Assembly (NCBI RefSeq): GCF_000091045.1
Contig: NC_006681.1
Coordinates: 833,947-897,946, forward strand
Direction of reading: 5' to 3'
Source of the DNA: Cryptococcus deneoformans JEC21
Taxonomy: Eukaryota; Basidiomycota; Tremellomycetes; Tremellales; Cryptococcaceae
Length of the DNA stretch: 64,000 bases
Both the position numbers and the translations under genes were made by a program. Below the pieces are notes generated by a model, which was given only the letters and a program-made list of their open reading frames with translations, made no database searches and had not been told where the DNA came from. This document shows, in pieces, positions 1 through 64,000 of this stretch. Numbering within the stretch: position 1 is the stretch's first letter; the number at the start of each line of letters is the position of its first letter.

Positions 1-295
1 GACTGTTGGGACACCGATAAGAGTTCAGCACAAGGAGATTTTGAGACCCAAAGTGGTGCAACCTGTGGTAGCCAAAGCGGCTGTGAAGAGTGGTAATGAA
101 TATGCGTGGGATGAGCCTGAGGGTTCTGGCGGCTGGACAGGATGGGTCAGCGAGAGGCTCGTGAGTTTTATCTTTCCGCTTTTATTTCTTGGCGTTGGAC
201 TTTAAAAAAAATCCAAAAAAAATCGAATGCCTTGAAATGAGCATTTCATTACTCTTGTTCCTTTATCAACTAACACATAGTTGAATTGTTGCTGA
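1..295 (+). CDS. 3' end of an unrecognised gene (partial)
   Basis: Only the last part of this gene is in the window. The frame beginning at base 2 is open to 160, where a GTGAGT donor starts. A CTAAC branch site and ACATAG acceptor end a 120-base intron at 280. The next exon reads Leu-Asn-Cys-Cys and stops at 293-295. If the intron were kept, translation would stop at 203-205 after a hydrophobic tail. The visible peptide is basic (RVQHKEILRPKVVQ) and then acidic and Gly/Trp-rich (WDEPEGSGGWTGW). I do not recognise the family. The terminal Cys-Cys could be a lipidation site, but that is a guess. Confidence 0.45.
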
Positions 296-557
296 CAGTA
301 ATTATCCAGTTTGGACGATAGTTACGACAATGATGTTTGCATACTCTTTTAATACCTTTTAGGGACGCAATGTATGAAAAGCAGACAAAAGTTATGTACA
401 TCCGTACGATACCAAAAATACAACTTATTCCGATCTTCCACTACACACGTTTGCTGTACTTTCCAACCATCAAAACCAATACATATCTCTATAATTTTGA
501 AAAAAAGGTGCATAATATCCGACAACACTTGTTTGAACGTACTTGAAACCGACAACT

Positions 558-2434
558 TTAGTAGAAATGCCTGAAAACAGGATTCTTCAGCCCATCCGCG
601 AGAGCCTCGGTAGGTACATCCTTGGACTGCCAATTCACTCCTTGCGCCTTGTTTCGCTTCTTGTTGTCCAAGTACATCCACATTCTCAACGCGATGACCA
701 GTCCGAGTGCCAAGGCCTCAATACCGACGGTGATGGCCAGCGGTTCGCGGTACGCCGGTGCCCATTTGTCGAGGAAAATGTTGGCGGAGACGATACCGCC
801 GGTGTTCGCCAGGAAGGCTTAGCAGCCGTACAGATCAGCCGGCTGGCCACAAGGCAGGGGGGGAAATGACGACTTACTGTAGGACCCGACGCGGAACGCT
901 CGACCGTCTTCACTCGCATCATTGCATTGGTGCCATGTATGGAACAGGACGGGTGGGGTAAATGCTCCAGCGGTGATCAAGAATGTTGCAAAGTACCCTG
1001 CGCCCACTTGACTGACGGGTATAGCGATGAGGATGATACATCCGATCAGGACGAGGACAAAAGAGGAAGCAAGATGGAATCCGCGTTCACGGAACCGGTC
1101 GGATGACCAAGAGGTGAGGAGGAGACAGATGGTACCGACGACGTAAGGGGCGACGGTGAACAAGTTGGTCTTGACGGTGGAGTAATTGAAGCGGCCAATG
1201 ATTTGGGTGAGAAAGTTGCCTGCCATGGAGGCGGCGCAACCGTAGCAGATCGCTAAACGTGTCCGTTAAGAATATATCGCAAATGCACGAAGAACTAAGC
1301 AATAGAGGCTTACCGATACTAGCAAAAGCATAGAACCTCGGATCCTTTAGCGGTTTGAAAAACTCTCTCACGTTGAACTTTGTTCCCGTCTTGCTCGACC
1401 CATCTTTCAACACCCTCAGCCTGCCTACTTCCCTTTCTCGCTCATCAAGGAACCGCGCCTCGTCGAGAGACCAGGGGAGCATGAAGGCGGTAAGGATGGC
1501 GAACGCGACGGTGAATGCGCCTTCGATAAGGAAGAGGATTTGCCAACCCCAGAGTTTAGAGTCCATTTGGAAGACTCCATAAGCGATAAGGCTAGAGAAG
1601 AAGATGAGCGTTTTTTAGGTCAGCGCATGAGGTGGAGGGAAAAAGATGGGGTGACGTACCCTGAGAATGCACCCGACAGGGCATTGCAAGAGTAGAAAAC
1701 TGCAATACGCTAAAAAAATTAAAATGAAAATGGATGATAACATGTTGAATCAAACAGCTTACCTTGCCCAGTTCCGAACGAGTATAAAAAGTGGTCAAGT
1801 AAAAAATCAGGGAAGCCGCAAACCCAGCCTCAAAAGCACCCAGCACTATTTTGTATCAGCCTTTTTCTTTCCATTGCTTTCGGCTGCAAGGGCAAAGGGA
1901 GAGCAATTTACAGAGTCTGACAGCAAGCACTCCAGCAAAATTCTTACACCCGGCATTGACCATCGCCATCCCACCCCACCCGATCATGTAACCCGGAATC
2001 GTCCATTTGGGCCCGATTTTCCTGGTGAGCATTACGCTGGGTACGACAAGGAGACAGAAGGGGACATAGAAGACGGAGAGCATGATGGCGTAACCTTCGT
2101 CAGGAAAGTTGAGATCGGTAGGCATTCCGTCGGATTTGGCGTTGGACACGTTGGATCGATCGAGGGAGTTGAAGATGTAACACCCTGGATGATGGAGATG
2201 TCAGCGTTAGATGAAGATTTCAGCGTTATAATCGGAAGGATGGACAAAGGGGGGAGGAGGTTGCGTACACCAAATGTAAGGCAGGATATGCCAGTCCAGT
2301 TTACGAACAAGTGATCGGCTTTCTTCTTCGGTGAAAGTGTACTTGTTGATGTACACCTCTTCGATCAGGGTGGTGATGGCCTGAGGAGCATCGCCTCCTT
2401 CTTCTTCAAGGTCCTTGTCTTCCTTGTACGACAT
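558..2434 (-). CDS. MFS transporter, anion:cation symporter family (paralog 1)
   Basis: Seven exons: 2434-2269, 2184-1912, 1845-1763, 1709-1660, 1591-1314, 1252-878 and 817-558. They give 494 residues with all junctions in phase. The family (Dal5/Tna1-type permeases) moves allantoate, nicotinate, vitamins and similar organic anions with protons across the plasma membrane. Visible marks are an acidic N-terminus ending RKLDWHILPYIW, the FNSLDRSNVSNAK loop after the first helix, a TRKIGPKWTIPG loop, SKLWGWQILFLIEG before a central loop, SSDRFRERGFHLA, and a GVNWQSKDVPTE tail. The substrate cannot be read from sequence. It is closely similar along its whole length to the gene at 22542-24379, and it is divergent from the dehydrogenase at 3119. 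The intron at 1659-1592 is absent from the paralog. Confidence 0.9.
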
Positions 2435-2872
2435 CTTTGACCAGGTTTGTCGGTTTTGATCAACTAGGGGAGGGAGGTTGGGAATGATAGTTTGTGGTTC
2501 TTTGTCTTATGAAGACTTTTTAGTCGCCCGTCATTTTCTATCGAGGCTCTTTGAGGAAAGCAGATGACAACAGTAATTGCTCGTCGCTACGCACTATTAT
2601 GCCGGATTGACAATTATACCGTTTTCTTTCGATCAAACTCGTGACCTGACGGCATCGAAACCAGTCACTACACAAAACCAAAGCGTTCATCACACACAGC
2701 AGGCAGAGATGTACGCCGTAGTATGGATTTGAGAATCGATGTCGCTATCACGCGTTATAGCGTATCTACCATTCGTTCATCTTTTTTTAGTGAGCGGTGG
2801 GATCGTACAGCCGCTGCTTGGAAATCCTCGGCGTGTCTGGTGGGCCTTATCGTATCTCATTGTCCGCAGTGT

Positions 2873-2881
2873 CCGAAGTGT
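2873..2881. promoter_or_regulatory. CCGAAGTGT element shared by both transporter promoters
   Basis: The nine bases CCGAAGTGT occur here, about 440 bases upstream of transporter 1, and again at 24606-24614, about 230 bases upstream of transporter 2. Both copies are preceded by GTGTC or GTGT. A shared factor site is an inference. Confidence 0.3.
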
Positions 2882-3077
2882 ATTCCCCGATGTCCGATGG
2901 AGGCGTGAATGGATGTTATCACGCCAGCGATACGTGATTAGTCGTCTCCCGATTATTGTGCACGGATTGTTCCTTATCTAATGCCGCACTCGCGTGACGT
3001 AATCCCAGGCCAGAAGTTCCACGTCATGACATAGGAACGGCTATGGCCGGCGGGGGATCCACCTTCGCTGGGTATAA

Positions 3078-3085
3078 TATATAAA
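3078..3085 (+). promoter_or_regulatory. TATA box of the D-2-hydroxyacid dehydrogenase gene
   Basis: TATATAAA lies 34 bases before the ATG at 3119, inside a TA-rich run in otherwise GC-rich DNA. This would leave a very short 5' leader. Confidence 0.5.
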
Positions 3086-3118
3086 CAGACGCTGGCCACG
3101 TGCGACCGCCCATACGCC

Positions 3119-4605
3119 ATGCCGCTCCCGTACACCGTCGCATCCACCGTCCCCCTCCCCCCCGCCGCCGTCGCCAAGCTCCGCAACGCCTTTGCCGCCT
3201 TCATCCACCGCACAGACCCCGCCTCCCCCTTCACCCGCGACGAGCTCTCCAGGATCCAGGTCTTCTTCACCACCGGCCGCGGCCCCCCCGTCGACTCCCT
3301 CGCCCATGTCCCCAACCTGCAGCTTGTGCAGCTGTGCTCCGCCGGCGCGGACAAGGCCATTGCCAGTCCCGCAATGAAGGCGTATGTGGATGGGCGAAAG
3401 GCTGCGAGCGGCAAGGCAGACAGCAAGGCGGTCAGACTCGCGACTGCCTCGGGCACCCATGTGCTCTCGATCCCGAATTATGCGGTGGCGATGGCGATCG
3501 CCTTGCTGCATCAGCTTCCCCGGCAGATCGTCGGCGCGCGGGTGAGTCCAAGGCGGGAGAGCTGCTTCCTTCTCGTGCCGCGCCTGTGCTAAATGAACCA
3601 GACTGAGCAGCGGTGGCTATCCGAGGAAGAGTGCGATATGGACGGCCAAGCGTATTACGCTCGAAAGACTTTCCACCGTACCGCCGGTCTCCTCGTACGT
3701 ACCCATCCTCATCGCTTCCACAACGTGTAAACCTCTTTTCTGCTTTCCTTGCTCACCGTGCGTCGTTTCGGTGAAAAAAGGGCTACGGATCACTAGGCCG
3801 CGAAACGGCAAGGCTTCTTAAAGCACATGGTATGCGAATCATCGCCGCCAACACGTCTGGCAAAGCGACCCTTCAAGACGGGTACGTTATCCCCGGTACG
3901 GGCGATAAGGACGGTGCGTTCCGAGTATATTCCCCCTCTTGCAGTTCTGCCTGACAATGGGAACACTCGACTTCCATGCCCGTTCAGGCTCCATCCCAGA
4001 AGCGTTCTACTCCACCAAGGATCCCAAATCCGTCAAGGAATTTTTGAATCAGTGTGACGTCCTGGTAGCCAGTTTACCAAACACGCCAGCGACGCAGTAC
4101 TTTCTCAACAAGGAAAAGCTAGGTTCGTTTTTATTCTACGTTTTTTCGATTTCTTTTTCATTCTTCTTAAATGGAGCTAATAAATGTTTTTAAAAAAAAA
4201 ACAGAGATGCTTCCCAAGGGCGCCGTACTCGTAAACGTCGGCCGAGGGTCCCTCATACCTTCCGGTACGTCCGCTCCGACTCATCACACCAAATCTCCCA
4301 GCTAGAGTCTTGACTAATCTTTCTTTTTTTTTTCTTCTTTTTTTACTTTTCACACAACAGACGACCTGTTGGCTGTTCTCAACACCCCGCACCTATTCGG
4401 CGCCGCCCTAGACGTGACAGACCCCGAACCTCTACCGGCTCAACACCCCCTGTGGTCCCACCCGAAATGTATCATCACCCCGCACTTGTCGGGAAACACA
4501 CAAGGTGAGATGGAGATTGCGGCCGATGTGTTGCTGTTTAATGTCCAGAGGATGAAGGATGGGAAAGAGGTTGTCAATGAGGTCAGGTGGGACAGGGGGT
4601 ATTGA
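3119..4605 (+). CDS. D-isomer specific 2-hydroxyacid dehydrogenase (NAD(P)-dependent)
   Basis: Six exons: 3119-3541, 3611-3694, 3781-3913, 3988-4122, 4205-4264 and 4361-4605, coding for 359 residues. The family interconverts 2-oxo acids and D-2-hydroxy acids (glyoxylate, hydroxypyruvate and similar substrates), usually in the cytosol. The Rossmann motif GYGSLGRETARLL begins near residue 170. The catalytic Arg is in VNVGRGSLIP (about 272), the Glu in DVTDPEPLP (about 301) and the His in ITPHLSGNT (about 320), so the expected active-site triad is present. The substrate is not determined. The gene starts head to head with an organic-anion transporter, which suggests uptake and oxidation of an organic acid. 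The first 250 bases of exon 1 are very C-rich compared with the rest of the gene. Confidence 0.88.
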
Positions 4606-4857
4606 TGCGGGGGGGTTATGCGAGAGACAAGTGTTATCTGGGATACGTTGTTTGGATCTTCCTGTCAGTAAAAGAATGCAATTAGTTTCAAAAGAATAAC
4701 TATGCCATGCTTTATGAACAGACTACTTTCATTACTAGATATCGTCCCAGAAACTTTTTGCTGCGACTTTTCTTTGCTTCTTTTTCCTCTGCATCTCACC
4801 CACACTCGCGCTCCATCTCTTTACGCCCCTCCCCCCCGTTCGACTCGACTCCAATAC

Positions 4858-7800
4858 CTAGACGTTAACCTTGGCAGCCAACACGTCCCCAATCTCCTTC
4901 AACACCGGCAGGAATTGCGCCTGCACATGAGGGTTGCCAGACGCTTGCACAGAGGCAATAACGTTGCTCAAATGCGTCTGCACGACAGGGTAAAGGCGGA
5001 CAATGTATTCCTTGATGTTGGGGTCCTACAAAGCATTGCGTGTTTTTTGGTTAGCAGAAAAGATTACTTTAAATATGAGTGTGGATGTGGACATACACTA
5101 GGGTCGAGGAGGTTGATTGTGCGTCTGATCCAAGTGACGAGATGGGGGAACACGGGGTGCTGCGCCGGGATGTCGGCAATCGCAATAGACGTCTAATTTT
5201 TCTTGATTAGCTCGTAATTCTTGGGTTCTGTAAACATGTGCGGCTGGTGGGATGGATGCACTTACGCGATGTAACAAGGTCAACAAAACTGCCTGGCTCA
5301 AAGGACTTTTACCTGATACGGGCAAACAGTAATCCGTCAAGCCTAGATGGTCATCCACAAGCTGGAGAGTGGATGGTACTGTCTGAGCAGTGAGAGCGGC
5401 AAGGAAAGTGTCTTCCAATTGGGCGGGTGTGGGAAGTCGGGTGTTCTGAATGGGAGGTGGGAGAGGACCTTGAGTGGTGGAAAGGTTGGACACAGATTGA
5501 GCATGGTTGATACCGTTGAGGTTTCTTCCCTGGATATCCTTGACAGCAGTCTGCAAGGCCTCCATCTGCTGCGACATCTCTTGAAGTTTGTTCAACAATT
5601 CATCTTCTCCGACATTTCGCTTCGTCTCGGGAACAACGGGTGGTGGGAGTGGGGTAAGCTCTTTTCTAATTTGAAGCATCTCCGATTTCAGCTCGGTAAG
5701 AAGCGTGTCTGTGAGGGAAGAGGTTGATTGGGTGAGCGTGGGAAGAAGGTGGGAGCGAATGGCTTGTTGAATCATCTTCTCAACCTATACCCCTCATGTC
5801 AGCATACAGCCCACGAAAAAAATAATAGGAAGAGATGACGTACAGAAGTCTGGACAACTCCTGCAACAGTCCTACTGACCACCGGGCCCAAGCCCTTCTC
5901 CAAATCCTTTGGCACCTTGTCTAAACAGCTCTTCACCTCTCTTTGAACCTCGTTACTGATTTCACCAACCATCTGGGGCATTAATCCCTTCAAATTCTTT
6001 TGGAGCTCGATACTGATAGAAGACATAATTTGAGGCTGGAGAGAACGTTCGACTCGAGCCGCAATGTTGCTGGAAAACGAAGGTGAGGCGATAGTGGCGA
6101 GCTGCGCCGAAAGAGGGGAAATGGAAGCAGTAAGGAGATCCTGGAATTGAGTAGAAAGGCGACCTTCCATCTATATAGCTATTAGTATGCCCGCTTTTGT
6201 GCAAATCAAATTGGAAAAAATGGACTTGCTTGCTTGAGAGCCTCCTCGTTAGCCGCCGCTCCTCTCTCGCTCTTCGCCTCTGCTCTCTCGCTCTTCGCCT
6301 CTGGAACAGCCGACAAAGTCTCAGCTCCCCAAGCAGCCTCAATCTTGCTCTCCGCCTCAGCAGCAGCTTGCGCCCTCGCCAACGCCCTCTCCTCCTTCCT
6401 TTTCTCCTTCTTAAGCTTCCTCGAGTTCATTCCAGTACTAGCGGCGGCAGCAGCGGCACCACCTGCCTCCTCCACTAATGATCCGGAAGTGCTGTTGGTC
6501 CGGGAACCAATGCTCGGCAGAGGCTGAGGAACAGGGAGATTTTGAGGAAGGGGAAGGGTCTTGCTGGTGGGAGTAGATTGAGCAGACTTTTTCCTCTCCT
6601 TCTTTTCAGGTTGTTGTATCTCCTTTTCTGCCTCCTTTTCCTTCTTTGGCTCAACAGATGTAGCAGCTGCCGCAGACGAAGCTACAGCAGAAGCAACAAC
6701 GCCGCCTTTAACTAAACCCGTCGCCTGTTTCCCCATACTAGCACTGGCAAACCCTTCTGCCGTACCATAAAACCACTCCAAATCACCTTCCTCCCTTCCC
6801 GGCCCAGGATCTCTACCCAAATGGGCAATCATTCCGATTGTAACTACGCCAGTTCCAGAAGATCCTTGTTGGGTAAGTGGGAATTCTGCCATCCTGTCGA
6901 ATGCTACAACCTGAGGGCTGTTCGGGCTGCCCGCATCCCTTACAGGCTCAGTATCCTTGAGAGCGTACCTGAAAGCGTAGAGCGAGCTTCGGGCAAAGGG
7001 CGTGATGAAGAGCAACCCAGAAAAGGGATCATACATCGCGTGAGCATAATGCGATGACGCATCCAGACCTGGAGGCGCGACAAAATGAATGGATGACAAG
7101 ACGGCAAGACTGACTGTGATTTGGACAAGATCGAAATGAGTATTCTGCTCTCTTCCGATAAGGACGTTGGATTCGATAAAGTGGGCAGAAGAAGGAGGTG
7201 AATGAGGGGAAGACGATGGGATGGAGCGTTGCCAGACTCTGTTGAGGCTTTGTGTACTGTATAGCGAGAACGTTGAATCAGAGGAAAGGATACCCATCGC
7301 ACTTTGCGTGTTGTTCACACAAAAATCGACGACATTGCCCATCGTTCGGAAAATAGTCTTGCCCGCAAATGTTTCTTCGGCCTTCTTCACACCTCGTCCT
7401 TCTCGGGTAGGATCAAACATCGTCACACCTTCATCACCCGCCACAATCACCCAGTCAGCCCCGTTCTTCTTCAACCATCCGACCTTGAACGCTTTGCCAA
7501 TAGCGCTACCGGTAGTGTGGCTAATCAAGGTCAAGTCAACAGGTGGGTTATCTTCCCTCCAGCCAGCGGGGACACGCCAGATCCATAAAGAGCGGTCCGC
7601 TGCGAGGGCCGCGACGTATACAGGACAGACTGCAATGTCGATGATAGGGCCGGGAGTGGAAGTGGTGGTTTGAAGCATGAGCCGAGCGCCACTACGGCTG
7701 TCGATAAGCCTGATCTTGCCTGGTTGATGTAAGCACATGGTTCACTGCTACGATGGCGTACTCACCTTTGGACATGGTATAAGCCACGAATTGCCTTGTC

Positions 7801-9007
7801 AGCCCGACCTTCCTGCCTTTCTTATATCCAACATCAACCTTCAATAGAGTCGTTGGTTGGATGTACAAAAGGTCAGGAGTGGAAATAAGAGAATCAAGAT
7901 TGGGTTCGGAAAGGTCGATAGTGATATGAGACTGAGTTGTCTTGGGTCTACGAGTAAAGTAAGCATTGATATCATGATGATTTTCATTAAAGCTTACCCG
8001 CTGCCCTGCTGGTTCTGCGGGAGGGCATTATCGGCCACGGGCTCTTCCTTGAGCGAGGCCTCTTGGGCGGCAACAGGAAGTTCAGGAGCTTTAGAAGGAG
8101 CAGGACTCTTGACCTTATCCTTCTTACCCTTCACTTCCTTTGGCGCCGGTGCAGTGGCTTGTATCTTTTCTTCGTGCTTGACAACTTCGGGTTCAGGCTT
8201 TTTCTCCTTTGCAGGAGAAACAGCAACCGGAGTTGGGTCGTCAAAGGCATCGAAAGGAGACACAAAAGAGAAGTTGGGCACAGCAGACTTGGGTCTCGGT
8301 TGCTCGCCTTGCCCTTGAGGCTGGGCAGGCTCAGGAGTTTGAGTGGCGTTGGATTCCACGATTGGAGGGGATGCAATCGCGGGGTCTTGAGCAGGCGTGA
8401 TGTTAGGTTGGGGCGGATTGCTGTGATCGATTACCGGGCTCTTGATTCCTCTGCACAGATATCAGTAATTTAGAAGATTACTATCGAGGAAAAGAGCTTA
8501 CCCGAATGGAGCACTGGCCTGACTTTCAGGTTGGACATGTCCCGAAAGTGGCGTTGGAAACCCACTTGTAGTGACATTAACAGGCGTGCCGGCGCCGCTC
8601 CCACCAAAAGACAGCATACCAAGCAACTTTGCCCTCTGATCTTGAGCCGGTCCTGAAGGAGGAGGGGGACTTGATACCGGTGCCGAACCCACGCTAGCTT
8701 GTGAAGCAGACCTCGTGCCCGGAGTGTGCTGACCGATATGACCGAGTCCGATCGTGGGCCCAGCAACGGAAGCGTTTGAGGCTTTTTCGAGAGCAACACC
8801 AGCAGCACTGCCATTGGCACTTACAGAAGGCGATGATGTCTGGAGCTGTATGCCCTTGAAGAGATCGTTCAAGCTTACGCTTTGAAGAGAAGGTGGTGGT
8901 GGAGTAGGTTCCGGTTCTCGAGGTGACGACGCCGTCGCCGCCGATTTGTTTGGTGGCGGCGAAGTCGCTGCATTAAGCATCTGGAACAACCTTGTTTGGT
9001 GGTCCAT
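4858..9007 (-). CDS. EDC4: EDC4/Ge-1-like enhancer of mRNA decapping
   Basis: Eight exons: 9007-8502, 8450-7998, 7947-7766, 7719-6230, 6170-5844, 5784-5266, 5192-5097 and 5025-4858. They give 1246 residues. Ge-1 proteins are P-body scaffolds that bring the decapping enzyme Dcp2 to its activators. The N-terminus (about 1-320) is disordered, with short leucine motifs (RLFQMLNA, LNDLFKG, KLLGMLSFGG). A WD40-like region follows (FVAYTMSKGKIRLID, then IIDIAVCPVYVAALAADRSL). Next is an Ala/Lys/Glu-rich coiled-coil stretch, and then the helical C-terminal domain (HPVFPHLVTWIRRTINLL, EYIVRLYPVVQTHLSNVI). The start is the first Met of RLFQMLNA; an upstream in-frame reading exists but has no ATG support. 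The intron 6229-6171 must use a GC donor (GCAAGT) to keep the frame. Confidence 0.85.
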
Positions 9008-9629
9008 GCCCGTTGTTGAAAAGGGACAAGTTGAAAGATAGAGAATAAAGGAAATGGAAATACCCATACGACAACTGGGTGGATGGATTCCTCGTGTTCG
9101 TCTGGTTGTCGCAAGCGGCGGCCATCTCCACATTTCACGACAATTACATGACATGAACACGAACGAACATTGATGTTGTACAGTTATTATACATGTGCAT
9201 ATCCATCCACAAGGAAATCGCGCTGATAATGGATTGATATAATTAGGCAACTTGCATAAGCCTATTTCCTTCCTCAAGGAAATGCACCGCATGTACAATA
9301 AAAGATGTATAAGTTAATGAAGTAAATAGGATGGAAAGAAAATAAAACTTTCGTGTACGATTATTAACATGAGGCTTCTAAGAACACGCAAGGATGTGAC
9401 TAACGTAGATATTATTAATAATTATATCTCATACACCCTACCCTATCAGAACCACACGTCTTTGGGATCACAATTAAGAGGTTGGAAATGCGTATTCGCT
9501 GAAGATGTATAGATGATAGAGGGGCTAAGGGTTTGTTTGGGAATTGCTGTAAGCTACAATATGATGGGTTTCTTCGCCCATCTTCTTCGAAGACACGGTT
9601 TGGATTATGGGATGGAATTATAGAATGGT
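9008..9629. other. Intergenic: EDC4 upstream region and Rim9 3' end
   Basis: This is AT-rich DNA without a supported gene. It should contain the EDC4 promoter and the RIM9 terminator. Nothing else distinctive was seen. Confidence 0.5.
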
Positions 9630-10663
9630 CTAGTACTGCAGCAACAGACCGTCAGCACTCTGTGCATCGGACAATGAATGAGGAACGAAAGGCTTACTTT
9701 CTCACCCGCCATTCGACCGTTGGCGAATCTACCGCAAGCTCCACAAACAGAAGTGCACATGGACAAGAACAGCGACGCCAAAGCGGCGACCGTGAACCAG
9801 TTGGCATTACCCAAAGTAGCCTGAACACCACCATCCCGAGCATGGTTCTTTACAACGTTCCAGAGCACCATGTCAATCACAAACACCACCAAAGTGATAA
9901 TAAGGCCCAAGGCGGAACAGAGGGCCATGAAAATGGTGGCAACTCGGGAAGCGGCACAGGCACCGAGCAAGCCGAAAACAAGGGCGAGAAGGGCAAGGAA
10001 GCCGGCAATAGGGTGGAGAATCATGGCATAAGTGAGATTGTGCAAGACTGTTTGATTGATGTTGACGTCGCTGTGAAATCAGACAGTGTAAATATGTGGT
10101 CTATTTGCTTTGAGAGAAGAAGGGAAACAGAACGAACGTAGCACCGTTTATGACAAGATCATATCCAACAGATTTGCTTGAACAGCTACCCCCCTTGACA
10201 CATTCTCCAAAGACACCGAAAACGGTCTTGGTCGTTCCCGCTGTAGTAGTTAAAAAGCCGACTTGGTCCCATGCTGGAGGGGAAATGGAGGCTGTTGTGA
10301 GAATGTCATTAGCATCAACGCTTTGATAGATATGTCACATGCAAAGTGGAACTAGAAAGACTTCGTCATCTCAAACGAATTTGGGAGTAGCTCTTATACG
10401 ACGCAGGCACGCATGTGCCACATGAGAAATGGAAATGAACCTCCCCCAGCCACCTATCAGAGCTTGCTCTGTGATGACTAGGGCAATCCTCTCTTTGAAA
10501 TAATTTTCCAGAAACATCTGCTATCTGTTGCTTTCGAATATTTCCATGATGCCCCCGAAATAATTTCACAACGCATTGAGGGCCCGAAACAAAACTCACC
10601 AAACAAAAGGAGCACTGCAGCAGCAAATGCGAAGAAAAGACCTGGGAACGCAGGTGAAACCAT
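9630..10663 (-). CDS. RIM9: Rim9/PalI-type membrane protein of the alkaline pH pathway
   Basis: Four exons: 10663-10600, 10291-10138, 10070-9698 and a six-base last exon 9635-9630 (Tyr-stop). They give 198 residues. PalI/Rim9 assists the Rim21/PalH pH sensor at the plasma membrane. The N-terminus (MVSPAFPGLFFAFAAAVLLL) is the first membrane helix. An extracellular loop follows with two cysteines (GECVKGGSC) and the SPPAWDQVGF motif. Three more helices come after HNLTYAMILHPIAGFLALLA. The first intron is 308 bases, far longer than the others here, and joins LLLF to ASISPPAW as the family requires. The tiny terminal exon is less certain than the rest. Confidence 0.85.
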
Positions 10664-24614: not shown

Positions 24615-25326
24615 TTAAGCGTCTCGGGCAATGCATTCAATTGTTGTTGCTGGATATGCTGGGGTTTATCTCACCTTGCACCGCCGCATGCGTGCGACCC
24701 CACTCAACGATCGGTAGGTCAACAGACGAGGACAACCGGCAATCATCAGAGATGCTATTCTTCGTATCTGGCCGCCTCTTCCAGCAGATAGCAATGATGT
24801 TGTTCTTATATTATCCGATTTCACTGGATAAGCCTCAAGTCTCGACAACGTCTTATCCGGCGAAAAATGACTGCGTACTATTGCTGTGGTTTATCACAGA
24901 GATAGAAGAAGAAGAGGCAACTATGGAAAGGCGGGGCATCGATGAGAGTAGTCTTGGTAGTAGGTGTGGATAGCTGATGGAGATGACGGCCGCTTGATTC
25001 CTTTCAGGGGTGAAAGTGGCAGCGAGGTTATGTGGTTATCCATATCGTTGGGCGGACAAATGAGGAGAAAGCACATCATCCCGAGATCCCGCCGTCATTC
25101 GTTTCGGGTTTGGCCGTCGGCTCTGATTGCCGAAGATAACACACTAACTGACTGATTGTCTTAAAACGAAGCGACGCGTATTAACTGAGGTCAAGTATGG
25201 GTAGATGCTATAGCTACCCACACCTTCATAGTAGTCTACATAATCCATTTAATTTTTATATTGGTCCATAACCGGCTTCATCTGAAATCTTTCATCAAAC
25301 AAACAATAACAACAAACGACAAACAA

Positions 25327-27352
25327 ATGACAACTATCGACAGCAAAATTGCGATCGTCGGCGCAGGTGGGTGTCATATCTGTCGGGACATTCGTCGTCG
25401 GCTATCTGCTTACCAACAACAGGCGTCTTCGGTCTTTCTACCTCTCTCCATCTCAAGAAGAATGGTTACAAGGACGTTACTGTCTACGATTATCAGCCAT
25501 ACGATGTCAACGCCTACGATCCCAGTAAAGGATGTGATGGCGCAAGTGCTGATGTTAACAAGGTTTACCGGTGCTCATAGTAAGAGCTTCCCGATTTGTC
25601 TACTTATCCGTTTCATGTTCTAATCCTCGTGATGCAGCGGTGACGAAACCGAATATCAAGATCTCGCCTTTTCTGGACGAGCCATCTGGCTCGAATGGAA
25701 CAAACAGATCTCAGAGACTCCTGCCGACCAACTTCCCCCCGGGTTGACTCCTGATGACCAGCCTTTCGTACCCTGTGGTTTCCTTAGGATATCAAATGAA
25801 GAAAAGCTTTCAGAGTATGATCAGATGTGTTTGGATGAGCTTGAGAAGGCGGGGCTTCGACACCATCAACATGTCATCGTAAGCTTTACTTGCATATCTC
25901 GGGACCTATCCCTCAAACTAAGCAGTTTTGATGATGCAGAAAGATACGGGTGATATGGACCGCTTGGTTGAGAAGGAGGCCGCAGATCCTTCCACAAATT
26001 ATGCCACCAAAGCAGCCTCGCTCAAGAACCTCGAAGGTGGTCGGCTTACTGGGTTTTTCGACACTTCTGCTGGATTCACAGTCGCTGACAAGGCTTGTGC
26101 TTGGGCTCGATATCTCGCCGAGAAGGACGGTGTCAAATTTTTACTCGGGCCGGAGACAGGCAAATTTGACGAGCTTTTGGTAAGAAGTGAAGGGGAGGAT
26201 CAAAAGGTTGTGGGGTTGAAAACGGTTGATGGACTAGAGCATGAAGCGGATGTGGTCATCGTTGCTTGTACGTTTTTCAATTGCTCTTTGTACTCCTTTT
26301 ATCCATTAAGGAGTGGGAGCTGATGCTATCTGTGTAGGTGGTGGGTGGACTCCCAGTGTTGTGCCCGAAGTTGAAGGATTACTCGAAACCACCGCCGGAT
26401 CTGTGTGCACTATCCAGCTTCCAACGGACCGCCATGATCTCTGGGAGAAGGTTTGGCGCTCCTGCTCGAATGTACCGTTTTCATCGCAAGAGCTGACGAT
26501 TCATCGTAGTTCTCTCCTGAAAGGTTCCCAGTTTGGGCATATGGTTTGACCGGTCACTCTAGTCCGGAATACGGAGGCTTCTACGGTTTCCCTCGTACTA
26601 AGGATGGGAAGATCAAGGTTGGTTGTGAGTTCCCTCCCATTGAGAAGAGGATATTTATTGATGTAAAGGATGGTCGCTGACTATACATTCAGACCGAGGG
26701 CGCAAATGGACCAACTATCAAAAGCATCCCAAAACAGGAAAGTGAGTCGGTGTTGCCCTTTTTCATTTCGTGGTAGTAATCATAGGGGTTTAACTCTTTT
26801 TTTATTAGGGAGCTCTCGATGCCAAAGACAAAGTACACCGCCGACAAAGCTGAGAACCTTCCCAAAAAGGCTATCGAGAACGTTAAGAAAGCTGTGGGCG
26901 AGATATTCCCGGAACTCAAGTCGATCGGTATCACCGATACTCGTATGTGCTGGTACACGGACAGTATCGATAACTCTTTCGTGATCGACTATGTTCCAGG
27001 TTATTCGGACAGTTTGTTTGTGGCTTCTGGTGGTTCGGGACATGGATTCAAGTTCCTCCCTGTTTTAGGCAAAGTGCGTACTCCTTTATCCCTTGATATA
27101 ACCCCCATCTCCGTAAATGGGTTGAAAAACTGACATACCTTATAGCATGTTGTAAATGCTCTCGAAAAGAAACCGGACCAATTCACTCCTCTTTGGCACT
27201 GGCGATCTGCCGCTCCCGGCGAACATGCCAACGGTTTGGAGGAAGGGAAGGGTTCGGGAAGGGACCTGGCGAGTCTGGAGATTGCTGATAAGGTCGATTG
27301 GAAGTGGGAAGATGGCCTTGGTGAGATTGCTGAGAAGATTGAGAAGCTGTAG
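25327..27352 (+). CDS. FAD-dependent amine/amino-acid oxidase (saccharopine/fructosyl-amino-acid oxidase type)
   Basis: Nine exons: 25327-25366, 25423-25579, 25638-25878, 25940-26267, 26338-26450, 26510-26624, 26693-26741, 26809-27073 and 27146-27352, coding for 504 residues. The DAO/sarcosine-oxidase fold begins with the FAD motif IAIVGAGVFGLSTSLHL. MCWYTDSIDNSFVIDY carries the Cys (about 395) that binds FAD covalently in the MSOX branch, and SGGSGHGFKFLPVLGK is the matching flavin loop. Fungal relatives oxidise L-pipecolate, L-saccharopine or fructosyl amino acids and release hydrogen peroxide, often in peroxisomes. The C-terminus is EKIEKL, which is only weakly PTS1-like. Its neighbours are a divergent transporter and a convergent racemase, which fits amino-acid catabolism. 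The exact substrate is not known. Confidence 0.85.
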
Positions 27353-27567
27353 AGTATGTAACCAAGGAGTTACGAAGTTAGTATAGAGCCGGTAATTTTG
27401 GGTAACATGTTATGCAATTCTGGCACTTTTAGCTTGCTTTGAACAGTATTACACACCTTTGGAGATTGACTGCTCGCAATGAACAATATACACATAGCTA
27501 GGAGTTCAAAAATTCCAAAGTCGAAAGCAGCAATTTGAAAGCAACAGATACATACAGATAAAACAAG

Positions 27568-28457
27568 TTAAACTCTATAATCCTTGGGTACTGCCCCGGC
27601 GTAAAGCCATTTGCCAAGGGTCAGCACATCCCATACCCTTAACCCTGTCGCCTTCTCCACAGCATGAGTAAATGGTGGCATATTGGTACACTCTAAAACG
27701 ATAGCCTTGACTTTAGGGTGGTTCTTGACAAGAACAAGGGCCGCATCTACGACTTCCTTCTCCATGCCTTCGTAGTCATCTGCATAGATTATCAGCTATA
27801 GGAGACATTTGCGCTTTAGGAGCGCACATACAAGGGATACGCTCGTCCAAGACTCCACGGAAAATGGCTGTCTTTGGGTCTTCTGGGAGGCCATATACCG
27901 GTGTTTCCGGATGAGCACCAACGCTGGTGAGGTGTTTGACAGTCTGTAAATTGATGTTAGCCAGCCTATTGCACAGGTCAATTGTACACTCACCAGAGCA
28001 CTTTTCTTGAATGTCACTACTCCGACTGAATCTTTCGAGTTCAAACCGGGGAAGAAACTCTGTTGAAGCCATGCGACCTGAAGCAAGCTGGTAGTGCCCA
28101 TGAAAGGTAGTCTGTTTGCAAGGCAAGGGTGCATTGTCGCCAACTAAATCATGATATATCAGCTATTTCGGTACATATAAGAGCAGAAGAAGGCGTTGAA
28201 CTTACGAAACCACAGCTTGTAACAAAAGCAACACATCCATCTTCCTCAATCATCTTCGTACCTTCGCGAACAAAGGCATCCACTAAATCCTTACCCCATG
28301 TCCCCCCAACAACAAGCGTGCTAACAGCTTCTTCTACTACTCGGATGACGACGGGTATATCGCCCCATGAAGCGGGATGACCAACGTCCCCGGGGGGACG
28401 GGGAAATGTGGTTTTGAGCTGCAGAACACCAAGTTTTGGGGTTCTAGTGGTAGTCAT
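27568..28457 (-). CDS. Asp/Glu racemase superfamily protein
   Basis: Four exons: 28457-28206, 28143-27994, 27943-27832 and 27779-27568, coding for 241 residues. The superfamily includes aspartate, glutamate and hydantoin racemases and maleate isomerases, which use two cysteines for acid-base chemistry. Both are present: FVTSCGF (Cys about 82) and LECTNMPPFTHAV (Cys about 202). The intervening GVVTFKKSAL and the VYGLPEDP region fit the two-lobed fold. It converges on the flavin oxidase with only 215 bases between stop codons. I infer that it changes the stereochemistry of, or isomerises, an amino or organic acid handled by that oxidase or transporter. The substrate is unknown. Confidence 0.85.
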
Positions 28458-29120
28458 ATCTTTCGCAACCGGGGCGATATTGGGATGTGAAGGTCCAACA
28501 GCGAGTGATTGACAATATGAGGAAATAAAAACCAGGAGAACGAAGGCAGTGATGTGTTATGGACAATCGGTTCCATCTTCTGAATCTATCTCGCGAATAA
28601 CTCGCCACGAATCAGTTGTCGGCTGAGAGAAAGATGGATGATGTTTCCAGCTTCCCTTGACGCCTTATCGCTTTATCGGTCTTCTCCGAGACCGATAATG
28701 TGATATGATATCGTGATTGATCATGGGCATGAGTTGATCATTCTTCGGCCTTCTCCTATTGAAAGTCTTGCAAAGATCGAGGCTGGAGGTATTGGATGAC
28801 ATTGCAAAGTAGAACCCCTCGAGGATCAGAAGAAGAAAGCGATGATGCGAGCTGAAATAACTCCCATCTGCGTTTTTCCTGTGATATGTGATATTGCGTT
28901 CGATTCCTCCTGATGCAATGACAACTAGTCCTGCTGTCCTACATTAATCGTACTCATAGCGCATCGTTAGCTGGAGTGAGGAGGGGTTTGCACAAACTCT
29001 TGTCGACAGTTTTCTGCTGGCGCATCTTGTTATATGGTATGCAGTGTACAAGAACAGGTCTTAGTGAGACGCAAGAGTATTCAAAAAGACGGCAAAGCAA
29101 TCAAAAAAATTCAAAAAGAA
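28458..29120. other. Racemase upstream region and tRNA flank
   Basis: No gene is supported. It contains the GATA palindrome at 28673-28698 and further GATA motifs up to 28715. Confidence 0.5.
28673..28698. promoter_or_regulatory. Perfect 10-bp inverted repeat with paired GATA sites
   Basis: TTATCGGTCT and AGACCGATAA form a perfect palindrome around a six-base centre, about 216 bases upstream of the racemase start. The outer halves are GATA-factor sites in opposite orientation. A regulatory role is inferred. Confidence 0.45.
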
Positions 29121-29228
29121 AGCCTCCGGCGGGGCTCGAACCCGCAACCGCACGATTGAGATGATGGCCCGTAACCGGTTCAAGCAGACTCTAAGAGTCG
29201 TGCGCGCTACCGATTGCGCCACGGGGGC
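29121..29228 (-). tRNA. tRNA-Lys(CUU): tRNA-Lys(CUU) with a 35-base intron
   Basis: Read on the minus strand, the gene starts GCCCCCGTGGCGC and ends GAGGC plus a discriminator T. The D arm (GCGCAATCGGTAGCGC) and T arm (GCGGG TTCGAGC CCCGC) fold well. The anticodon loop is CT-CTT-AA with anticodon CUU at 29195-29193. A 35-base intron (29191-29157) sits one base 3' of the anticodon, the standard position. The mature length is 73 bases plus CCA. The acceptor stem has one C-A mismatch (position 4 with 69), which is unusual for an active gene. Confidence 0.92.
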
Positions 29229-29753
29229 CTGTGTATTTTTTTTGCAAAACACAATCTTATCTCTGCTAATTAGCACACGTATTGGTTCCTTCAACCTTTT
29301 TTTTTCTCCCTTTCTTTTTCGTCTCTTTGTCGCTAATCCATGGTTTAACTTGCTTTGTTTGCACAGTTAATTACAGGACTTATTCAGGATGCAAGATGGC
29401 TAACCTATATGGAGGACTATAGAGAAGGCGATTCAGGGTGCATGGGGCACAACTTGCATACACAACGCACGGTGAATTGCGCATGGGCCGTTTACTTGGC
29501 GGCCTTCACCCTTTCCTCACTGTCTATATATATCTAAACATCTCTGTTTTCTTCTTCTTCCACATCCTCGTCCTCTGCTCATCTTTCCAAGCTTATATCC
29601 TTTTCCCCTTACATCTCTGTCCCACTTTACCCCCTCCCTTTCTCCTCTCATCCCCCTCTCTTCGTCATTCCCCCACCTCCTCATGCCACATTCCCGGCCT
29701 TCTCCTGACTTTCGATGTCCTCTGCTCCCCTCCCCAGCCAACATACTGATACA

Positions 29754-30562
29754 GTAAGTTCTAGGCTATAGGAGAGGTAGAAGACGCTGAAACCAATCAA
29801 TGGATCTCTAACTAGTAGTATACATCCAACAACTTGGCAGTCAATAATATCAAGGCAAACACTGCCCATCCAAGGTATCACTCAGACAGGATGTTTCCAC
29901 TCATGTCCCTCGTTCCCCCTCCCCAACATCGCTGCCTGATTTCCAACAATTCCACAACTATACACGCCCGCAAAATCTCCCGATCTATTCACCAGCAATC
30001 GGCTTATCCCAAAGCCATCGAAGCTCCTCTCAAACAGCCTCGCAGACGCACAACCTCTACTTGTCCGCCCCTCCGCCTCTCCTTTCCTACGCCTCTCCGC
30101 CTCTCATTTCCTCTGCTCCTCTCCCCTTTGCTCTATTCTCCTTGATCTTCCATCTTCCAGGTTCAATTTACACTTACGGCAGCTTCCTTCATCTACAATA
30201 GCCGTGAGCACCTCGTAATCTTACAGCTTGAAGCTACGCTTATGAACTTATTGTAGGTGCCTCTCCTTCCACGGCTCCCTCCTCTCCCGGCATTAACTCC
30301 TCTTGGTCGTCGGAGTATGTTCATTTCCCGAACTTGTCATTGGACTCCAATAAGGCAGTTCTTATTCTTGACGATCTCCGCGACGATCCCCCCCCAATAG
30401 TCAACAAGTCAGTCCCGCCCTCTTGAGCTCGATCTCGAGGACGTCGACCCGGAATCGGGCGAGCTTACGTTGGCGGCCTATAAGGACCGCCTCGCAATGC
30501 TCGGGGTACGGGTGAAGTTGGTGACTCGGGAGGAGATGGACGTCTTGCTGGACCGGGGATGA
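29754..30562 (+). other. Possible small spliced transcript with two overlapping frames
   Basis: A GTAAGT donor lies at 29754 after a CT-rich leader. A strong polypyrimidine acceptor is at 30160, and a further good intron (GTGAGC to TTGTAG, about 30204-30256) follows. The next exon is open through SSWSSEYVHFPNLSL and AVLILDDLRDDPPP to a TCT-TGA stop at 30421-30426. In the +1 frame an open stretch continues (ELDLEDVDPESGELTLAAYK, then LAMLGVRVKLVTREEMDVLL) to 30562. I do not recognise either part. This may be a real small gene with an intron or frameshift I cannot settle, or a decayed one. Confidence 0.25.
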
Positions 30563-31229
30563 AGGGGCAGCTTCGGCTGTTGAGTGGGTGGACAGAGAGG
30601 AGGGGATAGCGGTTTCTGTTAGTCTAGCTGCTCGTTTAGATAGATGACTTACGTGGTCTTTTTTTGTTCAGACTCTATACCCTATTTTAATTTTCTCTTT
30701 TGTAGCTTTCTGATCTTTCCTCATCACTATCTTGTACACTGCTCTCTGAGACTGTTTGTACGAAGGTGCTGAGTGAATACCAGTTCAACATATATTGGTT
30801 TCTGTTGTATATATGGTTTCCGTTGTATATATTGGAAATTGAGATAGACATCATCTTGTAGAGATATGTTACTTGTATCATACAATCATATGTCCAAGAC
30901 GACTCCAAGAGTAGAGTACGATTACAAAGATGTCTAATGGCAAGCAGGTCACTCCACAGGAGCAGCCGCCGCTGCCGTATTCGCCACGATAGATACTGAA
31001 TTCTGGAGAGTGTGTACAGAGACAAACGGAAGAGTCAGAGAAGGCGTGTTCCAAAGTGTGGTCTCGCATGGATATGGCCTCATATCATAGCGGAAGCAAA
31101 TGTATAGTAGCAATCATTACATATCGCCTCCATGCTACGCTACGTATAGAAAGACAGCGGCGACAAGTAGTCAAGATGATACGTAACTTGTTATTATTTT
31201 TGCCCAACCACATTTATTATTTCGTAGTC

Positions 31230-31304
31230 ATCTTTCGTTCTTCGTGTATCTTCTTCTTGTCTCTGTTATCTTTCGTTCTTCGTGTATCTTCTTCTTGTCT
31301 CTGT
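31230..31304. repeat. 38-base tandem duplication
   Basis: Two adjacent near-perfect copies of a 38-base CT-rich unit (31230-31267 and 31268-31304) are seen directly. No coding role is evident. Confidence 0.85.
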
Positions 31305-31434
31305 ACGTCTTGCGTGCCTCGTTGTAAATGGTGATTAGGGGCAGGAGAAAGTAGAGTATCTCTGCTGCTAATTTAAGCACATGTAATCCTAAAGTCCAGG
31401 CTTCTCTTAAAAAACTTAGAGTGACAAACAGGAC

Positions 31435-31487
31435 AAACAGGTAAAAAAACAATGACATAACAAACAGGTAAAAAACAATGACATAAT
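31435..31487. repeat. 27/26-base tandem duplication
   Basis: Two adjacent copies of an A-rich unit beginning ACAAACAGGTAAAAA and ending AATGACATA. They differ by one A in the run. Confidence 0.8.
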
Positions 31488-31955
31488 CCGCGGCCATCCC
31501 GCAGTCAGGTTAATTATCATAGAAGGTTAATTTCCCGTCGAAATAGGAGTAGCGCCGATCCCCGAAGTGCCGAGACGGCTCGAGCGACGTTTTATTTATT
31601 CGCGCACAAACCCAAGAAACGCCCAGCAAATGGACGACTGTGCACTGCATTGGCAGAGAGGACACTATCCCATATGAGAATGTAAAGATGGATGTATTTT
31701 ACCCTCCTCTCTTCTTCTGACCATTACTACAGACAGTTCATAATCACATTCTTAGAACACGACGCCGGACAGTCTTCTGCGTCGCAAAAGGTCTCGACAA
31801 CAAAAAATCAACAAGCAAACGTCATACGTGAGCTCTCCACAGTCAGGACACGAAATCAACAGCAGATCGTCCACATCTGCACTGCATACTGCGCATCGCA
31901 CGGCCCTGTACATATCACTGCGGTGTGCCCCACAGATTGAAGCCACTGTCTTGAC

Positions 31956-33484
31956 ATGAGAAGTCCCGGCCCGTCTCTGATTCTACTGGCTGCCCTGCCC
32001 TTGGCATCAGCAACTCATCTCAGTAGCAAACTCCAGGACAAGGTGTATGATGTTATGGAAAACATTTCTACCCATAGGTGTGTTGCTTTGCCGGCCAAAC
32101 AAGCGACAAGTACTGACAGTCAGACAGTTGGGAAATCGGTACCAAAGCGCAGGCTATCCTTGAGAGCAAATATCCCAGCTACTCCGTCTTTGCCTCAACA
32201 TCTCCCATTCCTCTTCCGGATGACTTTGACGACGATGACATTGAGGACGTCGTTGCTGTGGCTGAATACACTATGAATAATCGCCCCCCAAGCAACACTT
32301 CTGCTTCGGCTCACGGTGGTAGCACCCTGCTTGACGACGAGGCTGCTGGCGACCCCGCGAGTTTGGGTGTGACCATACTCCTGGCCAATGCAAGCACCGA
32401 CAATGCACAAGTTAATGGAGTCAGTTACGGTGATGCAGCGAGGGAAGAGCTCAATTACCTCCTGTATGACGTCCCTAGGGTAGGTCTCTTTCTCGTACTG
32501 ACTTCGGTGCCACGGGTGTCTGTTTGGCTAAATATCCTTCAGACGTCTTCTGGAGCTATCTCTCACCGAGCAGATCAAGCACAACTGTGGGCAGACAGTG
32601 TTTACATGGTTCCGCCTTTTCTTGGTAGGTTTATTATTGACGCATGTCAAAACTACGCTCATTTCATCTAGCATACTACGGTGCCCTAAATAATAATCAA
32701 ACACTCCTTCAACAGGCGTATCAGCAGTGCAAGCTTTATCGAGACGCTCTTCGCCAATCTAATGGGTTATGGATTCACATCACCGGCGGTAATGGAACTT
32801 CAGATCCCAATCTTTGGGCAACTGGTAATGGTTGGGCTGCGGCGGGAATGTTGAGGGTTTGGGCAACCATAAACTGGTCGACCTTTTCGGATCAATTGGA
32901 CAGCCAGTTGAGTGATTTGGAATCATGGGTGAGGGAAATCCTTGACGCGTCCAAGCCTTACATTGTGAGTTCATTATGATGACTAGGTGCAACGGACGTC
33001 TGACCATTAATAGACGGGCAACGGCATCTTCTACAACTACATCAACGATACTTCTTCATTTGAAGACGCTTCTTCAGCAGCCCTCATGTCTCATGTCGGT
33101 CTGTAAGTGCACTTTCATTCTGTTTATCTCCACGATACTAATGTCTGCCTTAGTCGTTTATCAACTCTCGGCATCACCAATGACTACGTCGACATGGCAC
33201 TCGGTCTCCTTTCCGCCGCATCATCCTACGTAAACTCCACTGGATACCTTACACAAGTCGTCAACCCTCTCGATTTCTCTGAGCAAGGTGAAGAATCTCC
33301 TGAAGGACAGAGTTTCCTCGTGATGGCATACGCGGCACATACAGACTGGGATGACGCTGGACGAGCAGGGCATACGAAGGATGATGGGTTGGGATCAAAA
33401 AGTGGAGCTTCACCACAAATTGGCGGGCTGGGAAGTGCGATGGTCGTTGCGATTGGGCTACTTGCTATGCTTGTGACATTATAA
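31956..33484 (+). CDS. Secreted, GPI-anchored GH105/GH88-like unsaturated glycuronyl hydrolase
   Basis: Six exons: 31956-32077, 32128-32479, 32543-32624, 32672-32964, 33014-33102 and 33154-33484, coding for 422 residues. A signal peptide (SLILLAALPLASATH) opens the protein. A Ser/Gly stretch and hydrophobic end (GLGSAMVVAIGLLAMLVTL) look like a GPI signal. The six-hairpin core has HRADQAQLWADSVYMVPPFL, where the Asp of WADS matches the catalytic Asp of YteR-type enzymes, and the WATGNGWAAAGMLR block. Known relatives remove 4,5-unsaturated uronic acids from pectin or glycosaminoglycan fragments. I infer action on plant or capsule-type polysaccharide at the cell surface. Several N-glycosylation sites are present. 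An apparent 3' UTR intron follows at 33492-33544. Confidence 0.8.
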
Positions 33485-35799
33485 TGTCCTTGTGAGTTTT
33501 CTCTTTACTCCCCTTCTGAACATGAGATGCTGACCTGAGAACAGAAAAATTGGTCCTCGTTAGTCTAGAAACGCTAGACATGCTTATATTAGATTCACAA
33601 ATCTCTTTTTGGTAACAACCTAAGAGTTATAGTTAACACATGTATATTTTGGCTGGCCGGCAGTCTTTTGACAGCTTTGAAAAGGCACGGGGAGGTGACG
33701 ATAAATTCGGAAGAAGGGAGCAGGTAGGCGACAGGGAGAGGGTCAGACTGTATGCTTCGAATATTCAGAACAAGATTACTAGAGTGAGCTGGGCCGAAGA
33801 TATGGAGCCATCTATCGAAAAGGGTGGGTTTACATCCACGCTTTGGCTGAACGGAGTGTTCGCACCTTGTAGAAGGTCTTGTCATGATGGGAGTTTCTCC
33901 TCCAATGGAAGGTCGGCTGGATTCGTCATTTGAGTCTTGTATGCATTATCGGCCACGATCTGAAAAGCTAACTCAATCCGAACGGTTTTCCTGACCTACT
34001 GGCGATTCGCGGCATCTTTGGGAAGGCAGATCCTTACTACATGGCGTCTTTCATATTATCAGTCCAAGAAGCAAGAATCTCCATTCTTTAAATTGAGAAC
34101 AATGGAGCTGAGATGGACCAGTCCCCAAACCGAAGCAGATTGAAGGAAGGTCGAGTTCAACCAAAGTAAAATCGACGACTGTAAGCACGGTAAGCGCATG
34201 CGCGGTAATAAGGTGAAAGGAAGCTCGCCGGTATTGGCAAAGAGACTACTCATTCAAGGATGCAACCTGTTTGACTGCCAACTGGTATCGGCTTTTTGTA
34301 TGATGGAAGTACTGTACGTACCTGGTGGAATCTATATAACGAGCGGGACGATCGAGATCAGTCAGTCTGGACACGACCAATCTTTTTCGTATATAAAGAT
34401 TACTTCATTTGTCAATTATACCTGATCTCAAAGGTTTCTTAACGTTAATTGAGTACTTATCATGTCTCGTAATCTTACCCGACGGGATACCAATGGCGGC
34501 GACATCTTTAGACCAATGGGGAAACATCTCATTCGGGTATTATAATCCTTCAACAGGCCGATTTACCTCTTCTCCAGCCACTCACCTGACTCTCTAAGCC
34601 GATGGCAATTGTAGCAATCAACACACCCAGTCTTATGCTCCAGGCCGCTCAGAGATGAATCGGCATCCTAATTCTGCCATGGGGATCTCCATCGCTCCTC
34701 CTTCTTCCACTGCACTCAAACGGCCCGTATTTTCTTCAGCTTCATGGACGTTTGGGGCCTTTATCGAGGTCACCGAGCCCTGTCCTTCCTCTGAGCATGT
34801 TTCCTGGTTTGCCAGAGGTTGTTAACAGCTCAACTGTGCGCTGGGGCGATGGAACTAGGTAAGCGATATTCAACTGGTAGCACTTCAGTGTCTTTACTGA
34901 TATGAAGGACCTTATTTTTAGAGCCAGACGTTACCTCTCAGTAGCCAATAGCTTTAACAATGATCTATGAAACCAGCTCGATCGTAGAAAAACCGTCTCC
35001 AATCTTGGCAGTGCCATGTTCCAATATCTCAACATCGAGCTCAAGAAATGATCAGCTGGATCCCTGACAACGATGGTGATTCTCTTAACTTTGTCCGAGA
35101 ATGGCAAGAAAACGAATTTGCTTTCATCACCAACCGCGATATTCCTCCTCCACCTGAATCGATGAGGACTTTGGTTTTCCCGCTTCTTACGGCGACTGAT
35201 AGAAACAATGATACAGTGATGATGATAGATAACGGGGAAATAATAGAGAACGATGGGCAGAGGGAGTTTTACAATATCAATGCACATATTGTAAATGCGC
35301 GGATAAACTGGGAAGAGGAGGTTGTGCCGTTGGTGAGTGAGTGGTGGGGGTCCGTGACTTTGTGGGCACGTTGCACGATAGTGGGGTTCCGACCGTTACC
35401 GAAGGCTGGAGTTCCTAGCTGGTTTCATATAATCATATAATCTCGTAGATGTACGCCGTGGTCGGCGTAAGAATAGACGGATATTATTGTTTATAGAAGA
35501 CAATGAGCTTGGTATACGATTTGAACTTGCGATTTGAGAAAAGAACTTCGAATTCCTGTTACGCTGTTTTTATGAGGTTTCGTACGTAAGCAAGTGGCGA
35601 AACAAAAATAGAACGGCAGTTCTTGGCGGAGCCCTACAGTATTATGTCGATCACGAAACTGCGTCCAGTTTCCCGTCGTCATTTGTCATCTTCTCCAACC
35701 ATTTCCCTTCTCCTTTTCTTCCCTCTTCCTTCTTGTGTCTTGCTTCTCTCGACTTTTATCTTAGCATCTTCATTTCAACTGCTTATAGGAACACCTTAA
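33485..35799. other. 2.3-kb gene-poor region between the GH105-like gene and MAM3
   Basis: It begins with the 3' UTR of the glycosidase (intron 33492-33544, GTGAGT to AACAG). Open frames on both strands are short and interrupted. TATATAAA-like DNA near 34390, a short ATG frame at 34450, a good intron signal at 34859-34920 and an open frame at 35048-35440 together suggest a decayed or unrecognised gene. Confidence 0.45.
35048..35440 (+). other. Orphan open frame of 130 codons, possible gene remnant
   Basis: The frame starts MISWIPDNDGDSLNFVREW and has good coding character: acidic and aromatic residues with no low complexity. It runs to VPSWFHIII. Upstream pieces in other frames (SASWTFGAFIEVTEPCP near 34740, and a GTAAGC donor at 34859) cannot be joined without stops. 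I recognise no domain. It may be the surviving part of a pseudogene or one exon of a gene with unusual splicing. Confidence 0.25.
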
Positions 35800-38700
35800 A
35801 TGGCCGAAGATAATCATAACGAACCTCCGCCGCCCAATATACCGACGCCTACTTTCCCACAATCAAAAACAATAAACACAGCTTTCGCACGCTCACCCAC
35901 TACCGATAGTGAGATCGAGCCTGCTGACGAGGAAGAAGGAGATCATAGACCCTTCAACCCACGTACTTCCACTACTGACGAGCATCAAACGCTCTTCTAT
36001 CAAGACGCAAGTCACTTTAATGTTGAGCATCATGTCGGTCGAGTTTGCCGCAGTTTTGCGCCACTCGCACTCCTCGCCATCATCGCGCTTGCATTCATTC
36101 CTGTTGCATCTGCTACCGACCTAGATCCCTACACTTCATGTCCAGCACTTCCTCAGAAGAATACTCCTATTCTCTCTACCACCGGTTACGTTTTCAACCA
36201 TGTTGTAAGGTTTATCGGCCTTGACGACAGTTTCGTCGGCCAGCACCTCGCAAATGTCAAGAGGAATCTCGACAACACGAGTATAATTGAAGCTTGTATG
36301 GTACCTGTGCTCGTATTGTTGAGTGGCATGTTTGCGGGTTTGACTCTTGGGTGAGTTAAAAGGCTTCCTTTGCACAAAGGAGCATTGATTGATCTCGCGT
36401 AGTTACTTTTCTGTGGATCAGACTCAGCTGCAAGTGCTTGCTATTTCAGGAACACCTAAGCACCAAGAGTATGCTAGGCTTATCATGCCAGTCCGGTACG
36501 TCAGCTTCTAATTGTATTTTGGACGTTATTGACGTATAAAAAAATGCAGAAAAAATTCACACTTGCTTCTTACCACTCTAATTCTCGGTAACATGATTGT
36601 TAACGAGGCACTGCCTGTTGTCATGGACGGTCTTTTGAGCGGTGTTGTATCCGTCGTCGTCAGTACCGCAATGGTTGTCATGTAAGTCTCATTCATATCA
36701 TGCCCTCTTTTCAACTGACATCAGTGTAGTTTTGCCGAGATCATCCCTCAATCAATTTGTTCCCGGTATGGTCTCCTCATTGGTGCTCGTATGGCCTGGC
36801 CAGTCCGTATCATGATTTGGATCGCTTATCCCATTGCATGGCCAATCGCCAAACTTCTGGAATGGGTTCTTGGTGCGCATCACGGAATCATCTACCGCCG
36901 AGGCGAACTTCGCGAACTCATCAAGATGCATGCCGCGGGCGGTGAAGGTGGTGGCGACTTGGATTTTGATACTGTACAGATCACTCAAGGCGCTTTGGAC
37001 CTTGCTCGAAAGACGGTTAAGGATTCCATGACAGCCATTGAGCAAGTGTTTATGCTTCCTATCGAGGCAAAGCTCGACTATGAGACATTGGGGCATGTTG
37101 TGAGGTCTGGCCACTCGCGTATTCCGGTCTACCAGATGGTCGAAGTTCCTGATATTGATCTTTCGGCTCCTACTCTTGGTCCCACTAAGACAAAGATGGT
37201 TAAGAAAGTTTTGGGCAGTTTGCTTGTCAAGAGCTGTGTTCTGCTGGATCCTGAAGGTGATTCTAATCAAGCTTGCAGCTAAACCTACAACGAATGCTAC
37301 TGACTGAGTCGCAGACGCTACTCCTCTTGCTTCTATCCCCATCAACGCCATCCCTTCTATCCCATTCGATGAGCCCTTGACCAACATGCTCAACGTCTTC
37401 CAAGAAGGTCGCTCACATATGGCCATTGTCTCTCGTCGTGTACGCCGTGTGGGGCCTGTCGATCCCGAAGATGCCCAGTCTGCCATGACCGCTGCTGCCG
37501 GTGGCCTTCGTCAACGATTCTTCCGAAGGGTTGCTGGAATCTCTGGTAATCGATCATTCTCTGATGGCGACTCTTCTGCTTCTGGAGAAGAAGACCTCGA
37601 AAAGGGCGAAGGAGGGAAGAAAAAGAAGCGAAGGCGCAAGAACGCTGAGAAACATGATCGGGCTGGTAGTTGTAGTTCTGACAATCACACTATCGTTAGA
37701 CCCATTTCTAGTGACGATGACGGGTTTACGGAAGCCGATGAAATTAAGCGTATGGCAAAGGAACAGCAAGAAGCAGAAATGAAGCAGCAGCGCGGGAAAG
37801 ACAGCAAAAAGGGATCCCTCGTTCAGGCCGCGAAGTTGACTCAGCTCGAGCAAAGTGTCCCTGCCGATGCTCAATTGTCTAACGACGCTGTGGAAAACTT
37901 CTTCGATGGTTTGGAAGGCGCACCATTGGGTATCATCACGCTTGAGGATGTCCTGGAAGAGCTTATTGGAGAAGAAATTTATGACGAGTAAGTCATCTTT
38001 GTAATGTATAGAGAATTCTTGACTGATAAGCGCGATAGGTACGACGAACATGGAGTGCCTCGTTCAGCAGCATCCGCTTTCGTCCCTCTTGAAGCTATGC
38101 TTGCTGCTCGAAAAGCTGCTCTCGCCCGTCAAGAACTCGCTATTGCCCAATCTACCCCAATTCCTCCAGTCAGCGATGCCGATGTTGAGCAAGTTGTTGC
38201 CGCACCTACTCCTGGTGCCGGTCGACGGGTCAAGGCGAAGATTCAGATCCCCAAGTTTTCGTTGAAGAAACCCGTTTCTCAACCCGGCAGGCCTAGAACT
38301 GAGCGTTTGGCTGCTAATGAAACGCCTGCCGCTACTCCCCCAGCTGATCCACCTTGTTATACCAATAAACCCGACGAGAAGTCCACATACAGCGCTCAAA
38401 TTATCACAATCCCTGGTGAATTGGATGAACCGCCTTTAGCTTGTGCACAGTCAGATAGCAGGCTTGTTAACCGCCGTCTCTCTACTCCACTTGATTCTGG
38501 TGCTACCGCCACTCCTTCACCTCAGCCCCAGTATAGCTTATCAGTCCCAGGCCCTGCATCTGCTGTACCCACTCGTCTCCTTCCTGCTGGAGGGACTGTT
38601 TCAACCCCAGCTGTCATACCTACATCACATCAACCGAGCTTGTTGAACGAAGCAATCTTCATTGGGCGTGAGCGAAAGCGTATGGCCGCTTCCCACCCTG

Positions 38701-38966
38701 GTCAGGTACGAAGCCAAAGTTCTGGTCCTACCGTATCTTCTAAGCAACCTACCCCTCCGATTTCAGTTTATGATTTTGGTATTCAAGCGGCGGGAGTGAA
38801 TGGAGAGAGAGTTGAAGGACAAGAGATTGTATCTCCCCGGCCGATAGCAGCGCAACAGAAGAAGATCCCCAAGTTCAAGAGTGTACCCACGCCTGTTGCT
38901 ACTCCCTCTTTTGGCTTCGATCCATCAGCCGAAAGCAAGAGTAGCAGTCGGGAGGAAAAGGAGTAA
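35800..38966 (+). CDS. MAM3: Mam3/CNNM-type DUF21 (and CBS) membrane protein
   Basis: Six exons: 35800-36350, 36403-36495, 36550-36681, 36730-37256, 37315-37987 and 38039-38966, coding for 967 residues. Relatives (yeast Mam3, animal CNNM) sit in vacuolar or plasma membranes and affect Mg, Mn and other metal handling. Residues 1-80 are disordered and acidic, followed by one helix. The DUF21 core has MVPVLVLLSGMFAGLTLGYF, LLLTTLILGNMIVNEALPVV and IFAEIIPQSICSRYGL. The CBS-pair region includes FMLPIEAKLDYETL, SRIPVY, MLNVFQEGRSHMAIV and LGIITLEDVLEELIGEEIYDE, split by a Lys/Glu-rich insert of about 120 residues. The last 300 residues are Pro/Ser-rich and disordered. It converges on the EXPERA-siroheme gene with 290 bases between stop codons. 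Confidence 0.93.
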
Positions 38967-39256
38967 GAGTAGTGGTAAGAGTTTGATGTAACGAGGTAAT
39001 GTGCGTTATGTCTGAATGAACGAAGGCAGCGAAAGGCGAAGGGGGAGTGAGTGTAAAATGCAGGATGGGGATCTTGGATTAGATATGTATATGGGATATT
39101 TTGTCTATAGTTATAACTCAAAACGATGCATATGTCAGGCTACCTGAACGACCTTCTCGAAGATGGAGCTAATCCCAAAAGTAATACATGATGATGCAGT
39201 ATGTTGAATATGCCAATAATGCTGATGAATCCGAACGTCGACTAACTATCACACGG

Positions 39257-39428
39257 CTATATGATCCCATTCAAAATCCCTCTCCATTCGTCGTTCAAAC
39301 CCTCCCTAACCTTCCATCCCTTTATTTCACCTTCCTGTCCCTCCGCTAACCAGCTCTCCACCATCTCAAACTCATCATCTTCCGACCTGTCAAGTACGTC
39401 CACCCTCCCCTTCCCTTCTAAAGCTAAC

Positions 39429-39496
<68 letters not shown>

Positions 39497-39770
39497 CTCA
39501 AGCGTCGAGAGAATTACTCGCTGATCAGGAGAGGACGCGCGTTCAATAACGGCGATCGGCAAGTGGGGCGGGTAAGCAGCGCCATCACGTCCGGTGGCAG
39601 TAGTGGCAGTAGTGGACGTGAGGACCTCGATGATTTGAGAAATACGCGCAACACCCATGAGCATAACGAGAGTTCTAGATTTGACATAGCCTGGTAGCTG
39701 AACAGCTTTCCCTTGCCTTCCCACACCAGTACAGAGGACAAGAGATTCCGCGACGCCTCGTTGAGTGACG

Positions 39771-39814
<44 letters not shown>

Positions 39815-39842
39815 TGGGATAACAGTTGATTCAAACCCGTGC

Positions 39843-39898
<56 letters not shown>

Positions 39899-39925
39899 TT
39901 TCAGCCTGACCACTGTCTCACCCCT

Positions 39926-39964
<39 letters not shown>

Positions 39965-40127
39965 GGCGCCTTCGGCGTTACCGGGGAATTTCTTTGCAAT
40001 GTGGAGTTTGGTAGAGTCCGGGATAAGTGCAAGGATCTCGGCGGGGACGAGTTTGTCGGAAAGGATGAGGGTGGCTGTGCGGAGTGCGGTGTGGGCGGCC
40101 ATCGTGAGTAAACCAGGGTGACCGGGA

Positions 40128-40162
<35 letters not shown>

Positions 40163-40229
40163 TGAAGCGTTAACTGTCTTCACGTCGTGGTGAGGAAGGT
40201 AGCCTTCGTCTCGCTGGCCCCAAATATCT

Positions 40230-40264
<35 letters not shown>

Positions 40265-40421
40265 AAGATGTTCAAAGCTGTAGTACTCTGACATCTGGTA
40301 CACCCATCTCATCCTTCTCAGTTGTTGCTCCTCGTCGCTCAGCTGCTGGGTGACTTCTTCAGAGTTGCGGCGAGAAATGGATGGGGTAGGGAGTTGGGGT
40401 ACGGGCGTATTGAGAGGTCCG

Positions 40422-40461
<40 letters not shown>

Positions 40462-40553
40462 CCCGGAGTTTCCCAACGTTATCAACTGCCTTGCCTACGT
40501 CTGCAGGTAGTCTGCTGACAATCTCTCGCTTTATCCTTCCGCTCATTCGACAG

Positions 40554-40585
<32 letters not shown>

Positions 40586-40941
40586 GTGCGAAGGGCCATC
40601 GGCACCGGCGAAACGGTGTACAGAGGGGAAAGTGTAAGTGGAGAAATGAGGCTGGTCAGAGATGTTGACAGGGATGTGAAGCGACAAACAGGTTTGGTAG
40701 ATGATTGTCGCAGAAGCGAGGGAGCGTCGAGAAGGAGTGGAGATGAGGGTATCGGTAACGCATGCGAGAGAAATGTCATGCTTTGTAAGGAGTTCTGACC
40801 AGGCGACAGAATCTGAGGCTGTATTCTGGAGGAGGGAAACCCGACCACCCTCTTCAAGCTCCTTGACCTCCTTAGCCACCTCTTCAGACGACGTGAGAAG
40901 GAAAACCTTGGCGTCGGCTTCGAGGAAAGTAAGCGCTCGAC

Positions 40942-40975
<34 letters not shown>

Positions 40976-42200
40976 AGACAAGGTGCGAGGGTGGAAAGTG
41001 AGTGGAAGGGCAGCAGGGAGTTGGGTCGGTTCTTCGGTAAGTGTGGAAGCTAATTTCTCGGCGAGAAATTCAGCGCGCAGCAGGGAGGTGGAGACCGGAG
41101 AGTAGACGGCATCACGTTTTAGAGCAACGGCAATGTATCGGCCGAGGACAATAGATACGATTGTAGGGAGAATAATCCATGTCCCGTTGGGGATAACCCA
41201 AACCATCCAAAATGTCCGCCTGTCATTGTGACCAACATTGCACCAGCCACAGAAGTATTCTGGATAGTCGTTAGCGCTTGTTCACAAGAAATGCTCTGAA
41301 TCTAATGGACGGGGAAAGCCATCGTATTGAAGCTCCACTCGTCACAGCCGTTCACCGGAAAGATAGAATTGCAGAACTCTTTGCTCATGCCCTGCGGACC
41401 CCTATACCTCACTATACCTCAAGTGATACGGGGAAAAATGAGACCAAGATTGGTGGTTCTACCGGAAGATCGCCGGAATGCCATCATTCCAATGTCACAC
41501 TTTCAGAATATTCTGCTTTCCGATTACACCTTCAAAGCGATCCGCGACTTTATGCCATGGCAAACGACAACATAAACCAACCCCCGCCGCGAGGAACATG
41601 ACCGAGGAATTAAACTCACCCTGAAGGAAGTATAAAATTGTCTTTGAGGCAGTCATAACAGTTCCCACAAATCCTATTAATGGCGCTACGGCGTGCAAGG
41701 GCTTGTCTCGAGGGGAAATGTGTTGGAGATAGAGGTAACCGATGGCGAGGAAGATTTCAACGACGTTAAGAAGGGCTGTGGGAAATGAAATTAGAAAAAT
41801 TGGAGTTACGAAAAGTTAAGTCCCACCTTGGGCAGCTGTAAATCCATCTTCTTCGTTGAAAGCTTTCCACCCATAGAGATAGTCGATCTATGCCATGTCA
41901 GTTAAACTCTTACACCTGTACTGCCGAGCTCACTTCGCCATAAGGAAAGTCGCTAGTTTATGTCAGCTCATTGCGTCAAGACAAATAATGTACCCACTTG
42001 TAAGGTTTCCATATCCAAGAAAGATCGCCGCCAGGCAAGCTTCGTGGTCTCATGAGACAGTATCCGGCATCTAGCGGCGGAGTTAGTGATGGCCCACGGG
42101 AAGGAACGATTTTGCACGACTTACCCCACGAGACGATAAGAGTCGTGAAAAGCATCCAGAGTGATATCCAGAGGGGTGGCTGGGAGGCTGGGGGGCTCAT
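39257..42200 (-). CDS. MET1: EXPERA-domain protein fused to siroheme synthase (Met8-Met1 type)
   Basis: Six exons: 42200-42125, 42070-41998, 41952-41934, 41887-41827, 41775-41620 and 41259-39257, coding for 795 residues. Residues 1-180 are a four-helix EXPERA domain of the EBP/TMEM97 type (DYLYGWKAFNEEDGFTAAQ, LLNVVEIFLAIGYLYLQ, WMVWVIPNGTWIILP). The same exon then runs without a stop into a Met8-like NAD domain (LSVLIVGSNRLAASRAL, about 220-360). A uroporphyrinogen III methyltransferase domain follows (RILLIGSGPGHPGLL, RLKQGDPFVYGRGGEE, about 499-750). The enzyme part makes siroheme for sulfite reductase. No Met lies between residues 147 and 367, so a separate siroheme start is not visible. 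The intron joining the two halves (41619-41260) is 360 bases, long enough for an internal promoter. Confidence 0.75.
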
Positions 42201-42263
42201 GGTGTTGGCGTGAAAGATGTGGGTGATGAGGAATGGAAAATCGGATGAATCGCTCGCTCGCTC

Positions 42264-42301
<38 letters not shown>

Positions 42302-43032
42302 CTTGATTTCCAGAAATGACGAGCTCCGGAGCACCCAGGCCCCATTCCGAATAATACGGCAGAAGTTCCTGACGGTGATTGCCGCTAATGGTTTGTATTT
42401 TTGTTTTACAAATAATTGTGTAATCTGCGACTACAAAGATTGTTAGACCTCGTAATTAATGGAGATTTGTAACAGCAGCTGTTGCAGTGCGCCCTCGATT
42501 TTTAATAATGGCCTTTCTTCTGCTGGTCATGGTATGTACCCGTTCTGTTGTCCAGTCCGTGACCCGTATGTCGACTTTTGTTATTCCGTACATGACACCG
42601 CCATATGATGCTTAGCCTTTCCTTTAAACTGGGGATACGACGACCCTGTCCTTCTCAATTAAGAACAGGCATCGCCGATCTCACCCTACGAAAATCTAAC
42701 ACTGCTGAGCCATGAAGAAGGTTGGTACCACGGAGTCATATAGTGGCCTCTTCGGGCTACGGTTTTCATTAATTTTCGGTTTCTCTGTTACTTAAAAGAA
42801 GTTCCGGATGCTTTTCCTTGTATCTGTGAGTGGTTGTTTCCGGTACGTTATATGAGAACGCTGATTTAAAGTAGATAGAGCTGCTTCGTCGGTAGATGGT
42901 ACGGGTAACATAATGCATTCCAAGCGTACATACAGCCAACATAACAATCTCGTGATCCCGAACGGAAAGATCTCGTGAAAAACACTCAGAAAGAATAGTA
43001 AGACAACAACCTCGCAATCTCGTTCTCACAGT
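42201..43032. other. Upstream region of the EXPERA-siroheme gene
   Basis: No gene is supported. CGCT is repeated four times near 42251-42265 in the presumed leader. Confidence 0.45.
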
Positions 43033-43751
43033 TTACCGATATTTCGATCTACCTTGGCTTGATATCGACTCAAATCGACCTAGCTCAACCTGAGAAGAGA
43101 GAGGCACTGAATGTTGGATGGAGAGAATGGGGAAGGGATAAGCTACTCGGAGTCAGAAGGAAAAGCTGAACAAGGAGAAGGTTGGGCGCGAATAAAGGAG
43201 ACCTAACAAATGCGAGTATACGAGTATCAGTACATCATCCTATGCGGCCCAACTGAGAGTGACAAGTGAAAGAATAAGAAAGACGAGCCTACCTTCCAGT
43301 CTTCCTTCTCTTCGTCGAAGAACACGTGGTGAATGATCTGGAACTTGGGGAACTGATTAGCGGGGAACTTGGGATCGCCGCCAAGGCGATCAAGGACTTA
43401 CTCGATCATCCGTCTTCATAGCCTTGAAAAGTCCCTCTGCATCACGAGTAGTGAGTGTAAGATCCAGACCGTTGAGACGGATGTTCCCGCCAGACCAGAG
43501 GTCGAATCTGGCATTAATCTGTGTTTTTTTACGTCGGCCTCATATCTCTTAAAAGGATCCATTGAGAGTGATCCAAAAGTGGAAAGGGGAATAGGACCGA
43601 CCTTGTGAGAAGCCAATCTATCGATCATGTCTTCCCAAGCTCTCGAATGAGTTGACGAACGGGAGCTGGTAGAGGTGGTGGAGATGGCAGAATTGTCAGA
43701 GGAGGAGGAGAGGGAGCGAAAGGATTTGTGGCTGAGGTTCATGGTATTCAT
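43033..43751 (-). CDS. Small conserved-looking protein of unknown function
   Basis: Four exons: 43751-43602, 43518-43402, 43352-43293 and 43089-43033, coding for 127 residues, all junctions in phase 0. The first 40 residues are Ser/Thr-rich. The core reads AWEDMIDRLASHKINARFDL, WSGGNIRLNGLDLTLT and FPKFQIIHHVFFDEEKEDW, with regular alternation of hydrophobic and charged residues typical of a folded domain. The third intron (43292-43090) is 203 bases and could hide another exon. I do not recognise the family and assign no function. Confidence 0.6.
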
Positions 43752-44985
43752 GGTATGGGTAACGTCGGAGGGTGTAAAGGAAGCGAAGGAAGGCGGATAG
43801 ACTGGATAGACGTTTGTTTCGTCGTTGTGTGGTAAGAATGGAGTATTATATGAGAATCGGTGGCGTTCAGCTAATAAATCACAAGAGTAGAATATAGAGA
43901 AGTTGGGACGAGCAAACTGATTTTGAGGATGGTTTTTATACCTCTTTTGAAGCCTTACCGGTGAATTCGGTCAGACGCCATACTGGCTCAACAGCTCCGA
44001 GCTCGTCGGTTTCTTGGTTGTAACCACAAGATGCCGGTAACAAGCATACCCTTCCCACCACGCCAACTATCGGACATCGAGATTGTCTCATGTTGAGACT
44101 GCGTGCGTGATGTGATGACTGATGGAACGATGAACGGAAGACGATGGGAGATGATAGCCGTGAGATAGCGGGTGATGATCAGTCTGCAAGCTCGAGAATG
44201 AGACGGTCACACATGTTCAATGAGTTCCGTAAAGAATGGAAAAGGGGATAAGGCGTGCCTGCTGGAAGTGCAGAGATCAGGAATAAACATCTGTTAGGGC
44301 ATCACTCGGTGCTCAAGCCGACCGACCTTCCCCATGATGGAATCCAAGATCCAAAAGCCGCCACCTACAAGGCCCATCATCCTAGCCCATCACATTGGGG
44401 CAGGCTAGACGAATTCAGCGGGGAGAAATGGACCGGAAAAGACACGTTTACCGGGAAAGTCATGCTGATGATGGTCTAGAGACATTTCGGTAGGAACAAT
44501 TAATAATGGCCTTGTGGCTGCTCATTGATCTGAACGTGCGACAAGGGGCACAGGAACCGACGGAAGGAAGATGAAGGACGGCAAACAAGCCAAGGCCAAA
44601 GGAGCCCACCTACATCATCTGCTGACAAGCATTTGTTTTCTACGAAGGACCCTCAAACGGCCGACATCAACGGGAATCTGAATGGTATCAAAATTCTTGT
44701 AGACCATGCAAAACAAATAAAGTTAACCAGAATCTGAAGAAACTGCTAACTTAGCGAACAAGTATGACAGAACCTCACGATGTAAGCTGTGAATCTCACA
44801 TACGTTACATACAATTGAAGACTAAACTACCAAACCAACTGCGCTCCTACATATCACAGAACAACACGTATTCCTTTTACTTCTGGTCCTCATGATATGC
44901 CTTCTTTCCCTTGTATGATACAATCACCAATCCTTTCTCAGTCCTATTACATCCACATCAGCCTGCAAACTAATAGGTCTCTTAT
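43752..44985. other. Intergenic stretch with one unassigned short open frame
   Basis: The longest open frame (44255-44479, +) is His/Lys-rich and unlike any family I know, so I do not call it. The rest is the presumed upstream region of the 127-residue gene and the 3' side of the hydrolase gene. Confidence 0.4.
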
Positions 44986-47900
44986 CTACAGCCGACTCTT
45001 GAGCATTGGCTTACCTGCCGAAAGGTTCTTGCTCGGTGCAGGGCTTGTACTCGTCTCAACATTGGCGCCCGTTGACGCAAGAGAGGCTGAGGATGGAGAA
45101 TTGGGAAGGGGACGTAAACGGGACTGTCGACCTGCCATAGGTTCCAGCTTTAAACCTTATCAGCGCCATGCTTCCTTTCACAAGCCAAAAAGATACTCAC
45201 GCGGCGCTTGATCTCCTTCAACGGCTTTGTCACCGGCTTCCAATGTAAGATTCCCTCCTTCAAATCCCGCAGCTCTCCTGGGAAAAGGTCTTGAACCTCT
45301 GCGCTATCCACCAACGCTCTCATGATCCACGGCAATTCATAGTCGTTACGTGCATCTCGAGCGGAGAAGGGCTCGACTTGGAGAGGAGGCATGGGTTGAC
45401 GCGCGCGGCCGGCGTAAAAGAGGTAATGGACAGCGAGGGTGTAGCAACTGAGTTCTTCGTAAGGGGTAGAATGGCCAATACCTGAGAATCGTCAGAACCT
45501 TATGCTTTCTCATAGAAGCTCGATAGCATGTATCTTACCAGTCAGACTCCCCGCGGTGGCTTCACTCAAATGCTCCACTAAACGCTGATCATTTATTCCT
45601 GCGTTCCGCAGCATAAAAGCGAAACAAAGTAGGTTAGTCATAAAGTCAGACTGGGTATACGATGCCCCGTCGACATATAACGCCCTTAAGAGCAGCGGAT
45701 GCGTCGCAGTACTAAAGGAGGAGCCGTAGATAGGTACCTAAAAAATCGCAATCAGCAACCTTCCCTTGATGGGAAAACAAGGCGTCAAAAGGGCACTCAC
45801 TACCTGATCATTCAGAGACGCCAGCAAAACCACGCGAACTTCATTCTCCAGTACCATTCCCAGTGCCCTTTGGTACTCTACGCTAACCGCCGAGCTCGTA
45901 TCCTGAAACCCAAACAATTCCCTGGCAGCTGCATTCTCAAACCATTGCAAGTATGGTTGTATCATTGTGCTCGTACTGATCGAGTACATTGGTCCTAAGT
46001 GAACGCCACACATAGCGAGCATCGCGACCTTTTGGTATCCCCCTTCGGCACCAGGGATGGAGAAGTCATCTGGAAATTTACGCGAACGGGGGTAAGAAGG
46101 TATGACACCGATTGGACCGAAAGCCCATTCGCATCTGGCGACAGCTTCGGCATTCAGGGGAGTACGAATATGGCCTTGAGCAATCATGCGTGAGATGAGA
46201 TGGGTGGTCACGATGCATCCTTGGGAATGAGCGGCGAAGAAGATGGCGTCGGCTCGACGAAGGTCGTTGATCCAAGCTGGATTAGAAAGGTATGCTTTGT
46301 ACAGCCTATCAAGATTTGTGTCAGTATCCATATTTTTACACACCCCTGACAAAGACACTGACTTGTCAACCCTCAATTCTATAGTGCCTTCGCCTTCCAG
46401 CGGCATCAACGTCAGCCTTAATTCGCTTTCGTCTATCCCTTTCTCCGCAAAAAACTGTTTCACTGCTTGTCCCATCATGTTCGCAAACTTGACAGACGTC
46501 CCCGTAGGTTCACCGATAACCGAATTGAGCATTTTTGCTGGGAACCTATCCGAGAGAAGAGAGATATCAACCACCATCCTGTTTGATTGAGAGGATGTAT
46601 AGAAATAGGGATGAACATACCATCCATGTACCCCAACGACGACGACTCTTTTCACATCCTTCCATCCGTCCTCCGCTCCACCATGCTCCAGCCCTATCCT
46701 CCTGGGAAGTTCTCTCCCAACCTTTCTCCCTTCTTTTCTACCCCTCTGTTCCGCTTCAGTATCCACCCAACCTCCCTTAGAGACTTCATCCCCAACTCCA
46801 CCTCCACCATAAACGTAACTTCCCACCGCACCAAGAACCTTCCACGCAACCCCCGTCGTAGCCGCGGTAAGTCCCTTATGCGGCGGCTGTTTGCTGTCGA
46901 AAGATCGAGGAGAAGAAGGTGGTGAAGGCGGTAGAGGCGGGAACGAACGCGGAGGACGATCAAACGTGTTTGAGAAAGTGGGTATGACAAGGTTTGGCTG
47001 TACAGCCGGGGGCTGAGGATGGGGCAACGCTGACTCTTTCGGGTTTGTCAATGACCTCGTTGAACTCTTCCCTGGAGATTGATGGTCCTCAAGAGACTTA
47101 TTCTTTGGCGATGCTGAAAATGCAAGGCTGCCAACATTGCCGGCAAGTGACGAAGCATTTGACAATCGCTTGGCGTGTTTGTGGACGTCGAGGTTCCTCG
47201 AAGGCTTATGAGTGATTGCCGATGGTGTTGATTTTGTAGGGGCGGTAAGGGGTCTGTTCTTATCTCCGCTTGCGCCTCCGCTCGTTTTGGAACTAGTATC
47301 CTCCACAGTTGCGTTTACAATTGATGATTCACTGGGGAAATTGGGATCATTTGAAAAATCCATCACCTCTCCTTCACCCGTACCGCCTGTGTCCACCGAT
47401 CCAGCGGTAATCTTCTTTTGGTTAGCTCTGAACGCTAAATAATTTAACCATCCGGCAGCACTAGGCCGCCTTGATGTAGATGGTGATGTAGAGGACGATG
47501 GAGCCGATGGAGCTGATGGAGCTGATGGAGCCGATGGAGCCGATGGAGCCGATGGAGCCGATGGAGCCGATGGAGCCGATGGAGCCGATGGAGCCGATGG
47601 TTGGGACGATGTTGAATCAGGAGCAGGCACGGACGTGGTAGATATCCTGGCAGGAGATACATTACGCGAAGTGATCTTAGTGTTAGATGGAGTGGTAAGA
47701 GGAGTTAAGAGTGCTGGTTGAGGTTCTGTGGAAGACTTCGGCGTATCTGTCGGTTGCGCTGGAGGCACTGCAGCTGCAGAATTACTCTCGCTCTCAGGTG
47801 CGATAGAAACTGTTTTCGAGCTCTGTGCCTGACCTTGTTTTGGTTCGGGAACGACAAATGAATAAAAGTAGGATGACCAGGGAGTCGCTTGACCTCTGGG

Positions 47901-49677
47901 AGTGGGTGCGGTGGTTTCTGTAGGCTGCGGTGGTGTAAGTGTTTCTTCAGAGGTTTGAGTGGCTGCACAAGGAATGAGCAAAAGCGAGATACGATGAATA
48001 TGGATCTCACCATTTTCTGGGCGGACCTCCTCCTGTTTATCCACCCCCGAATTGCTCGCCGAGCCCTTGTGTTCCCCTTTTTGCGACGATGCTTCCTTCC
48101 CTTCTGCACTAGATCCCGACCATCCCAAATAATCTCTGAAACCCCTCAAACTCGCCATAGACTGCTGAGGACGCACCGTCTTTTTTTGTTGCGATTGTCC
48201 TTGGGCATGCGTGACGGTGGCTAATGGATCTGTGGACTCTGCAGAAATAGACGTCGGTGCAGAGAGCTCAGCGGTGTGCGAAGGAATGTTGCTGTTACTG
48301 AGGGAACTCATGTCTGGCCTCACTTCACCTTCTGCAAGTGGTGGATTAGGAGATGATTTGTCAGTCTCTTCTTGCTTTCTCGTGTCTTCCTTCGTTTTGA
48401 TTTCATCAGCAATTTGCACCGGCGTACCAAAACCCCCGGGTCCTTCTATCTCGCTAGGCTCTGCCGCATCCTTCACTTCATCACCCTGTTTGAAACCGTG
48501 TTTTACGCTCTCCACAATGGCCTGACCTTGCGAAGGGTGCAGTGAAGTCAGAGCAGACGGCCTGGAGTTCCTTGAGAACGAACTAAACCAGCCTTGCTTT
48601 CCCTCCTTCTCAGATAATGGCAGTGTTTGGGATTGCCCAGTTGAATTTCTCGATGGGTTTTGCTCAGGTGGCAAAGATAAAATTTGACCGGCAGATTTGG
48701 GTGGTTCACTACGCGTCGTTGCTTGTTGTGAGGGCTGGGGTGTTTGTGAGACTGAGGGTGAATCGGAATTGGTCGCAGTAGATGCAGCCGGTTCGGTAGG
48801 AGGTTCGCGTTGTGGCTCATTGATAGATTCTGGAGATTGGCCCTAGACGCATTCTGTCAGAGATGATCCAGACCATTCGAAAAGCGGTGAGACTTACCTC
48901 TACAGTCTCCTCCGCCTTCCCTTTGCCCTTACCTTCCCCCTGTTTCGGAAACGTAGGAGTAGGTGATGTCCATCTCAACCACGAAGTACTCGTCTTATTG
49001 CCTAATCTCTTGCCTTGACTGCTCAAAGGGTCTCCCTCTCGTTTTAGTGACGGTGTAGGCAGTGCAAGACTCCCATTCGAGGCATCAGCCCCTCCTTCAT
49101 TGGATACCCCAGGCTCTGCCACCGTACTCAAAGGCGAAGCTAGCATTGATCTACCTCTTCCTCTCTCATCATCCCCTACGAATGGAACAGATCCCGTGTC
49201 GGTGGCAGTTCCAAGCTCATCAGCCGTTCTCGGACTATCCCGCCCTACTCCATTTCCTCCACTACAATGCCTTGCCGTTCCCGCGGTCGCTAGCGTGTTA
49301 AGCGTATTCGTCGTCGCCGCACTACTCCTACGACTTCGAAGTCCCATCAGCCTTCCGCCCAGATCACCGTCCAATTGTCTCGAAAGCGCCTCTTCGCTCG
49401 CGGAACCTTGCCTTTTGGGTATGGTCCCTGTAACTGAACCGCCCCCATTTTTCCCTCCTTCAGTCTCAACTGTCGGAGTTTGAGGTTGCGTTGTTGGCTC
49501 GGACTGACCCTGCGCAAACACAAATGCGGTGCTAGATGATGGCTTGGCCGATGGGATAAGCAGGGACGGCGGCGGTCGAGGCTGTGGCGTGCGCGATGGG
49601 GTTGATGACTGGCGCGATGGTGCTGATAACTTGCGTGATGGTGTGGAAGTCTTTCTGGATGGTGTTGGCGTGGACAT
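44986..49677 (-). CDS. Large serine hydrolase-fold protein with disordered N-terminal half
   Basis: Eight exons: 49677-48898, 48842-48011, 47962-46621, 46578-46363, 46305-45801, 45737-45539, 45481-45201 and 45147-44986, coding for 1438 residues. Residues 1 to about 850 are Ser/Pro/Thr-rich and disordered, starting with repeats of TPSRK type and holding a Ser-Ala-Pro tandem run. The C-terminal half is an alpha/beta hydrolase: VVVVGVHGW precedes the first helix and FFAAHSQGCIVTTHLI carries the GxSxG nucleophile. Further downstream are ASLNDQVVPIYGS and GHSTPYEE, which could supply the Asp and His. From memory it resembles the uncharacterised fungal YML020W family. The substrate is unknown; lipase-like activity is an inference. 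Two introns (48 and 42 bases) are in frame and free of stops. Confidence 0.75.
47497..47600. repeat. 9-base coding minisatellite (Ser-Ala-Pro repeat)
   Basis: Eleven full units of GATGGAGCC/T plus a partial unit, in frame inside the hydrolase gene, encode a Ser-Ala-Pro run on the minus strand. Nine units are identical, so copy number is likely to vary between strains. Confidence 0.9.
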
Positions 49678-50236
49678 CTAAAACATTGCCTGGGATACTG
49701 GAAGTTATCAAAGGTAGGAATCGAAGGTTATATGAATTTAGATGGAAACTGAGAACACATCGATCGACGGACGGAACGCAAGGTCAACATCATCGTCACC
49801 ATAAAAGTGAGTATAAAAGCCGTGACGTGTAACTTTGACATCCACGAGTGGCAAAACGCGATATTACAAGCATCATGTTGTCCGTCATATACGTACGTAA
49901 CATGAACCGCACAGGATCAATAGCGTAACAATTAAATGGAGAGAGAGCGTATTATTGCAACAATAGAGATAAAGGCTCTATAAGCTTTAAGGCACCTTGG
50001 ATAAGAAATCGTGTGGCCGTAGAGACCGTGACTTCGTGGTGGTTATTACTTCCCACCGCGCACTATGTTTTATTAGATGCAGAGAAAATCAGTCAACGGA
50101 AAGATCTACATAGTCTATATATGTATGCTACTATATTTCAACAAGCCTCTCCTATCCTACATAAGTCCCGCTTCGTATTATTACATCATACTATGTCGCG
50201 CCACTCGTCGCCGCATATGCTACTAGTAGTAGGTGC
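49678..50236. other. Intergenic: hydrolase upstream region
   Basis: AT-rich DNA between the hydrolase start and the CDC14 stop. No gene or notable motif was seen. Confidence 0.4.
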
Positions 50237-52862
50237 TTATCTCCCCTTATGAGTCTCTCCAATCGACCCCCAAAAACTGACCTTCTCCACTCCTTGCACA
50301 AGCTGCTCCACATTCCCCAACCACATGCCTAACATCTCCTTTTTCTCTTCCATTGTCCTTGTTTCCGCCTTCGCCCGCCCTGTTAGTCCTGCTTTAGCAC
50401 CCGTTGCCGTTTCGGCATCCGATTCATTTCGCTCTCTGCCTTGAACATCCCGATAATTCCTCGACAGTACCCGTTTCGTAGCTCCTAAGGGCACTTCCCT
50501 TCCATCCTTCCCTATTTGTGCGCCCGATGAGGCTAAGCTGGAAGACGTAGCTGTCATAGCTGTGAGGCCCGAACTCGAAGCACTGGGTACCATCCCCTTT
50601 GTCAACTTCGCTGGGAAACCCTTCGATCTCGCCCTCACCCCTCGTATCTTCTCCATCTCTTTGTTTTCTTTCATGTTGGACATCGAGGTTATTCCACTCG
50701 AGTTAGGGGTGTGATGGGCATCTGTATGAATGCTGGCAACAACGGAACTGGGTAACCTAGGGACAGGTGGAATCTCAATAGATGGCACTGACGCTGATTC
50801 TGACGGTCCAGTTGGCGGGGGAAGAGATAACCCAGAAGCGTACGATTGAGCTCTCGAATGTCGGGATCTTGATGATGTTGAGGATCTCGGTGTCCTCGAA
50901 ACCAACGCCGAGCCAGAGCTGCCGCCTCTCTGTCTCTGTGCCCGTCCTTCTCCTTCACCTTCTTTTTCAAAGTTGGACGAGTGCGCAATGGGGAAGCTGG
51001 AGCGAGCGAGCGGACTGGGACTAGAGCTCACTCCTCGTCTAAGACTTGCGCTCCGACCCAACCCAGCATCTAGTCTCGCTTTATTGCTATTCCCGCCATA
51101 GCTCAAATCAGCCAAAGAAGGTTGTGTACTCGACCTTGATATCGCTCGGGAAGCTGTGGAAGGTACGACAGTAGATGATCCAGATGACCCAGAGTGTGAA
51201 CGTTTTGAGCTCGCAGTGAGGTCGAACGGATCATCTGATGTACCTCCTTTTGTTTTGAAAGTCGAGGTCGTCATTCCCAGGTTTGACAATCCTATCCCCA
51301 AACCCACTTTTCCGGCACCACCGTCATCTCTGTGTTTCAACATTGCCGGAGTCCGCGCATCAGGTACATGAGAGCTAAGAGGGGCGTCTTCGTCCAACAT
51401 TCTCGACAAACCGGTGGTTGAAGCACTTGGTCTCAATCTCCCGTTGGATTCTTGAGGTGAAGGAGGTATAATGGTCGAGGATATGGCGGGTGAAGCGGGA
51501 GAAGCAGGTACTGTAGGTAAACCAGGAGTAGAGCTTGATGTGTTAGCGCTTGCGTCAGAAAGATGGCGTGTAGCAGGGGTAAGGTAGCCGAGGTTCGGCC
51601 GAGGTCTTTTAACAGGCGTTTGGGGAATGAAAGGGACATCTATATCTCCCAGCTTCTCTTCGCTGGTGGTGACGGCGATGGGTGGCTTGGTCCTTGGCAA
51701 TGTGGGCGGAGAAGTAGGGTATAGCTCGCTTGATGTCGTGGACGAAACAGAAGAATTGGAGATGTTGCGTTTGTTGACGTCGCTATTTTGTTGCTCCGGA
51801 AGGAGATAAAAGTATAAAAACTCGATGCACTTCATTCTAATAGGGTGGTGTCAGTCTTTAGGAAGATGGATCAGAAAAGACGGAAGACATACCGCACATC
51901 CTTTCCCACATTAGAACCTTTCAATACTCTCACCACCGCTTCCAGTCCGCTTAGCTTCTCAAATTTCCTCGCATTTTCCGGAGAGTCAACAAGAACGCAA
52001 AACAGTAGCTCAAGGATGTTATATGATATTGGCTTGTCGCTCTCATGTGGCGGTGGTTGTGATCGAAGGAGAAGTAATAAATCAATAAACACCTGCAAAC
52101 AGTCACTTCGTACATCAGCGAGAAAAGGAAAGTGGTTCTCACCTCCATAACCCACCCCTCTCCAACAAGTCCCTTACATCCTCTACTTAACAAACACAGA
52201 CCTTGCAATATTCCCACTACAAGTTTCAGCTCCGGTATTAGGCTCAAAGCCAGTTCATCACCGGCCGGAAGAGAAGCGTGGGAAGAACGATGCGAGAGCG
52301 TAGATGTGTGTCGAGTCAGAAGGTTCACAAGCGTATTGTACGCTTGAAAATCTGTCAGCAATCCTCCAATTAGGAGCTACGGTATCTTACGATTGAAAGA
52401 TAGGAACTCTTCAAGGACGTCAAATTGTTGACCAGCACAAGCTTCAACCACAACCTTTTCGACTCCTTTTAGCGCTGCCATCCTTCTTCTACCTGAGCTC
52501 CTTAGGGATTTCAACTATATACTCATGAGGATAATTCCATTGGTAGGATGAGATAAAAAAATACTTACATCACTCAACAGCTCTTTGACATCTCCTTCAC
52601 CGCGTCCCTTTTTCAACCCATCTCCCGGATACTTATCCTTCTGTCGGTCATCAACCGTCCCTTGTAACCCATTGAGAATATTAATGCTTGCATTGCTTGA
52701 CTGTTCGTTGACTCTTGGGAGGACACTTTGCCTTCTTTTGGAACGGTCCAGTTGTTGACGCGGTGTATTTTGTTCGAGAGACAATGGCGAGGCCGAAACA
52801 GGTGAGCCGGCGAGAAGGGATAGAGTGGATGTGGAGTGGGATTTCTTGTGGGAGGCACGCAT
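50237..52862 (-). CDS. CDC14: Cdc14-type component of the septation initiation network
   Basis: Five exons: 52862-52569, 52514-52391, 52342-52143, 52092-51893 and 51836-50237, coding for 805 residues. This is the S. pombe SIN protein Cdc14, partner of the Sid1 kinase at the spindle pole, and not the Cdc14 phosphatase. The helical domain lies at residues about 100-290: KVVVEACAGQQFDVLEEFL, LIPELKLVVGILQGLCLLSR, NILELLFCVLVDSPENARKF and MKCIEFLYFYLLPE. A 500-residue Ser/Thr/Pro-rich tail follows, ending in a short helical piece (MLGMWLGNVEQLVQGVEKVS). The start is the first ATG. The S. pombe protein is about 240 residues, so the tail is a large extension. The exon 3 acceptor could lie nine bases upstream. 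Confidence 0.8.
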
Positions 52863-53529
52863 TCTCCGAATGGCAGATACGAAGTAGAAGGTCTGGAGTA
52901 TTGAAAACAATGAAGGAGTGGAGTTAATAATAGTCGATTGGATGTTTGGTTGAACGAAACAACAACAGCCGCGAGAGATGTTTTACGTAAAGGCCACCTC
53001 CAGATCACGTGACCATAGTGTCCTCTTTCGTTATAACGCTGCAAATAAGGAATAGACAAATGTTTCCGCTAAGGTTTCCGCACTACTGTGAGGTGGATGG
53101 GGACAGGGTATAATTCTTCATCCTTCTAGTTAAGATGATAAGCTGTTTGTAGGACAACCTATATCAACTGGATAGGCAAGAAGAGAGACCCCGCGTTGCA
53201 AAAATAACCTACTTAATTACGCACGTACCGAGGAGTGGAAAGCGGATGTTCATCAGGTGGAAAGCCGGCTAGAGTAAGTCACCTCCACCCCATGACGTAT
53301 GTCGTGGTTCCATTTGCGAGCTGGTTCCTCTTATCGGGTCCTCCATCCAAGCAACATCCAAGTCTTGCATTCGTGTCTCCAAAAGCCATCGTATCCGGTT
53401 TGAAAGTGCATCTTGACTGTGTCAGTTTATGAGCCTTTTTTTAATCCCAAGAACTGTACTGCTATCAATCGGCTACCTAACACTCCTTACAAATCACAAG
53501 ATAACCTAAAACAAGCACCATTAACGACA
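52863..53529. other. Divergent promoter region, CDC14 / NmrA-like gene
   Basis: No gene is supported; it should contain both promoters. Confidence 0.4.
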
Positions 53530-55015
53530 ATGGATAAATTAGACGCTCTTTTAGGTCCATTCAACCCCAACAAGATGGCCGCCAAATCGGCTTCGGACCC
53601 ACTCAAAGTGCTAGTACTCGACGCTACCGGCGATGAAGGCTTCAGTGTCTGCAAATCTATGCTCAAGGATGGAGGGTTCAATATTTGGGGTTTGGTACCT
53701 AATGCGGATACGCCTGTTGCAAGAGGTGAGTCGTGTAGAAAAGGGTGATCGTTTTGACGTGAAGCTGATGGGACATTGTGCAATGATTCTAGAACTGAAT
53801 AGATTGCAAGTGCAGATTGTGGAGGGAGAGCTTGATAGGCCTGATACATTCCAGAGCCAATTGGCTGGAATGGATGGAATCTTCATTCCTTCCGACAGTA
53901 AGTTTTTTTCGTTCGTCATCCTGTATACAAGGTCAGAATCGCTCATGTGCTAGTAGTTTTCTCAACCCCTGAGAGCGTAACCTGTGGTAAATCCCTTATC
54001 GATATGTGCAAGGTGGCAGGCGTTGGACACATCGTCTTTACTGCTCTCGATCTGGTACCCAACGGTGAAGGGAGTGATCATCCCGGAGGACAAAGTATGT
54101 CACTTTTTGAACCTGATACAAAACATTATCAGGCATATTCTGAAATCCTCATAATAGTATTATCCTACATCAAGCAAACATACACAGGTCATGCTGAGCA
54201 CGAAGACCGTCCGCACGGCGCACATCATCATCTCCACTGGACGATCCTCTACCCCGGCTGGAAATTCTCCAAGCTGATCACTCTTGACTTATTTAGCAAA
54301 GTACCTATTTCCAAGCTCCCTACTGGGTCTAGGGAGCCTGATGCAGCGAAAGAGCTGGAGAAGAACGTGTCCCGAAAGGAAGGAGAACCGGCGGCAAGGC
54401 TTACTGATGATGATGGAGAGGAGTGGTTATTGCGAGTGCCATTGCCGGATGAAACCAAGATCCCGGGGTATGCTGTGGAACAACTGGGATTATGGGTCAA
54501 AGCTGCATTTTTGAACCACAAAAAATTCAGGGGTGAGCCAATAAGGCATACTTTACTTAAGCAGCATTCTAACTACCTCATCTTCGACAGAAAGCATCAT
54601 CCAAGTCTGCTCCACCATGGTTACACCTCTCGAGATGGCAGATGTTCTTTCCAAAATGGCGGGAAGGCCAGTGCGGACGTTGGGATTGACACTCGAGGAA
54701 TTCTTCTCTGGAGATTTTAAGACAGATATGGGAGAAACGAAGTGGGAGAGGTATAGAGCTGCTGCAGAGGGGTACGTAATTTTGATTTCCAGTATTTGCA
54801 CTCAGCTCCTCACTGATATCTTCCTTTCTAATTATCTTTCTACATATAGCCATTTTGAAAGAGATCCTGAAGCCAGTCGAAAGATCGTTCCTGAACAATG
54901 GAATTTTGGCCAATGGGCCCGACAAAGCAAAGAGCTCGCAGTCTTGTTCGAAGAAGACAGGGATCGGCGGGAGGAAAAGGAACAGCATGGGAGACAGAAT
55001 GATAAAGAAAAGTGA
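53530..55015 (+). CDS. NmrA-like NAD(P)-binding protein
   Basis: Six exons: 53530-53725, 53793-53897, 53957-54094, 54188-54532, 54591-54771 and 54850-55015, coding for 376 residues. NmrA-type proteins are atypical short-chain dehydrogenases that often sense NAD(P) redox state instead of catalysing. The nucleotide motif is VLVLDATGDEG near residue 30, where the usual second Gly is replaced. VPNADTPVA, LAGMDGIFIPSD, VGHIVFTALDLVPNGEG and HWTILYPGWKF follow the family pattern. A substitution in the GxxGxxG loop and an acidic insert (about 190-215) suggest altered cofactor use. The C-terminus is highly charged. Role and partners cannot be read from the sequence. Confidence 0.75.
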
Positions 55016-55544
55016 AGCAAAAATGCAATAATTTGACCACAAGAAGCATTAGAAGCATTAGGTACATAGTAGACATATGGGATGTGTCTGTATAACTGTA
55101 GCTTTATCAGGTTCATGGTAGATACCGCTACTGAGCTCTCATTCAGACCTACATAACTCGATGAACCACTTTGACCATGTAGCATTGATGTCGTTAAGAT
55201 AGAAGAAGATAGAAGACGCCTCGGCTTTACAACGCTCGTTCGGTTCAACCTCCTCGCACGCCGTCAGATCTTCGCTACTCTACTCCACCCTCGTACATGT
55301 TCAGCGGCACTGTGGCATGTATCCAATACTAAGTATTAACTCTGCATTTGGCTGCAATATTCAAGTGCCCATGCATCCTAGTTTACAGCCGGTGCCTATG
55401 TCTATAGTTATTTACAGTTGTTTACGCTAATTTTATTGCCTATCAACCCATTTCGCTGTCTTATACAATAAAGGACATCTCAAAAGTCATGAATACTCGT
55501 TGATTCTGACATCGTAACTATTTCTCTCAACTTCGCCCATCTTT
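55016..55544. other. Convergent intergenic region
   Basis: This lies between the NmrA-like stop and the PEX12 stop. Presumed 3' UTRs only. Confidence 0.4.
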
Positions 55545-57043
55545 TCAGACTAAGATCCTTCTTAATCCGCCAGGAGGCACGTATATGCCCGTGATGGGAC
55601 ATCTTCCTTTCCTCTCCGTCTTCTTCTCTCTGTCATCCGTACTTTTTCCTGTCTCATAACTGCTTCCTTCCTTTTCACGCTCACTCACCTCTTCTTCCTC
55701 TCGAGGCTTATCTTCGCTCTGCTCGTCATGACACTCTTTCTCGCCCTCCACAGCGTTCCACCCACATTTCCAACAAATTACCCAACCACTCGGTAAGATC
55801 GCGGGGTTTGCCCATGCTTTATTGCACAACGGGCATATACCGAATTTCGCTGGAGGAATGTGTATTTCGGTACGTTCCCCGTTGCGTTTGTGCTCTTCGT
55901 CTTCATTGTCGGCATGGCTGCTACTTTGCTTGCGGGAAAATGGGAAAATGGAGACTGAAGAGAGAATGTTCACCGCTCGAGGGGGTAGAATGCCTTTATG
56001 TACCTCTGCCACTGATATCCCTCTTCCACCCTGTAGGCCGGATCCAGAACGAGACAGTGGTGAGAGGGCTCTAGGAGAAGAGGGAGAATACCACCATTGA
56101 GAAAGTTTGAGGGCGAGGAGCAGAGGCGGAAGAAGTGGTGGGAGAGAGAAAGATGAGAGGGCCGATCTGGAAGAGAAAGTGGTGGTATCCAAGGGAGAAG
56201 GAGGAGATGGGAAGCGAGCGCGTGAAATATGGAGGTTGAGGAGAAGGTACCATGGGCGCCAATAAGTTGTTTTGGAGAACAAATAAGCTATGTCATACCC
56301 CAGAAATGAAATGTCGAGGAGGAGGTTGAAATATGGGTAAAGGAGCTTGAATATGTGTTGGGACTGGATAAGTGCCGTTAGAATGTGCACAAAGGGTGTA
56401 GCAGATGGGCAGAGTGTAGTGATGCGTGGTTTAAAGATGAAGATCGATTTTTGCGAAAGACACATACCTTGCTTAGCGACTGAATCCTCACTTCACCATC
56501 TTCATCGCGCTGAATCTCATCATTCCCAATCCCCGAAAGCCGTTCAAAATAATCCTGCGCTCTCGCTCTGACGTAAGGCAGTCCCACAATGAAGACGAGA
56601 ATTCCCCACCGCTGCTTACGGGTCAGGTTAGTTGTCGTGGGCGAGATGTTGAGCTGGCTTTGGGAAAGACTGCCAAGACGAGACAAAGAGAATGCACGAG
56701 AAGGGACTAGACGGAGTCCGTAAAAGTGTTCGGATAGCGATGCGTCTATTCGTTTCAAACATGCTTTCAGCTGCTGGTAGTTTGCCGGAAGGCAGTATTA
56801 GGATGACTCACTATGATGCTCGAGGTGATGTTTTTCGAGAATCAAAAGCAGAAGAGCAAAAGCCTCTTCGTGATGATTTAGTAGTCTTAAAAAATATCTA
56901 GGGTACCGTTGAGCCAGATACGAGAGGATGTATCGGAAGACGGGATGGAAGAGATCTCGCAACTGTTCTTGGGCAAGCAGGTCAAAGAGGGATGGAGCAT
57001 TGACGTCTGGTACCGGTCGCTCTGGAAATACAGGCTGGGCCAT
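55545..57043 (-). CDS. PEX12: Peroxisome biogenesis factor 12 (RING peroxin)
   Basis: Three exons: 57043-56812, 56763-56468 and 56363-55545, coding for 448 residues. PEX12 forms the peroxisomal ubiquitin ligase with PEX2 and PEX10, which ubiquitinates the PEX5 receptor so it can be recycled. Family marks are SLFDLLAQEQLRDLFHPVFR at the start, ASLSEHFYGLRLV, YPYFNLLLDISFLGYDIAY and a degenerate C-terminal RING (GICPLCNKAWANPAILPSGW, VICWKCGWN, RCPITGIYVPPGGLRRIL). About 55 charged residues separate the WKCGWN and RCPITG halves, much more than in human PEX12. The first intron (48 bases) ends at an AAAG acceptor. This choice is needed to skip a TAA and keep the frame. It shares a 199-base promoter with BRN1. 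Confidence 0.88.
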
Positions 57044-57242
57044 TGTTTATCAACGAGATTTTGTAACAATCGAAGAGAAGATGTCATCCGTTGTCCGGTT
57101 ACTCGCTTAGTATACTGACTGTATGAATGTGCCTTTACGTAATTTTATCTGATCAAAACAAACACAACATATCCTCGCGAGTGTATTTATCGTGTACGTA
57201 CACTCTTTCCTTCACCCGAAATTGCAGCACCAACAGTATACA
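57044..57242. promoter_or_regulatory. Compact bidirectional promoter, PEX12 / BRN1
   Basis: Only 199 bases separate the two divergent start codons, so both promoters must overlap. No TATA box was clear. Confidence 0.6.
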
Positions 57243-60200
57243 ATGGCTGTACTCCACAGTAAGCGCCCTCGTATGCCAGCCAACTCTCAAGGCATCCATC
57301 AACAAACATGCATCAACGACGACGCAGCAGAAAAGGCAAAGCGGCGCAAATCGGCGCATTTCCATACTGTCCCAGACCATACCAGTATCAGCAACGAGAA
57401 CGAGAACCCAAAGAACCAAGCCGGGAAGAGGGTAATATCTGGGCTTGCTATCCAGCAACAAGGATTGATCCAAAAGCGCGGGAAGAGGTTGTCTGCGGTG
57501 GAACCCAATATGCCGGAAGTTCGAATCGAGGTCAAGGAGAACAAGTACGAGGAATGGATGAAGCTTGCAACTGATAATGTGTATTAGATCCATATCATGT
57601 ATCCTGCAAGAACTGACTTTAATTTTTTACTAGAAAATAACTGCCAACAATACGTGGAGTTTTGCCCTTATCGACTACTTTGCCGATCTCACCCTTCTCC
57701 GAAATGGCCCTGATGATCAGAGTATTAACTTTCAGAAAGCGAGTTGCACATTGGATGGGTGTGTGAAGATATGGACATCCAGAGTGGATAGTGTGGCCAC
57801 AGAAACGGGGAAGTTGTTGAGCGGTTTGGCGGGAGGCAGTGGTAAGCTTGACTTTCCTATATCTTCTAAAGCGAGATGAGTCTGATGATGACCGGCAGCT
57901 GAGACAGGGGAGGATGATGGTTCAGAAGGCGAGGAGGATGAGGCCGGAGAGCCAAAAACAACTAGAAAGGTAAATTTCTTCAATCCTGCTGCAGAAAACC
58001 CAACAATAACGCATTCCAGACCGTCCGTTCTGAAGCTACTCTTGCAAAGTCGTTCGCCCAGCTTCAAATTAAAAAGTTCGATCTCGAATTCACCGTCGAT
58101 CCGCTCTTCAAAAAGACTTCCGCGGATTTTGACGAAGGTGGTGCGATGGGCTTGCTGATGAACCATTTAAGTGTGGATAACAAATTGAGGGAAGTGTTTG
58201 ATGCCGGTGATGCGGTGGCAGATGAACAGGATCTGGATGAGGAAAAAGAAGAGGGGGGTGGAGGGATGATTGATGAGGTTGTGCAGCTGGAAAAATTACG
58301 AAGTGAGCCGCCTCTCTTTTTTCTATATGCTCCTTCAGCTTCTATCAAACGAGAGCTGACGAGGGTTACTGAAGATTACATTCCTATCACCAAATTCCTC
58401 GCCGACTACTCTATCAACCCCTCTCTCGCCTCGTTCCACTTTAGTTCTGACTCTTCAACCGGAAACGACAATGACCCCGCCATCATTCTTGGGCTCAAAG
58501 ACTCTTTCCCCGTTGACGAATATGATCATTATGATATCCCAATGGCGACAGCGGATGACTACAACCCGATGGACCCGGCATCCAACCGAAGGAGTGGGGA
58601 GGGGTATGATTTCTTTGGAAGTGAGGATTATGATGCTGTACCAGCCTATGGGGATGGCGGTTTCGATGAAGATGGTGCGAGTATGATGGGTGATCCTGAG
58701 GACGGCCTCTCCGCTCCTTTTCACAACCCTGCGAACAGTAACGGAGGCTCCCTTGCGCTCCTTGGTCCAGGGTCTTCTCATTTGGGCCCCTTTGATCCCC
58801 ACCGCCAAGGTCAAGGCCACGAAATTGTGCTCACTTTGGGAGAAGGGGGTGATATCGGGTCAGGAGGGATGTTTGAATACTTTGATAAAGGATTCGGGAA
58901 GAGTTGGGCTGGCGCAGAACATTGGAGATTAAGGAAGGTCTCTAGAAAGGGTGAGTATTGTACTTCATTCTAATCTTCTTCACTTTTCCATTATCTTCAC
59001 CCACCACTTCCCGTCGAGTTTCGACTTTCGACTTTAAGCGTTGAGGGTTGAGCTAATATCCACGACAGATATGGCTACTGCCGGGACAATTACCACTACA
59101 AACTCAAAAACCAAGGTTGACAAGACCCCCTTCGCAATCGATTTCCACACTCCTATGGTTACTTCCCTTACCTCCTCTACTCAAGCGCTCTTCACCCCCG
59201 CGTCTAATAAATCGTCTATCACCCTCCCGTCGACTTTTGCCCCCATTAGAACAAAGAACGGCAAGGCAGTGTCGGGCCAGCGTCAGCTTAGGGAAGAGCG
59301 CCTTTTACCGGACGACATGCATTTTAGCAGTCACCAGCTTTTGAGGCTGTTTTTGAAGCCCCAATTCTCCTTGAAGATGCGGCCAGGTGGTAGAAACATG
59401 GGAGGAATGGGGGGGATGATAGGTGCAGATGGGGAGATTGATGAGAATTTCTGGGCGGCCGCTGCAAAAGAGAGAGAGGGAGGTGAATGTGCTGGGGATG
59501 GTACGTATATTTTGTCTGCCCATGGAAGGTATAATTGTCGCTAACGCTAGCATCTATCGTCGACTTCCATTCGACAGAATTTGGTTCTGCTCCTGCACCA
59601 TTTGAATCCCAGTTCTTCCAAGACGACGATGATTACGGTGACATGGATAATGACGTCGACTTTGGGCCTATCCAACCTAATGTTCCTGTCCTCTGCGGCC
59701 CCGGTGAAGAGGAAGACGATCTCTGGGCAGGCACGCAAATGGAATTGAAAAAGGCTCGTCCGGAGAACGTCAATTTTACGAAGAAGGCGAAAAGAGTGGA
59801 TGTGAAGAGGTTGAAGGATGACATCTGGACGGGTTTGAAAGATCTTGTACCTTATTCCGATAAAGCTGGTGATACAGATACCGACGATGAGGATTCCACC
59901 CCTTCCACACCTCCTGAACCTTCCGATTCCGAACCGGTCAAGACATTCTCCTCCATTATCCAATCTCTTCGCTCAACTTACCCACCTCAGAAAATGTCTG
60001 AAATCTCGACATCATTTTGTTTCATTTGTCTGTTACATCTGGCGAATGAGGAAGGGTTGCGAATCGAGAGTGCGAGAGGGGACGGAAAGGAAGGGGAAGA
60101 TGTGGGCTGCGTGGGAATAGCGCCAGTGGGAGAAGACGGGGAGGTTGTTTTGGGCGAGGGATTAAATGCTTTGCTGGGGATGTTGGGCGCTGGTAGAGGT

Positions 60201-60374
60201 GGGTCGGAAGGAATGGAAAGCACAAGTGAGGGAGTAAAGAAGGATAGGGTGATTGGCGAGTTGGAGGCATTGAAGGTGTACAAGGTGCGCCTTTTCTTCT
60301 TTTGATAAGTTCATATTAGTGTTTAGCGTTAATGTCTTGGCCATTAGGATCACGCGGCTGGTCGAGCTGCGTAA
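57243..60374 (+). CDS. BRN1: Condensin complex subunit 2 (kleisin, Brn1/Barren)
   Basis: Seven exons: 57243-57578, 57634-57841, 57899-57969, 58020-58950, 59069-59500, 59551-60284 and 60348-60374, coding for 912 residues. The kleisin bridges the Smc2 and Smc4 heads of condensin and holds the HEAT subunits Ycg1 and Ycs4 for mitotic chromosome compaction. Visible blocks are NNTWSFALIDYFADLTLLRN (Smc2-binding N-terminus), SFQKASCTLDGCVKIWTSRV with Asn for the first Ser (SINFQKASC), TLAKSFAQLQIKKFDLEFTV, VDPLFKKTSADFDEGGA, EHWRLRKV, LPDDMHFSSHQLLRLFLKP and, near the end, MSEISTSFCFICLLHLANEE (Smc4-binding winged helix). Acidic linkers lie between them. The first ATG is used. The last exon adds nine codons only. 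Confidence 0.93.
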
Positions 60375-60763
60375 GGTCGTAAAACATCTCTACGATGATG
60401 GAAGTGTCTCGTTTGGGATAAGGGTTTTGTCTTTTTTTCCTCCTTTAATTGAGGGAATCCACTGTACTATGTTCGTGTTATCATCGCTTATGCGCCCTAC
60501 CTTCTTCAGGGCATAAGATAATATTTAGCATGCGCTAACTGTTACAATGCATAAGATTGGTCTGCTGTACGAGTTTGTATTGAAGATGGGTTATATTATA
60601 CTTGGACAGATGACTTTGCTTTTTCTTCGCCAATCGCCGTACTACTTGGCCTATAACCTTCTAACCTTCTAAGCTTCTCACCAGCTCCCTCGATGTATAA
60701 CCTTTCTTCTCGCCTCCTCAATGTGACCTCTCAAACCCACTATCCTTCCACGTACTCGGGACT
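60375..60763. other. Convergent intergenic region
   Basis: Between the BRN1 and HAPSTR1-like stop codons. Presumed 3' UTRs; a C-rich run at 60745-60850 already belongs to the next coding exon. Confidence 0.4.
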
Positions 60764-62184
60764 TCAAACGCCCGCGCTTGCGCCTCCATGTCCATGTCCA
60801 TGTCTTCTCCCGCCCTTTTTGCCACCTCCTCCACCACCACCTTTCTCCTCCTCATCTTTGCCTTCCTTCCCGCCGTCTCTCAGACCCATACTCCGTCTCT
60901 TCACGGACCTCTGAGATTGCGCCCTGACCAATCCTAAACCTGGGTTTGAGTTGAAAGACGGACCGAACGCGTTACTACCATCGGAAGGGATTTCAACGTC
61001 CATGTTTTCGACAATGGGGCGTTTACTGCCTATCGGGTAGTTCTGTGCCGGACCAGACGATGAGAAAGCTAGCGGGGCGGAAGTGGAAATTATGGGAAGC
61101 GAAGGGAGGGAGGGATTGAATGTACTTGAAGTTAAGGAGGAAGAAGAGGGGTTAATGGACTGGGAAGAATGTGAAGGGGCGGGGTTTGCGTATCGAATGG
61201 GTTGACCTCGGGAGGGTTTAGTGGTGGGAACAAGCAAAGATGATTGGCTCAAAGACCCAGCGGTAGATGCCATGGTGGAAGGGTTTGGTTGGCCGGAAGA
61301 ATAATTAAGGGGTGATGAAAGCATGTTTGGCGTTGGCTGGTACGTTGTGGTATCCATAAGTCGATGAGGAGTTGAACTTTCACTTTGACCGTCTGAGCCT
61401 TCGACACTATTCCCTATGAAGACACTCATACTGTTCGCGTTGGAGTTAGCGCCGGAATGATCGAAAGCAGGAGCAGATGATGGACGGTTAGGGGCGAGAT
61501 GGGATTGCCGACTAATGGGATTCGACCTAGGACGAGGAGGTGGTGTGTCTTCAGCTTCGTCGGCAGCGAATACCGATATAGCAGCCTGCAAATCAGGACA
61601 GAAGCGAGTTTTCGTCAGCTGAATGAGGTCAACAGTGAAGGTGAAACCTACTTGACGAGCATCTGCCCAGTCCATTAATCGACTTAAAGTCTGTGCCGAG
61701 TCCTGTCCTTCGCCTATAGAAGATTGCACCATAGAAAGCATATCCTTCCTACAATATCGAAAGACAGATCAGCACCTTGATTTCGTCTCTTCATGAGATG
61801 CTTACAAAGCTGTCGAATATCCTGCATTGTATCCTTGCTATAACGGAGCAGGTCAAGTTCAGTGCCACATATCTTTTTTGTTCGCAAGATGATGCCATAT
61901 GGGTCTAGGCACAGGATGGATATCTCACCTTTGTAACAGCTAAAGAACTCCTATACAAGCTTGTGATAGATGCGGCGGCAGCTACAGATATATGTAAGCC
62001 ACGACTCCATCGACAATCCCAACCATATAAAGAACACGCGAAACGAATACCGATGTATCAAGTTATACCAAACATGAACCTGGCGGCGAGTAATAGGTGA
62101 CTGACCTCTAAATTTGTCCCCAATATCCCTCTCTGCATCCGCAACATCTGGATCCAGACTGGCATTGAGGTTGGAAAGGTCCAT
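60764..62184 (-). CDS. Possible HAPSTR1/C16orf72-like protein
   Basis: Five exons: 62184-62106, 61981-61929, 61837-61806, 61748-61652 and 61585-60764, coding for 360 residues. The only ordered part is residues about 28-100: AAAASITSLYRSSLAVTKQG, YNAGYSTALKDMLSMVQSSI and RLMDWADARQAAISVFAADE. This spacing of an Ala/Thr/Leu-Tyr helix and a GY..G...AL.D.L helix recalls human HAPSTR1 (stress-response partner of the ligase HUWE1). I recall that match from memory only, so it is tentative. The remaining 250 residues are Ser/Pro-rich, with a bipartite basic run (QRSVKRRSMG) that could be a nuclear signal and a terminal Gly/Lys/His-rich tail. Confidence 0.5.
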
Positions 62185-62989
62185 TGTCGTTAAATTGTAA
62201 TGTAAAAGTATAGAAGAAGGTATATAGACTTAGAGACTGAGATTAAATACGTATCATTGAGTAGCTAGATCGGAGTTGATCCGAAAACCGCAAAACATCA
62301 AGAGAAAAGTGGATGCTCGAATAATTTAGCTACACGTCATCACTTCTGATCGAAGCTAAGTCGTATGAACAAGAATCCGTTTTCGACGGATCCGTTTCGA
62401 TTTTTTTTTCGTTGTACTCTTTGGTTTCAAATATAACGAATGTCGTCTATCTAAATGCTTTGCGACATTGACCCAGGATTGACTCTCTGGATATTGCTCG
62501 CTTTTCAAAGCCAATTAATGAGCAATTCCTTCGATAACATCGCTTCTATCTCCGCGCCGCTATCTACGTTGTTACAACCTGTACTTACCGGCGTACCCAC
62601 CTTTCACCATTTGCTCGACTATAAAGGATATCGGGACGTCTCCTTTTCGGCAAAGTACTTTTATACACTCAGGGGATCCCTCATTTGGAATTGAGATCAT
62701 TCCATTTCTCACGAGAAGCAATCCTTAAGAGTTACAATCGAAAATTCTAAAGTCGAAGGCGAATGATGAAGGGACGTGATTGTCTCGATGTTCAAGCTAG
62801 CTACGAGGTTTCCCATTTCCGGAGTATGAACAATGGTGTGTATGACTTTGTTGCGCGGCGATTTCGACATACGGATAGAACAATCACTAGCACAGCTTCA
62901 GTTCGACCGATGCTCTCGAACCTGAGAAGAGGTTTACAAACAACCTTATAAAAGATTTCGATATTATTACGCCTTCTCGCTAGCTTCCA
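62185..62989. other. Divergent intergenic region left of the HSF-like locus
   Basis: An open frame at 62455-62694 has no recognisable domain. TTATAAAA at 62946-62953 would suit a promoter for the HSF-like locus, about 40 bases before its ATG. Confidence 0.4.
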
Positions 62990-63936
62990 ATGGTACGAGG
63001 TAAAGGCACTATGGGTGATACTGCTCGAGATGACTATACAGTCGGAAATGAACATGACAATGGACCGAGGCAGCCAAACTTCTTGCAAAAGCGTATGCGT
63101 AAGTACATGTCTCCTCGCTTTCTGCCATCACCCTTGATGCAGCATAAGCTTAATACAGCCCAGTTTCCTTGCTTTGAGCCCATACCTCTGTCCCGAGACC
63201 ATCTAGGGGGGGGCGTCAGATGGTCGACAACTCGTCATCGCGCAACCAGATCGAGTAAATATTTTGATACACAGCTCTGGAAGACGTTGGGCTGATATGT
63301 ACGACCGCCCAGCTGGCTAAGGAAGTACTTCAGAAGCTATTCAAGCATGATAAGATAGCGTCTTTTGGCAGACAATTGAACGTGAGTATTCCATACAAGC
63401 TATCATTGGCAGATAACAGGTATACTGACATTGTGTACATCTTTACGGACAGATTTACGGCTTCTCGAAAATTTCCAGGTCTACAATTTAAGGATAACAA
63501 TGGGAACGTCTCGAACTCCAGCATTTGGGCTCGTATGTCTTCTTCCTCTCTCCTGTCTTCTCGACTACTCCCGCTGACTTGAAAACTACTCTTCCTGATA
63601 GGTCGAACCCTTCACAGGCTGTCTACCTCGGCGCAAATCCAATCAATCAAACGTCATGCTCCACCAAAGCTCATCCGCACGCGTCGAATCGCTAACGGGG
63701 AGATCATCCGGACGAGGGCTGGGCGAGGCGTATTGGAGAAAGCGAAGAAGATGCAAGAAAGTACCAAAAGGGGCAGAATAAAAAGGACAAGAGAGCGGGC
63801 AGAACATGGAGAGGCATTGATGAATGGGCGGGATGGGGGAGACCACCAGCAACGATGGCCTACACTTTGCGGTCCAACAGGTCTCTTCAACATTACGAAC
63901 CGAGAACTCAAAATTGAGGTTAGCGGATATATCTGA
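62990..63936 (+). pseudogene. HSF-type DNA-binding domain gene, probably degenerate
   Basis: HSF-like pieces are clear: PRQPNFLQK after the ATG at 62990, RQMVDNSSSRNQIE (63214-63255), AQLAKEVLQKLFKHDKIASF then GRQLN, a GTGAGT intron (63380-63452), IYGFSKIS, and LQFKDNNGNVSNSSIWA with a following basic tail that ends at 63936. Real HSF domains bind heat-shock-type elements. Here the frame from RQMVDN reaches TAA (63256) and TGA (63265) inside the domain. A run of eight G (63206-63213) throws the expected splice out of phase, and one base is extra at 63480. A 44-base intron could mend the last point. With several independent breaks a pseudogene is likelier than unusual splicing, but the region is near the window end and could be misread. 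Confidence 0.5.
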
Positions 63937-64000
63937 GTCCGCAGACCATGAGCACCGAAACCATGATGAAGATCAAAGCCAAAATGCAATATCATCATGG

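Follow-up and report, generated by a model that had tools for sequence, protein, structure and literature searches.

Siroheme is the cofactor for sulfite reduction, and its synthases are, to our knowledge, treated as soluble enzymes. The trifunctional Salmonella enzyme CysG (1pjq, 6p5x) has no EXPERA domain; in the Cryptococcus protein described here, a membrane domain and linker precede the siroheme enzyme. On the membrane side, the sterol delta8-delta7 isomerase EBP (6oht, 8w0r) shows 18 to 19% identity to the EXPERA domain of this protein, and the EBP His76 position is seemingly not a histidine in that domain, judging from a stretch whose alignment is non-significant. Stand-alone EXPERA proteins from Agrocybe (P0013), Pyrrhoderma (P0014), and Coccidioides (P0058) have the same domain, are 41 to 53% identical, and have the same conserved residues; at 173 to 213 residues they carry no attached enzyme, unlike the fused protein. 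The siroheme synthases of Naganishia, Phaffia, Mrakia, and Agaricomycetes show the same Met8-Met1 order as the Cryptococcus protein, with the siroheme domain starting 4 to 51 residues from the protein start. In Saccharomyces cerevisiae, siroheme is made by the separate proteins Met1p and Met8p (PMC7018833, available portion), and the sole EXPERA member of that yeast is of the TMEM97 type (PMC4263179, available portion), so the fused EXPERA type is not needed for siroheme chemistry.

A literature search, mostly of openly accessible journal papers, found no description of a fusion between an EXPERA or emopamil protein and a siroheme synthase, in agreement with the first-pass annotation of this DNA, which knew of no such link. 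Queries for a Cryptococcus uroporphyrin-III C-methyltransferase or a fungal emopamil-terpene cyclase found no literature; judged by titles, those for Cryptococcus neoformans siroheme gave nothing on this enzyme among the papers listed, and those for a transmembrane fungal siroheme synthase gave nothing related. In the portions available, the siroheme gene-fusion literature on fungi covers the CysG fusion and sulfite reductase, not an EXPERA fusion, and a Fusarium proteome merely lists an EXPERA protein (PMC7807804). The databases already contain named fused proteins, under enzyme names, and fungal EXPERA members among the matches listed are named "hypothetical," "EXPERA domain-containing," or "C6 transcription factor." What is surprising is the stable fusion of a membrane domain to an otherwise known siroheme enzyme. 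A clade-wide membrane-bound form, if true, would shift the presumed site of siroheme production in these fungi, and the fusion offers a way to test what fungal EXPERA proteins do.

Structure of the gene

The window is a stretch of 64,000 nucleotides from Cryptococcus deneoformans JEC21. Six minus-strand exons rebuilt from the raw sequence give 2,388 nucleotides and 795 amino acids without an internal stop.

42125..42200, minus strand: exon 1, start codon at 42200, context AACACCATG
41998..42070, minus strand: exon 2 (EXPERA)
41934..41952, minus strand: exon 3 (EXPERA), 19 nucleotides
41827..41887, minus strand: exon 4 (EXPERA)
41620..41775, minus strand: exon 5 (EXPERA)
41260..41619, minus strand: intron 5, 360 nucleotides, GTGAGT...CTAACGACTATCCAG
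39257..41259, minus strand: exon 6, with the EXPERA end, the linker, the entire siroheme synthase, and the stop

All five introns are GT-AG, with lengths of 54, 45, 46, 51, and 360 nucleotides. Intron 5, roughly seven times as long as each of the other four, has the donor GTGAGT and a CTAAC-type branch site that ends 10 nucleotides before the intron end. An Rfam search of 41200-41700 for an intron-hosted RNA gave zero matches up to an E value of 1, and a repeat was ruled out, a genome search having returned only the intron's own copy. Exon 6 sits within a 674-codon open frame, and the frame 5' of the start codon has no further ATG before a stop. The claim of the first-pass annotation that the exons join in phase into one 795-residue frame is thus borne out by the rebuild, the splice consensus, and both close and distant relatives; the rebuilt translation likewise has methionines at residues 147 and 367 and none between them, as had been noted.

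The relatives (P0001 and so on) also bear on splicing. The lgn-tagged open reading frames (ORFs) are unspliced: P0129 and, by reading, P0009 contain translated introns, and P0129 agrees with what is obtained by translating the window straight through introns 1 and 2. P0001, from the lgn source with contigs of up to 5,816 bases, has a 780-residue frame with no inserted residues at the five intron positions and is best read as a spliced transcript assembled from a closely related organism.

Domain composition

The following features were placed on the 795-residue protein.

41108..42179, minus strand: EXPERA domain, residues 8 to 179 (spliced), from the profile and the fold of a stand-alone relative
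41009..41107, minus strand: linker, residues 180 to 212, 12 to 16% identical to P0002-P0007 and of low confidence in the P0001 model
40622..40993, minus strand: Met8-type NAD-binding domain, residues 218 to 341 (Pfam NAD_binding_7)
40514..40588, minus strand: Sirohm_synth_M, residues 353 to 377 (Pfam)
40214..40339, minus strand: Sirohm_synth_C, residues 436 to 477 (Pfam)
39491..40147, minus strand: uroporphyrinogen-III methyltransferase (TP_methylase), residues 500 to 718 (Pfam)

The four siroheme families (NAD_binding_7, Sirohm_synth_M, Sirohm_synth_C, and TP_methylase) all score above their Pfam cut-offs, and the NAD-binding dehydrogenase/chelatase domain and the SUMT domain are both present, the CysG-type trifunctional layout. 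The complete Met8-Met1 enzyme of the first-pass annotation therefore stands, while its EXPERA label falls below the Pfam cut-off. Exon 6 does hold the EXPERA end and then the siroheme enzyme, as had been read, but the two do not adjoin directly; the siroheme part begins near residue 213, behind a linker of poor conservation. P0001 passes TIGR01469 (200.5 bits, cut-off 185) and scores under the cut-off of the whole-length CysG model (241.8 versus 400) and of cysG_Nterm (34 versus 62.3). The catalytic D104 of CysG aligns with D330, in a stretch that is weak by itself (i-Evalue 0.4), and D330 is invariant in 12 of 12 aligned rows. At residue 298, within the dehydrogenase domain, the C. amylolentus group (P0002, P0003, P0005, P0007) has VTS and not VTD. 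Loss of the catalytic aspartate in that group was considered and dropped, the CysG D104 position being D330 and not residue 298.

The Pfam EBP/EXPERA family (PF05241) scores 13.1 bits on the 795-residue protein against a cut-off of 25.7, with 16.2 bits for P0006 and 13.7 bits for P0137; P0013, P0014, P0036, P0058, P0090, P0134, and P0197 have no Pfam EBP match. Since these scores lie below the cut-off, the EXPERA identity rests on the stand-alone fungal relatives, some of which, among the matches listed, are named EXPERA by UniRef, and on fold comparison. The model of a stand-alone relative has the four-helix EXPERA fold; Foldseek returned nothing at an E value of 0.001 or better, and its best match was EBP, at 3.2e-3. 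In comparisons with the full model the siroheme part dominates and the rmsd is high, and for the fold we therefore rely on the stand-alone model. A hydropathy scan of the 795-residue protein gave three hydrophobic stretches (75-96, 106-127, and 145-175), with helix 1 under the threshold. Ascomycete relatives of the fused EXPERA domain (P0050, P0059, P0065, P0072, P0077, and others) bear the UniRef name C6 transcription factor, which is very likely a propagated misnomer.

Distribution of the fusion

When residues 1 to 200 were compared with proteins of similar total length, 11 matches were obtained, and 11 of 11 have siroheme-synthase domains. Named fused relatives include Cryptococcus amylolentus, two Cryptococcus sp. 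DSM strains, C. wingfieldii, C. floricola, C. deuterogattii, and Cryptotrichosporon argae. We took the best 120 of 2,630 matches from the siroheme-part search and the best 120 of 127 from the EXPERA search, so the count of fused species is a lower bound. The search with residues 1 to 200 and the siroheme-part search combined gave 120 distinct siroheme proteins. A profile from 30 stand-alone EXPERA proteins matches 32 of them, and a further 30, whose N termini were read by eye, contain the last EXPERA helix in whole or in part. Labeled by hand, the 121 rows comprised 63 with EXPERA (window included), 3 with linker only, C. depauperatus, 15 unclear truncated ORFs, and 39 with none.

In a quick IQ-TREE tree of the 121 siroheme domains, midpoint rooted as drawn, a branch with SH-aLRT 100 sets apart a group of 85 rows that contains every one of the 63 EXPERA rows. 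The other 22 rows there are 13 unclear ones (too short to tell), 5 without EXPERA, 3 with linker only, and C. depauperatus. The opposite side, with 36 rows (34 none, 2 unclear), includes Naganishia, Phaffia, Mrakia, and Agaricomycetes. The domain order that the first-pass annotation proposed to look for in related fungi thus recurs within one clade, which we take to be the Tremellales-Trichosporonales. We infer from these sequences that the simplest history is a single fusion with a few later separations.

Five ORF calls inside the clade have no EXPERA domain (P0170, P0172, P0175, P0190, P0208). They are unspliced, which makes a linker intron and a true separation equally possible. P0170 and P0172 have their own start-like Met and in the tree are nested among fused relatives, adjoining P0180, a fused, low-quality Saitozyma model. 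In C. depauperatus, the N-terminal EXPERA half is found in P0106 and P0109 (contigs of 1.46 and 1.47 Mb) and in P0036 (recorded without a contig), and the siroheme protein P0134 lies on a 2.42-Mb contig and has a different hydrophobic N terminus. Its records may come from different strains, and its sequences suggest a possible broken fusion with parts seemingly on different contigs. In Vanrija pseudolonga P0197, W156, E129, and the D58 region are gone from the EXPERA domain, and the hydrophobic stretches remain. Given the degraded domain in Vanrija and the apparently separate parts in C. depauperatus, the fused arrangement can be lost.

Kwoniella shandongensis bears on the idea that two neighboring genes were wrongly merged by read-through. 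An EXPERA model and a siroheme model of this species carry consecutive accessions (KAA5525386.1 and KAA5525387.1) and are presumably neighbors, as such an artifact would have it. However, the split cuts the EXPERA domain itself, P0012 ending in VLPNG and P0133 starting with MPFIVCIVLGRF, and the fused frame recurs across many species, also in ORFs called without splicing. We regard a merging artifact as highly improbable.

Conservation of the EXPERA domain

As a reference for conservation we used 35 positions at which 90% or more of 56 stand-alone EXPERA proteins agree. Across 17 near-full-length fused domains, 540 of 590 conserved cells are kept, and 41 of the 50 changes fall at three positions (21, 37, and 152); 8 of the 25 aligned fused rows, being partial or degraded, were omitted here (P0009, P0010, P0012, P0036, P0180, P0191, P0193, P0197). 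W25, D26, R33, P34, D58, N80, E83, K121, Y125, H139, N140, and W156 are kept in 17 of 17, E129 in 16 of 17, and N153 in all 16 that have a residue there. Identity to P0002-P0007 is 61 to 63% in EXPERA, 52 to 59% in the Met8 part, 74 to 86% in the methyltransferase part, and 12 to 16% in the linker. By these alignments the fused EXPERA domain has the conservation pattern of a constrained domain. In the EXPERA superfamily, EBP positions 80 and 108 hold acidic residues that are conserved (PMC4263179, available portion); the family-wide D26 and D58 may pair with these, in a half whose profile alignment is non-significant.

An EXPERA domain without activity of its own, merely holding the enzyme at the membrane, would fit the Vanrija protein, in which hydrophobic stretches outlast the conserved residues, and the different hydrophobic N terminus of C. 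depauperatus P0134. A mere anchor would need none of the conserved EXPERA residues, however, and the retention counted above, including D26, D58, E83, K121, H139, N140, and W156 in every domain, counts against this explanation, which we consider unlikely.

A possible second, shorter product

The first-pass annotation had also suggested that the 360-base intron might hold an internal promoter, giving two proteins from one locus. A start in intron 5 would lead to a form beginning at M147, with one membrane helix and the siroheme synthase.

41204..41206, minus strand: M147, first in-frame AUG of exon 6, context TTTTGG (T at -3)

In favor of such a product are the length of the intron and the alternative start sites that are common in Cryptococcus, some of them inside introns, as at CNC03460 (PMC11302930, available portion). 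A Met is found at 147 or 148 in P0001 to P0005, P0007, and P0008 (at 148 in P0002, P0003, P0005, and P0007), several Kwoniella proteins have a Met just past the helix, and P0011 is an ORF called from Met 147. That record is an ORF call rather than a transcript, however, and a Met at column 147 occurs in just 3 of 24 fused rows, with P0008, outside the alignment, likewise having one. M147 itself has T at -3 and follows two out-of-frame AUGs in exon 6, at 41238 and 41226. Five relatives (P0009, P0010, P0191, P0193, P0195) cross the exon 5/6 junction in one frame, whether or not the intron was there. A two-product locus is accordingly improbable in our estimate. An M147-started product would moreover retain the last membrane helix, and from the sequence an internal promoter is unlikely as the source of a soluble siroheme enzyme; the proposal survives as a minor possibility.

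A probable membrane-placed siroheme synthase

Our preferred explanation, which as a whole we hold to be rather probable, is a trifunctional siroheme synthase placed at the membrane as one polypeptide by a single fusion, with a working EXPERA domain. One gene would yield one polypeptide, whose N-terminal EXPERA domain would lie in the membrane, most likely that of the ER, as four helices. The C terminus of the last helix would face the cytosol and carry, through a flexible linker, the siroheme synthase with its methyltransferase, dehydrogenase, and ferrochelatase activities, supplying sulfite reductase. The ER location and the cytosolic C terminus are suggested by the helices of the P0001 model and by EBP topology (PMC4263179, available portion). 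A membrane tether, as proposed in the first-pass annotation, fits this expected topology and is most likely the function of EXPERA in the fusion. The fusion would have arisen once, near the base of the Tremellales-Trichosporonales lineage, by the joining of two genes that other fungi keep apart. With the conserved residues of its family, the EXPERA domain is probably still a lipid- or sterol-binding or isomerizing module. That it is an active sterol or lipid sensor setting siroheme output, coupling sterol metabolism to sulfite reduction and revealing the job of the stand-alone family, we think quite unlikely.

The polypeptide could also be real and its halves have unrelated jobs, the fusion having been fixed by chance and each half persisting because it is the sole copy. 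Searches of the genome (19,051,922 bases, 14 contigs) were made exon by exon. Family and protein searches found one siroheme-synthase locus, that of the fused protein, and a single-protein search found one copy of the fused EXPERA; neither half turned up a second time in the single-protein, exon-wise searches. Such searches can miss genes divided by many introns; diphthine synthase, which should presumably carry PF00590, is absent from the exon-wise PF00590 matches. The single copies agree with a chance bundling of independent halves, as do the separate existence of the two halves in other fungi and the lineages with EXPERA degraded or apparently separated. Against it, the architecture is maintained over many diverged lineages (63 of 85 rows, with 13 more too short). 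We consider chance bundling possible, though doubtful.

A PF01077 match (siroheme-enzyme family) lies on the same contig at 540815-541222. An EBP-family match on contig 6 (1073177-1073583) was rejected as a second copy of the fused EXPERA, the protein search having given the window locus alone. The gene at that match is the other EXPERA-type gene found, and its exons look TMEM97-like by reading. Within the window, the convergent neighbor (35800-38966, plus strand) reads as a CNNM/DUF21 membrane protein-like gene.
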